DNA of 64,000 bases from Algibacter mikhailovii. Lineage in GTDB: Bacteria; Bacteroidota; Bacteroidia; Flavobacteriales; Flavobacteriaceae. Both the position numbers and the translations under genes were made by a program. The stretch lies in contig NZ_BMWZ01000002.1 in assembly GCF_014651495.1 (NCBI RefSeq), forward strand, positions 372,001 to 436,000. The letters are read 5' to 3'. Shown here piece by piece: positions 1 to 64,000 of this stretch (within the stretch, counting starts at the first letter, position 1; each line of letters starts with the position of its first letter). The notes under the pieces were generated by a model. It ran no database searches, was not told where the DNA came from, and saw only the letters and a program-made list of their open reading frames with translations.

Positions 1-561
1 GGCCAATTCCGGATAATTGTAAGAGGCGAACGCTTGAAAATGTTCAGCATTAAGCTTCGTTGTTCTATTGGCCCTGTATAGTTTATATTCAAAATACAAA
101 CAAACCTCTTTTACTACTGCCATACCATTCTCTTGCAACGACGCCATTTGTATTGAAGTTATTAAGTTTTCTTTGGCATCTGTTCTTAAATCGCCAATAG
201 GCAATTGTGACCCTGTAAAGACTACCGGTTTTTCTAAGTTTTCTAACATAAAACTTAACGCGGAAGCTGTATAACTCATGGTATCACTTCCGTGTAACAC
301 AACAAAACCGTCAAACGCTTCATAATGATCTTCAATTAGTTCAGCTATCTGCACCCAATACAAAGGATTCATATTACTAGAATCTATAGGTTTTTCAAAA
401 GACACAGTATCAATATTACAATCTAAAAGATGTAATTCCGGTATTTTTTCCAAAAGTGTCTTAAAATCAAAAGCTTTTAAAACGCCCGTTCTAAAATCTT
501 TAATCATACCAATTGTTCCACCAGTATAAATCAACAAAATATTTGCTTTGGCTGTACTCAT
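1..561 (-). CDS. ansA: Type I L-asparaginase, N-terminal part (cut by window edge)
   Basis: Hydrolyses L-asparagine to aspartate and ammonia in the cytoplasm. Only the first 187 codons are inside the window. The protein begins MSTAKANILLIYTGGTIGM, so the TGGTIG active-site loop is present (nucleophile Thr about residue 16). The second signature reads HGSDTM followed by SYTASALSFML; many homologues have Thr instead of this Ser, a conservative change. The ATG follows the tatD stop by three bases, so the two genes form one leftward operon. The family call is secure; the C-terminal half cannot be judged. Confidence 0.93.
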   Translation of the reverse strand, partial: MSTAKANILLIYTGGTIGMIKDFRTGVLKAFDFKTLLEKIPELHLLDCNIDTVSFEKPIDSSNMNPLYWVQIAELIEDHYEAFDGFVVLHGSDTMSYTASALSFMLENLEKPVVFTGSQLPIGDLRTDAKENLITSIQMASLQENGMAVVKEVCLYFEYKLYRANRTTKLNAEHFQAFASYNYPELA

Positions 562-564
562 AGC

Positions 565-1332
565 TTACACGTTAAAAACTTCTTTTGAGTTTTGAGTTGT
601 TATTTTGGCTATAGTCTCAATAGATTCTCCATATACCGTAGCTAGCTTATCCAACACTTGCAGAATATAAAAGCTCTCATTTCTTTTACCTCTGTATGGG
701 ACTGGCGATAAATAAGGTGCATCTGTCTCTAAAACAATATGCTTTAGTTCTATTTGACTTAAAAATTGATCAATTTTTCCATTTTTGAATGTTACAACCC
801 CTCCAATACCAAGCTTCATATTATATGAAATTGCTTTATGCGCTTGCGCTATGTTGCCAGTAAAACAATGAAAAATACCAAATAAATCATTATCTCTTTC
901 TAATTCTAAGACTTCAAATATCTCATCAAATGCTTCTCTACAATGAATAACAATTGGCAATTTGTGTTGTTTTGCCAGTTTAATTTGATGGCGAAAGGCC
1001 TTTTTTTGATTTTCAAGAGTTGATTTATCCCAATATAAGTCAATTCCAATTTCACCTACAGCATAAAACTTATGACTATTAAGCATGTCTTCAACATGAC
1101 TTAATTCTTCTAAATAGTTTTCTTTTACATGTGTTGGATGTAAACCCATCATCAAGAACATATTATTTGGATAAGCTTCTTCCAATTTTAACATGGACTT
1201 CGTATAGGTAGAATCAATGGCCGGAATAAAGAATCTTGAGACCCCTTCATCCATCGCTCTTTTTATCATTTCATCTCTATCTTCATCAAAAGCCTCACTG
1301 TATAAATGTGTATGTGTGTCTGTAACTATCAA
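565..1332 (-). CDS. tatD: TatD family metal-dependent hydrolase/DNase
   Basis: A 255-residue TIM-barrel amidohydrolase of the TatD family, which contains 3'-5' exonucleases and D-aminoacyl-tRNA deacylases. Metal-ligand motifs appear in the usual order: DTHTHLY at the N-terminus, AVGEIGIDLYWD (Glu ligand), VIHCREA, GIFHCFTG and LETDAPYLSP near the C-terminus. Length is normal for the family. It is the first gene of a leftward pair with the asparaginase gene, separated by three bases, an order common in Flavobacteriaceae. The upstream 80 bases are shared with a divergent protease gene. Confidence 0.93.
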   Translation of the reverse strand: MIVTDTHTHLYSEAFDEDRDEMIKRAMDEGVSRFFIPAIDSTYTKSMLKLEEAYPNNMFLMMGLHPTHVKENYLEELSHVEDMLNSHKFYAVGEIGIDLYWDKSTLENQKKAFRHQIKLAKQHKLPIVIHCREAFDEIFEVLELERDNDLFGIFHCFTGNIAQAHKAISYNMKLGIGGVVTFKNGKIDQFLSQIELKHIVLETDAPYLSPVPYRGKRNESFYILQVLDKLATVYGESIETIAKITTQNSKEVFNV

Positions 1333-1415
1333 TTCAATGCTGTTTAAATGTAACCCTATTCTATTTGGTAAAAATAATTGTTTTTACATGATTATATTTG
1401 CTCAAAATCAATTAG

Positions 1416-1856
1416 ATGGAAAACCTTCAAGAATTTCTGCTCCAAAAGGGATATACAAAGGTCAAACTGCACCTTACAAAAACGAATCATTTCGAAATAA
1501 AAGCAACAATCAATGGAGAAAAAGGGTTGTTTATTTTAGATACAGGAGCATCAAGTTCTTGCGTTGGCTTTGAGGGTATTGACACTTTTAATTTAAAAGC
1601 TGAGGCGTCACTCATTAAAGCTGCTGGTGCGGGCGCTACAGATATGGACACTAAAATGGCAAAAAAAAATAAGGTAAAAATTGGAAAATGGTCCAACAAT
1701 AAAGTCGCTTTGGTCTTATTTGATTTAACTCATGTAAATACGGCCTTAATTAACCATAATTCCAAACCAGTTGATGGCATTATAGGTGCAGATATATTAA
1801 AAAAGTCAAAAGCTATCATTGATTACGAAAAGAAATATCTATATTTAAAGATATAA
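1416..1856 (+). CDS. Retropepsin-like single-domain aspartic protease
   Basis: A 146-residue cytoplasmic protein with one retropepsin-type aspartic protease domain. The catalytic loop is ILDTGASSS (Asp 42), and the C-terminal half carries DGIIGADILKKSKAIIDY, the typical flap-distal Gly-Ala-Asp segment. A single domain of this size must dimerise to form the active site, as retroviral proteases do. No signal peptide is visible. A TATATTTG -7 element lies at 1393-1400, 15 bases before the ATG. It is followed after 22 bases by a response regulator gene in the same direction, so the two are probably co-transcribed. The substrate is unknown. Confidence 0.85.
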   Translation: MENLQEFLLQKGYTKVKLHLTKTNHFEIKATINGEKGLFILDTGASSSCVGFEGIDTFNLKAEASLIKAAGAGATDMDTKMAKKNKVKIGKWSNNKVALVLFDLTHVNTALINHNSKPVDGIIGADILKKSKAIIDYEKKYLYLKI

Positions 1857-1878
1857 AAAAGAAAAGTTGTGATATTAA

Positions 1879-2511
1879 ATGAATACATCTATTGTAATTG
1901 CAGATGACCATCCGATTATCTTACACGGGTTATCTGATTTTCTATCCTCCAAAGGATACAACATCGTAGGAACGGCTGGTGACGGCAATTCAGCCTATAA
2001 CTTAATTGTAAAACTTAAACCGGAAATAGCTATTCTAGATATAAGAATGCCTCATCAAACAGGTCTAGAAATTGCAGAAGCTTGTAAAAAAAATGATTTG
2101 CCTACTAAAATCATCCTAATAACTTTTGATAAAGAAGAAGAATTATATGACGAAGCTCTAGCGTATAACGTTTATGGCTATATTTTAAAAGAATTTGCGG
2201 TCGAAGAAATTGAGACATGTATTGAACACGTTATGAACGGCAAGCCCTATTTTAGTAAAGAAATTGCTTCTCATCTCAACTCTAGTACTATAAAACATAA
2301 ACCAGAAGTTCTCAATACCCTTACTAAATCTGAACTGAGAATCATAAAACTTATCTGTAATAAAAAAACAAGTCAAGAAATTGCTGATGAGCTATCTATA
2401 TCTATTAGGACAGTAGACAAACACCGCAGTAATATAGTAAAGAAACTAGAATTAGATAATAAACCGGCCTCACTATCTATTTGGGCCAACACAAATAAAG
2501 CCTATTTTTAA
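1879..2511 (+). CDS. NarL/LuxR-family response regulator
   Basis: A 210-residue two-domain response regulator. The receiver begins IVIADDHPIIL (acidic pair Asp 9/10), has the phosphoacceptor Asp 54 in AILDIRMP, the switch Thr in LITFD and Lys in YILKE. The C-terminal LuxR helix-turn-helix reads SQEIADELSISIRTVDKHRS. No histidine kinase is adjacent, so it is an orphan here, and it follows the retropepsin gene by 22 bases. Two promoter-associated 16-bp palindromes begin 6 bp and 147 bp beyond its stop codon, which makes it the first candidate to bind them; that link is inference. Confidence 0.93.
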   Translation: MNTSIVIADDHPIILHGLSDFLSSKGYNIVGTAGDGNSAYNLIVKLKPEIAILDIRMPHQTGLEIAEACKKNDLPTKIILITFDKEEELYDEALAYNVYGYILKEFAVEEIETCIEHVMNGKPYFSKEIASHLNSSTIKHKPEVLNTLTKSELRIIKLICNKKTSQEIADELSISIRTVDKHRSNIVKKLELDNKPASLSIWANTNKAYF

Positions 2512-2516
2512 AAATA

Positions 2517-2563
2517 TACGTAGTAGTGCGTATTGTTTATATTAATGTAACGCCTTACCTTTA
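2517..2563 (+). promoter_or_regulatory. Palindromic operator plus -7 element, copy 1
   Basis: TACGTAGTAGTGCGTA at 2517-2532 is a near-palindrome, followed 39 bp (start to start) later by the -7-like TACCTTTA at 2556-2563. Copy 2 at 2658-2704 has the same box, the same -7 and the same 39-bp spacing. No clear -33 element is seen, which suits an activator-dependent promoter. The neighbouring LuxR-type response regulator is the obvious candidate, by position only. Confidence 0.65.
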
Positions 2564-2569
2564 CAGTGC

Positions 2570-2635
2570 TATTAATTAGTTCTTAGGGAGAATTATAGAA
2601 GGCTCTAAATCACTTAGATTTGGAGCTTTCTGCAT
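2570..2635 (+). ncRNA. Short terminated transcript 1 (predicted small RNA)
   Basis: Predicted transcript starting about 7 bases after the -7 at 2556-2563. Its first part shares CAGTGCTATTAATT and GAGAATTA with the second unit 141 bp downstream. It ends in a hairpin (stem 2602-2611 with 2617-2626, one G-T pair, 5-base loop) followed by a T-rich run. No open reading frame of useful size lies inside. Either a small RNA or a regulatory leader remnant; no family recognised. Confidence 0.5.
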
Positions 2636-2657
2636 TTTTACAGTTACCCTAAAGAAA

Positions 2658-2704
2658 TACGTACTAGTGCGTATTTTTTAAACCATAAATGAATTTTACC
2701 TTTA
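2658..2704 (+). promoter_or_regulatory. Palindromic operator plus -7 element, copy 2
   Basis: TACGTACTAGTGCGTA at 2658-2673 is a 16-bp palindrome with one mismatched pair, 39 bp (start to start) before TACCTTTA at 2697-2704. Spacing and -7 sequence are identical to copy 1 at 2517-2563, while the bases between differ, so box and -7 look selected together. Confidence 0.65.
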
Positions 2705-2710
2705 CAGTGC

Positions 2711-2774
2711 TATTAATTCTTTTGAGAGAGAATTACTTTTTTACTCTGCACTGTAATGGTGCAGAGTATTTTAA
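2711..2774 (+). ncRNA. Short terminated transcript 2 or attenuated leader
   Basis: Starts about 7 bases after the -7 at 2697-2704 and shares its first 25-30 bases with unit 1. It then has a perfect 10-bp hairpin (2742-2751 with 2759-2768, 7-base loop) followed by only four T residues. The weak T run and the small membrane ORF beginning at 2798 mean it could be a leaky terminator ahead of that ORF rather than the end of a free small RNA. Confidence 0.45.
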
Positions 2775-2797
2775 GCTTTAACAATATAAAACATAGT

Positions 2798-2917
2798 ATG
2801 TTAGAAAACCTAGAAATGAACAAACGTAATAGCTTTTTTGATAAGTGTTGTTTTGTGGGTCTTAGTATTATAGTAGTTGCTGTAATATTCGTAAATATTT
2901 TATTGCTATTTATATAA
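2798..2917 (+). CDS. Predicted 39-residue single-span membrane peptide
   Basis: An ATG-initiated 39-codon frame too short for most gene finders. The product begins MLENLEMNKRNSFFDKC, a charged N-terminal segment, and the remaining residues (about 17-39) form one hydrophobic helix rich in Ile, Val, Leu and Phe, so a small inner-membrane peptide with its N-terminus in the cytoplasm is likely. It lies 30 bases after the hairpin of transcript 2 and ends 27 bases before a strong terminator at 2944-2981. No family recognised. It could be a chance frame in AT-rich DNA. Confidence 0.35.
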   Translation: MLENLEMNKRNSFFDKCCFVGLSIIVVAVIFVNILLLFI

Positions 2918-2943
2918 TTAATTGTTTAGTCACTCTTAATCAC

Positions 2944-2981
2944 AAAAAAGGTGTTGTATCAAGAAATACAACACCTTTTTC
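2944..2981. terminator. Bidirectional terminator between small ORF and odhB
   Basis: Stem AAAAAAGGTGTTGTAT with its complement ATACAACACCTTTTT around a 6-base loop, A-rich on one side and T-rich on the other. It can end both the rightward small-ORF transcript and the leftward sucA-odhB transcript, whose last stop codon is at 3002. Confidence 0.85.
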
Positions 2982-3001
2982 GTTAATATATTAGCTTTTA
3001 A

Positions 3002-4213
3002 CTATAGCTCTAAAGCCTTTTTCACATCACCATTCATTAAGATCTCCACAGGGTTTTCCAAAGCTTCTTTTACAGCTACTAGAAACCCTACGCTTTCTTT
3101 TCCATCAATAATTCTATGATCATAAGAAAGTGCTACATACATAATGGGTCTTATTTCAACATTTCCATTTATGGCAACAGGACGTTCAACAATATTATGC
3201 ATTCCTAAAATACCACTTTGTGGTGGGTTGATTATAGGCGTTGACAACATACTTCCAAAAACACCTCCATTGGTTATGGTAAATGTCCCTCCAGTCATTT
3301 CATCAACAGTGATCTGTCCATCTCTCGCCCGAAGTGCCAATCGTTTCACTTCAGATTCAACACCTCTGAAACTTAAATTTTCAGCATTTCTTATTACCGG
3401 TACCATAAGCCCTTTTGGACCTGAAACAGCAATACTTATATCACAAAAATCATAAGAAAGCATTTCTTTACCATCTATCATAGAATTCACAGCAGGGTAC
3501 ATTTCTAAAGCTCTAACTACTGCCAAAGTAAAGAAACTCATAAACCCTAAACCAACACCATGCTTTGCTTTAAAGGTTTCTTTGTACTCAGAACGCAATG
3601 CAAAAATAGGAGACATATCAACCTCATTAAATGTGGTTAACATAGCCGTTGTATTTTTAGCTTCTACCAAACGTTCAGCCACTTTTCTACGTAGCATAGA
3701 CATTTTACTTCTAGAAGCACCTCTACTACCACCTGTTGGAGTACCCATAGAAGGCACAGCATTAACTGCATCTTCTTTAGTTACACGTCCATCTTTTCCT
3801 GTTCCAGAAATTGAGCTAGCCTCAATGCCTTTTTCGGCTAAAATCTTTTTTGCCGCTGGACTAGCACTACCCGTTGCGTACGTTTTAACGTCTTGCTTAG
3901 TTGGTTTTGCCTCTTCTGCTTTTGGAGCTTCCACTTTTTGCGTTTCGGCTGAAGCATCTGCACCTTCTGGTTTTGCAGCACTAGTATCTATATGACACAC
4001 TACGGCTCCTACAGCAACAGCATCTCCTTCTTCTGCTTTAAGCGTAATTGTTCCACTCGCTTCCGCTGGTAGTTCAAGAGTAGCCTTATCACTATCAACC
4101 TCAGCAATAGCTTGGTCTTTTTCAACATAATCTCCATCTTCAACTAACCATGTTGCTATTTCTACTTCGGTAATAGATTCTCCCGGAGAAGGGACTTTCA
4201 TTTCTAAAATCAT
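3002..4213 (-). CDS. odhB: 2-oxoglutarate dehydrogenase E2 (dihydrolipoyl succinyltransferase)
   Basis: E2 core of the 2-oxoglutarate dehydrogenase complex in the TCA cycle; moves the succinyl group from E1 to CoA. The 403 residues show an N-terminal lipoyl domain with the lipoylation site [14 protein letters not shown] (about residues 39-52), an Ala/Pro/Glu-rich linker, an E3/E1-binding domain ([20 protein letters not shown]) and the acyltransferase core ending in [11 protein letters not shown] with the catalytic His-Asp. It lies 33 bases after sucA in the same leftward operon. The alternative, a pyruvate dehydrogenase E2, is disfavoured by the sucA neighbour. Confidence 0.95.
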
Positions 4214-4246
4214 TCTTTATAATTTTAATGGTATCTAATTTCTGTT

Positions 4247-6991
4247 TTATTGTTCTGTATCAAAAACGGCATTTATTACGCGTCGTTGTCTTCTTTTATC
4301 TCTTGTACTTGAACCAGGTGCAGGTACTGAATTATAAGGTCTAGCACACACTTCCAATTTGACCAAATTCATGCGCTGTAGCATGTAACTCCATGCACCC
4401 ATATTTTGGGGTTCTTCCTGAGCCCAAACATACTTTTCAACATTAGGATATTTCTTAATGACTTCTTCCAACTTAGCTTCATGTAGCGGAAATAGTTGCT
4501 CAATTCTAACTAAAGCAACATCATCTCTTTCTAATGCTTCTCGTTCTGCCAATAATTCATAGTAAAACTTACCAGTACAAAATACCAACTTCTTAACCTT
4601 GCTAGGAGTAATTGTATCATCTATAACTTCTTGAAAAGTACCTGAAGCTAATTCATTTAAGGAAGATACTGCCTTTGGATGGCGTAATAAACTTTTTGGT
4701 GTTAGTACTATTAGCGGCTTTCTAAAATTACGCTTCATTTGACGGCGTAATAAGTGATAAAAGTTTGCTGGCGTTGTACAATCAGCAACTATCATATTGT
4801 CATTACCACACAATTGTAAATAACGCTCCATTCTTGCCGATGAATGCTCAGAGCCTTGTCCTTCATAACCGTGAGGCAATAGCACTACTATTCCATTTTG
4901 AGACTTCCATTTATCTTCTGCAGCCGATAAATACTGGTCGAAAATAATTTGAGCGCCATTACTAAAATCTCCAAATTGCGCTTCCCAGATGGTTAAAGTA
5001 TTTGGATTTGCCATAGCGTAACCATAGTCAAATCCTAACACACCATATTCTGATAAAAAGGAATTATAAATATCCATTTTACCCTTATTCTCTGGATTGG
5101 TATTTAATAAATTAATACGCTCTTCTGAAATTTCATCACGCAAGATAGCATGCCTATGACTAAAGGTACCGCGCTCCACATCTTGTCCAGAAATACGAAC
5201 ATTGTATCCCTCTTCCATTAAACTACCATAAGCCAGAGTTTCAGCCATTCCCCAATCTAAAGTATCCGTTTCAAAAACCATTTTAGCTCTTCCTTGAAGT
5301 ATTCTTTCTGCCTTACGCAAAAACTTAACACCTTCAGGTACGGTTGATACTAATTTTGAAATATTTTCAAGCTTTTCTTTAGCATAAGCGGTATCTTCTT
5401 TTTCAAGCATGGCATCAAGCCCTTTACGCTCAAACCCTTGCCATCGTTCTAACATGAACTCTCTTACCTTAGAAGATTCTGCTTCTTTAGAGATAGCATA
5501 CTCTCTCTCAAGTGTGTTTTTAAACTCGGCAACTCTTTGCTCTGCAAATCCCGCATCAATAGTGTTCTCAGCAATTAACTTGTCAGCATATATCTTAAAC
5601 GGATTTTTATGCTTAGCAATGTTCTTATACAATTTTGGTTGTGTAAACCTTGGCTCATCACCTTCATTATGACCATATTTTCTATAGCCACATAAATCAA
5701 TATACACATCCTTTTTATATCGCATTCTATACTCTAAGGCCAATTCAACTGAATGTACCACGGCCTCTGCATCATCAGCATTAACATGCAATACTGGAGA
5801 CAAAGTTACTTTAGCCACATCAGTACAATACGTACTTGACCTGGCATCTAAATAGTTTGTGGTAAAGCCTATTTGGTTATTGACCACTATATGTATACTT
5901 CCACCAGTTTTATAACCATTTAAAAGACTCATTTGTGCCACTTCATAAACCACCCCTTGACCGGCAACAGCCGCATCACCATGCACTATAATAGGAATGA
6001 TTTTAGAATCATCTCCATCATAATCATTATCAATCTTAGCGCGCGTAATCCCTTCAGCAACTGGAGCAACAGTTTCTAAGTGCGAAGGATTAGGCACTAA
6101 ATTCATTTTTATATTCTTACCGTTTTGATACGTTTTATCAAGCGTTAAACCTAGGTGGTATTTAACATCACCATCAATACTTTCATCTTCAAAGTCTTTA
6201 CCATCAAACTCACTAAAAAGTTCGTTCATTGGTTTTCTGAAAATATTTACTAAGGTACTAAGACGACCACGATGCGCCATACCTAAGACACACTCCTTTA
6301 CACCATATTTTTCTACGGCATAAAAAAGCACATTACTAATTGCAGGTATTAAAGATTCACCACCTTCAAGAGAAAAACGTTTTTGACCCACATATTTAGT
6401 CTGCAAAAAGTTCTCAAACGTTACCGCTTGATTCAGTTTTGAAAGTATATACTTTTTAGTTTCAGGAGAAAAATTGGGCTGATTATCGTTTTCATTCAAT
6501 TTTGATTGCCACCAAGAAATCACCTCAGGATTTCTTAAGTACATATACTCCACACCTATAGAACTACAATAAATACGCTCAAGATGATTTATTATTTCTC
6601 GTAAAGATTTAGCACCTATTCCAAGAACTTCACCCGCGTTAAAAACAGTATCTAAATCGTTTTCGGAAAGTCCGAAATTGCTTATTTCTAAAGTTGGAGA
6701 ATAGGTACGACGTTCTCTAACTGGGTTTGTTTTAGTAAATAAATGCCCACGCATTCTATAGCCATCAATAAGCCTAACAACATTAAACTCCTTTTGGACA
6801 TGTTCTGGCATTTGAGCCGATACCCCTTCAACAATTTCACCATCCATTCCATAATTCTCACTGCCAAAATCATAACCTTGAAAGAAGGCTCTCCAACTTG
6901 GCTCTACTGTATCTGGATTCTGTAAATATTGGTCGTATAAATCGGCAAAATATGCTGTGTGTGCTGTATTTAAAAATGAAAATTTATCCAT
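4247..6991 (-). CDS. sucA: 2-oxoglutarate dehydrogenase E1
   Basis: Thiamine-diphosphate E1 that decarboxylates 2-oxoglutarate, first gene of the sucA-odhB operon. The 914-residue protein starts MDKFSFLNTAHTAYFADLYD, the E1o N-terminal segment that contacts E2. Family signatures include GMAHRGRLSTLVNI, HGDAAVAGQGVVYEVAQMS (cofactor region), VVNNQIGFTTNY, CGYRKYGHNEGDEPRFTQP and LLPHGYEGQGSEHSSAR. Length is normal. The 150 bases upstream are divergent with an outer-membrane protein gene and presumably hold both promoters. Confidence 0.97.
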   Translation of the reverse strand: MDKFSFLNTAHTAYFADLYDQYLQNPDTVEPSWRAFFQGYDFGSENYGMDGEIVEGVSAQMPEHVQKEFNVVRLIDGYRMRGHLFTKTNPVRERRTYSPTLEISNFGLSENDLDTVFNAGEVLGIGAKSLREIINHLERIYCSSIGVEYMYLRNPEVISWWQSKLNENDNQPNFSPETKKYILSKLNQAVTFENFLQTKYVGQKRFSLEGGESLIPAISNVLFYAVEKYGVKECVLGMAHRGRLSTLVNIFRKPMNELFSEFDGKDFEDESIDGDVKYHLGLTLDKTYQNGKNIKMNLVPNPSHLETVAPVAEGITRAKIDNDYDGDDSKIIPIIVHGDAAVAGQGVVYEVAQMSLLNGYKTGGSIHIVVNNQIGFTTNYLDARSSTYCTDVAKVTLSPVLHVNADDAEAVVHSVELALEYRMRYKKDVYIDLCGYRKYGHNEGDEPRFTQPKLYKNIAKHKNPFKIYADKLIAENTIDAGFAEQRVAEFKNTLEREYAISKEAESSKVREFMLERWQGFERKGLDAMLEKEDTAYAKEKLENISKLVSTVPEGVKFLRKAERILQGRAKMVFETDTLDWGMAETLAYGSLMEEGYNVRISGQDVERGTFSHRHAILRDEISEERINLLNTNPENKGKMDIYNSFLSEYGVLGFDYGYAMANPNTLTIWEAQFGDFSNGAQIIFDQYLSAAEDKWKSQNGIVVLLPHGYEGQGSEHSSARMERYLQLCGNDNMIVADCTTPANFYHLLRRQMKRNFRKPLIVLTPKSLLRHPKAVSSLNELASGTFQEVIDDTITPSKVKKLVFCTGKFYYELLAEREALERDDVALVRIEQLFPLHEAKLEEVIKKYPNVEKYVWAQEEPQNMGAWSYMLQRMNLVKLEVCARPYNSVPAPGSSTRDKRRQRRVINAVFDTEQ

Positions 6992-7144
6992 TGCTCGTAT
7001 TAATCCCTTGTAGGTTTTTCAAAATATTTGCCAAAAATACAACTTTTACTAAAATTAGATGTTTCTTTGACTATATTTATAGAGTGTAATCCACTTTTAA
7101 CACATATGTTCAAAAAGTTGTTAATTTTTTAATGATATCTCATT

Positions 7145-7684
7145 ATGTATAATTTATTTTACCCTATTAATAAAAAAATTGGATTAATTCTCATTATCCT
7201 TACGTTTTCGACACAATATAGTTCAGGGCAAGAAACGAAAGTCAAAAGTGATTTTTGGAACCATGTCAGGTTTGGTGGAAATATAGGACTTAGCTTTGGT
7301 AACGAATTTTTTAGTGGAACACTTGCACCCAGTGCTATTTATCAATTCGATAGCCAATTTGCTCTTGGTGTTGGTCTAAACGCCACGCTTAATAGCCAGA
7401 AAAACGTATACAAATCCACTATTTTTGGCGCTAGCTTAATTGGGCTGTACAATGTCATTCCTCAATTGCAAATTTCGGCAGAATTTGAACAGCTTAACGT
7501 TGACCGAAATTATGATGATCGATTGAATTTAAGAAATGAGAATTATTGGTTACCTGCACTATATTTAGGTGCTGGATATAGAAGTGGCAATGTTACTTTT
7601 GGTATTAGATATGATGTTTTATTTGACGAAAACAGAAGTATTTATACAAACTCATGGGCGCCTTTCTTTAGGGTTTATTTCTAA
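7145..7684 (+). CDS. Small outer-membrane beta-barrel protein
   Basis: A 179-residue exported protein. It has a hydrophobic N-terminal signal (roughly residues 10-29), then alternating amphipathic strands rich in Gly, Asn and aromatics (FGGNIGLSFGNEFFSG, FGIRYDVLFDENRSIY) and ends in an aromatic residue (FFRVYF), as expected of an outer-membrane barrel of about eight strands. Homologues beside sucA in this family are sometimes labelled alpha-ketoglutarate decarboxylase, which the sequence does not support: there is no cofactor site. Function unknown. Confidence 0.7.
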   Translation: MYNLFYPINKKIGLILIILTFSTQYSSGQETKVKSDFWNHVRFGGNIGLSFGNEFFSGTLAPSAIYQFDSQFALGVGLNATLNSQKNVYKSTIFGASLIGLYNVIPQLQISAEFEQLNVDRNYDDRLNLRNENYWLPALYLGAGYRSGNVTFGIRYDVLFDENRSIYTNSWAPFFRVYF

Positions 7685-7686
7685 TA

Positions 7687-8118
7687 TTACAATGGTAAAA
7701 AAGCCTCTCCTTTTTTTACAGCTAAGGCCAAATCAGAAATACTCTTTTCTCTTAGTAAGTTCAAAATATTTTGTCTTGAAGGCCCCAAAAGATTATGTAA
7801 TGGACAGGGTTTATCAGCATGACATTCCTCTAAACTAAGCAAACAATTTGTTAATTTCTTCTCACCATCAATAACATCGAGAATCCGAATTACTTTTTGG
7901 TTGTTATTCTGTTTACTCATGTAAAATCCACCACCAGGACCTCTTGTTGAAGACACAATATCTTCCTTTACTAATTCCTGAAGTAATTTAGCCAAATAGG
8001 CCTTAGGTACGTTTATAGGCTTTGTTATGTCTTTTACCATGACCTTATTCGAGTCACTGGAATGTAAACTTAAAAACAAAACGGCCTTGATAGCGTACTT
8101 AGAAGAGTTTGAAAACAA
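7687..8118 (-). CDS. Rrf2-family regulator with three conserved cysteines
   Basis: A 143-residue winged-helix regulator of the Rrf2 family. The N-terminal helix-turn-helix includes SSKYAIKAVLFLSLHS and KAYLAKLLQELVKEDIVSSTRGPGGGF. Cys 92, Cys 99 and Cys 105 match the three-cysteine iron-sulfur ligand set of IscR and NsrR, so it probably binds a cluster and senses nitric oxide, oxygen or cluster status. It is divergent from a cytochrome c gene and close to a Ric/ScdA gene, a context that favours an NsrR-like role, although exact assignment is not possible from sequence alone. The 3' end meets the preceding barrel gene tail-to-tail with two bases between them. Confidence 0.88.
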   Translation of the reverse strand: MFSNSSKYAIKAVLFLSLHSSDSNKVMVKDITKPINVPKAYLAKLLQELVKEDIVSSTRGPGGGFYMSKQNNNQKVIRILDVIDGEKKLTNCLLSLEECHADKPCPLHNLLGPSRQNILNLLREKSISDLALAVKKGEAFLPL

Positions 8119-8170
8119 AAGAATGAATTAAATTAATTGTAAATATAACAAATTATCAACCTTTCTTTTA

Positions 8171-8214
8171 ATGACTTATATCATATAAAATGGGGGCTTA
8201 ATTAAATAGCTTAG
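8171..8214 (+). promoter_or_regulatory. Fnr/Crp-like box and -7 element before cytochrome c
   Basis: ATGACTTATATCAT at 8171-8184 has the Fnr layout of two 5-base half sites around four bases. A TAGCTTAG element at 8207-8214 matches TAnnTTTG at five of its six fixed positions and lies 29.5 bp from the box centre, the same geometry as the other activator promoters in this window. The cytochrome c ATG follows at 8234. Suggests oxygen or redox control; inference. Confidence 0.45.
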
Positions 8215-8233
8215 CCTAGTCAATTTTGCATTC

Positions 8234-8737
8234 ATGAAAACAATATCAAAGTATTTATTTCTACTGATAAGTCTATCTCTAATAAGTTGTGGTGGCAATG
8301 AAGAAAAAGCGAAGAAGCAATTTTCTTATGAAAACGAAAAAATGGAGCATACAGGTTCTAATAGCAACTCAAAACAAGATAAAAGTAAAAAAAACTTAGA
8401 CTTAAACAACAAAGGTATTGGTCCTGTAAAGGCCTTATCTATTCCTGTTGACATAAACAAAACTTTGGCGAAAGCAGGCAAAACCATTTTTAAATTGAAA
8501 TGTGCCTCATGCCATAGAACACATAAAAAATTCACTGGTCCCCCAATGCATGGTATTCTGGACCGTAGATCTCCTGAATGGGTTATGAACATGATTATAA
8601 ACCCTTTAGAAATGATTAAAAAAGACCCCTTAGCAAAAGCTGCATTTTTAGAATATAACTCCGTCATAATGCAAGATCAGCAAATTTCTGAAGACGATGC
8701 TAGAGCGCTTTTAGAATATTTCAGAACTTTAAAATAA
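8234..8737 (+). CDS. Mono-haem cytochrome c lipoprotein
   Basis: A 167-residue lipoprotein: an N-terminal hydrophobic stretch ends in the lipobox LISC (Cys 19), followed by a long charged, low-complexity linker (residues 22-60) and one cytochrome c domain with the haem motif CASCH (residues 90-94). The axial Met is probably in NSVIMQDQQISEDD. The C-terminal helix DDARALLEYFRTLK is typical of class I cytochromes c. It probably sits anchored in the membrane facing the periplasm and carries electrons. A possible Fnr-type box lies upstream and a Ric gene downstream, which points to respiratory or nitrosative stress; the partner enzyme is not in the window. Confidence 0.85.
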   Translation: MKTISKYLFLLISLSLISCGGNEEKAKKQFSYENEKMEHTGSNSNSKQDKSKKNLDLNNKGIGPVKALSIPVDINKTLAKAGKTIFKLKCASCHRTHKKFTGPPMHGILDRRSPEWVMNMIINPLEMIKKDPLAKAAFLEYNSVIMQDQQISEDDARALLEYFRTLK

Positions 8738-8890
8738 TCACTTTTACTATTAAATACACTGCATTGGCAAATTTAACCCTGGGCTGAAAACGCGCCTAAC
8801 AAATGTCATGTTTTACCAAAACGTAATTCGATATTTTTGAATTGAAATAAAAAAGATGTTTTTGTCTTTTTTAAATTTTAATCAAATTAT

Positions 8891-9613
8891 ATGTTAACTA
8901 TAGAAAACAAAACTGTAGCCGAGGTCGTTGCTGAAAACATAAAAACAGCTCACATATTTAAGAAACATGGTATAGATCTTTGCTGCGGAGGGGGCGTCTC
9001 AATAGAAAAAGCCTGCAATAAAAAAGACCTTGACTTCCAACAAATAAAATCAGAACTACTAGAAGTTGATAAGGTTCCAAAAGCTTATGACTATAATTCT
9101 TGGCATTTAGATTTTTTAATAGACCATATAGTCAATATTCATCATAGCTACGTTAAAGAATCTATTCCATTACTTCTTCAATATTCCAATAGGGTAGCTC
9201 ATGTGCATGGTCATCATTATGCCGAAGTTGTGCAAATAAATACCCTTTTTACAGAAGTTGCCAATGAATTGGGTGCGCATTTAGAAAAAGAAGAACTCAT
9301 TTTGTTTCCTTATATCAAAAAATTGCTTCAATTTGAGAAAGAAGGCGCCAAGCCAACAATACCGCCTTTTTCAACGGTTAATAACCCCATTAAAATGATG
9401 GAAACTGAACATGAATCAGCAGGCGATATTTTCAAAGTCATTGCACAACTTAGCAACAATTATACCCCACCAGATGGCGCTTGTAATACGTTTAAAGCCC
9501 TGTATGCCAAACTAGATGAATTTGAACAAGACTTACATCGACACATACATTTAGAAAATAATATTTTACACCCAAAAGCAATTCAACTAGAAAAATCTTT
9601 TGAATCACTTTAA
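8891..9613 (+). CDS. ric: Iron-sulfur cluster repair di-iron protein (Ric/ScdA/YtfE)
   Basis: A 240-residue cytoplasmic protein that releases iron or NO to repair clusters damaged by nitric oxide or oxidants. The N-terminal ScdA_N domain contains KTAHIFKKHGIDLCCGGG with its double cysteine, and the C-terminal hemerythrin-like four-helix bundle supplies the di-iron ligands: IVNIHHSYV, HVHGHHYAE, HLEKEELILFPYI, ETEHESAG and HRHIHLENNILHPKA. Length is normal. It stands 154 bases after the cytochrome c gene, close to an Rrf2 regulator that may control it. A bidirectional terminator follows at 9619-9662. Confidence 0.95.
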   Translation: MLTIENKTVAEVVAENIKTAHIFKKHGIDLCCGGGVSIEKACNKKDLDFQQIKSELLEVDKVPKAYDYNSWHLDFLIDHIVNIHHSYVKESIPLLLQYSNRVAHVHGHHYAEVVQINTLFTEVANELGAHLEKEELILFPYIKKLLQFEKEGAKPTIPPFSTVNNPIKMMETEHESAGDIFKVIAQLSNNYTPPDGACNTFKALYAKLDEFEQDLHRHIHLENNILHPKAIQLEKSFESL

Positions 9614-9618
9614 GTCTA

Positions 9619-9662
9619 AAAAAGTTTGGTTTAGGAATACATATTCCTAAACCAAACTTTTT
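9619..9662. terminator. Long bidirectional terminator overlapping a gene end
   Basis: A perfect 20-bp stem (AAAAAGTTTGGTTTAGGAAT and its complement) with a 4-base loop. It ends ric on the plus strand. On the minus strand the same bases encode the last residues and stop codon (9631-9633) of the hypothetical gene, so its final codons lie inside the hairpin. Confidence 0.9.
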
Positions 9663-9981
9663 GCCATTCACGTTTCAAAATTAAAAATGAAACCTCTTCA
9701 GATAGTTTTAAAACGTCTTCACCGTCTAAGGCCCTAACCTGACTTTCAGAAACGTCTATGATATACAGTAAGTTAAGATACTCTGTAAACTTCTCTTGAA
9801 TTAATTTAAAAATCGTTTCGTGAAGCAAGAGTTTTAAACTAGAAGGCAAAACATCTTCATGCAAATCTAAATCAATATTTGCCAATTTAAAATCCTTATT
9901 TAACTGGAAAACAAGCTTTTTGTACAAATCCAATTGATTTGCTTCAGTTATTAATTGGTCAAATGACATGGGCATCTGCAT
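9631..9981 (-). CDS. Conserved hypothetical protein beside polyprenyl synthase
   Basis: A 116-residue acidic, mostly helical cytoplasmic protein with no membrane segment or cysteine motif. It begins MQMPMSFDQLITEANQLD and ends KREWQKVWFRNMYS. I recognise it only as the type of small protein that follows the polyprenyl synthase gene in other Flavobacteriaceae. It lies 31 bases downstream of that gene in the same direction, so it is probably co-transcribed with it. Its final codons form one arm of the terminator at 9619-9662. No function can be given. Confidence 0.7.
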   Translation of the reverse strand: MQMPMSFDQLITEANQLDLYKKLVFQLNKDFKLANIDLDLHEDVLPSSLKLLLHETIFKLIQEKFTEYLNLLYIIDVSESQVRALDGEDVLKLSEEVSFLILKREWQKVWFRNMYS

Positions 9982-10012
9982 AATCGAGATATTATTTTGG
10001 CCAAATAGGCTA

Positions 10013-10987
10013 TTAAACTGTCCTATTCATCAAGCCATTACCAAAGGTTCTTAGCAATTCCTTTTTATCTTCAGAAATATTAAGTGATTCTAACACCGAA
10101 AATGCCTCATTGGTATACAATTGAATAGCTTCTTTTGTTGCGTTGGCTGATCCTGAATTCACGAAATATTCTTTGGCCTGCTCAATTTTGGCATTTACGT
10201 CATTTATATCTGAAGAAAACAACTTTATTAATGACTCTTGGTCACTTTGATTTAAAAATTCTAAAGCCTTTAAATACAAGTATGTTTTTTTATTCTCAAT
10301 AATATCACCACCAACCTGCTTACCAAAGGTTTTTGGATCGCCAAAAGCATCCAAATAATCATCCTGCAATTGAAAAGCAATTCCTAAATGTCGCCCAAAT
10401 TCATATATGTTTTCTTGATCTGCTTTAGAAGCTTCTGCTACAATAGCTCCCATTTTCATGGCCGCCCCTACCAAAACTGCCGTTTTGTATTCAATCATTT
10501 TTAAATACTCAGGTATAGTGACATCATTTCTAGTTTCAAAATCAACATCATACTGCTGACCCTCACAGACTTCCAATGCTGTTTTACTGAATAACTTGGC
10601 CAAATCCTGAAATATATGAGCTTCATAATTTTCAAAAAGTTGGTATGCCATTATAAGCATAGCATCACCAGAAAGAATACCTGTATTTACATCCCATTTT
10701 TCATGCACAGTGGTCTGTCCGCGTCTTAAAGGTGCGTCATCCATAATATCATCATGAACAAGTGAAAAATTATGAAACACCTCAATACTTAAAGCTGCAT
10801 TGAGACTTTTTTTATACCCGCCATTAAAAATATCAGCTGTCATTAAAGTCAATACTGGCCTAAGTCGTTTTCCTCCTAGATCCAAAATATAAGAAATTGG
10901 CTCATAAAGGTTTTTAGGTTCTTTAACTGCTGAATAATGTTCTAAAAACTGAATAAACTCTTGTTGGTATTTTTCTATTGAAAGCAT
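10013..10987 (-). CDS. Polyprenyl diphosphate synthase (trans-isoprenyl synthase)
   Basis: Condenses isopentenyl diphosphate units into a longer all-trans prenyl diphosphate, for carotenoid, quinone or related lipids. Both aspartate-rich motifs are present: DDIMDDAPLRRG (first) and QDDYLDAFGD (second), with the GGKRLRPVL substrate motif near residue 50. I place the start at the ATG giving MLSIEKYQQEF (324 residues); an upstream ATG at 11005 would add MLYFCP, which is less like the family. The residues two before the first motif are Leu-Val-His, which does not fix chain length. The dxs gene of the same pathway lies about 11 kb away. Confidence 0.92.
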   Translation of the reverse strand: MLSIEKYQQEFIQFLEHYSAVKEPKNLYEPISYILDLGGKRLRPVLTLMTADIFNGGYKKSLNAALSIEVFHNFSLVHDDIMDDAPLRRGQTTVHEKWDVNTGILSGDAMLIMAYQLFENYEAHIFQDLAKLFSKTALEVCEGQQYDVDFETRNDVTIPEYLKMIEYKTAVLVGAAMKMGAIVAEASKADQENIYEFGRHLGIAFQLQDDYLDAFGDPKTFGKQVGGDIIENKKTYLYLKALEFLNQSDQESLIKLFSSDINDVNAKIEQAKEYFVNSGSANATKEAIQLYTNEAFSVLESLNISEDKKELLRTFGNGLMNRTV

Positions 10988-11063
10988 CGGGCAAAAATAA
11001 AGCAATTCCCCATATCTTTTAAATAGAAAGTAAAATTTAGTGTTAAGAAATCATTAAAACTTA

Positions 11064-11104
11064 GGAAACTTTTTAGGTTTTTAAAGTTTCCCGTTGTAGA
11101 TTTG
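11064..11104 (+). promoter_or_regulatory. Inverted repeat and -7 element before the TetR-RND operon
   Basis: GGAAACTTT (11064-11072) and its exact complement AAAGTTTCC (11083-11091) are separated by 10 bases. A perfect -7 TAGATTTG is at 11097-11104. The repeat covers the place of the -33 region, so a bound protein would block RNA polymerase. The adjacent TetR protein is the likely ligand (auto-repression); inference from position. Confidence 0.6.
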
Positions 11105-11113
11105 CCCCTGTTT

Positions 11114-11719
11114 ATGAGAAATAAAATTTTAATTGGCGCTTCAGAATTGTTTTTAACCCTTGGTTTTAAGAGTGTTACAATGGATGATATTGCAAATAAT
11201 TTAGGCATATCTAAAAAGACCATTTATTTACATTTTGACAATAAAACCAAATTAGTTGAAGCTACCACCATGCATTTATTCGGATGTATTTCTGAGGGCA
11301 TCAATCAAATATGTGCTTTAGAAAAAAATCCTATTGAAGAAATTTACAGTATCAAGCAATTTATTATGGAGCACTTAAAGGACGAAAAGTCCTCTCCGCA
11401 ATATCAATTGCAAAAGTACTATCCTAAAATATGCAATACCCTAAAAGGCAAGCAATTTGAAGTGATGCAAACTTGTGTTATTGACAATCTTAATAGAGGC
11501 ATAGAACAAGAACTCTATAGAAAAACCATTGATGTCCATTTTGTGTCAAGAATATATTTCAGCATTATGTTGGCCATAAAGGATAAAGATTTATTTCCCG
11601 AGAAACAGTTCTCAATGCATATGCTCATGAGTAATTATTTGGAATATCATCTTAGAGGTATTTGCACACCAAAAGGACTAGAGACATTAAACAAATTTAT
11701 AACATCAAATCAATCATAA
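11114..11719 (+). CDS. TetR/AcrR-family repressor of the efflux operon
   Basis: A 201-residue regulator. The N-terminal TetR helix-turn-helix reads GASELFLTLGFKSVTMDDIANNLGISKKTIYLHF in two overlapping parts (helix 1 and recognition helix GISKKTIYLHF). The C-terminal ligand-binding domain is helical and not informative about the ligand. I start at the ATG at 11114 because the -7 at 11097-11104 leaves little room upstream; a TTG at 11102 would lie inside that element. It precedes tolC-type, adaptor and RND genes with very short gaps (1, 24 and 20 bases), so it is the first gene of an efflux operon that it probably represses. Confidence 0.92.
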   Translation: MRNKILIGASELFLTLGFKSVTMDDIANNLGISKKTIYLHFDNKTKLVEATTMHLFGCISEGINQICALEKNPIEEIYSIKQFIMEHLKDEKSSPQYQLQKYYPKICNTLKGKQFEVMQTCVIDNLNRGIEQELYRKTIDVHFVSRIYFSIMLAIKDKDLFPEKQFSMHMLMSNYLEYHLRGICTPKGLETLNKFITSNQS

Positions 11720-11720
11720 A

Positions 11721-13070
11721 ATGAAAATCAAGCTAATTCTAGGTTTTAGTTTACTCTTTGTATTAAAAGGTTTCACTCAGGAAACCGAAGAGACTAAGTC
11801 TAGATTCACCCTGCAAGAGGCTATTGAATATGCTATTGTGCATAACAGAAACGCTAAAAACGCTTCAAGAGATGTTGAAGCCGCATACAAGCAAAAATGG
11901 GAAACCATTGCCATTGGATTACCTCAATTAAATGGTCAAGTGGATTACCAAAACAATATTAAACAGCAGGTTAATGTGATTCCTAGTGATTTTGAAGATC
12001 CAGATTCACCATTAGTTCCCGTAGTTTTTGGAGCAAAACAAAACCTTTCGGCATCAGCGTCATTAAGTCAACTTATTTTTGATGGCTCTTATATCGTTGG
12101 TCTACAGTCAGCAAAAGTATTTTTAGAAATATCAAAAAACGCCAAAGAAAAAACAGATCTTGAAGTTAGAAAAGGGACCATTGATGCTTACGGCAATGTG
12201 CTATTAAGCGAAGAAACCGTCTCTATATTAAAGGAAAACAGAGCTACTCTTCAAAAAAACCTAGACGAAATTACCAAGATATTCGAAAATGGTTTAGAGG
12301 AAGAAGAAAGTGTAGAGCAATTAAAAATCACATTAGCTGATATTGAAAGTGCTTTAAACAGAAGCGAGCGCGTTAAATCTGTTTCATTACAGATGTTAAA
12401 TATGACTATGGGACTTGATATTAATCATCCTACTATACTGCTTGATAACCTTGAAACTCTTACGGCGCGCAATGTGGACTTAGGTTTAATATCCGATCCA
12501 TATTCCGTTGAAGAAAATATAGACTATAAAATTGCCGAAAACGATAAAACCTCAAAAGAGCTCTTAATAAAATTAGCTAAAAGTGATGCCATGCCCTCTA
12601 TAAGTGCCTTTGTAAATGGTGGTTATAATTCCTTTGGAGATAGCTTTACCTTTTTCGACAAAGGACAAGACTATTTTGGTTTTGCCGTTTTTGGTGTAGG
12701 CATGAGTATTCCCATTTTTAGTTCTGGTCAACGAAGTGCCGCAACACAGCGTGCAAAAATTGATTTCGCAAAAGCAGAAGACGATTTAATTGAAACGGAA
12801 CAACGTATAAAATTAGATATTGCAACAGCGCAAAGTGATTATCAATATTCTATTGAAGACTACTCCAACAAAAAAGAAAATTTAAATTTATCTGAACGCA
12901 TTGAAGCTAAAAATCAAACTAAATTTTTTGAAGGTATAGCCTCTAGTTTTGATTTAAGACAAGCACAAATTCAATTATATACGGCTCAGCAAGAATTCCT
13001 TCAGGCCATGCTTGACGTTATCACGAAAAAAGCAACATTAGAAACCTTATTAAATCGCATCAATCCATAG
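11721..13070 (+). CDS. TolC-family outer-membrane efflux channel
   Basis: A 449-residue TolC-type channel subunit: a signal peptide ending near GFTQ, then two repeats of the long helical OEP domain (ANRNAKNASRDVEAAYKQKWETI-like periplasmic helices; the second repeat centres on SSFDLRQAQIQLYTAQQEFLQAM). It would form the outer-membrane exit duct for the RND pump encoded downstream. One base separates it from the TetR gene stop. Substrates cannot be predicted. Confidence 0.92.
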   Translation: MKIKLILGFSLLFVLKGFTQETEETKSRFTLQEAIEYAIVHNRNAKNASRDVEAAYKQKWETIAIGLPQLNGQVDYQNNIKQQVNVIPSDFEDPDSPLVPVVFGAKQNLSASASLSQLIFDGSYIVGLQSAKVFLEISKNAKEKTDLEVRKGTIDAYGNVLLSEETVSILKENRATLQKNLDEITKIFENGLEEEESVEQLKITLADIESALNRSERVKSVSLQMLNMTMGLDINHPTILLDNLETLTARNVDLGLISDPYSVEENIDYKIAENDKTSKELLIKLAKSDAMPSISAFVNGGYNSFGDSFTFFDKGQDYFGFAVFGVGMSIPIFSSGQRSAATQRAKIDFAKAEDDLIETEQRIKLDIATAQSDYQYSIEDYSNKKENLNLSERIEAKNQTKFFEGIASSFDLRQAQIQLYTAQQEFLQAMLDVITKKATLETLLNRINP

Positions 13071-13094
13071 ACTATTTAGTCAAAAACAAATACC

Positions 13095-14273
13095 ATGAAA
13101 ACTATATATACATTAGTACTTACAACTCTTCTTTTAACTTCATGTGGTTCTGAAAGTAAAAAATCCATTGAAGATATAATTGCAACTAATGATTTAGAAC
13201 TAATCAGAAAAAGAAAAAGTGAATTAGATGCTAAAAACAATGAAATCGTTGCACAGATAAAACAACTGGAAAAAACGATACGAACGTTAAATCCTCAAGC
13301 CAAAATACCTTTAATAACAACTATTAAAGCTAAAAATTCTGAATTTAAACACTTTGCTGAATTACAAGGAAGTGTTAGCACAAAACAAAACTTAGTCATT
13401 CACCCTGAATTTGCAGGTATCTTAAATGAAGTTTATGTTAAGGAAGGACAGAAAGTAAAAAGAGGAGAACTTCTAGCTAAAATTGATGATGGTGGTTTGA
13501 GTCAACAATTGTCGCAATTAAAAATTCAAACAGAGTTAGCAAAAACAACATTTGAGCGTCAAGACCGTCTTTGGAAACAGAAAATAGGCAGTGAAATACA
13601 GTATTTACAGGCTAAAGCAGCTTATGAAGCACAATTACAAGCTAGTAATCAATTAGAACAACAAGTTGCTAAAACTGAAGTAAGAGCCCCTTTTTCAGGA
13701 ACTATTGATGATGTGATTACAGACCAAGGAAGTGTTGTATCTCCTGGACAATCAGAATTGTTTAGAATAGTTAACCTTGACAACATGTACATAGAGACTG
13801 AAGTTCCTGAACGCTATGTTTCAGACATTACTAAAGGGAAAAAAGTGAAAGTATATTTCCCCGTTTTAGGAAAAGAAATAGATACTGAAGTAAGACAAGC
13901 TGGAAATTTCATTAATCCTGCCAATAGAACGTTTAAGGTTGAAATAGCGATACCTAATAAGGACAAATCAATAAAACCAAATTTAACGGCTAGACTTAAA
14001 ATTAACGATTATTCAAATGATCAAGCGATACTTATTCCGCAAAGTATTATTTCTGAAAACGCCCTAGGACAGCAATATGTGTATACCATAACAGATAAAG
14101 TGGATAACAAGGCCAAGGTAAAGCGTGTCATTATTGAAACTGGTAAAACGCAGGGTGATAACATTGAAGTAGTCTCAGGAATACATGATAACGATGAAAT
14201 CATTAATGAAGGTGCTCGAAGTGTAAAAGAAGGTCAAGAGGTGAAAATTCTTGAAATTGAAAACGCCAAATAA
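13095..14273 (+). CDS. RND efflux periplasmic adaptor (membrane fusion) lipoprotein
   Basis: A 392-residue adaptor joining the inner-membrane pump to the TolC-type channel. It is a lipoprotein (LLLTSC, Cys 17), followed by a coiled coil (residues 30-65), a lipoyl half motif (VYVKEGQKVKRGELLAKID), a helical hairpin, a second lipoyl half (VRAPFSGTIDDVI) and a beta-barrel with GNFINPANRTFKVEI. The coiled coil before the first lipoyl half is longer than in many homologues. It is third in the TetR-TolC-MFP-RND operon. Confidence 0.93.
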   Translation: MKTIYTLVLTTLLLTSCGSESKKSIEDIIATNDLELIRKRKSELDAKNNEIVAQIKQLEKTIRTLNPQAKIPLITTIKAKNSEFKHFAELQGSVSTKQNLVIHPEFAGILNEVYVKEGQKVKRGELLAKIDDGGLSQQLSQLKIQTELAKTTFERQDRLWKQKIGSEIQYLQAKAAYEAQLQASNQLEQQVAKTEVRAPFSGTIDDVITDQGSVVSPGQSELFRIVNLDNMYIETEVPERYVSDITKGKKVKVYFPVLGKEIDTEVRQAGNFINPANRTFKVEIAIPNKDKSIKPNLTARLKINDYSNDQAILIPQSIISENALGQQYVYTITDKVDNKAKVKRVIIETGKTQGDNIEVVSGIHDNDEIINEGARSVKEGQEVKILEIENAK

Positions 14274-14293
14274 TCCTAAAGACTATCCAAGCA

Positions 14294-17200
14294 ATGACTA
14301 AAAATAAAAAAAAGAAAAACGTTAATAAGGAGTTTGGGCTTTCCTCGTGGGCTATCAACAACAAAACAACCATGTATGTTTTGATTGCCCTAATACTATT
14401 TCTTGGTGCTGGCGCTTATTTCAGTATGCCAAGGGAAAACTTCCCTGAAATCAAGGAGACAAAAATTTATATCAGTTCCGTTTACCCAGGAAATACGGCA
14501 GAGGATATTGAAAAACTAATAACCGACCCTATTGAGGACAAATTAAAAACGGTTAGTAATGTAGTTGAAATCACCTCAACCTCTCAAGAAGATTACTCTA
14601 TTGTGATTGTTGAATTTGACGAGAACATAGGCGTTGAAGCAGCCAAACAAAAAGTAAAAGACGAAATTGATTCTGAAACGGCAAGTGAAGATTGGCCTAC
14701 ATTTAATGGTGCAAAAGTAGAGCCTAATGTGTTCGACTTAAGTATGTCAGAAGAAATCCCTATCCTTAATATTAATATATCTGGTGACTACCCTGTTGAT
14801 AGACTGAAAGAATATGGCGAATATCTTGAAGATGAGATAGAAAGTTTACAAGAAATAAAGCAAGTTGATATTAGAGGCGCTCAAGAAAAAGAAGTTGAAG
14901 TAGCCGTAGACATCTACAAAATGATGGCTGCTCAGGTGAGCTTTGATGATATTATCAACACCATTAGTAGGGAGAATATGACCATGTCTGCCGGTAATCT
15001 AATTACAAGCGGACAGCGAAGAACCATAAGGATTTTAGGTGAGATTGAAGACCCAAAAGAGCTTGAAAATTTCGTTGTTAAGTCTGAACGAAACAACCCT
15101 ATTTATTTAAGAGATATAGCAAAAGTATCCTTTAAAGATGAAGACAAAACCACCTATGCACGAGAGTTTGGACACCCGGTGGTGATGCTTGATGTTAAAA
15201 AACGTGCGGGTAAAAATATGGTGGCCGCTGCTGAACAAATTCAAGTTATTGTTGCCAATGCCATAGAAAATGTTTTTCCACCGGATTTAGAAGTTACTGT
15301 TGCTAATGATCAATCTTCAAAAACCATTGGTCAGGTAGACGACTTAGTCAACAACATCATCTTTGGTATTATACTGGTTGTAACGGTACTCATGTTCTTC
15401 TTAGGATTTAAAAACGCCTTATTTGTTGGGTTTGCAATCCCAATGTCCATGTTTATGTCGTTAATGATTTTAGACTATTTGGGCTATACCATGAATACCA
15501 TGATTTTATTTGGACTCATTATGGGTCTGGGTATGCTAGTAGATAATGGTATTGTTGTGGTTGAAAACGTATATCGCTTAATGTCTGAGGGCATGACGCG
15601 TGTTGAGGCCGCTAAGAAAGGAATTGGTGAGATTGCTTTTCCAATAATTATATCTACCGCAACAACGGTAGCAGCATTTATACCATTAGGCTTATGGCCA
15701 GGAGTTATGGGACAATTCATGATTTATTTTCCTATAACCTTATCTGTAGTTTTAGGTTCTTCATTATTTGTTGCCATTTTCTTCAATTCAGTAATGGTTT
15801 CTCAATATATGACTACTGAGGATAAAGACATGCCACTAAAGCAAATCTTTAAAATCTCGGCAATAGTTGGTGGTATTGGTATATTCGTTTTATTTGCCGG
15901 AGGTGCCTACAAAGGATTAGGAACTTTAATGATTGTAACGGTTGGTTTATTATGGATCTACAGACTATTTTTAAGAAAATGGGCTAACGGATTTCAAAAT
16001 AACATCTTACCCCTTTGGGAACGTATTTATGAAAAATCATTACGATTTGCTTTAAGCGGTAAAATGCCTCAAATAATTACCATAGGAACAGTGGTTCTTC
16101 TTTTTGTCGCATTTATGGGGTTTGGCATGTCCGTAGGGAGTCAACGAACCAAAGTAGAATTCTTTCCAGATAATACACCAAATCAGATTATTGTTTACAT
16201 AGAATATCCTGAAGGAACAGATATTCAGAAAACCAATGCCATTACTAAAGATATTGAGCAGCGCGTTTATGCCATTATTAATGATCCAGAATATTTGAAT
16301 GATAGTGGTTTTAACTTTTTAACAGAAAGCGCGGTATCGCAAGTTGGTGAAGGAGCTGGAAACCCTCAAACTGATGGTGGTTCCGCAGCCGAAATGCCAC
16401 ATCGTGGAAAAATTACCGCTACCATGCGGGAATATAAGTATAGAGAAGGGGCAGACAGTCAAGAATTGCTTAAAAAAGTTCAAGAAGATTTAAAAAACAT
16501 TTATCCTGGTGTTGCCATTTCAGTTGAAAAAGATGCCGTAGGACCGCCAGCTGGGTATCCTATTAATGTTGAATTAGAAGGTGAAGATTACTCTGAACTT
16601 ATTGCGACTGCAGAATTAATTCGTGATTTTATCAACTCAAAAAATATTCAGGGTATTGACGAATTGAAAATAGATGTGAACAAATCTAAACCCTCAATGC
16701 AAGTACTCGTGGATAGAAAAAAAGCAGGAGAGCTTGGTGTTACCTCTGGGCAAGTTGGTCAGCAATTGCGTAATGCTATTTTTGGAGCTAAAGCGGGGAT
16801 CTATAAAGAAGATGGTGAGGATTATGATATTTATGTACGTTTCAATGAAGAAACCAGATATAATACAAGTGCCATTTTTAATCAGAAAATCACCTTTAGA
16901 GACATGTCTAGCGGTCGTATCAAAGAAGTACCGGTATCTGCTGTGGCCAGACAGAGCAACTCCACGGGATTTAGCGCTATTAAACATAAAGATGTAAAAC
17001 GTGTGGTTACTTTGTATTCTGCCCTGTCTCCTGGTTACACCGATGCAGGTGCCATAGTTTCTGAAATACAGAATGAAATGCAAGGTTTTACTCAGAAACC
17101 GGATTCAGTCAATATTGATTACACAGGACAAATAGAAGAACAAAATAAACAAATGGCCTTTTTAATGGGTGCCTTTTTCACAGGTTTAGGCTTGATTTTC

Positions 17201-17794
17201 TTCATATTGATTTTCCAATTTAATTCAATCTCTAAACCAGGAATTATCATGCTAGCCATCTTTTTAAGTTTAATAGGCGTTTTTGGCGGTATTGTTGCTA
17301 CAGGAAGTGCTTTTGTTATTATGATGACTATGATGGGTATTATTTCACTTGCTGGTATTGTAGTAAACAATGGGGTGGTACTTCTAGATTACACCCAACT
17401 TTTAATTGATAGAAAGAAAGTTGAGCATGATTTAGAAGAAGATCAATATATTGAGAATAGTGAATTGCTTGAAGCTATTGTAAAAGGTGGAAAAGCACGT
17501 TTACGTCCGGTACTGTTAACAGCTATTACAACCATATTAGGATTAATACCATTAGCAACTGGACTGAACATCAACTTTTTTACGTTGTTTACTGAATTTG
17601 ACCCACATATTTATATGGGAGGTGACAATGTGATTTTCTGGGGACCATTAGCATGGACCGTAATTTACGGACTTTTTATTGCAACCTTTTTAACGCTAAT
17701 TGTTGTACCAATTTTATTTTATTTAGTCACCAAATTTAAAATGTGGTTATATAAAGATCGCGTAGCGGTTTATGATGAAAAAATAGCGTCATAA
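14294..17794 (+). CDS. RND-family efflux permease
   Basis: A 1166-residue inner-membrane proton-driven pump of the RND superfamily. It begins with a cytoplasmic Lys-rich stretch and the first membrane helix (TTMYVLIALILFLGAGAYF), then the porter domain with SVYPGNTAEDIEKLITDPIE, transmembrane helices 2-6 with GLIMGLGMLVDNGIVVVEN (the Asp of the proton relay in helix 4), and a second copy of the same architecture ending with GIISLAGIVVNNGVVLLDY and ARLRPVLLTAITTILGLIP. It is longer than AcrB by roughly 110 residues, with an extra hydrophobic insert around residues 515-560. Whether it exports drugs, metals or lipids is unclear. Confidence 0.93.
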   Translation: MTKNKKKKNVNKEFGLSSWAINNKTTMYVLIALILFLGAGAYFSMPRENFPEIKETKIYISSVYPGNTAEDIEKLITDPIEDKLKTVSNVVEITSTSQEDYSIVIVEFDENIGVEAAKQKVKDEIDSETASEDWPTFNGAKVEPNVFDLSMSEEIPILNINISGDYPVDRLKEYGEYLEDEIESLQEIKQVDIRGAQEKEVEVAVDIYKMMAAQVSFDDIINTISRENMTMSAGNLITSGQRRTIRILGEIEDPKELENFVVKSERNNPIYLRDIAKVSFKDEDKTTYAREFGHPVVMLDVKKRAGKNMVAAAEQIQVIVANAIENVFPPDLEVTVANDQSSKTIGQVDDLVNNIIFGIILVVTVLMFFLGFKNALFVGFAIPMSMFMSLMILDYLGYTMNTMILFGLIMGLGMLVDNGIVVVENVYRLMSEGMTRVEAAKKGIGEIAFPIIISTATTVAAFIPLGLWPGVMGQFMIYFPITLSVVLGSSLFVAIFFNSVMVSQYMTTEDKDMPLKQIFKISAIVGGIGIFVLFAGGAYKGLGTLMIVTVGLLWIYRLFLRKWANGFQNNILPLWERIYEKSLRFALSGKMPQIITIGTVVLLFVAFMGFGMSVGSQRTKVEFFPDNTPNQIIVYIEYPEGTDIQKTNAITKDIEQRVYAIINDPEYLNDSGFNFLTESAVSQVGEGAGNPQTDGGSAAEMPHRGKITATMREYKYREGADSQELLKKVQEDLKNIYPGVAISVEKDAVGPPAGYPINVELEGEDYSELIATAELIRDFINSKNIQGIDELKIDVNKSKPSMQVLVDRKKAGELGVTSGQVGQQLRNAIFGAKAGIYKEDGEDYDIYVRFNEETRYNTSAIFNQKITFRDMSSGRIKEVPVSAVARQSNSTGFSAIKHKDVKRVVTLYSALSPGYTDAGAIVSEIQNEMQGFTQKPDSVNIDYTGQIEEQNKQMAFLMGAFFTGLGLIFFILIFQFNSISKPGIIMLAIFLSLIGVFGGIVATGSAFVIMMTMMGIISLAGIVVNNGVVLLDYTQLLIDRKKVEHDLEEDQYIENSELLEAIVKGGKARLRPVLLTAITTILGLIPLATGLNINFFTLFTEFDPHIYMGGDNVIFWGPLAWTVIYGLFIATFLTLIVVPILFYLVTKFKMWLYKDRVAVYDEKIAS

Positions 17795-17843
17795 AAACCC
17801 AAACATATTTTGATTAATTGTTTTTGACTAACTCGATTAATAA

Positions 17844-17877
17844 GAAAAAGCTTCGATTTAATTATTGAAGCTTTTTC
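17844..17877 (+). terminator. Terminator of the RND operon
   Basis: Perfect 11-bp stem GAAAAAGCTTC with GAAGCTTTTTC around a 12-base AT-rich loop, 50 bases after the permease stop codon. Confidence 0.8.
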
Positions 17878-17927
17878 ATTTATATAATCATTTAACTTAT
17901 GTAAATTTGCACCTCAATTTTACAACT

Positions 17928-19682
17928 ATGTACAGGAGTCATAATTGCGGCGAATTAAGAGCGACGCATATAAATACAGAGGTTACTTTATCAGGATGGG
18001 TTCAAAAGTCAAGAGACAAAGGTTTTATTGTCTGGGTTGATTTAAGAGACCGATATGGTATAACCCAGTTGGTGTTTGATGAAGAACGCACTTCAAAAGC
18101 ACTTATAGCACAAGCACAGAATCTAGGACGTGAATTTGTAATTCAAGTTAAAGGAACGGTTATTGAACGTGCATCAAAAAACCCAAATATTCCTACGGGG
18201 GACATTGAAATTTTAGTTTCAGAACTAACTGTTTTAAATGAATCTGAATTGCCTCCTTTTACCATAGAAGATAATACCGACGGTGGTGAAGATATCAGAA
18301 TGAAGTATCGCTATTTAGATATTCGTAGAAACCCCGTAAAAAACAGTTTAATCTTCAGACATAAAGTCACTCAAGAAGTTAGAAACTATTTATCTAATGA
18401 AGGGTTTATAGAGGTTGAAACACCTTATTTAATTAAATCAACACCTGAAGGCGCTCGTGATTTTGTAGTACCTTCAAGAATGAATGAAGGGGAGTTTTAT
18501 GCCCTTCCGCAATCACCACAAACGTTTAAGCAATTGCTTATGGTGGGTGGCATGGATAAATATTTTCAGATTGTAAAATGTTTTAGAGACGAAGATTTAC
18601 GTGCCGATAGACAGCCTGAGTTTACACAGATAGATTGTGAAATGGCCTTTATTGAGCAAGAGGATATATTAAACGCTTTTGAAGGTTTAACACGTCATTT
18701 GTTAAAAGAAGTGAATGGTGTACAAGTGGAGAAATTCCCAAGGATACAATATGATGATGCCATGCGTTTGTACGGAAACGACAAGCCGGACATTAGATTT
18801 GGAATGGAATTTGGAGAACTTAATGAAGTGGCTCAACACAAGGATTTTGGTGTTTTTAACAACGCCGAATTAGTAGTTGGAATTGCAGTTCCAGGTGGTA
18901 ATAGTTATACCAGAAAAGAAATTGACAAATTGATTTCATGGATAAAACGTCCACAAGTTGGTGCATTAGGGATGGTTTACTCCCGTTGTAATGATGATGG
19001 CAGCTACAAGTCTTCAGTAGATAAATTCTATGATCAAGAAGATTTAGCCAAATGGGCAGAAGTCACAGGGGCGAAACCTGGAGATTTAGTATGTGTACTT
19101 TCAGGAGACAAAAACAAAGTTCGCGCACAATTAAGTGCTTTACGCATGGAATTAGCAGAACGCTTAGGCTTGCGCAAGCCTGATGAATTTGCGCCACTTT
19201 GGGTTATGGATTTTCCATTATTAGAATGGGATGAGGACACCGCACGTTACCACGCCATGCACCATCCATTTACATCACCTAAACCTGGGCAGTTAGAATT
19301 ATTAAAAACAGATCCAGGAGCGGTAAAAGCCAATGCCTACGATTTAGTCTTAAATGGTAATGAAATTGGTGGAGGATCTATAAGAATTCATGATGCAGCA
19401 ACACAATCTTTAATGTTCGACTATTTAGGATTTACCCCTGAAGAGGCAAAAGCGCAATTCGGCTTTTTAATGGATGCTTTTCAATATGGTGCTCCTCCTC
19501 ATGGTGGTCTTGCATTTGGACTAGACCGATTAGTTGCCATATTAGGTGGACAAGAAACAATTAGAGACTTCATTGCGTTCCCAAAGAATAATTCAGGCCG
19601 GGATGTGATGATAGATGCTCCTGCTCCAATTGATGACCAGCAGCTAACTGAACTTAGTTTAAAACTTAATTTAAAATCATAA
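17928..19682 (+). CDS. aspS: Aspartyl-tRNA synthetase
   Basis: Charges tRNA-Asp with aspartate. The 584-residue bacterial-type enzyme has the N-terminal OB-fold anticodon-binding domain ([21 protein letters not shown]), class II motif 1-3 regions ([55 protein letters not shown]) and the bacterial GAD insertion domain in the middle. I start at the ATG giving [15 protein letters not shown] -7 TAAATTTG lies at 17902-17909, so the longer frame beginning 63 bases upstream would start before transcription does. Confidence 0.97.
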
Positions 19683-19686
19683 AATT

Positions 19687-19712
19687 AAATCCTGCTTCGC
19701 GCAGGATTTTTT
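19687..19712 (+). terminator. Terminator of aspS
   Basis: Stem AAATCCTGC with GCAGGATTT, 5-base loop, followed by T residues; begins five bases after the aspS stop codon. Confidence 0.88.
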
Positions 19713-19725
19713 AGTAATTTTAAAC

Positions 19726-21513
19726 ATGCCTTTTACCACAAAAAGCCTATTACGTAAATTTTTAATCTGGAAGTACAAACATATTTCTGAACGCCAGTTT
19801 ATTTATCTGCTTAGTATTCTAGTTGGTTTTTTGGCGGGTATGGGAACCGTGGTACTTAAAAACCTTACCTATTACATCCGGCATTTTTTTAGTTTATATA
19901 TTTTTCAGGATTACCAAAGCACCTTATACTTTATACTTCCAATTATAGGTTTGTTACTTGTTTATATTATTAAACAAACCTGGCTAAAGAAGCACATTGG
20001 ACATGGTATTTCGTCGACACTCTATGCCATTTCAAAACTTAACGGTATTATTCCTAGATATAATATTTATGCCGCTCTAATCACAGCACCACTTACTGCA
20101 GGATTTGGTGGTTCGGTAGGTTTGCAAGGCCCCGCAGTAAGTGTAGGTTCTGCATTAGGATCAAATGCTGCACGCCTGTTTCATATGAACGTAAAAACAA
20201 GGATGCTATTAATAGGGTGTGCAGCAGCAGGAGCCATGGCTTCCATGTTTAAAGCACCTATTGCTGCCATTATTTTTGCTGTTGAAATTTTTAGTTTAGA
20301 TATAGCATTTACCTCACTTGTACCGTTATTACTCGCTTCAGTTTCTGCGGTAGTAACCTCTTACCTATTTTCAGGTACTGATGTATTATTAAGGTTTGAA
20401 TTGACTGATAAGTTTGTAGTAAATGATATTCCATTTTATGTATTACTTGGTTTAGTCACTGCTTTTGCATCCGTATATTTCTCAAAAGTATTTTTCGCTA
20501 TTACTAATTTTTTCAAGCAATTTGAAAGCAGGGCAAAACGACTGCTTATTGGAGGTCTTGCCATAGGGTCCATGCTTTATGTTATCCCGCCACTTTATGG
20601 TGAGGGTTATGGTATAATGAATAATCTTTTAAAAGGCGATCACTTGGCGGCCATTGGGAACACGCCTTTTAATTTTGAGCTATCAAATATTTGGATGGTT
20701 ATTGGACTATTACTAGGAATTGCTGTTTTTAAAGCCATTGCCATGACTACTACTTTTGGAGCTGGTGGTGTTGGCGGTGTATTTATCCCTACCTTGGTTA
20801 TGGGTAGCGCTATAGGCAATGCCTTTGCTAAAATCATCAACAATTTGGGCTTAGATTTTCACGTTTCAGAATCTAATTTCACATTGATAGGAATGACTGG
20901 TTTAATGGCAGGGGTACTCCATGCGCCACTTACAGCCATTTTCTTGATTGCAGAAATCACGGGAGGCTATGAATTATTTGTACCACTAATGATAGTTTCG
21001 GCCATTTCATTTGCCGTTACCAAATACTATGTTTCTCATTCCATATACACCTTAAAGTTAGCTCAGCGTGGTGAGTTAATGACGCATGATAAGGATCAAA
21101 ATGTCCTCATGGTTTTAGATATGGATAAAGTTATAGAGACCAATTTTATCATTTTAAAACCGGAAATGAAACTGGGAGAGATTCTTACTAAGGCTGTTGC
21201 AAAATCATCAAGAAATCATTTTCCGGTGGTTAATGATGACCATGAGTTTCTTGGCGTTATTCGTTTAGACGATATGCGACACATGATGTTTGATACCGAC
21301 CTTTATGACAAGGTAAAAGCCTCTAGCCTTATGCATGCCGACCATGGCATTATAAATTATGATGATGATTCTATGAATGATGTGATGAATAAATTCAAAA
21401 CCAGTGGCGCTTGGAATCTACCTGTTGTAAAACGCGGTAAGTATTATGGTTACATTTCAAAATCAAAACTACTCACGGCGTACAGACAACAACTCATAAA
21501 TTTTACGAAATAA
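19726..21513 (+). CDS. ClC-family chloride channel/transporter with CBS pair
   Basis: A 595-residue ClC protein: about ten or more hydrophobic helices (residues 25-440) followed by two CBS domains (about 460-590). Selectivity motifs are recognisable: GHGIS (residues 92-96), GSVGLQGPAVSVG (129-141), GAGGVGGVFIPTLVMGSAIG. The position of the gating glutamate in the GxEGP motif is Gln 134 (codon CAA at 20125-20127). In CLC-ec1 the same Glu-to-Gln change uncouples proton exchange, so this member may be a passive anion channel rather than a Cl-/H+ antiporter; that is inference. It follows the aspS terminator closely and may share translation with the small membrane protein 17 bases downstream. Confidence 0.92.
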   Translation: MPFTTKSLLRKFLIWKYKHISERQFIYLLSILVGFLAGMGTVVLKNLTYYIRHFFSLYIFQDYQSTLYFILPIIGLLLVYIIKQTWLKKHIGHGISSTLYAISKLNGIIPRYNIYAALITAPLTAGFGGSVGLQGPAVSVGSALGSNAARLFHMNVKTRMLLIGCAAAGAMASMFKAPIAAIIFAVEIFSLDIAFTSLVPLLLASVSAVVTSYLFSGTDVLLRFELTDKFVVNDIPFYVLLGLVTAFASVYFSKVFFAITNFFKQFESRAKRLLIGGLAIGSMLYVIPPLYGEGYGIMNNLLKGDHLAAIGNTPFNFELSNIWMVIGLLLGIAVFKAIAMTTTFGAGGVGGVFIPTLVMGSAIGNAFAKIINNLGLDFHVSESNFTLIGMTGLMAGVLHAPLTAIFLIAEITGGYELFVPLMIVSAISFAVTKYYVSHSIYTLKLAQRGELMTHDKDQNVLMVLDMDKVIETNFIILKPEMKLGEILTKAVAKSSRNHFPVVNDDHEFLGVIRLDDMRHMMFDTDLYDKVKASSLMHADHGIINYDDDSMNDVMNKFKTSGAWNLPVVKRGKYYGYISKSKLLTAYRQQLINFTK

Positions 21514-21530
21514 CGTATCAGGAAGTTCTA

Positions 21531-21767
21531 ATGAAATATATAATTACCTTATTAACTATTGCTGCATTCACAAGTATCATTCTAGGTTTTAGTTTAGATG
21601 TGATGTACTCAGAAAAACTGATTGGTTTTGGGGTTGCTGGGCTATTTCTAATTGTTTTTCCTTTATTTTCATACTACCGTTGGAAAGGAAAAGACCCTAA
21701 AGACTACATGCTCACCAAAGAGAATTTAGACAAAATGCGTGATAGTCAAAAAAAGAAAAACCATTGA
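21531..21767 (+). CDS. Small two-helix membrane protein
   Basis: A 78-residue protein with two hydrophobic helices (about residues 3-22 and 31-49), separated by a short loop with SLDVMYSEKLIG, and a charged C-terminal tail ending in KKKNH. It lies 17 bases after the ClC gene in the same direction and is probably co-transcribed. I do not recognise the family beyond its resemblance to short membrane proteins of this phylum. No catalytic motif. Confidence 0.65.
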   Translation: MKYIITLLTIAAFTSIILGFSLDVMYSEKLIGFGVAGLFLIVFPLFSYYRWKGKDPKDYMLTKENLDKMRDSQKKKNH

Positions 21768-21822
21768 AAATTAAATAAATTAAAGCAGGTAATGACGCCA
21801 AAAGCATTTAAAAGGAATAAGT

Positions 21823-22272
21823 CTAATTAAGATTGCGTTTCCCTGCAAAAAAACGCTTTAATAAAGAGGCGCCTTCAACTTCTAAAACACCACCAATAAT
21901 TTCTGTTTTCGGATGTAGCTTAGTTTTCAAATTAATGCAACCACGTTCTAAATCTCTAGCACCATAAACAATTCTTGAAATCTGACTCCAATACAATGCC
22001 CCTGCGCACATTTGACAAGGTTCTAGGGTAACGTATAGTGTACAACCTTTTAAATATTTCCCACCAAGAAAATTAGCTGCTGCGGTAATAGCTTGCATTT
22101 CTGCGTGGGCCGTAACATCAGTTAAGGTTTCTGTTAAATTATGCCCTCTAGCTATAATTCTTCCATCAATAACCACAACTGCACCCACAGGAATTTCACC
22201 TTTTTCATATGCGGCTTCAGCCTCGTGAAGCGCTTTTTTCATAAAATAGGTATCATCAAAAGGTTCTATCAT
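21823..22272 (-). CDS. tadA: tRNA-specific adenosine deaminase (TadA-type nucleoside deaminase)
   Basis: A 149-residue zinc deaminase that probably converts adenosine 34 of tRNA-Arg to inosine. The two zinc motifs are intact: HAEMQAI (His plus proton-shuttle Glu) and PCQMCAGAL (two Cys). The N-terminal MIEPFDDTYFMKKALHEAEAAY and GEIPVGAVVV are typical of TadA. A guanine deaminase is the main alternative. It is divergent from dxs with only 39 bases between the two starts. Confidence 0.9.
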   Translation of the reverse strand: MIEPFDDTYFMKKALHEAEAAYEKGEIPVGAVVVIDGRIIARGHNLTETLTDVTAHAEMQAITAAANFLGGKYLKGCTLYVTLEPCQMCAGALYWSQISRIVYGARDLERGCINLKTKLHPKTEIIGGVLEVEGASLLKRFFAGKRNLN

Positions 22273-22311
22273 GATAGCAAAAATACAATTTCATTCTTGT
22301 ACTTTTGTGAC

Positions 22312-24084
22312 GTGCAAAAAAGTATACTAAAAAATATTAATTCCCCACAAGAGCTTCGTCTTATAAATCAAAAAGACTTACCCCATCTTGCACACGAATT
22401 ACGAAAATTCATAATCAACATTGTGGCTACTAAGGAAGGACACCTTGGAGCTAGTCTTGGCGTAGTAGAACTCACAATTGCCATTCATTATGTGTTTAAT
22501 ACACCTATAGACCAATTAATATGGGATGTAGGTCATCAAGCCTATGGTCATAAAATATTAACAGGCAGAAAAGATGTTTTTCACACCAATAGGCAGCTAG
22601 GTGGCATAAGTGGTTTCCCAAAACGTAGCGAAAGTGAATTTGATACTTTTGGTGTTGGGCACTCCTCTACTTCCATTTCAGCAGCTTTAGGCATGGCAAT
22701 TGCCTCAAAGTTAAAAGGAGAAGACAAACATCATATTGCTGTTATTGGTGATGCCTCCATTGCCAGTGGAATGGCATTTGAAGGATTAAATCACGCCGGA
22801 GTTACTGATGCCAATGTATTGGTGATTTTAAATGATAATGCTATTGGTATAGACCCAAGTGTTGGGGCATTAAAGCAATATTTAACCAATGTTAAAAAAA
22901 GCACACAAAAACGCAATAATATTATTGAAGCCTTAAATTTTGACTATTCTGGGCCAATTGATGGTCATAATTTAAATAAAATTATTTCAGAATTAGAGCG
23001 TTTAAAAACAATTAAAGGTCCAAAATTACTTCATATTATTACTACAAAAGGTAAAGGTCTAAAGCAAGCTGAGGCTGATCAAGTAAAATATCATGCACCG
23101 GGGAAATTTAATGCAAAAACCGGTGATTTAGAAATCACATCTTCCAAAGTCCTACCACCAAAATATCAAGATGTTTTTGGATACACTTTGGTTGAACTCG
23201 CAAAACAAAATAAAAAGATTGTTGGGATTACGCCTGCTATGCCAACAGGCAGCTCATTAAAATACATGATGGACGAGATTCCTGAACGGGCTTTTGATGT
23301 GGGTATTGCAGAACAACACGCCGTAACCTTAGCGGCAGGTATGGCAACCCAAGGATTAGTCCCTTTTTGTAATATCTATTCCACGTTTTTACAGCGGGCT
23401 TACGACCAAATCATTCATGATGTGGCCATTCAAAACCTACCTGTTATTTTTTGTTTAGACCGTTCTGGTTTGGTGGGAGAAGATGGGGCCACCCATCATG
23501 GTGTTTTCGATTTAAGTTATTTAAGATGCATTCCCAATCTCATTATTTTCGTACCTAGAAATGAAGTAGAATTACGCAACATAATGTATACAGCCCAACT
23601 AGGTCTAGATCACCCCATTGCAATAAGGTATCCCAGAGGGCGTGGTGAAATGATAGATTGGAAACAATCCTTTTCTAGAATAGAAATTGGTAAAGCTGTC
23701 CAACTCAAAAAAGGCAATGACCTAGCTGTTTTAAGTATTGGCACTATGGCGAAACAGGTAAGCGAGGCTAGTTTTGACTTGGATATTTCTCATTATGATA
23801 TGCGTTTTGTAAAACCTTTAGATGAAAACATACTCCATACTATATTTAAAACGCATAGCAAGGTAATTACCGTTGAAGACAACAGTGTTAAAGGCGCTTT
23901 CGGCTCAGCCATTTTAGAATTTGCAGCAATCCATAATTACAAGAATACTATTCAAGTTATAGGCATTCCAGATCGCTTTATTGAACATGGCAGTGTAAAA
24001 GAATTGCATGAGTTGACTGGATTAGACGGCATAAGTCTATCGAAACAGATTAAAGCCCTTTTAAGAAAATCCCCTTTGGATTAA
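22312..24084 (+). CDS. dxs: 1-deoxy-D-xylulose-5-phosphate synthase
   Basis: First enzyme of the MEP isoprenoid pathway: condenses pyruvate with glyceraldehyde 3-phosphate using thiamine diphosphate. About 590 residues with TKEGHLGASLG, GDASIASGMAFEGLNHAG (cofactor-binding GDG-like motif), the transketolase catalytic Glu in DVGIAEQHAVTLAAGMA and the C-terminal VEDNSVKGAFGSA. The start is taken as the GTG at 22312, where homology begins (QKSILKNINSPQELRL); longer frames upstream run antisense to tadA. A perfect -7 TACTTTTG at 22300-22307 lies only 4 bases before that GTG, so the mRNA may be leaderless, or the true start is slightly different. Confidence 0.93.
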   Translation: MQKSILKNINSPQELRLINQKDLPHLAHELRKFIINIVATKEGHLGASLGVVELTIAIHYVFNTPIDQLIWDVGHQAYGHKILTGRKDVFHTNRQLGGISGFPKRSESEFDTFGVGHSSTSISAALGMAIASKLKGEDKHHIAVIGDASIASGMAFEGLNHAGVTDANVLVILNDNAIGIDPSVGALKQYLTNVKKSTQKRNNIIEALNFDYSGPIDGHNLNKIISELERLKTIKGPKLLHIITTKGKGLKQAEADQVKYHAPGKFNAKTGDLEITSSKVLPPKYQDVFGYTLVELAKQNKKIVGITPAMPTGSSLKYMMDEIPERAFDVGIAEQHAVTLAAGMATQGLVPFCNIYSTFLQRAYDQIIHDVAIQNLPVIFCLDRSGLVGEDGATHHGVFDLSYLRCIPNLIIFVPRNEVELRNIMYTAQLGLDHPIAIRYPRGRGEMIDWKQSFSRIEIGKAVQLKKGNDLAVLSIGTMAKQVSEASFDLDISHYDMRFVKPLDENILHTIFKTHSKVITVEDNSVKGAFGSAILEFAAIHNYKNTIQVIGIPDRFIEHGSVKELHELTGLDGISLSKQIKALLRKSPLD

Positions 24085-24223
24085 ATTTGTTGCATCTGGA
24101 ATACCATCATGGGATGACAAGGTCATCGGAAAAATTTTAGAGGAGCCATATGGCCTTCTATAGTAAAGTTAACTACGCTTAATAATAATTTGATTATTTA
24201 AAAATAACACAAAAGGACTTGGG

Positions 24224-24568
24224 CTAAATAACTTCCTGTTCGCGTAACATATTAGAGAGTTCATTTGATATATCAAAAATAGAAACATAACTGTCATACC
24301 CCTTCCTTATGATGCTATCAATCATTTCTGGCGCTTGAAAACAATGAACCGCTATTAATTTTATTTGGGGGTATTTCTTTTTCAAATTAGATATGATTTC
24401 ATTCTCTATTGGCCCAACATCCATTAAATTAACTATTAGAACTCGCGGTATTAACCGATCCTCAAAACCTTCTAATACCGCTTCATAATTCTTAAATACA
24501 ATTGGAATGATCTCAGAAATCTTATCTACCAATTTTTGATTTATGCTATTTTCTCTACCTATTAACAT
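24224..24568 (-). CDS. Degenerate receiver-like protein without phosphoacceptor Asp
   Basis: A 114-residue protein with the strand and helix pattern of a response-regulator receiver domain. RVLIVNLMDVGPIENEI aligns with the strand carrying the phosphorylated Asp, but that position is Asn 47; KKYPQIKLIAVHCF matches strand 4 without the usual Thr/Ser, and the acidic pair after strand 1 is replaced by Arg-Glu. It can therefore not be phosphorylated normally and may bind a partner protein. Its promoter belongs to the five-member TAGGT-box set, and box 1 overlaps the stop codon of the adjacent response regulator. The receiver assignment is my own alignment by eye; a plain hypothetical protein is the alternative. 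Confidence 0.65.
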   Translation of the reverse strand: MLIGRENSINQKLVDKISEIIPIVFKNYEAVLEGFEDRLIPRVLIVNLMDVGPIENEIISNLKKKYPQIKLIAVHCFQAPEMIDSIIRKGYDSYVSIFDISNELSNMLREQEVI

Positions 24569-24588
24569 TAATTAGACCTCTTAAACTA

Positions 24589-24659
24589 CAAATGTATAGA
24601 TAGAAAAGAATTTGGAGATTGGTGTAACACCTACATTTACCATATAGGCAATTTACCTA
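24589..24659 (-). promoter_or_regulatory. Two-box promoter D (degenerate receiver gene)
   Basis: Read leftward: box 1 TAGGTAAATTGCCTA (24659-24645), box 2 TAGGTGTTACACCAA (24633-24619), -7 TACATTTG (24596-24589). Box 1 to box 2 is 26 bp and box 2 to -7 is 37 bp, start to start, exactly as in the four other promoters of this set. The first three bases of box 1 are the stop codon of the response regulator gene. No -33 element is seen. Confidence 0.8.
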
Positions 24660-25316
24660 TACATCATCAAACAGCTGTCTTTCAATAGCATACAATACCA
24701 ATCCAGCTACATTCTTGCTACCAGTTTTATCTAGCAAATTTCTTTTGTGTGCATCAACGGTTCGCACACTTACAAATAACTGTTCTGCAATTTCTTTGTT
24801 AGATTGTTCTTTTAAAATTAAATGTAATACTTCTTTTTCTCTTTCCGTTAAAGGCATTTCAGTTACAACTTTCGATGTTGAAATTGGTTTTATTTTACGA
24901 ATGTTGTTCAAAATAATATTAGTGACCTCTGGAGAATAATAGGTATTTCCTTCATAAACACTTTTAATGGCTTGAATCAGTTCTTCCTCACTACAGTTTT
25001 TCAGTAAATACCCCAGTGCGCCTTCTGCCAACATCTGCTTAATATGTTGACTTTCCCCCATCATTGTCAAGGCAATTATTTTAATATTTGGATGGTCAAT
25101 CTTTAATGTCTTAATCAATTCTAAGCCATCCATAATTGGCATATTCAAATCTGTAAGTACAATATCTACAGCTATGTCTCTTAATTGATTCAAGCAATCT
25201 TCACCATTCTCTGCTTCCGCGACTATTTCAAAATCTGGATGATCTCCCAAAAAGTTTTTTAATCCTTCTCGAATCATTTTATGATCATCTACTAAAAAAA
25301 GTTTAATCTTACCCAT
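24657..25316 (-). CDS. NarL/LuxR-family response regulator paired with kinase
   Basis: A 219-residue response regulator with an intact receiver (KLFLVDDHKMIREGL; phosphoacceptor Asp in VDIVLTDLNMP; Thr in IIALTMM; Lys in YLLKN) and a C-terminal LuxR helix-turn-helix (SNKEIAEQLFVSVRTVDAHKRN). It starts five bases after the histidine kinase gene, so the two form a co-transcribed two-component system. It is the best candidate to bind the TAGGT boxes found in five promoters of the next 13 kb, one of which begins within its own stop codon; binding is inferred from position and the class of regulator. Confidence 0.95.
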   Translation of the reverse strand: MGKIKLFLVDDHKMIREGLKNFLGDHPDFEIVAEAENGEDCLNQLRDIAVDIVLTDLNMPIMDGLELIKTLKIDHPNIKIIALTMMGESQHIKQMLAEGALGYLLKNCSEEELIQAIKSVYEGNTYYSPEVTNIILNNIRKIKPISTSKVVTEMPLTEREKEVLHLILKEQSNKEIAEQLFVSVRTVDAHKRNLLDKTGSKNVAGLVLYAIERQLFDDV

Positions 25317-25321
25317 GGCTG

Positions 25322-27979
25322 TTACACACTTTTATTTATTTCCACTAAAATAGTAGTTCCACTGCCAATTCTACTGTCTATTTCTAAAAATCCGTTTATG
25401 GCGTCTACCCTATTTCTCATACTCTGAAACCCTAAACCCCTATTCTTCTCTGTTATTTTATTAATGTCAAATCCAACACCATCATCCTCTATAGTTAGCA
25501 TATATAGTTCATCATAATCCTTCAATTGAATAGATACATTTTTCGCTTTTGAGTATTTAATAATATTATTAATAGACTCCTGTAAAATACGATATAAAGT
25601 AATTTCTATTTGTTGATTTTCTAATCGTTCTTGTTCAAAGTTATGTATGAAATTAAAAGCAATCGATTCAGAACTCTTATCCAATTCATCAATCAAACTT
25701 TCAAATGCTGAAATGACACCAAAATCTATTATTGCTTTTGGCATTAGTGAATGTGCTACAACTCGACTTTCAATAATAGAATCTTGTAAATAATTCCAAC
25801 CTATTTCAAATTTTTCTTTTGCATTATCACCTAACTTATTGAGTTCTTTTTTTGCTGTTTGAAAGTTTAAAGACGAAATTGTAAGTGTTTGCTGAAGCCC
25901 ATCATGTATATCTCTTGAAATCCTACTACGTTCAATATTTTCGGTTCTTAAAACGGCTTCAAGCATTTCTTGAGTTCGTATTTTGTCGGCAGTAATATCT
26001 GTATGTGTTCCAACCACTCTAGTTGGTTTACCTTCTGAATCTCGTTCTACAATTTTACCTTTTACCTGTACCCAAATAGTGTCTCCTTTTTTCTTTTTTA
26101 TTTTATACTCATCCAACAATTGCTCGTTACTCCTTTCAGTCATTATTTTTTGATGATTTTCTCTAAGAATCTCTCGTTGATTATGATCTGAAATTCTTTT
26201 ATATATTTCTTCTCTAGATTCTTCAAATTCATAAGGGGCATAGCCTAGCATTGTATAAATTGCTGAGCTAAATTTTATTGTATCAGATTTCACATTCCAA
26301 TCCCATATACCATCATTTGATGCATCTAAGGCATATTTATAACGTTCATCACTTACTTTCAAGTTATTGTTAACTTCAACAATTTTTTGAGTACGCTCCT
26401 CAACTTTTTGTTCTAAATTTTCATTCAAATTATTAAGTTCTTGATTCTGGTCTTCAATCGTGTTTTTTTGCTTTTTAATCAATCTAATTCTACTGTAAAG
26501 TAAAACCGAAAACCCTAATACAATCAAAAGAATAATAAATAAAGTTTGACGCTCTCTTTGGGTTTTTGCCAACGTTGCTTTTTGAATTTCTCTTTGACTT
26601 TCAAAATAAATACTGTCTCTAAGTGCTTTTTTCTCGTACTCATACTTAAACTCTTGACCTATAATTGCTCGCTTATTATCTATAGCTTGTATGCTATCAT
26701 TTGTGGATACATATAACTTGTATGACTCCAATGCTAGTTTGTCATTTCCTAAAGAATCATATAATTGAAATAAATCAAAAGAGGCATCTCTAACCTCTGC
26801 AATAAACCTATTTCTTGAAGTCTCTAAGCTTTTGTTGAAATAAGCTAAAGCCTGTTTTGTATTACCTATAGCTTTATAGTATAAGCCCATTCCTCTTTGT
26901 GCCATAGCAACTCCTAGAGTATAATTTATCTCTTCAGAAATAGTTAATGATCGTGATAAGTTTTTATAAGCTTCCGGATAGTTTTTGAGGTGTATTTGAA
27001 GTTTACCTATTTCTCTTAGCGCTCGACCTATAAACGCTTTATTACCAATTTCCTCAGAAATTAAAAGGCTTCTGTTTAAATATTCAAGTGCTTTATCTTG
27101 GTCTTTGTATTTTACAGAGGCTTCACCCAAATTTGCTAAAACCTTAGCAAGACCTTCTTTATTGTTTAATTTTTCATTTAGTTCTAATGCCTTATACGTA
27201 TGCTCTAAAAATTGTTCTTTATTTTCCAGGTCGTAATGTAAACTTGCTATATTGATATGATCTGTGGCAGCATTTGCTTCATTTCCATTTCTCTCATGAA
27301 AGGCTAATTGTTTCTGGAATAATTCAATAGCCATAGATAAATCGCCTTTCCTTTTCTTTAAAAGCGCTAAATTAGTTGAAGAAGCGGTAGTATCCATTCC
27401 TAGTTCTTCGTATAAGCTAATACACTGTTCAAAACAGGCTTCTGCAGAAGGATAGTCGTTCTTATAAATATAAACAATACCAATGTTGTTTAAGTTATTT
27501 GCCACTTGTTCTTTATCGTTTAACGCTTTTGATACTTTTATTGCTTTACGATAATAAACAATGGTACTATCATACTCAAACTTTTTATTCGTAACCAACC
27601 CAAACCTGGTATATGCTAGTGCAATACTTGAACTATCTCCATTTTGTATGGCAGTATCAAAAGCTTCAGTATTTATTCTATTGGCAGTATCAAAATCTCC
27701 TTTTTTATAATATACAGACCATATTACTCGTTTAGATTTAACTTTATATTCCTCAATTCTTTTTATGTTTGCAAACTCGTAGGCTTTTTGAGCATAAAAC
27801 AGAGAACTATCGGCGTTCGTTTTATTATACTTTTTAGCATATTCAGTCAACGCTTTTGCGCGATTGAAATCTGACTGCTCTGCATCAATCCAAACATTCC
27901 GTAAGGAATCTAATTGCTGCCCGAAACAAGGTGTTATCAATAAAATAAAAATGGTGACTAATCTGATATTATGTCTCAT
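25322..27979 (-). CDS. TPR-PAS sensor histidine kinase (HisKA_3/HATPase)
   Basis: An 885-residue membrane sensor. Order: signal peptide (1-20), periplasmic tetratricopeptide repeats (about 35-430), one transmembrane helix (about 479-496), coiled coil (503-540), PAS/PAC domain (about 545-660), HisKA_3 dimerisation domain with the phosphorylated His 692 in SRDIHDGLQQTLT, and HATPase_c (about 785-885) with EDDGVGFD and GLGFQSMRNRV. HisKA_3 kinases pair with NarL/LuxR regulators, which fits the gene five bases downstream. The periplasmic repeats probably detect an envelope protein or peptide. A decayed copy of its HATPase region lies just upstream at 28085-28305. Confidence 0.94.
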   Translation of the reverse strand: MRHNIRLVTIFILLITPCFGQQLDSLRNVWIDAEQSDFNRAKALTEYAKKYNKTNADSSLFYAQKAYEFANIKRIEEYKVKSKRVIWSVYYKKGDFDTANRINTEAFDTAIQNGDSSSIALAYTRFGLVTNKKFEYDSTIVYYRKAIKVSKALNDKEQVANNLNNIGIVYIYKNDYPSAEACFEQCISLYEELGMDTTASSTNLALLKKRKGDLSMAIELFQKQLAFHERNGNEANAATDHINIASLHYDLENKEQFLEHTYKALELNEKLNNKEGLAKVLANLGEASVKYKDQDKALEYLNRSLLISEEIGNKAFIGRALREIGKLQIHLKNYPEAYKNLSRSLTISEEINYTLGVAMAQRGMGLYYKAIGNTKQALAYFNKSLETSRNRFIAEVRDASFDLFQLYDSLGNDKLALESYKLYVSTNDSIQAIDNKRAIIGQEFKYEYEKKALRDSIYFESQREIQKATLAKTQRERQTLFIILLIVLGFSVLLYSRIRLIKKQKNTIEDQNQELNNLNENLEQKVEERTQKIVEVNNNLKVSDERYKYALDASNDGIWDWNVKSDTIKFSSAIYTMLGYAPYEFEESREEIYKRISDHNQREILRENHQKIMTERSNEQLLDEYKIKKKKGDTIWVQVKGKIVERDSEGKPTRVVGTHTDITADKIRTQEMLEAVLRTENIERSRISRDIHDGLQQTLTISSLNFQTAKKELNKLGDNAKEKFEIGWNYLQDSIIESRVVAHSLMPKAIIDFGVISAFESLIDELDKSSESIAFNFIHNFEQERLENQQIEITLYRILQESINNIIKYSKAKNVSIQLKDYDELYMLTIEDDGVGFDINKITEKNRGLGFQSMRNRVDAINGFLEIDSRIGSGTTILVEINKSV

Positions 27980-28084
27980 TACTTAAAAAAAATTTTCTTA
28001 AAATTATTTTACTAATTCCAAATAGTAAACTCACTCCACCTCAATCCGCCTATCGCCTTCAAAAACCATGAACAATATTTAATC

Positions 28085-28305
28085 AGTTTTTAATACTTTT
28101 AAATGAACACTCTTTGTTTTCTTTAATCAAAATAGAACTATAACCACCATCATCTCTAGCAATTAACAGGTGTACATCATCATACTCTTTTAATTGAATA
28201 GCTATATTAGAGACTTTGGTCTTGAAGTAATATAATTAATTGTCTAATGCAAGATACGATAGAAAGTAATTTCTATATGTTGAATTATACATTTTTCAAA
28301 TTATA
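28085..28305 (-). pseudogene. Decayed fragment of a paralogous histidine kinase (HATPase region)
   Basis: Translating leftward across two frames gives QHIEITFYRIL, then KTKVSNIAIQLKEYDD and LLIARDDGG, which line up with QQIEITLYRILQ, KAKNVSIQLKDYDE and LTIEDDGVG of the intact kinase at 25322-27979. Stops and at least one frame change interrupt it, and no promoter or full kinase remains. A decayed relic of a second, related two-component kinase is the simplest reading. Ends are approximate; the similarity was judged by eye. Confidence 0.6.
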
Positions 28306-28550
28306 ACAAAACCTATTATGTGCTTACTCCGGAGAATTTTAAAAAAAAAGCGATAAGATTTTAAAATGCTGAATTCTTATCAACTTGAGGCATATATCTA
28401 AAGTGTTATCAGTTTACCTATATTTGTTTAAATGGAATGGCATAAAATGATCAAAATCTCAAAAGACGCGTTAAACTTTACCTCTAACAAAATATTATTA
28501 TAAAAAATAGCAGATATCATATCTATCATCAATCCTTTCTCAATCCGTTA
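28306..28550. other. Intergenic stretch upstream of the AraC gene
   Basis: No gene seen. AT-rich sequence with a perfect -7 element TATATTTG at 28419-28426 on the plus strand, presumably for the AraC gene. The TAGGT boxes found in other promoters of this region are absent at the expected distances (26 + 37 bp). The first 20-60 bases may still belong to the kinase relic. Confidence 0.5.
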
Positions 28551-29483
28551 TTGAGGCAGTTGCAATATGCAGATGTTCCTTTAAACAAAATTCTTTCTCG
28601 CAGTGATTTTAGAAAATTTGACTTTCTCAATCCTGATTCATATTTACCAATGTCAATGTTGTATTCTTTTTTACAAACGGTAAGAACTGATCAAGGGGTT
28701 AATCATATTGGAAATATGTTTTATAACGATTTTAAGTTGAACGAGCTTGGAGATTTCGGAGAATTCATAACAGAAAGACCTGATTTACTAACTGTTATAT
28801 CAGATGGTATAAAATATGAATCACATATTCAAACAAACACCAGAATGAATATTGAGATTTCTGGGCCAATTACTAAGTTTTCACAAGTTCATCTGGACCC
28901 ATTTTCCAAAGGAAGGCAGAATGCAGAAGACATTGCTTTTGCAATGGCCTACAAAGCGTTTAAAATGGTTTTGGGAAAAAATTGGCGCCCTATCTCACTC
29001 CATGTGCCGGGATTTTCAATCGATCCCATTACACATATTGTATCTACTAAAGACACAAATATAGTTTTTGGAGCCTCCTATTATCACTGGTTTTTTGAAA
29101 CAGCACAATTATCTCATAAAAATTTATCCATGACAGAGGCCAAAGAACTGTCATATCATGGTTTATCTAATCTATCTGGCCACATACAACTCTTGTTGAA
29201 TAGTCTAACTGAAGGCTATATACCAACAAGAAGAGATTTCTCAGGTTTTCTAAATTTGTCCGAAAGCACCATTGTTAGAACATTAAATACTGAAGGAACA
29301 ACCTATTTAAGATTGCTTCAAAAACATTTGTTTCTTAAAACTCTAGACTTGATGCATGATGAAAAACTACAAATATCTGAGATTAGCCTAAAGCTTGGAT
29401 ATGCTAACACGCCCAACTTTATTCGCGCCTTTAAAAAATGGACAAATACGACTCCAGAAAGGTATAGAAACCAAATTTTATAG
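28551..29483 (+). CDS. AraC-family transcriptional regulator
   Basis: About 310 residues: an N-terminal sensing domain of the Arabinose_bd type (SYLPMSMLYSFLQTVRTDQG) and a C-terminal AraC DNA-binding domain ending with LQISEISLKLGYANTPNFIRAFKKWTNTTPERYRNQIL. The frame opens at 28488 with no ATG before residue 35; TTG at 28551 is given as the start, but ATT or ATA codons at 28494-28502 would add sequence (SFLNPLLRQLQYADVPLNKIL) that fits the family's first helix. The start is therefore uncertain. The next genes, two outer-membrane proteins and an arylsulfatase in the same direction, are its likely targets. Confidence 0.88.
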   Translation: MRQLQYADVPLNKILSRSDFRKFDFLNPDSYLPMSMLYSFLQTVRTDQGVNHIGNMFYNDFKLNELGDFGEFITERPDLLTVISDGIKYESHIQTNTRMNIEISGPITKFSQVHLDPFSKGRQNAEDIAFAMAYKAFKMVLGKNWRPISLHVPGFSIDPITHIVSTKDTNIVFGASYYHWFFETAQLSHKNLSMTEAKELSYHGLSNLSGHIQLLLNSLTEGYIPTRRDFSGFLNLSESTIVRTLNTEGTTYLRLLQKHLFLKTLDLMHDEKLQISEISLKLGYANTPNFIRAFKKWTNTTPERYRNQIL

Positions 29484-29651
29484 GGCAGAACCAACAGGAC
29501 TGCGTATTCTCCCATTGACCCAAAATGACAATTGACAGGTCAAAATATTATTGTTTCTTTACTTTACCTCATACCAAACATAATGGATTAACCATAATCT
29601 ACTTGTCAATAATTGGTGTTAATCATTTCGTCAGCAAAGAAGCTATCACCC

Positions 29652-30836
29652 ATGACTCATAAAATTTTTCAATTATTTTCGGTGCTTTTTTTCCTTAGTA
29701 ATATGATGTATGCTCAGACAGAAAAGACAATATCAAAACAACAACGGAAAGAAGAAAAAAAAGCAAAAAAAGATTCTATTAAGGCTCAAAAAGTAGCTGA
29801 AGGCAGGTCATTGCTTTCACCATTAGTAGCCCCTGGATACACACCAGAATTAGGAGCGTTTTTGGCAGTAGGTGGCTTATGGAGTTTCAAAACTAACAGG
29901 AATGATGACAAAATTCAACGCTCATCTATGCCATTCACTTTTTCCTATACCTCTACTGGCGCTATAGTTTTTAATGCAAAACCCACAACATTTTGGCTTG
30001 CCGACAAATTGAGAATTGATGCTGATATCTGGTATAAGAATATGCCAGATAATTATTGGGGCGTAGGTGCTGAAAATGCAATTAACACACCACAAAGTGA
30101 TAGTACTACGGCATACCAGAGAGAATGGTGGTGGATGAATCCTAGAATATTGTATCAAGTTAAGAAAAACTTCTTTGTTGGATTAAATATAGATTACAAT
30201 TATACTAAAGGCTCAGATCCAAGTGCGGGCGTAGCAGCCGATCCAAACTATATAGAGTTCAATGACAGACCTCTCAATTCTGGGTTAGGTCTAATATTAA
30301 GGTACGACAGCAGAGATATTCCTGTAAATGCTTGGGAAGGTGTTTTTCTAGATTTATCGGCAACATTTTATACCACTGCTTTTGGAGGTGACAATGATTA
30401 TCAAACTTTTTTAATAGACTACAGGCAATATGAGCAAGTGGGGAAAACTGGGCAAGTCCTATCATGGCAGATTAAATCAAGAATAGCAACTGGAGATGTG
30501 CCCTATGGAGAGATGGGACAGTTAGGAAATCCGTTTGATTTACGTGGCTATAGTTGGGGGAGATTTAGAGACAAAAGTTTGTTTTTTGTACTACCTGAAT
30601 ACAGACATACATTTTACAAACAAAATGGTGACATGAGCAAACACGGGGCGGTGGTATGGGTAGCTACAGGAACTGTTTGGGATTTTGAAACAGTTGATTC
30701 GCAAAATATGCATTGGCTTCCCAATTTTGGAGTTGGATATCGATTAGAACTGCAGCCCCGTATGAATTTGAGATTAGATTTTGGAATTGGACAAGAATCT
30801 TCTGGCATTTATTTTAATTTCAATCAAGCCTTTTAA
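29652..30836 (+). CDS. BamA/TamA-type outer-membrane barrel protein
   Basis: A 394-residue exported protein starting MTHKIFQLFSVLFFLSNMMYAQ (signal peptide), followed by a Lys/Glu-rich segment and a beta-barrel that resembles the surface-antigen (Omp85 C-terminal) domain: SGLGLILRYDSRDIPVNAWEG, FDLRGYSWGRFRDKSLFFVLPEYRHTF and the closing strand SSGIYFNFNQAF. No POTRA repeats are visible, so it is a short, barrel-only member. It starts after a region without a clear activator box and is followed four bases later by another outer-membrane gene, so they form an operon. Substrate unknown. Confidence 0.8.
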   Translation: MTHKIFQLFSVLFFLSNMMYAQTEKTISKQQRKEEKKAKKDSIKAQKVAEGRSLLSPLVAPGYTPELGAFLAVGGLWSFKTNRNDDKIQRSSMPFTFSYTSTGAIVFNAKPTTFWLADKLRIDADIWYKNMPDNYWGVGAENAINTPQSDSTTAYQREWWWMNPRILYQVKKNFFVGLNIDYNYTKGSDPSAGVAADPNYIEFNDRPLNSGLGLILRYDSRDIPVNAWEGVFLDLSATFYTTAFGGDNDYQTFLIDYRQYEQVGKTGQVLSWQIKSRIATGDVPYGEMGQLGNPFDLRGYSWGRFRDKSLFFVLPEYRHTFYKQNGDMSKHGAVVWVATGTVWDFETVDSQNMHWLPNFGVGYRLELQPRMNLRLDFGIGQESSGIYFNFNQAF

Positions 30837-30839
30837 ATT

Positions 30840-31856
30840 ATGAATATTCTTATTCTGTTTGATTTTTTTAAATTATCGGCTTTAAAGTATTTGCACTTAA
30901 TTCTTTTTGTAATAGCGAATTGCTTCAATTTACTTGGTCAGGTTTCTCCTTATCAAAGTGGTGCTTATTTACCTGGAATTAGCGGCGTTAGAGACTTGAC
31001 CTACCCAGAGTTTGAGGGTCTAACCCTTATTGACTATAATTTAGGTTTATGGGCAAATAAACTCACTGATCATAATGGAGACCCTCTAAAAATCAACCAA
31101 GTCATCCCTAGTTTTGAAGATTCTGAAATAAGCGTTAAAGGCGCTGGTTACATTAATAGTTTAATGATTAGCTACACATCAAAACCTATAAAATTTCTTG
31201 GAAACGCAAGATATATGGCATGGATTAACCCGAGTTTCTTAACTGTAAATGTAAGAGTTAAAAATTTCTCAGAGGAAGATTCAAAGGTAATTGTTAAAGC
31301 TGGTGACTCAGGTTTTGGAGATCTAAATATAGCACCACTCTATTTATCCTGGCAAGGAAAAAGATTAGACTTCACTGCAGGATACCTGTTTTCTGCACCA
31401 ACAGGTCGGTATGATAGTAATATGGATGACAACATTGGTATAGGGTATTGGTCACATATATTTCAGGCCGCCGCTTATTATTATCTCGCTGAAAAATCAA
31501 CCGCATTTATGATTTCACCGGTTTATGAGATACATAGTAAAATTAGTGATACCAATGTTAAACCAGGTGCTCGATTTGCCTTGGAATATGGTATTAGTCA
31601 ATATTTTACGGAACGGCTGGAAGTCACACTTCAGGGTGGGCATGTTTGGCAAATTAGTGAAGATAAAGGTGAAGATGTGTATTGGAATCGTTCTTACAAA
31701 GATCAATTAAGTACTATAGGCATAGGAATTGGTTTTTGGGCTGTTCCAAATCGGTTTTATGGTAACCTTAAGTGGTCAAAGACTTATGCCACTAAACAAA
31801 ACTTTATCGCTAATGCATTTGAGTTGCAATTAATATTTACAGCACCATTTATATAA
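30840..31856 (+). CDS. Outer-membrane channel, SphA/MetA-pathway transporter-like
   Basis: A 338-residue exported barrel: a signal sequence ending near LLGQ, then the typical start of the phenol-MetA-degradation/SphA-like family (SPYQSGAYLPGISGVRDLTYPEFEG), central SAPTGRYDSNMDDNIGIGYW and a terminal strand ending APFI. Such proteins are thought to bring hydrophobic compounds across the outer membrane. Its ATG lies four bases after the preceding barrel gene. The arylsulfatase downstream suggests a sulfated compound as cargo, but that is only context. Confidence 0.75.
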   Translation: MNILILFDFFKLSALKYLHLILFVIANCFNLLGQVSPYQSGAYLPGISGVRDLTYPEFEGLTLIDYNLGLWANKLTDHNGDPLKINQVIPSFEDSEISVKGAGYINSLMISYTSKPIKFLGNARYMAWINPSFLTVNVRVKNFSEEDSKVIVKAGDSGFGDLNIAPLYLSWQGKRLDFTAGYLFSAPTGRYDSNMDDNIGIGYWSHIFQAAAYYYLAEKSTAFMISPVYEIHSKISDTNVKPGARFALEYGISQYFTERLEVTLQGGHVWQISEDKGEDVYWNRSYKDQLSTIGIGIGFWAVPNRFYGNLKWSKTYATKQNFIANAFELQLIFTAPFI

Positions 31857-31865
31857 ATATTCAAA

Positions 31866-31936
31866 TAGGCGAAACATCTGTTTTTTGTATTTAGGTAAAG
31901 AACTAATAACAAGAACTGCTAATAAATTCAATTTTG
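31866..31936 (+). promoter_or_regulatory. Two-box promoter E (arylsulfatase), degenerate
   Basis: Box 1 TAGGCGAAACATCTG (31866-31880), box 2 TAGGTAAAGAACTAA (31892-31906), -7 CAATTTTG (31929-31936). Spacings of 26 and 37 bp equal those of promoters A-D. The first seven bases of both boxes fit the consensus while the second halves are weaker, so it is the least certain member of the set. The arylsulfatase ATG is 41 bases downstream. Confidence 0.6.
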
Positions 31937-31976
31937 TATTAACAATAACTATTAATTTTTTAAACCAATAACAATT

Positions 31977-33488
31977 ATGAGAAAAACAAGTACAATATTC
32001 TTATTGCTATTATTATCTGTGGCAACAGGGATTTCACAAAACACAAAAAAGCCAAATATCTTGGTAATTATGGGAGACGACGTAGGCATCCCAAATTTAA
32101 GCACATATGGTCAAGGGATGATGGGTTACCAAACACCAAATATTGATCGAATAGCTCATGAGGGCTTAAAATTTACAGATTATTATGGAGAGCAAAGTTG
32201 TACAGCAGGAAGGTCTGCTTTTATAACAGGGCAACATATTATCAGAACAGGTTTGTCTAAAGTAGGCTTACCTGGAGCTCCTGTAGGAATAAAAGATGAG
32301 ACAGCTACATTGGCAGAAATGCTAAAAACCTTAGGTTATGCAACCGGTCAGTTTGGAAAAAACCATTTTGGAGATCAAGATCAATTTTTGCCTACAAAAC
32401 ATGGATTTGACGAATTTTTTGGAAATCTATATCACTTAAATGCTGAAGAGGAGCCAGAACATGCCGATTGGCCGGCAAATGATGGAAACGGAAGAGTTCC
32501 TCGCCCTAGAGGTGTTATAAAATCAAGTGCTGATGGTCCAATTGCTGATACAGGACCTTTAACTAAAAAAAGAATGGAAACAGTTGATTATGAGTTTCAA
32601 GCCGCAGCTTTTGACTTTATGGAAAGAAAAACCAAAGAAGGAACACCTTGGTTTACTTGGATGAACACAACTGGCATGCACTTCTGGACTCATATTGATG
32701 AAAAATACAAAGGAAAATCTGGATTAAACGATTACGCAGATGGTATGATAAGATTAGACGATATTGTAGGTGAGTTCCATGATAAATTAGAAGAATTAGG
32801 TGTGGATGACAATACCATTATTATTTTCACAACCGATAATGGTGTGCATCAAGCAACGTGGCCCGATGCCGGAGTTACATGGTTCCATGGCGAAAAAACC
32901 ACTAACTGGGAAGGTGGATTTAGAGTTCCTGCCATGGCCAGTTTTCCTGAAAGATATGGAATTAAGCCAGGTACATTAGTAAATGATGTTACCTCTCATT
33001 TAGACTGGGTACCTACATTATTAGCTGCTGCTGGAGGCTCAGATATTCCAAACAAACTAAAAGCCGGTACATTTACATCAAATAACAAAACATTTAAAAA
33101 CCATTTAGATGGACATAATATGTTACCGCTATGGAGTGGGAAAACAGAAAAAAACCCAAGAGAATATTTCATTTACGGGACAGATGCTGCAGAAATTTCA
33201 GCAATTCGTTTTGGAGATCGATGGAAGGCCATGTATATGGAACAAAAGGCTATTGGGCAAGAAGTTTGGATTTATAAATTAGAAAGCTTAAAAGCTCCAT
33301 TATTGTTTGATTTAAGAATGGATCCTTTTGAGAAAGCTCGAGAAACAAATACTTATCAAGATTGGTATGCAAGACACATCTTTATGTTTGGATGGGCCGC
33401 AAGTTATGTCCTGGAGTTTAAAAACAGCTTTAAAGAATTCCCTCCTGCACAAAAACCTGCAACTTGGAATGTTACGGAAATGGATTAA
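31977..33488 (+). CDS. Secreted arylsulfatase (CTAGR type)
   Basis: A 503-residue periplasmic or secreted sulfatase: signal peptide (1-20), metal-binding MGDDVGIPN, the formylglycine motif CTAGR (Cys 75), ATGQFGKNHFGD and the conserved FTTDNG segment. The Cys-X-Ala-X-Arg form, rather than Cys-X-Pro-X-Arg, is a minority variant; a maturase is needed and none is in the window. It resembles the arylsulfatase A subgroup with LYHLNAEEEPEHADWP. It has its own promoter of the TAGGT two-box kind and lies downstream of two outer-membrane genes. Natural substrate unknown. Confidence 0.92.
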   Translation: MRKTSTIFLLLLLSVATGISQNTKKPNILVIMGDDVGIPNLSTYGQGMMGYQTPNIDRIAHEGLKFTDYYGEQSCTAGRSAFITGQHIIRTGLSKVGLPGAPVGIKDETATLAEMLKTLGYATGQFGKNHFGDQDQFLPTKHGFDEFFGNLYHLNAEEEPEHADWPANDGNGRVPRPRGVIKSSADGPIADTGPLTKKRMETVDYEFQAAAFDFMERKTKEGTPWFTWMNTTGMHFWTHIDEKYKGKSGLNDYADGMIRLDDIVGEFHDKLEELGVDDNTIIIFTTDNGVHQATWPDAGVTWFHGEKTTNWEGGFRVPAMASFPERYGIKPGTLVNDVTSHLDWVPTLLAAAGGSDIPNKLKAGTFTSNNKTFKNHLDGHNMLPLWSGKTEKNPREYFIYGTDAAEISAIRFGDRWKAMYMEQKAIGQEVWIYKLESLKAPLLFDLRMDPFEKARETNTYQDWYARHIFMFGWAASYVLEFKNSFKEFPPAQKPATWNVTEMD

Positions 33489-33520
33489 TTCATAAATATC
33501 GTTATCAATATGTAAAAACA

Positions 33521-33552
33521 AAAACCTTCTAATGCTTTATTTAGAAGGTTTT
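33521..33552 (+). terminator. Terminator after the arylsulfatase
   Basis: Stem AAAACCTTCTAA with TTAGAAGGTTTT around an 8-base loop, 33 bases beyond the arylsulfatase stop codon. Confidence 0.8.
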
Positions 33553-33652
33553 GCATTACAATACTCTTGGTCTCTTAATGCCCAACTCATTTCATTTATT
33601 AAGAATGAAATTCTTTTAAACTATTAAGAAAACCTCTCTAATATTTATACGA

Positions 33653-33723
33653 TAGGTAATTCACCTAATTTATAGTATTAGGTGATTGGCTGATAGTTAC
33701 GTCTGTACTTTCATTGACCTTTG
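33653..33723 (+). promoter_or_regulatory. Two-box promoter A (csbD-hdeD operon)
   Basis: Box 1 TAGGTAATTCACCTA (33653-33667), box 2 TAGGTGATTGGCTGA (33679-33693), -7 GACCTTTG (33716-33723). Box 1 to box 2 is 26 bp and box 2 to -7 is 37 bp. The csbD ATG follows at 33777. The box 2 tail GGCTGATAG is shared with promoter B. Confidence 0.8.
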
Positions 33724-33776
33724 TATTGTTAAAAGAAACAAACAATAAAAAATATTTAATTTTTAAATCAAACATT

Positions 33777-34139
33777 ATGAACACAAATCAATTAAAAGGA
33801 AAAGTAGAACAGTTACAAGGAGATGCAAAAATCTGGTTAGGTCAAAAAACAAATAATCCAAAAATGGAAATTGAAGGCAAACTTGATATAGCAAACGGAA
33901 AATTAATAGAACAGAAAGGTAACGCCATGGAACAGTATGAAAAAGCAAAAAAAATTATGGAAAGTAGAACCGAAGAAGTTCAAAATAAAGCGCTGTTAAA
34001 ATGGGATAAATTGAAAAATGAAGATGTAAAGGAATTCGATAAGAGCTTCGAAAAATTTGCTAATAAATTAAAAGAAAAATACAATCATACTCAAGAAGAA
34101 GCAAATTCTCAAATAAGAGAATTTATGAATCAATTTTAA
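33777..34139 (+). CDS. CsbD-family stress protein
   Basis: A 120-residue hydrophilic protein. The N-terminal CsbD domain reads MNTNQLKGKVEQLQGDAKIW and continues with GKLDIANGKLIEQKGNAMEQ; the second half is a Lys/Glu-rich coiled coil that makes it longer than the 60-70 residues of typical CsbD proteins. CsbD proteins are induced by general stress in other bacteria, but their molecular role is unknown. I start at the ATG at 33777 because the in-frame TTG at 33714 lies in the -7 element. It is followed 33 bases later by an HdeD-like gene. Confidence 0.88.
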   Translation: MNTNQLKGKVEQLQGDAKIWLGQKTNNPKMEIEGKLDIANGKLIEQKGNAMEQYEKAKKIMESRTEEVQNKALLKWDKLKNEDVKEFDKSFEKFANKLKEKYNHTQEEANSQIREFMNQF

Positions 34140-34172
34140 ACTAAAAAACCAATTAATATAAAACCAATTATC

Positions 34173-34880
34173 ATGTCAAACATCATCTCACAATCAATAC
34201 ATACAATTAAACACTGGTGGTTATTTTTATTATCAGGAATATTATTAATCTTAGGTAGCGTCTATGTATTCTCAGCTCCTCAAGAAAGTTATTTATCATT
34301 AGCCTGGGTATTTAGTATTCTAGTATTCGCAAACGGTATTTCTAACGTCATTTTTTCAATTGCTAACCGCAAAGAACTTAAAGGTTGGGGTTGGTATTTA
34401 ACCGGAGGGATATTTGAAATTTTAATAGGTATAATTTTATTATCGTATCCTGCCATATCAATTATATTACTTCCCGTATTTATAGGATTCTGGTTGTTGT
34501 TTAGAGGTATAAATATTATTGGGAATGCTTTTGAACTTAAAAATATAGGGGTTTTAGATTGGGGCTGGTTCTTGCTTTTTGGAGTAACTTTAGCCGTTGT
34601 GGCATCTTCAATGATTTTACTTCCAATTATTGGTCACATTACTGTAATCATATTAACAGCTTTTGGATTATTCATCTTAGGAATAGCTAATATTATATTA
34701 TCATTTAAGTTAAAAAAAGTGAAGTCTTTAACCATTGATAAGGTGGATCAATTTAAGAATAAAATAAAATCTGAGTTCAACAATCTTAAAAAGGAGGTTA
34801 TTAATAACTATGAACAATTAAGTGAAGAAGAAAAACTAAAAATAGATCAGGCCTTTGAAAAGTACGAAGCAAATTCATAG
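34173..34880 (+). CDS. HdeD/DUF308-family membrane protein with C-terminal coiled coil
   Basis: A 235-residue inner-membrane protein with six hydrophobic helices in the HdeD (DUF308) repeat pattern (HWWLFLLSGILLILGSVYVF; FEILIGIILLSYPAISIILLP; DWGWFLLFGVTLAVVASSMILL), followed by a charged helical tail (about residues 185-235) not present in the shorter HdeD. HdeD is known from acid resistance in Escherichia coli. It is 33 bases downstream of csbD under promoter A, and a second HdeD-like gene with its own promoter B follows. Confidence 0.88.
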   Translation: MSNIISQSIHTIKHWWLFLLSGILLILGSVYVFSAPQESYLSLAWVFSILVFANGISNVIFSIANRKELKGWGWYLTGGIFEILIGIILLSYPAISIILLPVFIGFWLLFRGINIIGNAFELKNIGVLDWGWFLLFGVTLAVVASSMILLPIIGHITVIILTAFGLFILGIANIILSFKLKKVKSLTIDKVDQFKNKIKSEFNNLKKEVINNYEQLSEEEKLKIDQAFEKYEANS

Positions 34881-34904
34881 GATAATCACAAAAGATTCAA
34901 AGAT

Positions 34905-34931
34905 AAAAAGGCACCTTACTGGGTGTCTTTT
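34905..34931 (+). terminator. Terminator of csbD-hdeD
   Basis: Stem AAAAGGCACC with GGTGTCTTTT (one G-T pair) around a 6-7 base loop, 24 bases after the stop codon of the first HdeD-like gene and before promoter B. Confidence 0.7.
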
Positions 34932-35018
34932 CATTACACAGTAACACGTCTTTAATCCACCAGAAAAGGCATAGATGCAATAACCTACTTCCTTTCTACA
35001 AAGTCTAGATGTCTTGGA

Positions 35019-35089
35019 TAGGCAATTTACCTATTTTTTTCACTTAGGTGAATGGCTGATAGACAGTATAGGTTAAAATGGAATCTTTG
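35019..35089 (+). promoter_or_regulatory. Two-box promoter B (hdeD-M48 operon)
   Basis: Box 1 TAGGCAATTTACCTA (35019-35033), box 2 TAGGTGAATGGCTGA (35045-35059), -7 AATCTTTG (35082-35089). Spacings are 26 and 37 bp. The HdeD-like ATG is 45 bases downstream. Confidence 0.8.
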
Positions 35090-35133
35090 TAGTGTTAATA
35101 AAAACAAATAATCAACTTTAAAAAAATAGTATT

Positions 35134-35694
35134 ATGAACACAAGTAAAACATTATCAGCAGTCGTAGAGAAATCATTTAAAAAAATAATGATTTTAGGAA
35201 TTTTAATTGCAATCCTTGGAGTTATTGCACTTATATATCCAGAAGGATTTGGAAAAGTATCTGTAAAAACAATAGGCATATTTATGGTCATTGGAGGGCT
35301 ACTGAGATTAACATTTGCCATCACTTCATTTTCAATGGGGGCATTATTCTCTCGCTATGTTTATGGAATATTAATGATCATTGGAGGGCTTTGGGTAGTA
35401 GGAAACCCAGATATGGGACTAGAAGCACTAACCATTGTAATGGCTGTCTATTTTATAATAGATGGTTTAACACAATTAATGTACTCTTTTTCTTTGATGC
35501 CAATTGGCGGTGGACTATTCTTATTATTAAGCGGTATTGTTGGCATAGGATTAGGTGTTCTAATTTTCATGAATTTTCCTGAATCAAGTTCCTATGTATT
35601 TGGAGTCTATTTAGGAATTAAACTTTTAATAGACGGTATTACCTTAGGATTAACAGGAAGAGCAGTATATAAAACAGCACAACTTAATTCATAA
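35134..35694 (+). CDS. HdeD/DUF308-family membrane protein
   Basis: A 186-residue integral membrane protein of the HdeD (DUF308) family with six hydrophobic helices (IMILGILIAILGVIALIYPE; IFMVIGGLLRLTFAITS; YGILMIIGGLWVVGNP and so on) and short polar ends. It is shorter than the paralogue at 34173 because it lacks the coiled-coil tail. It is the first gene after promoter B and is followed 26 bases later by an M48 peptidase gene. Function in this group of bacteria is unknown. Confidence 0.88.
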   Translation: MNTSKTLSAVVEKSFKKIMILGILIAILGVIALIYPEGFGKVSVKTIGIFMVIGGLLRLTFAITSFSMGALFSRYVYGILMIIGGLWVVGNPDMGLEALTIVMAVYFIIDGLTQLMYSFSLMPIGGGLFLLLSGIVGIGLGVLIFMNFPESSSYVFGVYLGIKLLIDGITLGLTGRAVYKTAQLNS

Positions 35695-35720
35695 ATAACT
35701 CCATTATATATATAACTAAA

Positions 35721-37130
35721 ATGAAAAAGCAAGCCATCCATATTTTAACCATTCTATTTTCAATTTCGTTAGTGGCTCAGAATGTCGAGTTAGATAAATT
35801 CCTTGGAGAACAAAATGCCAAAATAGTTGTATCGGAAATGGGAATTTACAATGACCTAGATAAAACTGAATATATTCGTAAAATTGGGAATAGACTAGTA
35901 GCGGAACTAGAAAACCCCTTATTTGAGTATCAATTTCATTTAGTAGAAAACCCATCACCTAATGCCTTTGCATTACCAGGGGGTTATTTATATGTAACAA
36001 CAGGCCTTTTGCCAATATTACAAAGTGAAGATGAATTGGCATGTATTTTAGGTCATGAAATAATACATTCTAACAATCGTCATTCCATTAAACAACTAAA
36101 GAAAAGTATTTTTCCAAAATTATTAGAGGTACCAGGAAAATTAATTGGAGTTATAGATTCTGAAGTTGGCGAACTCTTTAATGCTCCAATTGAAATGTCA
36201 AATGAATTACTCCTTGCTTCGTATGGAAGAAAATCAGAGACAGAAGCTGATAAAGAAGGCATTGAATTAGCAGCAAAAGCAGGCTATAATCCTAACGCGA
36301 TGATTACCGCATTATCCAGACTTTCTAAAACGATTTCTGTCGCTACAGGAGAAGAAGAAAGTAAAAGTTATTTTAATGACCACCCATATACTCCCGATCG
36401 ATTAGAAGCAATACAAAATCAAATATCAGGTATGACATGGAAAAAAACATCACAAATTTCGTCAAACTATTTACAAAATTTTGATGGAACACTCTTCGGA
36501 GACAACCCTGAGAAGGGCATTATAAAAGACAATACATTTATACATCCAGAGTTAAATTTTCATGTTGAGTTTCCTGAAAAATGGACTATAGACAATCAAA
36601 ACTCTCATATCACGGCATATGATGAATCTCAACAATCTGGAATTTATATAGTCTTGGACAACCCAAACTTAAGCCCTAAAAAATCAGCAAGTGTATTTGT
36701 TGAAAGTTTAAAAAAGGAATACAAGGAGAAAATAATTAAACACGAACATTATCAAATTGGAAACAGAAAAGGCTACTTGGTAACTTTCCAAGATAAAGTA
36801 GAAACCCAAACTGTGTTTGCCTACGCTCTATGGATCCCGATGGAGGACAAATTATTTAGAATTATGGGTATTGCGTCAAAACAAGATCAAAATATCTTAA
36901 AGGAAATAGTTTTATCGTTAAGAAAATTATCTATAGAAGAACAAAGCCATATTACTATCAATAGAATGAGTATTGTTACTGCTAAAAAAGGAGAAACAAT
37001 TCAATCATTAAGTAAGCGAGAGCATAATTTATTAAATGAAAATTTGACCTGTGTCATTAACGACAAAAATACTAGTGACAAATTGAAAAAGGGAGAACAA
37101 ATCAAAATCATTAAAACATTCAAATATTAA
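35721..37130 (+). CDS. M48-family metalloprotease with C-terminal LysM-like domain
   Basis: A 469-residue exported zinc protease similar to BepA/YfgC. It has a signal peptide (MKKQAIHILTILFSISLVAQ), the active-site HEIIH (residues 112-116) and the third-ligand Glu in SETEADKEG, preceded by NAFALPGGYLYVTTGLL. The C-terminal half is a separate domain (FHVEFPEKWTIDN) ending in a LysM-like module (VTAKKGETIQSLSKREHN to LKKGEQIKII), which may bind cell wall. BepA-type proteases act on misassembled outer-membrane proteins, which suits an envelope-stress role for this operon. Confidence 0.9.
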   Translation: MKKQAIHILTILFSISLVAQNVELDKFLGEQNAKIVVSEMGIYNDLDKTEYIRKIGNRLVAELENPLFEYQFHLVENPSPNAFALPGGYLYVTTGLLPILQSEDELACILGHEIIHSNNRHSIKQLKKSIFPKLLEVPGKLIGVIDSEVGELFNAPIEMSNELLLASYGRKSETEADKEGIELAAKAGYNPNAMITALSRLSKTISVATGEEESKSYFNDHPYTPDRLEAIQNQISGMTWKKTSQISSNYLQNFDGTLFGDNPEKGIIKDNTFIHPELNFHVEFPEKWTIDNQNSHITAYDESQQSGIYIVLDNPNLSPKKSASVFVESLKKEYKEKIIKHEHYQIGNRKGYLVTFQDKVETQTVFAYALWIPMEDKLFRIMGIASKQDQNILKEIVLSLRKLSIEEQSHITINRMSIVTAKKGETIQSLSKREHNLLNENLTCVINDKNTSDKLKKGEQIKIIKTFKY

Positions 37131-37388
37131 CACGACGAGCTTACAAGAAATGTAAAAACAGACAATTTATATATAAGTTTAAAGCATAGAAACTTATAAA
37201 TATAATTGTTATGAATTTAGTTTCTTCGATAATAGTCTTAGGGTAGCCATGTTATGGTCATTTAAAGCGCCTTTAGTAGTTAAAAGGTATTCCATTATTG
37301 GTATTAAGGGGTTGTTATTGCCTCTGAATTAATTTACTGATTAATAAGCGTGAAAATAAATGATTAAATATATTATTATTGGATTGAT
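37131..37388. other. Intergenic stretch after the M48 gene
   Basis: No gene seen. It contains an AT-only hairpin (37172-37180 with 37190-37198) that could end the hdeD-M48 transcript weakly. The rest is unremarkable AT-rich sequence with short frames only. Confidence 0.5.
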
Positions 37389-37418
37389 AAAAAAGCACTC
37401 AATATGGGTGCTTTTTTT
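37389..37418 (+). terminator. Terminator directly before promoter C
   Basis: Perfect 10-bp stem AAAAAAGCAC with GTGCTTTTTT around a 9-base loop. It ends one base before box 1 of promoter C, so it insulates that promoter from transcription arriving from the M48 operon. Confidence 0.8.
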
Positions 37419-37419
37419 A

Positions 37420-37490
37420 TAGGTGATTTACCTAATCTATACATTTAGGTATTACCCTAATACACAGACTCTTAATCGACTATATATTTG
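37420..37490 (+). promoter_or_regulatory. Two-box promoter C (DUF1269 gene)
   Basis: Box 1 TAGGTGATTTACCTA (37420-37434), box 2 TAGGTATTACCCTAA (37446-37460), perfect -7 TATATTTG (37483-37490). Spacings are 26 and 37 bp. The ATG of the DUF1269-like gene is 49 bases downstream. Confidence 0.8.
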
Positions 37491-37538
37491 TAGTATACAA
37501 ACAGAGAAATAAAACAATAACAATTAAAAACTATTATT

Positions 37539-38315
37539 ATGAACAAAATGATTATTACAGTATTTAACACTGAAGAACAAGCTTTCGAAGGATTAACGGC
37601 ATTCAAAACATTACACAAAAATGGAGACATTAAGGTCTCTGCAACGGCAGTAATTAACAAAAACGACGCTGGTGAAGTTGAAATGAAACAAGTATCAGAT
37701 AATGGACCAGTTGGAACTGCCATTGGAACGCTATCTGGAGCCCTTATAGGACTAATTGCTGGACCGGCAGGCATGGCTTTTGGGGCTATGGCTGGAATGT
37801 ATGGTGGTATGTTCTACGACCTTGACAATGCAGATGTAGATTCAACATTTCTAAATGAAGTTGCAAAAGCCTTAGAAGATGGTAAAACAGCTTTGATAGC
37901 AGATGTTGATGAGGCCTGGACTGCTCCGGTAGATAATAAAATGAACGCTCTAGATGCTATGGTTTACAGAAGAAATAAATCAGAAGTTGCAGAAGATCAA
38001 TTTAATCGTGAATTGGACGCTCTTGATTCAGAAATTGATGAATTAGAACAGGATCTTAAAGAGGCCCACGATGAAATGAAAGTGAATATTCAAAAACAAA
38101 TTGACAAATCTAAAGCTAGAAGTTTAGCAATTAAAAATGTTGTTGATCAAGGGATGAGCAATTTAAAAGCAGAGACTTCGGCTAAAACCGAGAAGTTAAA
38201 TAAGCAAATAAAGGTGGCCAATAAAAAAAGCAAAGAACAGCTAGAAAAGAACTACGCAGCGACAAAAAAATCCCTCGTTGGGGCGTCAGAATATGCTTCA
38301 AAATACATAACATAA
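37539..38315 (+). CDS. DUF1269-like protein with coiled-coil tail
   Basis: A 258-residue protein. The N-terminal half resembles DUF1269 membrane-associated proteins: a ferredoxin-like start (MIITVFNTEEQAFEGLTAFK) with a Gly/Ala-rich hydrophobic segment (GTAIGTLSGALIGLIAGPAG and GMAFGAMAGMYGG, about residues 67-95), which may insert into membrane. The second half (about 145-258) is a long charged coiled coil. It is regulated by promoter C and ends before a terminator at 38461-38500. Similar Gly-zipper proteins are often stress-induced; no activity is known. Confidence 0.8.
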   Translation: MNKMIITVFNTEEQAFEGLTAFKTLHKNGDIKVSATAVINKNDAGEVEMKQVSDNGPVGTAIGTLSGALIGLIAGPAGMAFGAMAGMYGGMFYDLDNADVDSTFLNEVAKALEDGKTALIADVDEAWTAPVDNKMNALDAMVYRRNKSEVAEDQFNRELDALDSEIDELEQDLKEAHDEMKVNIQKQIDKSKARSLAIKNVVDQGMSNLKAETSAKTEKLNKQIKVANKKSKEQLEKNYAATKKSLVGASEYASKYIT

Positions 38316-38460
38316 TTTGGTTTAACAGGATAATTTAAGGAATATAAAAAGTATTCCTATGGATTCGAAAAGAGAACAACAAATGACTTTTGAGTTCAGC
38401 TGAAATAAAGTAGATATTAATTCACAGTCATAAACCACTAGTAATACTTTAGACTTTATT

Positions 38461-38500
38461 ATAAATAGAAAAACTGCCTTAAGGCAGTTTTTCTATTTAT
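38461..38500. terminator. 40-bp perfect palindrome, bidirectional terminator
   Basis: ATAAATAGAAAAACTGCCTT is followed directly by its exact reverse complement. The GC core with flanking A and T runs can end both the rightward DUF1269 transcript and the leftward pyk operon, whose last stop codon is at 38557. Confidence 0.9.
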
Positions 38501-38556
38501 ATAATTAATTCTTTAAAAAAGCACAATCTCTATGAGCCTTCCTAGAAATATATAGT

Positions 38557-39999
38557 TTATATGTTACAGTTTTCTATTTCAGTAACACGTAATGTATTCA
38601 CCATACCTTTTGTTTTCATAGGCATCGCTGCTAAACTAATAAGCATATCACCCGTATCAAGATATCCTTTTTTACAAGCAATAGCATTTACATCTTCTAT
38701 CGTTTCATCTGTACTTACAAATTTATCATAGTAAAACGCTGTAACCCCCCAAAGTAAACTTAACCTAGTTAAGATACGCTCATTAGAGGTAAACACTAGA
38801 ATATGACATGATGGTCTCCATGCTGAAATTTGAAATGCCGTATACCCACTATTCGTTAGCGTTGAAATAGCTTTTGCATTAATTTCATTTGCCATATTTG
38901 CGGCGTGATAACAAATTGATTTTGTAATATAACGATTAGTACGAATATGTGGCGGCAGTTGTGGCACCTGAATTAAAGCGGAATTCTCAACACTTAATAA
39001 TATATCAGACATTTGTTTGATAACTTGCACTGGATACTGACCAACAGAAGTTTCTCCAGAAAGCATTACTGCATCAGCACCATCCATAACCGAATTAGCC
39101 ACATCATTTACTTCTGCTCTTGTTGGAGTTAAACTATTAATCATAGTTTCCATCATTTGAGTAGCAATAATTACTGGTATTCTAGCTTTTTTAGCACGTA
39201 ATACAAGTTGTTTCTGAATAAGTGGAACTTCTTGAGCAGGTACTTCCACACCAAGATCTCCACGGGCAACCATTAGGCCATCACAATGCGCCACAATTTT
39301 GTCGATATTTTCAACGGCTTCAGGCTTTTCTATCTTAGCGATAATTGGAATTTTATAATCAGAATGTTCTGCTATTAAATCACGCAACTGCATTAAATCT
39401 TCAGCGTGACGTACAAAAGATAGTGCAATCCAGTCCACATCAAGGCTAATAGCAAAAATAGCATCTTCAATATCTTTCTCTGTTAAAGCGGGCTGTGAAA
39501 TATCTGTATTAGGTAAGTTAACCCCTTTTTTAGATTTTAACGGACCACCTTGAATAACCTTAGCTTTAACCTCAGATTTTTTATCCGTAGAAACCACTTC
39601 AAAAAGTAATTTCCCGTCGTCCAATAGAATACGTTCTCCTGGTTTGGCATCTTGTGGAAAGCGCTCATAGGTCATGTAAACACGCTCCTTAGTTCCCTCA
39701 AAACGCTCACCTGTGGCAAAAATAATTTCATCGCCAGGATTAACTACAACATCCTCTTTCATAACCCCTACTCTAAGCTTTGGCCCTTGTAAATCGGCTA
39801 GGATTGATGCTGTAAAACCATATTCCTTATTCAGGTCACGAATCATTTTAACTCGCTCTGCTACATCCTTATAATCCGCATGAGAAAAGTTAATTCTAAA
39901 TACATTCGCCCCTTCTTCAAGCATCGTTTTTAAAACTTCCTTCGTACTTGTAGCTGGTCCGAGAGTTGCTACTATTTTGGTTTTTTTTCTTGTTAACAT
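38557..39999 (-). CDS. pyk: Pyruvate kinase
   Basis: Last step of glycolysis: phosphoenolpyruvate plus ADP to pyruvate plus ATP. The 480 residues contain KTKIVATLGPATST at the N-terminus, VFRINFSHADY, the catalytic IIAKIEKPEAVENID (Lys in the active site) and MVARGDLGVEVP. The C-terminal effector domain is present and of normal length. The start codon overlaps the stop of the upstream IPExxxVDY gene by one base (TAATG), indicating translational coupling. Confidence 0.97.
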   Translation of the reverse strand: MLTRKKTKIVATLGPATSTKEVLKTMLEEGANVFRINFSHADYKDVAERVKMIRDLNKEYGFTASILADLQGPKLRVGVMKEDVVVNPGDEIIFATGERFEGTKERVYMTYERFPQDAKPGERILLDDGKLLFEVVSTDKKSEVKAKVIQGGPLKSKKGVNLPNTDISQPALTEKDIEDAIFAISLDVDWIALSFVRHAEDLMQLRDLIAEHSDYKIPIIAKIEKPEAVENIDKIVAHCDGLMVARGDLGVEVPAQEVPLIQKQLVLRAKKARIPVIIATQMMETMINSLTPTRAEVNDVANSVMDGADAVMLSGETSVGQYPVQVIKQMSDILLSVENSALIQVPQLPPHIRTNRYITKSICYHAANMANEINAKAISTLTNSGYTAFQISAWRPSCHILVFTSNERILTRLSLLWGVTAFYYDKFVSTDETIEDVNAIACKKGYLDTGDMLISLAAMPMKTKGMVNTLRVTEIENCNI

Positions 40000-40484
40000 T
40001 ACTTAAATATTAAATTGTCTTTAGATTTCAATTGACCTGAATCAATGCTGTAAGCGGTAACAACTTGTGGAATTTTCAATATACTATCTAAAATATATTT
40101 TTCCTTTTTAAAGCTAAACTCACTTTCTATTTTTAGAAAATAATTTACAGTCTTATGTTCTGGTAACAAATGAAATGTTTTTGTTATCTTTTCTTGTGTG
40201 TCGAATAACGACGAATAATTTCTGATTTTAAGTTCTTGAGTCTTACAAATGTTTGACACCAAGTTCCAAGTTATTAATTGATTATGATCTTCCCATTCAT
40301 AAATTGAGTATGACACCTGACCCTTATTAAAATCTAAATCAGAAGACTTTCTAGTCAGGGTAATACCCAGATACTGATTTATTAAATAGGCCAAACGATA
40401 ATCTTCTAGGCTACAATGTATTCCAATTAAGGTATATAATGTTTCATCAAAAGTATCATCTAAAATAAACTTATGAACTGCCAT
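39999..40484 (-). CDS. IPExxxVDY-family protein
   Basis: A 161-residue protein typical of Bacteroidota, found between rnc and pyk. It begins MAVHKFILDDTFDETLYTLI, and the name-giving motif appears here as LPEHKTVNYFLKIE. No function is established for the family. The stop overlaps the pyk start by one base; rnc lies 121 bases upstream in the same direction. The fixed neighbourhood in this phylum suggests a role linked to RNA processing or glycolysis, which is inference. Confidence 0.88.
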   Translation of the reverse strand: MAVHKFILDDTFDETLYTLIGIHCSLEDYRLAYLINQYLGITLTRKSSDLDFNKGQVSYSIYEWEDHNQLITWNLVSNICKTQELKIRNYSSLFDTQEKITKTFHLLPEHKTVNYFLKIESEFSFKKEKYILDSILKIPQVVTAYSIDSGQLKSKDNLIFK

Positions 40485-40605
40485 AACCTACATTCAAACT
40501 TGACAAATATAATATTAAAATACTAGTGTAGTATTACGATTAAGTCAATGTTAACATGAAAACTAACTAAAACGTTATAGTAAATTAGGATATTATTACG
40601 TGTTA

Positions 40606-41346
40606 CTATTTCATTTGGGAAATCCTGCTTTGGAAAGCAAAGAAAGCACGCTTTGAGGCTTTTTCTTCGGCCTTTTTCTTGGAAGTTGCTCTACCCTTAG
40701 CAATAACCTTGTCATCAATAGACAACTTTACAGAAAAATGCTTTACATCATCATTTCCAGTATCCTCATAAACATTATAGTTAAAAGTCTTTTTTTCCTT
40801 TTGACACCATTCAATCAGTAAACTCTTATAACTAATAACTTTCCCTTCTAAAGTTTCAATATCAACATAGGGTATAATCACCCTGCTATTAATAAATTTT
40901 TCACAGTACTTATAACCGCGATCTAAAAAAATAGCTCCTATTAGGGCTTCGAATAAATTACCATGAATATTTTCACCAAATTGTCCTGACGGAATTTTGC
41001 TATCCACCCAATCGATAAGCTTTAAACCCTTTCCCAGCTCATTTAAATGTTCTCTACTAACAATTTTTGAACGCATTTTTGTAAGGTAACCTTCGTCACC
41101 ACTGGGAACTTCAAGATATAAATGGGATGCAATTACCGAACTCAACATAGCATCACCTAAAAACTCTAAACGCTCATAGTTAAATGGATTTCCCTTACCA
41201 TCTCTCACATTCATTGAACGATGTGTAAAGGCTTTTTTATAGAATTTTATTTCCTTAGGTTTAAAACCAAGGATTTCAGTTAATTGCATAAAAAAATTCC
41301 CGTTACGTTTAAAACGGGAATTTAATATGTTACGAATGTTTTTCAT
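40606..41346 (-). CDS. rnc: Ribonuclease III
   Basis: Cleaves double-stranded RNA in rRNA and mRNA processing. The 246 residues have the nuclease signature NYERLEFLGDAMLS with catalytic acidic residues, the second acidic site at NLFEALIGAIFLDRG, and a C-terminal double-stranded RNA-binding domain (SKKKAEEKASKRAFFAF). It lies 98 bases downstream of fabF in the same direction, matching the common acpP-fabF-rnc order. Confidence 0.96.
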   Translation of the reverse strand: MKNIRNILNSRFKRNGNFFMQLTEILGFKPKEIKFYKKAFTHRSMNVRDGKGNPFNYERLEFLGDAMLSSVIASHLYLEVPSGDEGYLTKMRSKIVSREHLNELGKGLKLIDWVDSKIPSGQFGENIHGNLFEALIGAIFLDRGYKYCEKFINSRVIIPYVDIETLEGKVISYKSLLIEWCQKEKKTFNYNVYEDTGNDDVKHFSVKLSIDDKVIAKGRATSKKKAEEKASKRAFFAFQSRISQMK

Positions 41347-41444
41347 CTGATAATTAATATCTTATTTCAATTTCAGATGTAATAAACCATGTTTCATTTT
41401 ACTGTAAAAATTAATTTATCATTATGGTTTATCTCATTCGGGAT

Positions 41445-42695
41445 TTAATCTATTTTTTTGAATAATACACAAGCATTATGTCCACCAAAACCGAATGTAT
41501 TGCTCATTGCGACTTTTACATCGCGCTTTTGAGCTTTGTTTAAAGTCAAATTTAATTCTGGATCAATATTTTCATCTACCGTGGTATGGTTAATAGTAGG
41601 TGGCACAATGCCATGTTCCATAGCTAGTATAACCGATATGGCCTCAATAGCGCCAGCAGCACCTAAAAGGTGGCCAGTCATTGATTTTGTAGAATTAATA
41701 TTTATATTCTTTGCGTGGCTTCCAAATACTTCAGCAATTGCTTTTAATTCTGCAACGTCTCCTAAAGGTGTAGATGTGCCATGTGTATTGATATGGTCAA
41801 CATCTTCCGGTTTTAAACCTGCATTTTCTAAACAATTTTTCATTACTGCTATAACCCCAATACCATCAGGATGTGGTGCTGTCATATGATGTGCATCAGA
41901 AGATAATCCTCCTCCAACACATTCTGCATAAATCTTAGCACCTCTTGCTTTAGCATGCTCATACTCCTCTAGAATAAGTGCACCTGCACCTTCTCCTAAA
42001 ACAAAACCATCTCTAGTACCATCAAATGGACGAGATGCTGTTTCCGGACTTTCATTTCTAGTAGATAAGGCATGCATTGCATTAAATCCTCCCATTCCAG
42101 CAATAGTTACCGCCGCTTCGCTTCCTCCTGTAACCACAACATCAGTATGACCTAAACGTATAGAGTTTAGTGCGTCAAACATAGCATTGGCAGAAGAAGC
42201 ACATGCAGAAACTGTTGTATAGTTTGGCCCCATAAAACCATGTTTTATGGAGATGTTTCCTGGTGCAATATCAGCTATCATTTTCGGAATAAAGAACGGG
42301 TTAAATCTTGGTGTTCCATCACCATCAGCAAAGTTCAAAACTTCATTCTGAAAGGTTTCTAAACCACCGATTCCTGCACCCCATATGACACCTACGCGTA
42401 ACTTATTTACTTCATCTAGATTCAATTTAGAGTCGGCAATAGCTTCGTCTGCTGCCACCATGGCATATTGTGCAAACTTATCCATTTTCCGAGCCTCTTT
42501 CCTGTCTAGAAAATCAGTAACATTAAAGTTTTTTAGCTCGCAAGCGAACTTCGTTTTAAACTTTTCGGTATCATAATATGTTATAGGCGCAGCCCCACTT
42601 TTGCCACCAACTAAGCCTTCCCAAAACTCATCTTTGGTATTACCTATTGGTGTTAAAGCTCCTAATCCTGTGACTACAACTCGCTTTAATTCCAT
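41445..42695 (-). CDS. fabF: 3-oxoacyl-[acyl-carrier-protein] synthase II
   Basis: Elongating condensing enzyme of type II fatty acid synthesis. The 416 residues start with MELKRVVVTGLGALTPIGN. The active-site Cys is in TTVSACASSANAM, and the His pair is in NTHGTSTPLGDV and KSMTGHLLGAAGAIEA. It lies 24 bases after acpP in one operon. Confidence 0.97.
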   Translation of the reverse strand: MELKRVVVTGLGALTPIGNTKDEFWEGLVGGKSGAAPITYYDTEKFKTKFACELKNFNVTDFLDRKEARKMDKFAQYAMVAADEAIADSKLNLDEVNKLRVGVIWGAGIGGLETFQNEVLNFADGDGTPRFNPFFIPKMIADIAPGNISIKHGFMGPNYTTVSACASSANAMFDALNSIRLGHTDVVVTGGSEAAVTIAGMGGFNAMHALSTRNESPETASRPFDGTRDGFVLGEGAGALILEEYEHAKARGAKIYAECVGGGLSSDAHHMTAPHPDGIGVIAVMKNCLENAGLKPEDVDHINTHGTSTPLGDVAELKAIAEVFGSHAKNININSTKSMTGHLLGAAGAIEAISVILAMEHGIVPPTINHTTVDENIDPELNLTLNKAQKRDVKVAMSNTFGFGGHNACVLFKKID

Positions 42696-42719
42696 AAAGT
42701 ATTTACTTGTTTTTTTTGC

Positions 42720-42953
42720 TTATTTAGCTTCTTCTATGTAAGAAATAGCTTGACCAACTGTTGCAATGTTCTCAGCTTGATCATCTGGTATTTGAATATC
42801 GAATTCTTTTTCGAATTCCATTATTAATTCTACAGTGTCTAAAGAGTCTGCTCCTAAATCGTTTGTGAAGCTAGCTTCCGTAACAACTTCGTTTTCATCA
42901 ACTCCTAATTTATCAACGATAATAGCTTTTACTCTTGATGCAATGTCTGACAT
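42720..42953 (-). CDS. acpP: Acyl carrier protein
   Basis: A 77-residue acidic carrier of acyl chains in fatty acid synthesis. The phosphopantetheine site is the Ser in [16 protein letters not shown] (about Ser 37). The start is the ATG giving [12 protein letters not shown]; a longer frame beginning at 43025 adds a basic, non-homologous segment and is rejected. First gene of the acpP-fabF-rnc group; divergent from purN. Confidence 0.97.
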
Positions 42954-43140
42954 AATTTTTAATTTTAAATTTTTAATTAGTTGGCAAAAATAAAAAACTT
43001 TATTTTTAAAACACATCTTTCCCATAAAAATGTGACGGTAATTTACTAAAATTACTTTTAAGTATTTATATTTTTACCGTCTAATTGTTAATAATTATTC
43101 TTTTTTTTGTCTGAATAATATTAATGCCATAGTTATACAA

Positions 43141-43707
43141 ATGAAACGTATTGTAATTTTTGCTTCTGGCAGCGGAAGCAATGCCGAAAATTTGATTGCC
43201 TTTTTTCGCAAGAACAATAATGCATCTGTTATTCAAGTCTTATGTAACAACCCTAAAGCCAAAGTGCTTGACAGAGCTAAAAACCTTAAAGTCAGCAGCC
43301 TTACTTTCAATAGAATAGCCTTCTACAAAACCAATGATGTTTTAAACATATTAAAAGCTTCAAAGCCAGACCTCATTGTATTAGCTGGTTTTTTATGGAA
43401 ATTTCCCGAAAACATTTTAAATGCATTCCCTAACCAAGTAATTAATGTACACCCTGCCCTTCTTCCTAAGTTTGGAGGTAAAGGCATGTATGGCATGCAT
43501 GTTCATAAAGCCGTTGTAGACAACAAAGAAACTAAAACTGGAATTACCATACATTATGTCAATGAACATTATGATGAAGGTGGTACCATTTTTCAGGCAA
43601 CATGCGAGGTTAGTTCAACAGATAATGCAGAAGATGTTGCCGCTAAGATTCATGAACTCGAGATGGAACACTTCCCAAAGGTAGTGGAAAGCCTACTCCA
43701 TGAGTAA
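43141..43707 (+). CDS. purN: Phosphoribosylglycinamide formyltransferase
   Basis: Third step of purine synthesis using 10-formyltetrahydrofolate. The 188 residues contain FASGSGSNAENLI (phosphate loop), the catalytic NVHPALLPKFGGKGMYG and HYVNEHYDEGGTIFQ (Asp in the active site). The stop codon lies eight bases inside the following RNase H gene, so translation is coupled. Confidence 0.95.
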   Translation: MKRIVIFASGSGSNAENLIAFFRKNNNASVIQVLCNNPKAKVLDRAKNLKVSSLTFNRIAFYKTNDVLNILKASKPDLIVLAGFLWKFPENILNAFPNQVINVHPALLPKFGGKGMYGMHVHKAVVDNKETKTGITIHYVNEHYDEGGTIFQATCEVSSTDNAEDVAAKIHELEMEHFPKVVESLLHE

Positions 43708-44341
43708 AAAGAAGAAAAAATATTACACGGTCTGGAAAGGACATCAAACTGGTGTTTTTGATTCTTGGAATGCCTGTAAATTACAAATAAAAGACTACCC
43801 AGGCGCCCAATACAAATCTTTTGCAACCATAGATGCTGCGAAAAAAGCCTTGGCAGGCAACTACAAAGACTACATAGGGAAGGATAAAAAATTTACAAGT
43901 GAACTTTCAACTAGTCAATTAAAAAAAATAGGTTTACCAAATTACAATTCAATCTCTGTTGATGCGGCGTCAAGCGGAAACCCGGGTATCATGGAGTACA
44001 GAGGTGTAGACACTAAAACTAAAAAACAATTATTCATCCAAGGCCCATTTCAGGAGGGCACCAATAACATTGGCGAATTTTTGGCACTGGTACATGGATT
44101 AGCGATTCTTAAAAAGAATAATAGCGACCGTATACTTTATACAGACTCTAAAATAGCCATGAGCTGGGTGCGAAAAAAAGTTTGCAATACCAAACTAGAA
44201 CGGAACTCTAAAAACAAAGCTGTTTTTGATTTAGTGGACCGGGCCATTGACTGGTTAAAAAATAATACTTATACCACCGTAATCGTCAAGTGGGAGACCA
44301 AAGCGTGGGGGGAAATTCCAGCGGATTTTGGGAGAAAATAA
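43700..44341 (+). CDS. rnhA: RNase H with N-terminal viroplasmin-type domain
   Basis: A 213-residue ribonuclease H that degrades RNA in RNA-DNA hybrids. The N-terminal Caulimo_VI (viroplasmin) domain reads KKKYYTVWKGHQTGVFDSW and GAQYKSFATIDAAKKAL and binds hybrids. The RNase H fold follows with SVDAASSGNPG (first Asp), the Glu in NNIGEFLALVHGL and the Asp in LYTDSKIAMSWV. It overlaps purN by eight bases. Confidence 0.93.
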   Translation: MSKKKKKYYTVWKGHQTGVFDSWNACKLQIKDYPGAQYKSFATIDAAKKALAGNYKDYIGKDKKFTSELSTSQLKKIGLPNYNSISVDAASSGNPGIMEYRGVDTKTKKQLFIQGPFQEGTNNIGEFLALVHGLAILKKNNSDRILYTDSKIAMSWVRKKVCNTKLERNSKNKAVFDLVDRAIDWLKNNTYTTVIVKWETKAWGEIPADFGRK

Positions 44342-44434
44342 CCCTAGACTTAGGAAGGTATAAAAGGCCAAAAAATATAATCGTCGTAATCTTCAAAAAG
44401 ACGTATATTTGCACAAAATTATGAGGTCCATTTT

Positions 44435-45361
44435 ATGAGTAAATTAGTTATTGTTGGAACTGTAGCGTTTGATGCTATTGAAACACCTTTTGGTAAAACC
44501 GATAAAATCCTTGGTGGCGCAGCTACATTTATTGGTCTTGCAGCTTCACATTTTGATATTAATGCCGCGGCAGTCTCTATTGTTGGTGATGATTTTCCTC
44601 AAGAATATTTAGATTTATTATCTGAAAGACATATTGATACCACAGGTATTGAAATTATTGAAAATGGAAAAACTTTCTTTTGGAGTGGGCGCTATCATAA
44701 CGACATGAATACGCGTGACACTTTAGTTACAGAATTAAACACCCTTGCAGATTTCAAACCAGTAGTCCCTGAAGACTACAAAGATGCTGAAGTGGTTATG
44801 TTAGGAAACCTACATCCTATCGTCCAATCAAGTGTTTTGGATCAAATGTCTAAGAAACCGAAATTAGCGATTTTAGACACAATGAATTACTGGATGGATT
44901 GCGCTTTAGATGATTTAATTAATGTAATAAAACGTATTGATGTAATAACCATTAATGATGAAGAGGCTAGGCAATTAACCGGAGAATATTCTTTACTAGT
45001 TGCAGCCAAAAAAATTCAGGAGATGGGACCTCAATATGTTGTAATCAAAAAAGGTGAGCATGGTGCTTTATTATTTCATGAAGACCAAGTATTTTACGCC
45101 CCTGCATTGCCTTTGAAAGAGGTTTTTGACCCAACAGGTGCAGGTGATACTTTTGCTGGTGGTTTTGCGGGCTATTTAGCAAAAACGAACGATTACTCTT
45201 TTGAGAATATGAAAAATGCCGTAATATATGGATCGACATTAGCATCATTTTGCGTAGAGAAATTTGGTACAGAACGTATGCAAAATTTAACTAGCGAAGA
45301 AGTCCATAAACGATTGCTGCAATTTAAGCAGTTAACGCAATTTGATATAGAATTAGGATAA
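44435..45361 (+). CDS. PfkB-family sugar or nucleoside kinase
   Basis: A 308-residue cytoplasmic kinase of the ribokinase/PfkB superfamily. It has the N-terminal GGAATFIGLAASHFD motif and the C-terminal ATP/catalytic motif DPTGAGDTFAGGFAGYL with the general-base Asp. The substrate is not clear; the gene stands between RNase H and purF genes, as in other Flavobacteriaceae, which hints at a ribose or nucleoside substrate. A terminator follows at 45365-45392. Confidence 0.92.
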   Translation: MSKLVIVGTVAFDAIETPFGKTDKILGGAATFIGLAASHFDINAAAVSIVGDDFPQEYLDLLSERHIDTTGIEIIENGKTFFWSGRYHNDMNTRDTLVTELNTLADFKPVVPEDYKDAEVVMLGNLHPIVQSSVLDQMSKKPKLAILDTMNYWMDCALDDLINVIKRIDVITINDEEARQLTGEYSLLVAAKKIQEMGPQYVVIKKGEHGALLFHEDQVFYAPALPLKEVFDPTGAGDTFAGGFAGYLAKTNDYSFENMKNAVIYGSTLASFCVEKFGTERMQNLTSEEVHKRLLQFKQLTQFDIELG

Positions 45362-45364
45362 TCT

Positions 45365-45392
45365 AACGCGCTCTAAAATAGAGTGCGTTTTT
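45365..45392 (+). terminator. Terminator after the PfkB kinase
   Basis: Stem AACGCGCTCTA with TAGAGTGCGTT (one G-T pair) and a T run, starting four bases beyond the stop codon. Confidence 0.85.
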
Positions 45393-45468
45393 AATTAGAA
45401 AATATGGTCATTCTCATGCGGATGGGAATCTAATAATAATTTTTAAGTAAAGCGAAAATATTTTTAAT

Positions 45469-47367
45469 ATGAGTGATGCCTTAAAACACGAATGTGGAAT
45501 AGCTGTTATCAGACTTTTAAAACCATTAGAGTATTATAAGAAAAAATATGGCACAGCATTTTATGGTGTAAACAAAATGTACTTAATGATGGAAAAACAG
45601 CACAATCGTGGACAAGATGGTGCTGGACTTGCAAGTATTAAGTTAGATACCAAACCAGGAGAGCGCTACATAAGTAGAGTGCGTTCGGTGGCCCAACAAC
45701 CTATCCAAGATATTTTCGCCCAAATTAACGAACGTGTTAATAAGGAATTTGAAGAGCATCCAGAATATAAAGATGACGTTGCTGCTCAAAAAAGAAATAT
45801 CCCATACATTGGAGAGGTATTACTAGGCCATGTGCGCTATGGTACATTTGGTAAAAATAGCGTTGAAAGTGTGCATCCGTTTTTAAGACAAAACAACTGG
45901 ATGCATAGAAATTTAATTATGGCAGGAAACTTTAACATGACGAATGTTAAAGAGCTTTTTGGCAACTTAGTTGACCTAGGACAACACCCTAAAGAATATA
46001 CGGACACCATAACTATAATGGAAAAAATAGGCCATTTCTTAGATGATGCCGTAAGTAGAATATATAAAGATTTAAAAAAGGAAGGCTATAATAAAAAAGA
46101 GGCTTCACCATTAATTGCGAAGCGTTTAAAAGTAGGTAAAATTCTGAAACGCGCTGCCAAAAACTGGGATGGCGGATATGCCATGGCTGGACTAATTGGT
46201 CACGGTGACGCTTTTGTTTTAAGAGATCCTGCAGGCATTAGACCGGCCTTCTATTATCAAGATGATGAAGTGGTTGTTGTCGCTTCAGAACGCCCAGTAA
46301 TTCAGACTGTTTTTAATGTAAAATTTGAAGATGTAAAGGAATTAGAACCAGGGCAAGCCATTATTACTAAAAAATCTGGGGAAGTAAGACTAAAACAAAT
46401 TTTAGAACCCTTAGAAAAAAAATCTTGTTCATTTGAGCGCATTTATTTTTCAAGAGGTAGTGATGCTGAAATATACCAAGAACGCAAAACCTTAGGTAAA
46501 TTATTAATGCCACAAGTTCTTGAAGCCATTAATAATGACACTAAAAATACGGTGTTCTCATATATTCCAAATACAGCTGAAACCTCCTTCTTTGGCATGA
46601 TTGAAACTGCCGAAGCTTATATCAATAAAAGAAAGACCAAAGCAATTTTAAATGGGCAACGTTCGCTGTCTGCGGCCAAAGTCACTGAAATTTTATCAGA
46701 ACATGCACGCGTTGAAAAAATCGCAATAAAAGATGTCAAGCTTAGGACATTTATAACTGAAGACAGCAGTAGAGATGATCTTGTAGCTCATGTTTATGAC
46801 GTTACTTATGGGGTTATTAAACCAACCGATAATCTTGTAATTATAGATGATAGTATTGTAAGAGGTACTACATTAAAAATGAGTATCCTAAAGATGCTTG
46901 ATCGCTTGAATCCTAAAAAAATTATTGTGGTTTCTTCTGCTCCACAAATACGATATCCGGATTGTTATGGTATCGACATGGCCAATCTTGAAAGTTTAGT
47001 TGCTTTTAGAGCAGCTCTAGAATTGTTAAAGGATGCAAATTCATATCACATTGTCAAAGAGGTTTATGATAAATGTATCATGCAGACGGATTTAGATGAT
47101 AGACACGTGCAAAACTTTGTAAAAGAAATTTATGACCCGTTTACAGATGAACAGATTTCGGATAAAATTTCGGAATTACTAAGTGATGACAGCATTACCG
47201 CTGAAGTAAAAATTATTTTCCAACCCGTTGAAAACCTTCACAAGGCATGCCCTGACCATTTAGGCGACTGGTATTTCACTGGAAATTACCCAACAGTTGG
47301 CGGAAATAGAGTAGTAAACCGTGCGTTTATAAACTTTTATGAAGGCAATAAAGAACGAGCCTATTAA
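45469..47367 (+). CDS. purF: Amidophosphoribosyltransferase family protein
   Basis: First step of purine synthesis: transfers the glutamine amide to PRPP. The 632-residue protein has an N-terminal glutamine amidotransferase II domain (HECGIAVIRL, nucleophile Cys 9; QHNRGQDGAGLAS; LLGHVRYGTFG) and a C-terminal phosphoribosyltransferase domain with the PRPP loop in NLVIIDDSIVRGTTL. It is longer than the E. coli enzyme (505) and has inserts between strands; long PurF-type proteins of this form are usual in Bacteroidota. Cys 9 is internal, so an N-terminal peptide must be removed if it is the nucleophile. Confidence 0.92.
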   Translation: MSDALKHECGIAVIRLLKPLEYYKKKYGTAFYGVNKMYLMMEKQHNRGQDGAGLASIKLDTKPGERYISRVRSVAQQPIQDIFAQINERVNKEFEEHPEYKDDVAAQKRNIPYIGEVLLGHVRYGTFGKNSVESVHPFLRQNNWMHRNLIMAGNFNMTNVKELFGNLVDLGQHPKEYTDTITIMEKIGHFLDDAVSRIYKDLKKEGYNKKEASPLIAKRLKVGKILKRAAKNWDGGYAMAGLIGHGDAFVLRDPAGIRPAFYYQDDEVVVVASERPVIQTVFNVKFEDVKELEPGQAIITKKSGEVRLKQILEPLEKKSCSFERIYFSRGSDAEIYQERKTLGKLLMPQVLEAINNDTKNTVFSYIPNTAETSFFGMIETAEAYINKRKTKAILNGQRSLSAAKVTEILSEHARVEKIAIKDVKLRTFITEDSSRDDLVAHVYDVTYGVIKPTDNLVIIDDSIVRGTTLKMSILKMLDRLNPKKIIVVSSAPQIRYPDCYGIDMANLESLVAFRAALELLKDANSYHIVKEVYDKCIMQTDLDDRHVQNFVKEIYDPFTDEQISDKISELLSDDSITAEVKIIFQPVENLHKACPDHLGDWYFTGNYPTVGGNRVVNRAFINFYEGNKERAY

Positions 47368-47387
47368 ATACGGAATCCGTATTTAAT
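47363..47387 (+). terminator. Palindrome at the purF stop codon
   Basis: ATTAAATACGGA and its exact complement around one base. The arms include the purF stop codon (47365-47367). It lacks a following T run, so it may protect the mRNA end or terminate weakly rather than act as a standard terminator. Confidence 0.45.
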
Positions 47388-47480
47388 CAAAGATAAAATA
47401 TCAAAAATGTATTTCATCTTATAAATAAGCTATTCATCTAAAAAATAGTCATTTTATCTAAAATACGCATAAATTGGTCT

Positions 47481-47554
47481 CACCATAACATAAGTAGGTT
47501 AAGTTCATGGTAGATTTGGGGCAAAAAAAGGTGAACTCTCGTTCGCCTTTTTTT
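47481..47554 (+). ncRNA. Small-RNA-like repeat, copy 1
   Basis: Begins CACCATAACATAAGTAGG and ends in the hairpin AGGTGAAC-TCTC-GTTCGCCT (one T-G pair) followed by seven T residues. An ACCAT/ATGGT pairing can close the first 30 bases. A weak -7 (TAAATTGG at 47470-47477) precedes it at the same distance as the perfect -7 of copy 2. The first 46 bases are identical to copy 2. No family recognised. Confidence 0.6.
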
Positions 47555-47691
47555 ATATCATATCATTTCCTTTCATTCCTCTCTATTCCAAGTAAAGAGT
47601 GCAGTAGTTAATAAAACAAGCGTTTAAACCTATAATTGAACCGTTTAACTGAAAAATTTTCACAAGCACGAACAGCATTCTATATTTGATG

Positions 47692-47761
47692 CACCATAAC
47701 ATAAGTAGGTTAAGTTCATGGTAGATTTGGGGCAAAAAGGTGAACTCTCGTTCACCTTTTT
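47692..47761 (+). ncRNA. Small-RNA-like repeat, copy 2
   Basis: Same 46-base start as copy 1, then the perfect hairpin AGGTGAAC-TCTC-GTTCACCT and four to five T residues. A perfect -7 TATATTTG at 47681-47688 lies 11 bp (start to start) before it, so transcription would begin at about its first base. Compared with copy 1 the hairpin differs by one base (A for G) that restores pairing, which supports selection for the stem. No open reading frame of note. Confidence 0.65.
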
Positions 47762-47807
47762 CATTTTATATATTTTCTTGTTTTTTCTTATTCCAGCTTA
47801 TCCCTTT

Positions 47808-49856
47808 TTACTTTTTCACAAATAGAGCAGATTGATTGCCTTCCTGACTTTTAGCAACCAATACATAAAGTCCATTTTTTAATTTTTTTACATTTAATGG
47901 CATGTGTGGTCCTGTTTTGCCCTCTTTTATAACTTTTCCAAGTAAATCAAAAATTTGGTAATGCACTTGGCTTTCAAGATTAGCTATATTTAAAAAGGTA
48001 TCAGTGGGATTAGGGTGTAAATTAAGTTTCTTATTGTTTTTTAATAAAAAGTCTGGCGTTGAAAGACCTAGCGCTTCCTTTTTATCCAAGTAAAACTTAT
48101 CCATATTCCATTGCCAATCATTACTCCCATTAGCCAATATACGAATGATATGAGATCCTGACTTAATATTTATTAATGCATTATGCCTTAAAAACCTATA
48201 ATCATCCCAGGCGCCATTATTGGGCACTAAAGTGCTAGCCAATACAGTATTATCAATGAGCATTTGTACATTGGCATTATTCATAGGCGTACTAATTAAA
48301 TAAGTAAGTTCATACATTCCTGATTCTGGAATATTTACTGTAAATTCCATCCAATCCTGGCGGTTTACAAAATTAACACCAATATTAGTGGCATTAACGC
48401 CATCATATCCGCTTGGCGTGTAACCATCTTCATTTTTTGTGGCCTCAAAATCCTCAGCTTCAATTATTATAGCATTAGGAGAAGGAGCCTCAATTTCTTT
48501 AACCAAATCAAATCTTTTTAAATGCATCCAACCCCCTTGAACTTGTCCATCCCATTTAAGCTCATGAGCTAACCCCCAAGAAACGCCAGATGTTGGATTT
48601 TCACCTTCTAAACTTGGTCTAAAAATTCCTAAGGCATCAGGAACGTGGCTAGCTTTTCCTTTCATTTCAAAATTCAAACCATCGGAAGCAAACTGGACAG
48701 ATCCTCTTTCGGGCCCATCAAGTTTCTGAATTATAGCAATCCCATTATCATAATTCCAAACACTTACCTCATGACCAGAAGTTGTAAGGGGGTTATATTC
48801 AGATTTAATATATGGCCCTGTAGGATTATCTGCGATAGCAACACCCCATCTAATTTCCCGTTCACCGCAGTATCTTTCCTCTCCCATTCGTTCTCCTTTG
48901 TAATACAAATAGAATTTATTATTATAAAACCTTAAACAAGGATCATGTACTTTATGACTGTCAAAATCACCTTTTTCAATAACATCTAATCTACTGGTTG
49001 AATTATCAGCCCAAGCACCATTATCCGTTGGTCTTAAAATTGGCTCACTAAGTTTAGTCCATGGCCCACTAGGAGAATCAGCAACAGCCATAGCTACAGT
49101 GTTCTTTACACGTTCAATATACGGATGTTTAACAGCTTGGTATATTAAATAGAATTTACTATCGTGAACAAATATTTCAGGTGTAAATACTGAGCGGTCA
49201 TCAAAACTTCCAGAAGTCCCTCTTGATACGGCTACACCTTGTTCTTTCCATTGATACCCGTCTACTGACGTTGCATAATAAACATCACAATAATCCCATG
49301 GAAAGACATTATCATTAATATTATTTGTCCGGAAATAGGTTGAAGTTTCAGATAATTTATAAGTGTACCAAACATAATACAATCCATTATGTTGAATTAC
49401 CGCACTGGGATCACGACGCGTATACGTGGCATCAGGAGCAAAATCTCCATCTAAATTCGATTCGGAAAATTGGACATTCCATAAAGGGTCATTTGGAATA
49501 TTAGGATTGTTATAAACTTCACAACCGGTTAAATAATTCTCCCATCGGGCAGTAGCAACACTTTTAATTTTAGGTCTTAATTGAACAACCAAATTCGTGG
49601 TAGGTGTAAGATTTCTTAAATCTTCAAAAACATAACTTCCTTTGTTTATTTGTAAAGTACGCTCTGCGTTATTGTCAACCGAAAATAAAAATTCCCCATT
49701 TGCCAAAGTTGTTACCTGTTGATTAGTTTCAACCAATGTAACCGTAGCTCCAGTAATTGGCAATCCCGTGTTTTTATCTGTAACGGTACCAGAATATGTT
49801 TGTGCTGTTATTTGTAAACAGAAACTAAAAACAAAAAAGTAATTGAAATATTTCAC
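47808..49856 (-). CDS. Secreted GH117-like glycoside hydrolase with CBM6 and T9SS sorting domain
   Basis: About 682 residues: signal sequence (KYFNYFFVFSFCLQITAQ), a carboxypeptidase-regulatory-like domain (SGTVTDKNTGLPITGATVTL), a five-bladed propeller catalytic domain with GH117-like blocks (DPSAVIQHNGLYYVWYTYK; FTPEIFVHDSKFYLIYQAVK; SHKVHDPCLRFYNNKFYLYY; EIRWGVAIADNPTGPYI), a CBM6-like domain (IIEAEDFEATKNEDGY to WQWNMDKFYLD) and a Por sorting domain (NLHPNPTDTFLNIANL). GH117 enzymes release 3,6-anhydro-L-galactose from agar oligosaccharides; activity here is inferred. I start at the GTG at 49856, where the signal peptide begins; an ATG at 49973 would add 39 non-homologous residues. Confidence 0.85.
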   Translation of the reverse strand: MKYFNYFFVFSFCLQITAQTYSGTVTDKNTGLPITGATVTLVETNQQVTTLANGEFLFSVDNNAERTLQINKGSYVFEDLRNLTPTTNLVVQLRPKIKSVATARWENYLTGCEVYNNPNIPNDPLWNVQFSESNLDGDFAPDATYTRRDPSAVIQHNGLYYVWYTYKLSETSTYFRTNNINDNVFPWDYCDVYYATSVDGYQWKEQGVAVSRGTSGSFDDRSVFTPEIFVHDSKFYLIYQAVKHPYIERVKNTVAMAVADSPSGPWTKLSEPILRPTDNGAWADNSTSRLDVIEKGDFDSHKVHDPCLRFYNNKFYLYYKGERMGEERYCGEREIRWGVAIADNPTGPYIKSEYNPLTTSGHEVSVWNYDNGIAIIQKLDGPERGSVQFASDGLNFEMKGKASHVPDALGIFRPSLEGENPTSGVSWGLAHELKWDGQVQGGWMHLKRFDLVKEIEAPSPNAIIIEAEDFEATKNEDGYTPSGYDGVNATNIGVNFVNRQDWMEFTVNIPESGMYELTYLISTPMNNANVQMLIDNTVLASTLVPNNGAWDDYRFLRHNALINIKSGSHIIRILANGSNDWQWNMDKFYLDKKEALGLSTPDFLLKNNKKLNLHPNPTDTFLNIANLESQVHYQIFDLLGKVIKEGKTGPHMPLNVKKLKNGLYVLVAKSQEGNQSALFVKK

Positions 49857-49973
49857 ATGTATATATTTAGAAAAGTAAATATATCCCGAAACGTCATCTA
49901 CTATTCTAAAACAGACTTGACTTAAACTAAACAATAAAACACTTGTACTAAATGATAGCCCAATTGTTAGCAT

Positions 49974-50003
49974 AAAAAAACGCCTTAGTTAAACTAAGGC
50001 GTT
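49974..50003 (-). terminator. Terminator of the superoxide dismutase gene
   Basis: Stem AACGCCTTAG with CTAAGGCGTT and, on the minus strand, a run of seven T residues. It is 26 bases beyond the sod stop codon. Confidence 0.88.
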
Positions 50004-50028
50004 CCTAAAAATTTATAAAGCGTGAATT

Positions 50029-50637
50029 TTATTTTGCTTCAGCGTAACGTCTTTCAACTTCATTCCAGTTAATAACGCTAAAAAATGCATTAATATAATC
50101 CGGACGTCTGTTTTGGTAATTTAAATAATACGCATGTTCCCATACATCTAAACCTAAAATTGGAGTACCTCCACAACTCACACCGGGCATTAATGGATTA
50201 TCTTGGTTTGGTGTAGAGCAAATTTCAATTTTCCCTCCTTTTTGAACACATAACCAAGCCCATCCTGAACCAAAACGCGTTGCTGCAGCTTTACTAAAAG
50301 CGGCGATAAACTCATCTTTAGATCCAAAAGTTGCCTCAATAGCATCTTTCAATTCTCCTGATAAATACCCTCTATCTTCAGGATTCATAACTGTCCAAAA
50401 CAATGAGTGGTTATAAAATCCTCCTCCGTTATTCCTAACAGCGCCATTATCCATATCTAGACCTGTAAGAATATCTTCAATAGACTTTCCTTCTAAATCT
50501 GTACCTGCAATGGCATTATTTAAATTATTGGTATATCCTTGGTGATGTTTAGTATGGTGTATCTCCATGGTTCTTGCATCCATGTGAGGTTCTAAAGCAT
50601 CGTATGCGTATCCTAATTTCGGTAATTCGAAAGCCAT
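50029..50637 (-). CDS. sod: Superoxide dismutase (Fe/Mn type)
   Basis: Cytoplasmic Fe/Mn superoxide dismutase, 202 residues. It begins [20 protein letters not shown], and the metal ligands are in [11 protein letters not shown] (His 27 region), FYNHSLFW and the C-terminal [17 protein letters not shown]. No signal peptide. The metal preference cannot be set from the sequence. A terminator follows at 49974-50003. Confidence 0.96.
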
Positions 50638-50758
50638 AATTATTGTTTTATATTAATATTTAAAATCTTTCAAATTTACATATAATACAAGTCAATTAAA
50701 AATAATATATTGTTATCAAACCATTGATAGTTTTTATCTTGTTTGCAAATTACCCTAT

Positions 50759-53700
50759 ATGACTGAAACCAATCCTTTTTCCATATACAATGCCTCAGCC
50801 GGCAGCGGTAAGACTTATACTCTTGTAAAAGAGTATTTAAAACACCTATTTCAATCAGATAATTTATTCCATTTTAAACGTATTCTAGCCATAACCTTCA
50901 CAAATAAGGCGGTTGCTGAAATGAAAGAACGCATTGTTAATGCACTAGTTATGTTCTCAAGTGAACACATTCTACAAGAAGGAGATAGTATGTTTGATGC
51001 TATTGGAAAAGAACTTCAAATTCCACCTGAACATCTTCAAAAAAAGTCCAAATTATTATTAAACACCATAATACATAATTATGCAGCCTTTGATATTTCA
51101 ACAATTGATGGCTTCACGCATAAAATAATTAGAACTTTTGCCCATGATTTAAAACTTCCTTTAAATTTTGAAGTTGAACTTGACCAAGATGCGCTTTTAA
51201 ACGAAGCTGTTGACAGCTTGATTTCCAAAACTGGCACAAACAAAGCCCTCACTAAGGTATTAGTTGATTTTGCCATTGAAAAAGCTGATGACGATAAGAG
51301 TTGGGATCTTTCTTTTGATTTTAATAAAATCGCAAAACTACTAATCAATGAAAATGATAAGCCTTTTATTGACGGTTTGAAAGGCAAAACATTAAAAGAT
51401 TTTGACTCCCTCAAGAAAAAATTAACCAAAGAGATTTTAGAATTAGAAAAGAAGATTGTTAGTGACGCCCAACATGTTTTAGATTTAATTAACAAGGCCG
51501 GTTTAGATCATTCCAACTTTAGTAGAAGCACACTGCCTAACCACTTCAAAAAAGTTTTGAATTTAGAATTAAATAGCCTTTACAGTAATAAACTGGAAGA
51601 AAATATTTCAGAAAGAAAAGGTATTTATACTAAAACACTAGATGCACATTTGGCTCAGTCCATAGATGCACTGCTTCCACAAATAGAAGAATTCTACAAA
51701 ACAATTAAAAGTCAGGTATATCATCTTAAATTTCTCAAAAACTTTTATAAAAATATCACTCCTCTATCTGTTTTAAACGCCATAAATAATGAGTTAACCC
51801 AACTAAAGGCAGAACAAAATAAGATGCTCATTTCAGAATTTAATTCAATAATTAGTAAAGAAATTATAGCGCAGCCTACTCCTTTTATTTATGAACGCTT
51901 AGGGGAAAAATTCAAACATTATTTTATTGATGAATTTCAAGACACCTCAGTTATGCAATGGGAAAATTTATCTCCATTAATAGATAATGCCTTAGCTTCT
52001 GAGCAAGGAAGTACCATGCTAGTGGGTGACGCGAAACAAGCAATTTATAGATGGAGAGGTGGAAAAGCCGAACAGTTTATAGAATTATTTAATAAAACGA
52101 ATACACCATTTAATACAGAGCAAAGCATAAGAAACCTTGAAGAAAACTACAGAAGCTATAAAGAAATCATTTGCTTTAACAATGGTTTTTTTAACTTTTT
52201 AGCAAATCAGGTATTTAAAAATGAAGTATACCAAAACTTATATAGCAATGCCAATCAAAATATCATTAACGATAAAGAAGGTTTTGTTGAGCTATCTTTT
52301 CTAGAACTGGACAAAACTGATGACAAAGATGTTATTTTTCCTGAGGTGGTATTAAAAAAAATCAAACAGTGCCAGGGAAATGGTTATATGCTTGAAGATA
52401 TTTGCATTTTAGTAAGAAAAAAGAAAGAAGGCGTTGCTATTGCCAACTTCCTAAGTTTACAAAATATAAGCATAATTTCTTCTGAAACCTTATTACTAGC
52501 AAATTCAGCCGAAGTTACTTTTATTAATGATTTATTGGCACTTCTCATTCAACCAAATAACAAGGAAATTAAGATTAAGGTGCTTAATTATCTTACCACG
52601 AAATTAAATATAGAAGATAAACATAATTTTTTCATAAACCATTTAAACCTCAATACTTTTGATTTACTTGAAAGCTTTGCCCATTATAGTATTCATGTCT
52701 CCCTAGACAAATTGCTAAGCCTTCCATTTTATGATTTAGTAGAAACCATTATTAGAAGTTTTAGTTTAGTCTTAAAATCAAATGCCTACATTCAGTTTTA
52801 TTTAGATGTTGTTTTAGACTATTCAGATAAAAAGGGCTCTGACATTGCGGGCTTTTTAGACTATTTCGATAAGAAAAAAAACAATTTGAGTATCATTTCT
52901 CCCAAAGGCCAAAACGCTGTTCAAATAATGACCATCCATAAATCTAAAGGTTTAGAATTTCCTGTTGTTATTTTTCCTTATGCCAATATGAATATCTATG
53001 AAGACATAGAGCCAAAAGAATGGTATCCATTAGACCCTAATACTTACGAAGGTTTTTCTTATACATCTTTGAGCTACAACAAAGATTTTGCTTTTTATGG
53101 GCACGAAGGTGAAATAATATATAATCGCCATCAATCTGAACTTGAATTAGACAGTATTAATTTATTATATGTTGCACTTACTAGACCTGTTGAGCAGCTT
53201 TTCATACTCTCGACAAAAGATATAACTTCAAAAGGTATAATAAGTGATAATAAGTATTCAGGATTATTTATTTCTTACCTACAATCTCTTGGTAAATGGA
53301 ATGATTCAGAAACGCTTTACACCTTTGGAAACCCTCAAAAAACATCAAAAAATAAAACCAATCAAATACATAATATATCAGAAGCAAATTTTCTATCAAC
53401 AGCCAAAGAAGATCATAATATCAAAATTATTTCAAAATCGGCCTACTTATGGGATACCAACCAACAAGAGGCTATAGAAAAAGGAAATTTGATACATAAT
53501 ATCATGTCTCAAATTTTAACTTCTCAAGACATAGACCCCGTATTTCAGAACTTCATAGCATTGGGCATCATTTCCTATGAACAAGCAGTCCCTCTTAAAG
53601 AGACGGTTTTGCGTATTGTTGAACATCCAGAACTGAAGGACTACTTCAAATCAAATCTTACCATCTTTAATGAACGTGATATCATTTCAAAAACCGGTCT

Positions 53701-53896
53701 TATTTTGAGACCAGATAGGATTATTTTGAATGCAAAAAGCGAAGCGATTATCATAGACTATAAAACAGGCTTAGAAGACGTAAAACACGAACAACAAATA
53801 ATGTCTTATAATGATGTTTTAATGGAAATGAACATTACCGTTAAAAAAAGAATTCTGATTTATATCGATAATGAAATTAGAGTGAAAATCATTTAA
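50759..53896 (+). CDS. AddA/RecB-like UvrD-family helicase-nuclease
   Basis: A 1045-residue UvrD/RecB-type protein for double-strand break repair. Walker A is NASAGSGKTYTLVKEYL, and further helicase motifs include FIDEFQDTSVMQW, VGDAKQAIYRWRGG, MTIHKSKGLEFPVV and LLYVALTRPVEQLF. The C-terminal PD-(D/E)XK nuclease is marked by LRPDRIILNAKSEAIIIDYKTG. It pairs with the AddB-like gene at 55754-58510, with ompA in between. Length fits AddA-type subunits. Confidence 0.92.
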   Translation: MTETNPFSIYNASAGSGKTYTLVKEYLKHLFQSDNLFHFKRILAITFTNKAVAEMKERIVNALVMFSSEHILQEGDSMFDAIGKELQIPPEHLQKKSKLLLNTIIHNYAAFDISTIDGFTHKIIRTFAHDLKLPLNFEVELDQDALLNEAVDSLISKTGTNKALTKVLVDFAIEKADDDKSWDLSFDFNKIAKLLINENDKPFIDGLKGKTLKDFDSLKKKLTKEILELEKKIVSDAQHVLDLINKAGLDHSNFSRSTLPNHFKKVLNLELNSLYSNKLEENISERKGIYTKTLDAHLAQSIDALLPQIEEFYKTIKSQVYHLKFLKNFYKNITPLSVLNAINNELTQLKAEQNKMLISEFNSIISKEIIAQPTPFIYERLGEKFKHYFIDEFQDTSVMQWENLSPLIDNALASEQGSTMLVGDAKQAIYRWRGGKAEQFIELFNKTNTPFNTEQSIRNLEENYRSYKEIICFNNGFFNFLANQVFKNEVYQNLYSNANQNIINDKEGFVELSFLELDKTDDKDVIFPEVVLKKIKQCQGNGYMLEDICILVRKKKEGVAIANFLSLQNISIISSETLLLANSAEVTFINDLLALLIQPNNKEIKIKVLNYLTTKLNIEDKHNFFINHLNLNTFDLLESFAHYSIHVSLDKLLSLPFYDLVETIIRSFSLVLKSNAYIQFYLDVVLDYSDKKGSDIAGFLDYFDKKKNNLSIISPKGQNAVQIMTIHKSKGLEFPVVIFPYANMNIYEDIEPKEWYPLDPNTYEGFSYTSLSYNKDFAFYGHEGEIIYNRHQSELELDSINLLYVALTRPVEQLFILSTKDITSKGIISDNKYSGLFISYLQSLGKWNDSETLYTFGNPQKTSKNKTNQIHNISEANFLSTAKEDHNIKIISKSAYLWDTNQQEAIEKGNLIHNIMSQILTSQDIDPVFQNFIALGIISYEQAVPLKETVLRIVEHPELKDYFKSNLTIFNERDIISKTGLILRPDRIILNAKSEAIIIDYKTGLEDVKHEQQIMSYNDVLMEMNITVKKRILIYIDNEIRVKII

Positions 53897-54328
53897 AGCA
53901 TTAAAAATAGCGGTGCCACCAGAACTCAATTTGGATTTAACAGCAACTGTTATTCCTAATTCTCACCTTAAAAACCAACTAAAACATCCTTTTGTTCAAA
54001 TACTTATAAAATCAAAAGTTGACCTTAAACTCACAGCCGCCATAACTTTACGAATGCCCCTACCCTTGCATACCACCTCACGGCAGCGAGAATAGGGCAT
54101 ACGCCCAAATCTAGTCCCCCATTATTAGTAAGTCCAGTAAAAATGCCATTAACCTCGATTATTTGTAGGACAATTATCTTTGAGAATTAACAAAATACTA
54201 TCTAAAATGATTCTGAACTACCCGCAAATAAAGAGAATCTACAATATTTTTTTATATTTGTCTTTGTTAATAAAGTTTAACAACTTACTTTTGTTTACGA
54301 TTAACACTTAAAAATTAAACTTTTGAAT
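53897..54328. other. Intergenic stretch between addA-like and ompA genes
   Basis: No convincing gene. An imperfect GC-rich inverted repeat (TGCCCCTA near 54054 with TAGGGCA near 54094) may end the addA transcript. A perfect -7 element TATATTTG at 54253-54260 is the likely ompA promoter, leaving a 5' leader of about 60 bases. Confidence 0.5.
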
Positions 54329-55681
54329 ATGAAAAATCTTAGCAGATTATTAGCCGCTATGTTGATTGTACTTGTGTGCAGCAACGTAAACGCACAAGAC
54401 AAAAACAATCCGTGGCAAATTACCATTGGTGTAAATGCAGTAGACTTTTATCCTGTAGGAGAAGATGCTCCTCAAGGTGATTATTTTGATGAGTTCTTTA
54501 ACCTGACAGATCACTACAACATTTTACCTTCATTATCTACAATTTCTGTTTCTAAATACATTAGCAACGGATTTTCTTTTGGAGTTGCTGGGTCATTAAA
54601 CAAAATAGACAAATTTGGTGATTTAGATGTTGCTGATTTATCTTATTACGGACTTGATGGTACAATCAAATACACTTTTACTGAAGATACTACGTTAACG
54701 CCTTATTTAGGTGTTGGTGGGGGTTACACTTGGGTAGATGAAATTGGTGCTGGAACATTAAACGTAACTTTAGGTACTGATGTTTGGTTAAGTGAAAATG
54801 TTGCTTTAACATACCAATTTGCTTACAAGCATGCATTTGAAGATTACTTATCTAAACATTTCCAACACACTTTAGGTCTGTCTATCAAATTTGGTGGAAC
54901 TGACACTGATGGTGATGGTATATACGACAAAGATGATGCTTGTCCAGAAGTTGCTGGTTTAGAAGCGTTTAATGGTTGTCCAGATTCTGATGGTGATGGT
55001 ATTGAAGATAGCAAAGATGATTGTCCTAATGAAGCTGGTTTAGCTGAATTTAATGGATGTCCTGATGCTGACGGTGATGGTGTTGCTGATAAAGATGATA
55101 AATGTCCTACTGTTGCTGGTTTAGCTTCATTAAACGGATGTCCGGATGCTGATGGTGACGGTGTTGCTGATGGTGACGATAAATGTCCTAACGAAGCTGG
55201 TCCTGCTGCTAACCAAGGATGTCCTTGGCCAGATACTGACGGTGACGGTGTAATTGACAAAGATGATCTTTGTCCAGAAACAGTTGGTACTGTTGCAAAC
55301 AACGGTTGTCCTGAAGTAACAGAAGCTGTTAAAAAAGCACTTAATGCTTATGCTAAGACCATTTTATTTGATACAGGAAAATCTTCTATCAAAGAACAGT
55401 CAAGTGAAGTTCTTCAAAATATCATTGATATCTTAAAAGAATATCCTAATGCCAAATTTAACATTGAAGGTCATACTGATAGTGTAGGTAGCGAAACATT
55501 AAACCAACAATTATCTGAATCTAGAGCTAATTCTGTTAAAGATTACTTAGTGAAAGGTGGTATTGAAGCTGGAAGACTTTCTGCTGCTGGTTATGGTGAA
55601 TCTAAACCTCTTGATACTAACAAAACAAGAGCTGGAAGAAGAAACAACAGACGTGTTGAAATTAACTTAAACAAAGACTAA
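54329..55681 (+). CDS. OmpA-family protein with thrombospondin type 3 repeats
   Basis: A 450-residue outer-membrane protein: signal peptide ending in VNAQD, an N-terminal eight-strand barrel (about 25-190), five calcium-binding thrombospondin type 3 repeats of the form DxDGDGxxDxxDxCP (about 193-325) and a C-terminal OmpA peptidoglycan-binding domain with [20 protein letters not shown] and [14 protein letters not shown]. It links the outer membrane to peptidoglycan. I start at ATG 54329 giving [12 protein letters not shown]. It has its own promoter and a strong terminator at 55712-55742, so it interrupts the addA-addB pair as a separate unit. Confidence 0.95.
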
Positions 55682-55711
55682 GTTTACTTTAAGTTAGTAA
55701 AATAAATATTT

Positions 55712-55742
55712 AAAAACGCTTCGGAAATCCGAAGCGTTTTTT
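55712..55742 (+). terminator. Terminator of ompA
   Basis: Perfect 14-bp stem AAAAACGCTTCGGA with TCCGAAGCGTTTTT, 2-base loop, starting 31 bases beyond the ompA stop codon and ending 12 bases before the AddB-like gene. Confidence 0.9.
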
Positions 55743-55753
55743 ATTTTTATACA

Positions 55754-58510
55754 ATGACTACTTTCATTCTTGACGTCCTAACCGATTTAAAAAAACAGGA
55801 TGTCAACTTTTCTGAATTAACATTTATCCTCCCTAGTAAGCGTGCCGGTATTTTTTTAAAACATGAACTTCATAAGGTTGTTGACCAAACCTTGTTTGCA
55901 CCAGATATTATAAGCATAGAAGAGTTTACAGAAGATTTATCACAACTTAAGAGCATATCCAATACCGAACTGCTTTTTGAATTTTACACCTCTTATTTAC
56001 AACATACTAAGGCTAATGAACGTGATTCATTTGAAACATATTCTAAGTGGGCCCAAATATTGCTTCAGGACTTCAATGAAATAGATAGGTACCTCATACC
56101 CCAAAAACAGATTTTTCATTATTTAAGTGCCATTGAAGATTTAAAACATTGGTCTTTAGAAGAACCCAAAACCGCTTTTGTAAAAAGATATTTATCCTTT
56201 TGGAATAATCTTTTTTCATACTATTCGGTATTCTCAAATCACTTAAAACAAAAAAAAATTGGATATCAAGGGTTGATCTATCGCGAAGCCGTTAACCATA
56301 TTGAAGATTATATTAAAGCAAACCCCAAAAAACAACATGTTTTTTTAGGGTTCAATGCTCTAAATACTGCTGAAGAATTTATTATTCAGGCATTACTTCG
56401 GGATAATTTAGCCAAAGTCTACTGGGATATTGACCATTTTTTCTTCAACAATGAAAAGCATGACGCCAGCTTTTTTACAAGACAACATAAAAAAAACTGG
56501 CGCCATTATGATAAAAACCCATTTAACTGCGTTCCCCAAAACTATATAAAACAAAAGAACATATCAGTATTTGCAATCCCCAAAAATGTTGGTCAAGCTA
56601 AACAAATCGGCTCTTTATTAGATAAAATACAATCAATTAATAAAACCTTGCAAAATACAGCCGTCGTCCTAGGGGATGAAAACCTGTTAATCCCTGTATT
56701 AAATTCAATTCCAGAAGATATTAATAGCATCAATATAACGATGGGGTATCCTTTAAAATCTATCCCATTAGCTTCATTGTTTGAAGGGCTTCTTAACTTA
56801 CATAAAAATAATTCCAACAGCTTTTATTATAAGGACATTATTAATATCATATCTCATCAATTCATAAGACCCTTATTACAAATTGATGGCCAAGATTTCG
56901 CTTCAATACTTATAGATGCTATTGAACACAACAACCTCATCTTTATAAAACATTCGAGATTAAAGGAATTATCGCAAAGCGCAAATCATATTATTGATTT
57001 GCTCTTTCTTGACTGGAATATTTCCATTGAAAAAACGATTAAAAACTGTTCGACATTAATTTTAAGCATTAAATCCCATCTTAATGAAGACAAGGCTGCC
57101 AATCTGCTTTCACTTGAATATTTATTCCGTTTTAATGCGCTTTTTAATGAGCTTTCAAGACTTAACGCTACATACCATCATATAAATGATTTAAATACTT
57201 TGCATAGTCTTTACAAAGATCTGCTAAGCTCAGAGACCTTAGATTTTCAAGGAGAACCCTTACAGGGGCTTCAAATAATGGGCATGCTAGAGTCCAGGGT
57301 GTTAGATTTTGAAACAGTCATTATTTCGTCTGTAAATGAGGGTATATTACCGTCGGGAAAAAGCAATAACTCCTTCATACCTTTTGACGTTAAGTTAGAA
57401 AATAATTTGCCTACATATAAAGAAAAAGATGCCGTATACACCTATCATTTTTACAGACTGATACAACGTGCCAAAAATGTGTTTATATTATACAACACGG
57501 AAGCTGACATACTAACTGGGGGGGAAAAAAGCAGACTAATTACTCAACTGGAGTTAGAAGGTATACACTATATACATCAAGAAACGGTTACGCCACAGGT
57601 ACCAACCCTTGTGAATTCATTAAATGTGATTCCTAAAACTCCTGAGTTACAACAAAGTATTATACAATTGGCTGGTTTAGGTTTTTCTCCTTCCTCATTA
57701 ACCAATTATATGCGTAATCCTATTGATTTCTATTATCAAAAGATTCTAAAAATTAATACGCATATTACTGTTGAAGAAACAGTTGCGGCAAACACCTTAG
57801 GGACTGTCGTTCACAATACTTTAGAAGATTTTTATAAGCCTTTGCAAGGAAAGGTCCTCTCAATAGACCTCCTTAAAACCATGAAATCAAAAATTTCAGA
57901 TCGCGTTGCTTATCATTTTCAACAGGAATATAAAGAGGGGGATATTAATAAAGGTAAGAATCTCATCATTTTTGAAATTGCTAAACGCTATGTATCTAAT
58001 TTTTTAGATTACGAGATAAAGGCTATTAGCGATGGAAATACCATAAAAATAATGTCCATTGAGGCAGATAATCAAGTGAAAATAAACATTCCAGAATTCG
58101 ACTTCCCAGTAATTTTAAAAGGTAAGGTAGATCGTGTAGATGAATATAACGGTATTACCAGAATTATTGATTACAAAACAGGTAGCGTCATGACCAATCA
58201 AGTTGAAATTGTCAATTGGGAGGACCTAACAACAGATTACAAAAAATACAGTAAAAGTTTTCAAGTACTGGCTTATGCCTATATGATGCATGAATCAAAC
58301 ACCATAAACTTACCTGCTGAAGCTGGTATCATCTCATTTAAAAACTTAAGTTCTGGTTTTATAAAGTTCTCTAAAAAAGAAAGCACGAAGACAAGAGCTA
58401 AGAATTCACTTATAACAGCAGAAACCTTAGAAGCCTTTAAATTTGAACTAACCAAGCTAATATTAGAAATCTGTAATCCAGAAATTGATTTTATAGAAAA
58501 AGAAATTTAA
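55754..58510 (+). CDS. AddB-like PD-(D/E)XK nuclease/helicase-like protein
   Basis: A 918-residue partner of the AddA-like protein. The N-terminal part has a UvrD-like fold without a clear Walker A (TFILPSKRAGIFLKHEL), and the C-terminal PD-(D/E)XK nuclease is marked by KGKVDRVDEYNGITRIIDYKTG. LGFSPSSLTNYMRNPIDFYYQ matches the AddB nuclease start. The alpha/beta hydrolase gene begins two bases after its stop, so translation is coupled. The family call by motif is good; exact orthology is not tested. Confidence 0.85.
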   Translation: MTTFILDVLTDLKKQDVNFSELTFILPSKRAGIFLKHELHKVVDQTLFAPDIISIEEFTEDLSQLKSISNTELLFEFYTSYLQHTKANERDSFETYSKWAQILLQDFNEIDRYLIPQKQIFHYLSAIEDLKHWSLEEPKTAFVKRYLSFWNNLFSYYSVFSNHLKQKKIGYQGLIYREAVNHIEDYIKANPKKQHVFLGFNALNTAEEFIIQALLRDNLAKVYWDIDHFFFNNEKHDASFFTRQHKKNWRHYDKNPFNCVPQNYIKQKNISVFAIPKNVGQAKQIGSLLDKIQSINKTLQNTAVVLGDENLLIPVLNSIPEDINSINITMGYPLKSIPLASLFEGLLNLHKNNSNSFYYKDIINIISHQFIRPLLQIDGQDFASILIDAIEHNNLIFIKHSRLKELSQSANHIIDLLFLDWNISIEKTIKNCSTLILSIKSHLNEDKAANLLSLEYLFRFNALFNELSRLNATYHHINDLNTLHSLYKDLLSSETLDFQGEPLQGLQIMGMLESRVLDFETVIISSVNEGILPSGKSNNSFIPFDVKLENNLPTYKEKDAVYTYHFYRLIQRAKNVFILYNTEADILTGGEKSRLITQLELEGIHYIHQETVTPQVPTLVNSLNVIPKTPELQQSIIQLAGLGFSPSSLTNYMRNPIDFYYQKILKINTHITVEETVAANTLGTVVHNTLEDFYKPLQGKVLSIDLLKTMKSKISDRVAYHFQQEYKEGDINKGKNLIIFEIAKRYVSNFLDYEIKAISDGNTIKIMSIEADNQVKINIPEFDFPVILKGKVDRVDEYNGITRIIDYKTGSVMTNQVEIVNWEDLTTDYKKYSKSFQVLAYAYMMHESNTINLPAEAGIISFKNLSSGFIKFSKKESTKTRAKNSLITAETLEAFKFELTKLILEICNPEIDFIEKEI

Positions 58511-58511
58511 T

Positions 58512-59354
58512 ATGACAATAACAAAAAATATCATTGTACCCGGAAAGCATCTCAAGCCTATTCTTACCGATGTTTTTTATCCAAATAACAACAGCTCTAA
58601 ACCAATTGTAATATTTTGTCATGGTTATAAAGGTTTCAAAGATTGGGGCGCTTGGGATCATATGGCAAAAGCATTCGTTAAGGCGGGTTTCTTTTTTGTG
58701 AAATTTAATTTCTCACATAATGGCGGAACCATAGAACAACCCTTTGACTTTCCAGATTTGGAAGCTTTTGGAAATAATAACTACACCAAAGAATTAGATG
58801 ATTTAGAAACAATTATAGATTGGGTTTGTTCAAACCCTGATTTCAAAAATCATATTAATTTAAGCCATATCACCTTAATTGGACATAGTAGAGCTGGAGG
58901 TATTGTTACGATAAAAGCCGAAGAAGACCAACGTATTACAAAAGTGGTGAGCTTGGCTGGCGTAAGTGATTTTGAAAAGCGCACTTCAACAACAGGTGAA
59001 CTGGAAAAATGGAAAAATGATGGCGTTAAGTATATTATAAATGGACGCACAAAGCAACAGATGCCCCATTATTATCAGTTCTACCTAGACTTTATTAATA
59101 ATAAAGAGCGACTTACCATAAAACGTGCCGTATCCAAATTAAATATTCCCTATTTAATAATTCATGGTGATGGTGACACCAGTGTTCTTATAGAAGAAGC
59201 CCATGGGCTGCATAAATGGAACGCAGAGAGCACTCTAAAAATAATTCGTGATGCCAATCATGTTTTTGGAGCAAAACACCCTTACAATGAACCAATACTG
59301 CCCACGCATTTAGATGACGCTATAACTGAAATGATTCATTTTATAACAAACTAA
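58512..59354 (+). CDS. Alpha/beta-fold hydrolase
   Basis: A 280-residue cytoplasmic serine hydrolase. The nucleophile elbow is LIGHSRAGG, preceded by the oxyanion region FCHGYKGFKDWGAWD. The acid is probably in IIHGDGDTSVLIEEA and the His in RDANHVFGAKHP. It looks like a dienelactone-hydrolase or esterase relative; substrate unknown. It follows the AddB-like gene by one base, so it belongs to the same operon, which is usual in this family of bacteria. Confidence 0.88.
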   Translation: MTITKNIIVPGKHLKPILTDVFYPNNNSSKPIVIFCHGYKGFKDWGAWDHMAKAFVKAGFFFVKFNFSHNGGTIEQPFDFPDLEAFGNNNYTKELDDLETIIDWVCSNPDFKNHINLSHITLIGHSRAGGIVTIKAEEDQRITKVVSLAGVSDFEKRTSTTGELEKWKNDGVKYIINGRTKQQMPHYYQFYLDFINNKERLTIKRAVSKLNIPYLIIHGDGDTSVLIEEAHGLHKWNAESTLKIIRDANHVFGAKHPYNEPILPTHLDDAITEMIHFITN

Positions 59355-59490
59355 GTTTAATGTATCCCTTAACATAAAATAGTTGTTCACTGTATGGCTT
59401 ATGTCGTAACAAAAAACGTAATCATACCCAAACGTTTATTAAATTAGTAATGCTATAAGTATTAGAAAACAGACAACTTAGACGTCCGTA

Positions 59491-61167
59491 ATGAAAAAAC
59501 CATTAGAATTTTCATTTTTAAACAGACCAGTACTCATTGAACAATTACAAACTGAAACGTTTGATGTAGCCATTATTGGTGGTGGTATAACCGGCGCTGG
59601 AATTGCCCTAGATGCAGCTACTCGAGGACTAAAGGTCTGTCTTATAGAAAAACTTGATTTTGCATCAGGCACCAGTAATAAATCCACAAAATTAATACAT
59701 GGTGGCCTAAGGTACCTTAAACAGTTTGAAATTGGCTTAGTAAGAGAATCAGGCACGGAACGCGCCATTGTTCATAAACTTGCACCACACTTGGTTGTTC
59801 CTGTAAAAATGCTACTCCCTTTGGTGGAAGGTGGTACATATGGCAAAATAATGACGTCTCTTGGCCTTAAACTCTATGATTTTTTAGCAAATGTAAATGG
59901 TGATGATAAGCGGCTAATGCTGGATAAAAATGAAACCTTAGTAAAAGAAGCATTGCTTGATAAAAACACAATCCTGGGAGGTGGGCTTTATGCAGAATAT
60001 AGAACCGATGATGCAAGACTTACTACTGAAATACTTAAAAAAGCAGCTTCATTTGGCGCCACAATTGTAAACTATTGTGTCCTAGAATCGTTTAATTACA
60101 ATGCCAATTCTAAGATTAACTATCTGAATTGTACGGATAAAATTACCGGTACTAATCTAAAAATAAAAGCAGTCAATTATGTATCTGCTGCAGGCCCATG
60201 GGTAGATCAAATACGTGCCAAAGATCAATCTATGAGTCCCAAGCATTTGCACTTGAGCAAAGGCGTTCATATTGTATTTCCCTTTGAAAAGCTACCCATT
60301 AAACAATCACTTTATTTTGACGTATCCGATGGCAGAATGATATTCGCCATTCCTAGAGGTCGAATTACGTACGTAGGGACTACAGATACTAACTATTACA
60401 GTAATATAGATCGGGTGGTAGCTACTAAAGATGATGCAAAGTATTTGTTACAAGGCATAAATAAAGCATTCCCAGCGGTGAATCTATCTATCAACGACAT
60501 AGAATCTAATTGGGCAGGACTGCGGCCATTAATTTATGAAGAAGACAAAGACCCCTCGGAACTATCAAGAAAAGATGAACTATTTATTTCTAAAAGTGGA
60601 TTAATCTCTATCGCAGGGGGGAAACTAACAGGTTATAGAAGAATGGCTCATAGGGCTATTGAAGCTGTGTTAAAAACAAATAAAACTATGGTTCAGGAGA
60701 ATTTAGAACCCTCAAAAACTGAAAACATACCATTGGTGACCCCATCCTTAAAAAATACACTTGATGTAGAAAAATATCAAAAGCAATTAGAAACTACACT
60801 AATTGAATTAGGGGTATCCAATAATTATTATGCTTGGTATTTATGCAGTACTTATGGCAAGAACGCTGATATTATAATAAGGGAATCAAGTAATTTTTCA
60901 AATCAAGACGTTTTAGAGCGCCTAATAAGGGCTGAACTTTTATATTGTTTGCATCATGAAATGACAGGGAGCTTATCAGATTTTTTTGTAAGACGTACAG
61001 GAAGACTTTACTTTGATATTAAGAGCATAAACACGTATATGCCTCTAATTTTAAATGATTTCATAAATTATTTAAATTGGGATACTGCGCGTGTAAATTC
61101 TGAAAAAGACAACATGGCATTGCTAATTAAAGATGCTACAACATTTTATGCTGAAGAATTCAAATAA
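59491..61167 (+). CDS. glpD: Glycerol-3-phosphate dehydrogenase (FAD)
   Basis: Membrane-associated FAD enzyme that oxidises glycerol 3-phosphate to dihydroxyacetone phosphate and passes electrons to the quinone pool. The 558 residues include the FAD motif IIGGGITGAGIALDAATRG, KLIHGGLRYLKQFE, YRTDDARLTTEILK and a C-terminal DAO_C domain. It lies alone, and its 5' region is not obviously regulated; a short leftward unit begins 220 bases beyond its stop on the opposite strand. Confidence 0.95.
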   Translation: MKKPLEFSFLNRPVLIEQLQTETFDVAIIGGGITGAGIALDAATRGLKVCLIEKLDFASGTSNKSTKLIHGGLRYLKQFEIGLVRESGTERAIVHKLAPHLVVPVKMLLPLVEGGTYGKIMTSLGLKLYDFLANVNGDDKRLMLDKNETLVKEALLDKNTILGGGLYAEYRTDDARLTTEILKKAASFGATIVNYCVLESFNYNANSKINYLNCTDKITGTNLKIKAVNYVSAAGPWVDQIRAKDQSMSPKHLHLSKGVHIVFPFEKLPIKQSLYFDVSDGRMIFAIPRGRITYVGTTDTNYYSNIDRVVATKDDAKYLLQGINKAFPAVNLSINDIESNWAGLRPLIYEEDKDPSELSRKDELFISKSGLISIAGGKLTGYRRMAHRAIEAVLKTNKTMVQENLEPSKTENIPLVTPSLKNTLDVEKYQKQLETTLIELGVSNNYYAWYLCSTYGKNADIIIRESSNFSNQDVLERLIRAELLYCLHHEMTGSLSDFFVRRTGRLYFDIKSINTYMPLILNDFINYLNWDTARVNSEKDNMALLIKDATTFYAEEFK

Positions 61168-61243
61168 AGACATTATTCAATAAATAAAAACCTTAAAAAA
61201 CAATTTATAAAAATCCTGGCTCTACTAAAACCGAACATGCCTA
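61168..61243. other. Short intergenic stretch after glpD
   Basis: No gene seen; AT-rich sequence that probably holds the glpD 3' end. It is followed by the leftward unit at 61244-61438. Confidence 0.4.
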
Positions 61244-61273
61244 TAAAAAGAAAGCAGCGTATAAAACGCTGCT
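61244..61273 (-). terminator. Leftward terminator of the short unit
   Basis: On the minus strand AGCAGCGT, a 5-base AT-rich loop, then ACGCTGCT, followed by the T-rich run TTCTTTTTA. On the plus strand no T run follows, so it acts leftward. Confidence 0.75.
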
Positions 61274-61278
61274 ATCAA

Positions 61279-61320
61279 TCAAAAATCAAACTTAATCATT
61301 GCTATTAATCCTAGTTCCAT
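61279..61320 (-). CDS. Possible 13-residue peptide in the short leftward unit
   Basis: An ATG frame encoding MELGLIAMIKFDF, ending six bases before the terminator stem. It is the longest frame in the short transcript started by the GACA/TGTC promoter at 61394-61438. A peptide of this size could be a real product or chance; no family recognised and no ribosome-binding site stands out. Confidence 0.2.
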   Translation of the reverse strand: MELGLIAMIKFDF

Positions 61321-61393
61321 TTTTATAAACAAACTAAACCATCAAACTTTAAATCCTAATCATTAACTTAATAACTCTTAGTTAATTACACTA

Positions 61394-61438
61394 CAAATTT
61401 ACATTTGTAATTCTTGTATTTATGCGACATTTCGTGTC
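61394..61438 (-). promoter_or_regulatory. GACA-N5-TGTC promoter 1 (short leftward unit)
   Basis: Box GACACGAAATGTC on the minus strand (61438-61426) and perfect -7 TAAATTTG (61401-61394), 37 bp start to start. Same layout as promoters at 61711-61755 and 63665-63709. Its box touches the stop codon of the small gene at 61439-61684. Confidence 0.75.
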
Positions 61439-61684
61439 TTATTCGGTATTTCCTTCTATTAACTGCCGCAGCAGCCGTTCTTCTTGAGGCGAAATCCGTT
61501 TACCATTAATATCATTTAACAGAATAAGCGCCTTTTTAAAAGAGTACTCAGGTATATCTTCATCTTCAAGGTTAACCTGAAGAATCAGCTTTTCAAGCTT
61601 TACCATAGTTTTGAGCTGTTCCATGCCCTCAGGCGCATCTTTTTCTAAAGCGCCTTCCATTAGTTTTAGTTTAAACAAAAGCAT
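61439..61684 (-). CDS. Unknown small protein in the GACA/TGTC module
   Basis: An 81-residue acidic helical protein (ATG 61684; a GTG at 61690 would add two residues). It reads MLLFKLKLMEGALEKDAPEG and ends SPQEERLLRQLIEGNTE, with a charged middle and no cysteine or membrane helix. I do not recognise it. Its promoter, GACA/TGTC box at 61743-61755 and -7 TAGATTTG at 61711-61718, is the same type as the ones before the short unit and the two-gene operon at 62679-63599, so it belongs to the same regulated group. Confidence 0.65.
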   Translation of the reverse strand: MLLFKLKLMEGALEKDAPEGMEQLKTMVKLEKLILQVNLEDEDIPEYSFKKALILLNDINGKRISPQEERLLRQLIEGNTE

Positions 61685-61710
61685 GGACACAATTCCCTTT
61701 TTATAATGGT

Positions 61711-61755
61711 CAAATCTAATTACTACAATTCAATTTTAATATGACATACCGTGTC
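61711..61755 (-). promoter_or_regulatory. GACA-N5-TGTC promoter 2 (81-residue gene); shared with XRE gene
   Basis: Minus strand: box GACACGGTATGTC (61755-61743), -7 TAGATTTG (61718-61711), 37 bp apart. The same box lies 31 bp before a weak -7 TATATTTA (61774-61781) of the divergent regulator gene, so a bound regulator could control both directions. Confidence 0.75.
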
Positions 61756-61801
61756 TGAGATAAGTCATTTTATTATATTTACTTATCAAACATCATTTTT
61801 A

Positions 61802-62677
61802 ATGAACAGTTATAATTCTATAGGGGCCTTATTTATTGACTATCGAAACTTCTATAATCTTTCGCAGTCTGATTTTGCGGATGCCATAAACGTAGATCTA
61901 AGAACTGTACAGCGCTGGGAGAAAAATTTAACTTTAATAAAATCTGAAAAAGAAGAAAACATTGTATTGGCTACCCTGATGCCCTATCAACTCATTCATA
62001 ATCTAAATGCAGTCGTACCTATCCCTACATTTTACAATTTTAAAACCCGAAAATATTCACTTTCTAAGCAAACTAACGATCTCCCTAAATTAAGCTGGTT
62101 TATAGATCAAATAGAAATCACCTCCTCAAATTTAAGAACCATTGAATTTGATTATGACTTTAAATACATCGAACAGTTCATAGACTCACAAAAAAGAGAC
62201 AATAATTATGTGAATGCCGAACTGATTAAGGAAGCCATAAGGATACTCCCTGAATTAAATTTTGTGCATACAGGAAAATCAGGCTATTACACGGGGCACT
62301 GTATTGTTTTACCTATAAACGAAAAGACTTATAACAGATTAAAAACAAAAGAAATAACAAATAAAGATATTAGAGCCAAAGACTTAGTTGATTTTAAAAC
62401 TTTGGAACGCCCTATTTTTTATAGATATGATATAACAGGAGACTGCAACGACACCATATTTTATGTCATGGCTCATTTCTTTAGATTTTTCAGGGACCTA
62501 GAAAACAAAAATTATCTCATGTGTGGATATACAGAGCGTGATGATAACTACCAAGTAAATTTACAAATTGGATTGAAGTTTATCTGGGAGGACAAGGCCT
62601 TACAAAAGGAACTTAATTTAGAAGCACCACCAAGGTTTTTTGAAGGTAATTTTAATAATTTTTTAGCCCAACTATAA
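61802..62677 (+). CDS. XRE-type regulator with GNAT-like C-terminal region
   Basis: A 291-residue regulator. The N-terminal helix-turn-helix reads YRNFYNLSQSDFADAINVDL then RTVQRWEKN (about 13-42). The C-terminal part (about residues 140-280) has GYYTGHCIVLPINEKTYNRL and IRAKDLV, blocks reminiscent of GNAT-fold sensing domains, but without clear acetyl-CoA residues; this is an inference by eye. I start at ATG 61802 because the -7 element at 61774-61781 excludes the GTG at 61751. Divergent from the 81-residue gene across one GACA/TGTC box, and convergent with the next operon (one base between the stop codons). It is the candidate binder of the three boxes. Confidence 0.7.
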   Translation: MNSYNSIGALFIDYRNFYNLSQSDFADAINVDLRTVQRWEKNLTLIKSEKEENIVLATLMPYQLIHNLNAVVPIPTFYNFKTRKYSLSKQTNDLPKLSWFIDQIEITSSNLRTIEFDYDFKYIEQFIDSQKRDNNYVNAELIKEAIRILPELNFVHTGKSGYYTGHCIVLPINEKTYNRLKTKEITNKDIRAKDLVDFKTLERPIFYRYDITGDCNDTIFYVMAHFFRFFRDLENKNYLMCGYTERDDNYQVNLQIGLKFIWEDKALQKELNLEAPPRFFEGNFNNFLAQL

Positions 62678-62678
62678 C

Positions 62679-63224
62679 TCAATACGCCAAAGTTTCACTT
62701 TCAGGATACACTTTTTTTACCCAAAATAATTCATTAAAAATATTTAAAAAATCAATTAGATTTTCAAAATCTTTTCTGTCAACAAATACTTCATAACCCA
62801 ATAAAGACCTGCCCATGACCAACAAGTGATAAGGTTTTAAGCTATAATCATAATGATAAAGTAACAATTCAAAACAATCAATTGTACCCACTTTTTCATT
62901 TTTCCTCACCCATTGTTTAACAAGGCCTTTATCATAGCTTATTTTTTTATAAGCCTCTAATTCTAATTCCGCATAAGATTCCTTTTGGTGGTATTTAGTA
63001 AACTCCCTTAAAGCACTAAACAAGGATAAAAACAGATAGGCATCATCTTTTTTTTTGCAAGAGCATTGATTTGTCCATCGATAATTGCAGCCAGATACCG
63101 GGCAATTCCAATTTGATTTTACTTCATAATAATCACCCACATATGCTCGCAACCAATCCTTTATTTTCTCCATGGAATACACCCCGTTATCCTTTAGATC
63201 TTCAAATACTCTTAGTGCTTCCAT
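62679..63224 (-). CDS. Unknown protein with cysteine cluster, second gene of operon
   Basis: A 181-residue cytoplasmic protein. Near residue 40 it has NCPVSGCNYRWTNQCSC, a C-x4-C-x7-C-x-C pattern that might bind zinc. The C-terminal half is rich in aromatics (LLYHYDYSLKPYHLLVMG). No known family recognised. It starts nine bases after the gene at 63234, so it is co-transcribed with it under promoter 3. Whether its start is the ATG at 63224 or a later one is not certain. Confidence 0.65.
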   Translation of the reverse strand: MEALRVFEDLKDNGVYSMEKIKDWLRAYVGDYYEVKSNWNCPVSGCNYRWTNQCSCKKKDDAYLFLSLFSALREFTKYHQKESYAELELEAYKKISYDKGLVKQWVRKNEKVGTIDCFELLLYHYDYSLKPYHLLVMGRSLLGYEVFVDRKDFENLIDFLNIFNELFWVKKVYPESETLAY

Positions 63225-63233
63225 GGTAACTAT

Positions 63234-63599
63234 CTATTTAATGTAGGGATTAGAAGTTTGTTGACCTAGGGCTAAATAATACTGAATATGTTTAAAGGAA
63301 GGCTTTATACCAATCTCATACATCATACCATGAAGTGAAATTGCAAACCATCGTTTTTGATCAATAGACAAACTGTTAATTTTAGTATAGCTATATGCCA
63401 AATCATTCGTCTTGTATTCTTGCATGTATTTTGATTTTATACCAAAGCCTATACTCTCAAACTGGTCATAGATATAATTATACATTTTTAGGTTAAGGGA
63501 TGCATCATCGGCTTTAAGTACCATTAAAAAAGTATGAGCCATTGCTCCTTTTTGTTCTACAGATAAGCTGCGGCTAAAATTTATAAGCCTTGGGTGCAT
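63234..63599 (-). CDS. Unknown helical protein, first gene of operon
   Basis: A 121-residue protein starting MHPRLINFSRSLSVEQKGAM and containing SLSIDQKRWFAISLHGMMYE, two similar helical repeats (SLSVEQKGAM and SLSIDQKRWF) that suggest an internal duplication. I chose ATG 63599 because the -7 of its promoter is at 63665-63672; the frame opens at 63728, but that start would lie upstream of transcription. No family recognised. Followed nine bases later by the cysteine-cluster gene. Confidence 0.65.
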   Translation of the reverse strand: MHPRLINFSRSLSVEQKGAMAHTFLMVLKADDASLNLKMYNYIYDQFESIGFGIKSKYMQEYKTNDLAYSYTKINSLSIDQKRWFAISLHGMMYEIGIKPSFKHIQYYLALGQQTSNPYIK

Positions 63600-63664
63600 T
63601 TCAAAGCCGTATTTCCTTTTCTTTTTTGTAAACCAATTGAACACCCTATTCCATTTTAGTCTCA

Positions 63665-63709
63665 CAAAATTACAATGTACATGCATTGCCAGGTATGACA
63701 CATTATGTC
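63665..63709 (-). promoter_or_regulatory. GACA-N5-TGTC promoter 3 (two-gene operon)
   Basis: Minus strand: box GACATAATGTGTC (63709-63697), perfect -7 TAATTTTG (63672-63665), 37 bp start to start, identical to promoters 1 and 2. The first in-frame ATG downstream is at 63599. Confidence 0.75.
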
Positions 63710-63756
63710 GTATACTCTTTATTATCAATTGTTTAAATTCCTACAAATATAATTGG

Positions 63757-64000
63757 TTATTCTATTTGAATTATTTTGTCGCACCAGGGTAGCACAGAGG
63801 TACGATGGGTGACAAATAGGATGGTAACTTTTGTTTTTAATTCAGCCAACAGATCCATGATTTGCTTTTCGTTGTCTTCATCTAATGAAGAGGTCGCTTC
63901 ATCGAGCAACAGGATTTTTGGCTGCCGCAACAGGACACGTGCCAGAGCAAGACGTTGTCTTTCGCCGCCTGAAAAGTGAAATTGATAATTGACAATGTCT
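63757..64000 (-). CDS. ABC transporter ATP-binding protein, C-terminal end (cut by window edge)
   Basis: The last 80 codons of an ABC ATPase domain: signature FSGGERQRLALARVLLRQ, Walker B ILLLDEATSSLDED and the H-loop FVTHRTSVLPWCDKII, ending in QIE. Walker A and any membrane domain are beyond the right edge, so a fused ABC exporter or a separate ATPase subunit are both possible. The sequence is visibly richer in G and C than the neighbouring module, hinting at a different history. It lies upstream of promoter 3 on the same strand. Confidence 0.88.
   Translation of the reverse strand, partial: DIVNYQFHFSGGERQRLALARVLLRQPKILLLDEATSSLDEDNEKQIMDLLAELKTKVTILFVTHRTSVLPWCDKIIQIE

Follow-up and report, generated by a model that had tools for sequence, protein, structure and literature searches.

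A rigid two-box promoter element associated with a NarL/FixJ-type response regulator in Algibacter mikhailovii and other Bacteroidota

To our knowledge, little is known about the operators of two-component systems in Bacteroidota. In described systems, the DevR and NarL promoters carry paired boxes, the nearer of which lies by the promoter. The RcsB/RcsAB box of enterobacterial envelope stress is an inverted repeat with a TAGG core; the RcsB half-sites are TTAGGAA and TCTAAGA, with bases contacted by K180 and S184 (PMC5829831). FixL-FixJ-FixT combines a kinase and a NarL/FixJ-type response regulator with a single receiver-like protein, FixT, which, according to PMC7078487, inhibits FixL autophosphorylation (negative feedback) without FixT phosphorylation being seen; the same paper describes a four-cysteine motif as the Caulobacter type and FixT of S. 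meliloti as lacking it. Finally, the LuxR-type regulator GacA drives the small RNAs of the Rsm system, which include rsmX-2, a 110-nt sRNA gene that arose by duplication according to PMC7911923.

Here we analyzed a 64,000-nucleotide stretch of the A. mikhailovii genome (the window), in which five copies of a 71-bp two-box element surround a kinase/response regulator operon (Table 1). The response regulator (RR) contains Response_reg and GerE domains, which assign it to the NarL/FixJ (LuxR-type) regulators, whose domain order it shares, and the phosphorylation residues D10, D11, D56, T84, and K106 are present in alignments. Among proteins of solved structure, the closest to it in sequence are VraR/LiaR (3.5e-35), NarL (8.6e-29), DevR (3.1e-23), and DesR (4.4e-23). 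The element resembles the paired boxes of DevR and NarL promoters, but it differs from all four systems in box sequence, in its rigid 26 + 37 bp layout, in having a Bacteroidota -7 element, and in target set. Like the RcsB/RcsAB box, its boxes are inverted repeats with a TAGG core, and K180 and S184 of RcsB fall on R185 and A189 of the RR in a by-eye alignment; unlike in Rcs, they are 15 bp long and occur in pairs, and the kinase is of TPR-PAS-HisKA_3-HATPase architecture, in which Pfam detected no RcsC/RcsD relay (hybrid kinase with phosphotransfer domain). As in FixL-FixJ-FixT, the pair is accompanied by a single receiver-like protein (the pseudo-receiver), apparently under RR control; however, this protein has one cysteine instead of the 4-Cys Fe-S motif of Caulobacter-type FixT, and the other targets differ. 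At another locus, L081, which belongs to a metagenome-assembled genome, three tandem candidate small-RNA units stand behind an element, recalling the GacA/Rsm system and the duplication that gave rsmX-2, but GGA is absent from all three, they match nothing in Rfam near the gathering score, and the GacA box differs from the element boxes. Used as a DNA query, an L081 unit found copies in its own genome and only short, weak matches in 12 genomes. We found no earlier description of the element or regulon in a literature search covering few subscription journals; new here are the rigid architecture, the pseudo-receiver, the patchy spread, and the three tandem candidate small-RNA genes of L081.

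Table 1. Two-box elements and neighboring genes in the window
Feature	Position	Strand	Details
Pseudo-receiver, 114 aa	24224..24568	-	No Pfam match; alignments, structure model
Two-box promoter, pseudo-receiver gene	24589..24659	-	Box 1 24659-24645, box 2 24633-24619, -7 24596-24589; 0 mismatches
LuxR/NarL-type response regulator (RR), 219 aa	24657..25316	-	Response_reg 6.4e-29, GerE 6.2e-17 (Pfam); 5 bp after kinase gene
Sensor histidine kinase, 885 aa	25322..27979	-	Pfam: N-terminal TPRs, PAS_3, HisKA_3, HATPase_c
Weak two-box promoter, sulfatase gene	31866..31936	+	Box 1 31866-31880, box 2 31892-31906, -7 31929-31936; 2 mismatches, score 39.9
Sulfatase, 503 aa	31977..33488	+	Pfam Sulfatase 5.8e-49
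Two-box promoter, csbD-hdeD	33653..33723	+	Box 1 33653-33667, box 2 33679-33693, -7 33716-33723; 0 mismatches
CsbD-like protein, 120 aa	33777..34139	+	CsbD 3.5e-9, 36.8 bits, below 40-bit cut-off
HdeD-like (DUF308), 235 aa	34173..34880	+	DUF308 5.7e-17; presumed second gene of csbD operon
Two-box promoter, hdeD-M48	35019..35089	+	Box 1 35019-35033, box 2 35045-35059, -7 35082-35089; 0 mismatches
HdeD-like (DUF308), 186 aa	35134..35694	+	DUF308 6e-19
M48 family metallopeptidase, 469 aa	35721..37130	+	Peptidase_M48 7e-31; presumed second operon gene after hdeD
Two-box promoter, DUF1269 gene	37420..37490	+	Box 1 37420-37434, box 2 37446-37460, -7 37483-37490; 0 mismatches
DUF1269 protein, 258 aa	37539..38315	+	DUF1269 1.6e-10

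We re-located all five elements where an initial annotation of this DNA had placed them, and its uniform spacing held in each, with 26 bp from box 1 to box 2 (start to start) and 37 bp from box 2 to the octamer. It was also right that the sulfatase copy is the weakest, the other four scoring 48.3-62.9 (Table 1), and that box 1 of the receiver promoter begins in the RR stop codon, an arrangement repeated in L066, L081, and L093. At up to two mismatches, the composite element occurs in the whole 4.4-Mb genome exactly five times, all in the window (reversed-pattern control, 0). At up to three mismatches, the composite 71-bp pattern gave six window matches against 0.01 expected, the sixth (34963-35033, minus strand, three mismatches) being box 1 of the 35019 site on the opposite strand, and the two-box pattern alone gave four against 0.06 expected from 100 shuffles. 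Single boxes with up to two mismatches were not significant in the window (31 vs. 25.4, reached by 12 of 100 shuffles). A weight matrix from Cytophagales and Bacteroidales loci placed the five elements among its top six window matches, the remaining one mirroring the 37420 site, although the matrix is not fully independent, since its final 15 training sites were chosen with a matrix that had once included family sites. In the window matrix scan, nothing apart from the five sites scored above 17.7, and no two-box element was found before the kinase gene.

The octamer had been described as TAnnTTTG; this strict form holds at 24596-24589 and 37483-37490 but not in the other three elements, which read GACCTTTG, AATCTTTG, and CAATTTTG. 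We then drew a 43-site matrix from 62 matches in RR-rich genomes, removing by hand 19 that were near-copies (G411, G412, and part of G409) or off-register or repeat rows (G109, G414, G415, and G416). Position 65 is A in 41 of the 43 sites, though the search pattern left it free; position 64 is mixed (A2 C16 G9 T16), and positions 42-48, the expected place of a -33 element, hold at most 0.35 bits, in keeping with the earlier remark that no copy has a good one. When places were located by boxes alone, with near-symmetric sites oriented by fewest mismatches, 26 of the 31 had TTTG at the expected offset and two had it one base further on; two of the three lacking it at offset 67 or 68 (L066 11611 and L092 2210) were read on the mirror strand. 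A -7 element in fixed register and no -33 element characterize these sites, as would be expected of activated, class II-like sigma-A promoters of Bacteroidota. The octamer agrees with the Bacteroidota sigma-A -7 consensus of PMC9723704 (TAnnTTTG, -12 to -5). With those coordinates, box 1 falls at -68 and box 2 at -42, close to the -41.5 expected of a class II operator, from which we infer sigma-A promoters without a -33 element that would be activated in a class II-like manner.

Across genomes, the element tracks the RR and not the target genes. Among 24 genomes picked by RR similarity (five being Flammeovirga), each of the 11 with a best RR of 65% identity or more carries 3-12 copies and each of the 13 others 0-1, giving 62 vs. 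4 matches in total (control, 1). A class-wide draw of 395 genomes contained an RR homologue (E <= 1e-60) in eight and the composite element (at most one mismatch) in three, all within those eight (control, 0; p = 2.7e-4 with the source genome left out). In the two besides the source, no copy is more than 0.7 kb away from the RR gene: one starts ~550 bp downstream in G457, and two stand ~80 and ~620 bp downstream in G728. Such co-occurrence in evenly drawn genomes bears out the expectation that the pattern would follow the regulator in relatives. In a draw of 397 family genomes, an RR of at least 80% identity occurs in three and an exact two-box match in five; the three hold the composite, and the matches in G217 and G362 (best RRs 36% and 42% identical) were set aside as chance, their 3-kb loci having no composite match within four mismatches. 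In this draw the exact two-box pattern, which is less strict, did not exceed its reversed control (8 vs. 10 matches), and only the composite gives a clean signal. No exact two-box match was found in 48 of 50 csbD-bearing family genomes, or in any with csbD but without the RR.

The RRs rich in two-box elements form one clade of 12 (99/97). We counted 28 two-box matches in 22 RR-bearing loci (reversed, 0) and none in 33 low-identity loci; in the RR-bearing loci, a spacer of 11 gave 28 matches, and the remaining spacers between 5 and 21 gave 0-4 each. Near RRs of 47-61% identity, the exact palindrome occurs 11 times in 19 loci (10 once two overlapping stretches of one genome are merged) and not in 21 control loci; a slightly looser palindrome, read on reversed sequence, gave 0 in RR loci and 6 in control loci. 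The 43-site matrix found 10 matches (reversed, 0) in 21 loci with such RRs and none in 21 control loci, a result that is not by construction, unlike its counts on RR-rich loci, which partly are because the sites were hand-selected from RR-rich genomes. Against a simple link to the RR, two-box copies are absent from most genomes whose RRs are 47-61% identical, although the recognition helix is almost unchanged there.

In our judgment, the five elements very probably are activator-dependent sigma-A promoters under the phosphorylated RR, driving the cluster genes with feedback by the pseudo-receiver. The RR, made from the adjacent kinase/RR operon, is the proposed binder of both boxes. Each box, a 15-bp inverted repeat (ideally TAGGT-N5-ACCTA), would hold a single RR dimer. 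The more symmetric box 1 would be the strong site, and box 2, whose right half is degraded, would be filled with its help. The box 2 dimer, centered at -42, would contact RNA polymerase and replace the missing -33 contact. A signal would then switch on the pseudo-receiver, csbD-hdeD, hdeD-M48, and DUF1269 genes, and the sulfatase more weakly, and the pseudo-receiver would probably act as a brake on the kinase or RR, like FixT in the FixL-FixJ system. We infer RR binding, activation, box cooperation, and feedback from sequence; counting against the scheme, a spacing of 26 bp, ~2.5 helical turns, would place the two dimers on opposite faces of the DNA.

An AraC-family regulator encoded inside the cluster (28551-29483) could bind the boxes instead, and G109 likewise has AraC-type genes, at its second RR locus. 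However, a short symmetric repeat is an unusual site for an AraC protein, no AraC gene was recognized in the Flammeovirga loci, and the Lutimonas locus retains the RR, kinase, receiver-like gene, targets, and elements without one; on this last ground the candidate was rejected and is, in our view, highly improbable. Binding of a repressor, perhaps the RR itself, whereby the signal turns the genes off, is unlikely: NarL/FixJ-family regulators can repress as well as activate, and operator position by itself does not prove activation, but the two boxes are both placed upstream of the -7 element, the promoters have no -33 element, and box 2 is centered at -42, a usual activator position.

It is very unlikely that regulator, targets, and promoters simply move as one island while another factor uses the element. 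The patchy distribution, which suggests horizontal transfer, fits this reading, as does the 94% identity of the RR to its Lutimonas copy vs. 65% for DXS, the sole housekeeping protein compared, and co-transfer explains part of the association because most copies adjoin the RR gene. Yet copies also lie remote from it in G109 (C8, C14, and C18), G413 (C12), and G415 (C28), and further contigs of G409, G410, G411, G414, and G416 carry copies as well, though broken assemblies may split true neighbors at contig ends; no other regulator turned up in every annotated element-bearing RR locus, and the octamer matches the sigma-A -7 box (PMC9723704). Chance similarity in AT-rich DNA would account for single boxes not exceeding shuffles in the window and for the looser family search doing no better than its control, but the composite beats shuffles and reversed controls, and the element is conserved before like genes in other orders, which leaves chance a negligible probability.

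Activation by the RR accords with the initial reading of one local regulon under the adjacent pair: the regulon is strongly supported by RR co-occurrence and other-contig copies, and "local" holds in the source genome but not in relatives. The envelope stress role was read from gene names, and the label may be too narrow because targets in relatives include, besides sulfatases (strong Flammeovirga copies, scores 62.6-64.6), an HU protein, a MoxR-type ATPase operon, and non-coding units; the signal and the stress role are guesses. The genomic pattern points to a compact, transferable stress-type regulon. If so, its members could be read from the genome wherever the RR occurs, and CsbD, HdeD, DUF1269, and M48 genes, usually named as stress genes from other phyla, would be tied to a defined signaling pair; the element is compact enough for a test in a single promoter-fusion experiment. 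A broader proposal, which we think possible but doubtful, is a self-contained, horizontally spreading Bacteroidota stress module with a SigB/RpoS-like role, comprising kinase and RR, one rigid two-box promoter design, a FixT-like brake, a varying set of stress and envelope genes, and tandem small RNAs in some species.

The pseudo-receiver lacks the phospho-acceptor Asp, acidic pair, and Lys in alignments. Its structure model (pLDDT 89.7) has a single-domain receiver fold, as expected of a FixT-like protein, and the top 15 PDB matches (probability 1.00, TM 0.64-0.75) are mostly receivers or receiver-holding proteins. It is probably a FixT-like feedback protein and would then be a second, independent-looking example of a receiver-like protein positioned to restrain the two-component system it belongs to. 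Upstream of the receiver-like gene, box 2 is in register with nAnnTTTG in all 12 loci examined and box 1 is also present in seven. As points against the scheme, box 1 is missing there from the five Flammeovirga loci, and its spacing to box 2 is 25 bp rather than 26 in L066 and L081.

As for the box sequence itself, we considered whether a single residue of the recognition helix determines it; D188E was rejected, L095 having E188 yet TAGG boxes. G025 combines A189T with TACGTG/TATGTG boxes, a pairing that is no more than suggestive, with two sites scoring 18.6 and 19.8. In the Roseivirga group, a search for a new box sequence by symmetry alone returned mostly noise, with the exception of single TAGGT-N5-ACCTA boxes in register before the kinase genes of L101, L102, and L103.

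The minus strand of the gene cluster encodes a TPR-PAS-HisKA_3 kinase, a Response_reg-GerE response regulator (RR) that starts 5 bp after the kinase gene, and a 114-aa receiver-like protein for which no Pfam match was found; the plus strand encodes an AraC-type regulator, an Omp85-domain protein, a Phenol_MetA_deg protein, a sulfatase, CsbD, two DUF308 (HdeD-like) proteins, an M48 peptidase, and a DUF1269 protein. The initial annotation had described five promoter elements here, each with box 1, box 2 26 bp later, and a TAnnTTTG-like −7 octamer 37 bp after box 2. Their coordinates proved exact, and both spacings were confirmed. Box 1 of these elements lies 91 to 124 bp from the start codon.

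Promoter elements in the window and the adjacent minus-strand genes, with transcript starts predicted from the published −7 coordinates
Feature	Position	Strand	Predicted transcript start	Gene(s) behind element
Element	24659-24589	−	24584	114-aa receiver-like gene
Element (weak)	31866-31936	+	31941	sulfatase
Element	33653-33723	+	33728	csbD-hdeD
Element	35019-35089	+	35094	hdeD-M48
Element	37420-37490	+	37495	DUF1269
Receiver-like gene	24224-24568	−		
RR gene	24657-25316	−		
Kinase gene	25322-27979	−		

In the window, single boxes were not found above chance (31 matches vs. 25.4 expected), and the two-box pattern was far above it (4 vs. 0.06). The cleanest signal came from the composite of both boxes and TTTG: with up to 3 mismatches, it matched six times in the window vs. 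0.01 expected, one match being the mirror reading of a true site. With up to 2 mismatches, the composite recovered exactly the five elements from the whole 4.4-Mb genome, including the weak one, and the reversed control recovered none.

Across 43 sites, both halves of box 1 are retained (TAGGT-ra-t-ty-ACCTA-like), box 2 retains TAGG and has C-t-n-A as its right half, and positions 42–48 are almost blank. TTTG occupied a constant offset in 26 of the 31 places located by the boxes alone and was shifted by +1 base in two. Because the flavobacterial sigma-A −7 box TAnnTTTG is placed at −12 to −5 (PMC9723704), box 2 is centred at −42 (−49 to −35) and box 1 at −68 (−75 to −61). Contact between an activator and RNA polymerase would be consistent with an operator centred at −42 in a promoter that lacks a −33 element. 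The proposed mode of action resembles that of known NarL-family activators; what is new is the rigid promoter layout and the composition of the module. The best solved relatives of the RR are VraR/LiaR, NarL, ChrA, DevR, and DesR, and the boxes share a TAGG core with the half-sites described for RcsB, TTAGGAA and TCTAAGA (PMC5829831).

The initial annotation had suggested checking whether the two-box pattern tracks the kinase/regulator pair in relatives; co-occurrence with the RR was seen in a class draw, in chosen genomes, and in loci around RR genes. Both the class and the family draws sampled genomes without regard to the element. Among the 395 genomes of the class draw, an RR homologue (E ≤ 1e-60) was present in 8 and the composite (≤1 mismatch; control, 0) in 3, all within those 8. 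Besides A. mikhailovii, these were G457 and G728, whose RRs are just 58% and 53% identical to the window RR, yet they carry the composite downstream of the RR gene, at about 550 bp in G457 and, in two copies, at about 80 and 620 bp in G728. In the family draw, an RR at least 80% identical occurred in 3 of 397 genomes (A. mikhailovii, G252, and G109), and the exact two-box pattern in five, namely these three plus G217 and G362; the latter two were rejected since the rest of the element is absent from their hits. Over the family, this pattern, which is looser than the composite, gave no gain on the control (8 matches vs. 10 reversed), which counts against the association. Among the chosen genomes, which are phylogenetically non-independent, 62 composite matches (3–12 apiece) fell in the 11 whose best RR is 65–100% identical and 4 in the 13 at or below 61% (control, 1). 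The loci around RR genes yielded 28 two-box matches in 22 loci (reversed, 0), where the 11-base spacer between the boxes stands alone, and 33 loci of more distant RRs yielded none. Nor is the element simply a property of csbD genes, because no exact two-box match was found in the 48 csbD genomes other than A. mikhailovii and G109 (CsbD was detected in 50 genomes of the family out of 149). At the sequence level, the association with the RR thus supports well the earlier claim that the elements are a single regulon of the adjacent kinase/RR pair; the envelope-stress label attached to it is a guess.

In the relatives, the first genes behind elements scoring 18 or more encode CsbD (8), a sulfatase (6), a 252–258-aa protein (6), the receiver-like protein (5), M48 (5), a 153–159-aa protein (3), DUF1269 (2), HdeD (2), and singletons that include an HU protein (G457) and a MoxR-type ATPase (G109).

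The RRs of two-box-rich genomes form a single clade of 12 (support 99/97), and for 10 of them a receiver-like gene directly follows the RR gene (exceptions, loci L095 and L096); in G457 and G728 the gene that follows is longer. In alignments, these ten receiver-like proteins have Asn at the phospho-acceptor Asp and have lost the acidic pair and the Lys (the L092 protein came from a separate alignment in summary view only), and those of G457 and G728 have an Asp at this position but no Lys. The window protein gave a confident structure model (pLDDT 89.7), whose best PDB matches are mostly receivers with modest TM-scores (0.64–0.75). Ahead of the receiver-like gene, box 2 is in register with nAnnTTTG in all 12 loci, and box 1 keeps the 26-bp spacing in five loci, lies 1 bp closer (25 bp) in L066 and L081, and is absent from the five Flammeovirga loci. 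Its putative control by a FixJ-type regulator makes the receiver-like protein reminiscent of FixT, an inhibitor of the kinase FixL (PMC7078487), and it perhaps works like FixT.

Near RRs of 47–61% identity, the exact palindrome occurred 11 times in 19 loci vs. 0 in 21 control loci. At three Roseivirga-type loci (L101 5314, L102 5314, and L103 7522), a lone TAGGT-N5-ACCTA box takes the place of box 2 before the kinase gene, with TTTG in or near register. In G025, boxes TACGTGAAACACGTA and TATGTGAATCACGTA keep the same layout (L083 7215 and 13712), and one RR, encoded near them at L083 9823–10476, carries A189T in its recognition helix, a possible change of binding specificity. Four Flammeovirga loci (L089, L090, L092, and L134) have at least two kinase-like genes in a row ahead of one RR gene, an arrangement in which several sensors may feed a single regulator. 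The kinase homologue of G109 (L081 6082–7020) matches residues 571–883 of the window kinase only (PAS to ATPase), the TPR and membrane parts being absent.

The module likely spread by horizontal transfer, judging from protein comparisons in which DXS was the only housekeeping protein: Lutimonas and A. mikhailovii share 94% identity in the RR, 92% in the kinase, and 65% in DXS, and the other Algibacter species has a DXS 85% identical and no RR above 37%. In the RR tree, the three Flavobacteriaceae RRs adjoin Flammeovirga inside a set that is otherwise mostly Cytophagales.

The AraC-type, Omp85-domain, and Phenol_MetA_deg genes between kinase and sulfatase (window 28551–31856) have no elements of their own, and similar gene types occur at L096, which is G109's second RR locus. 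There, weaker elements (1729, 7298, and 9835; scores 23.7–29.5) precede an AraC-type gene, a sulfatase, and a 783-aa protein next to an RR of 62% identity; we label this locus a paralogous regulon.

At the other G109 locus, L081 13900–14523 holds three tandem units of about 110–125 nt. Each has a two-box element in front and ends in a hairpin, after which come T's or A/T. Two are 98% identical, and none has an ATG reading frame over 11 codons; from these features, they are candidate small-RNA genes. Other element copies are followed by short reading frames that may encode small proteins: 39 codons at L081 13671, 31 at L066 11728, and 35 at L091 4730.
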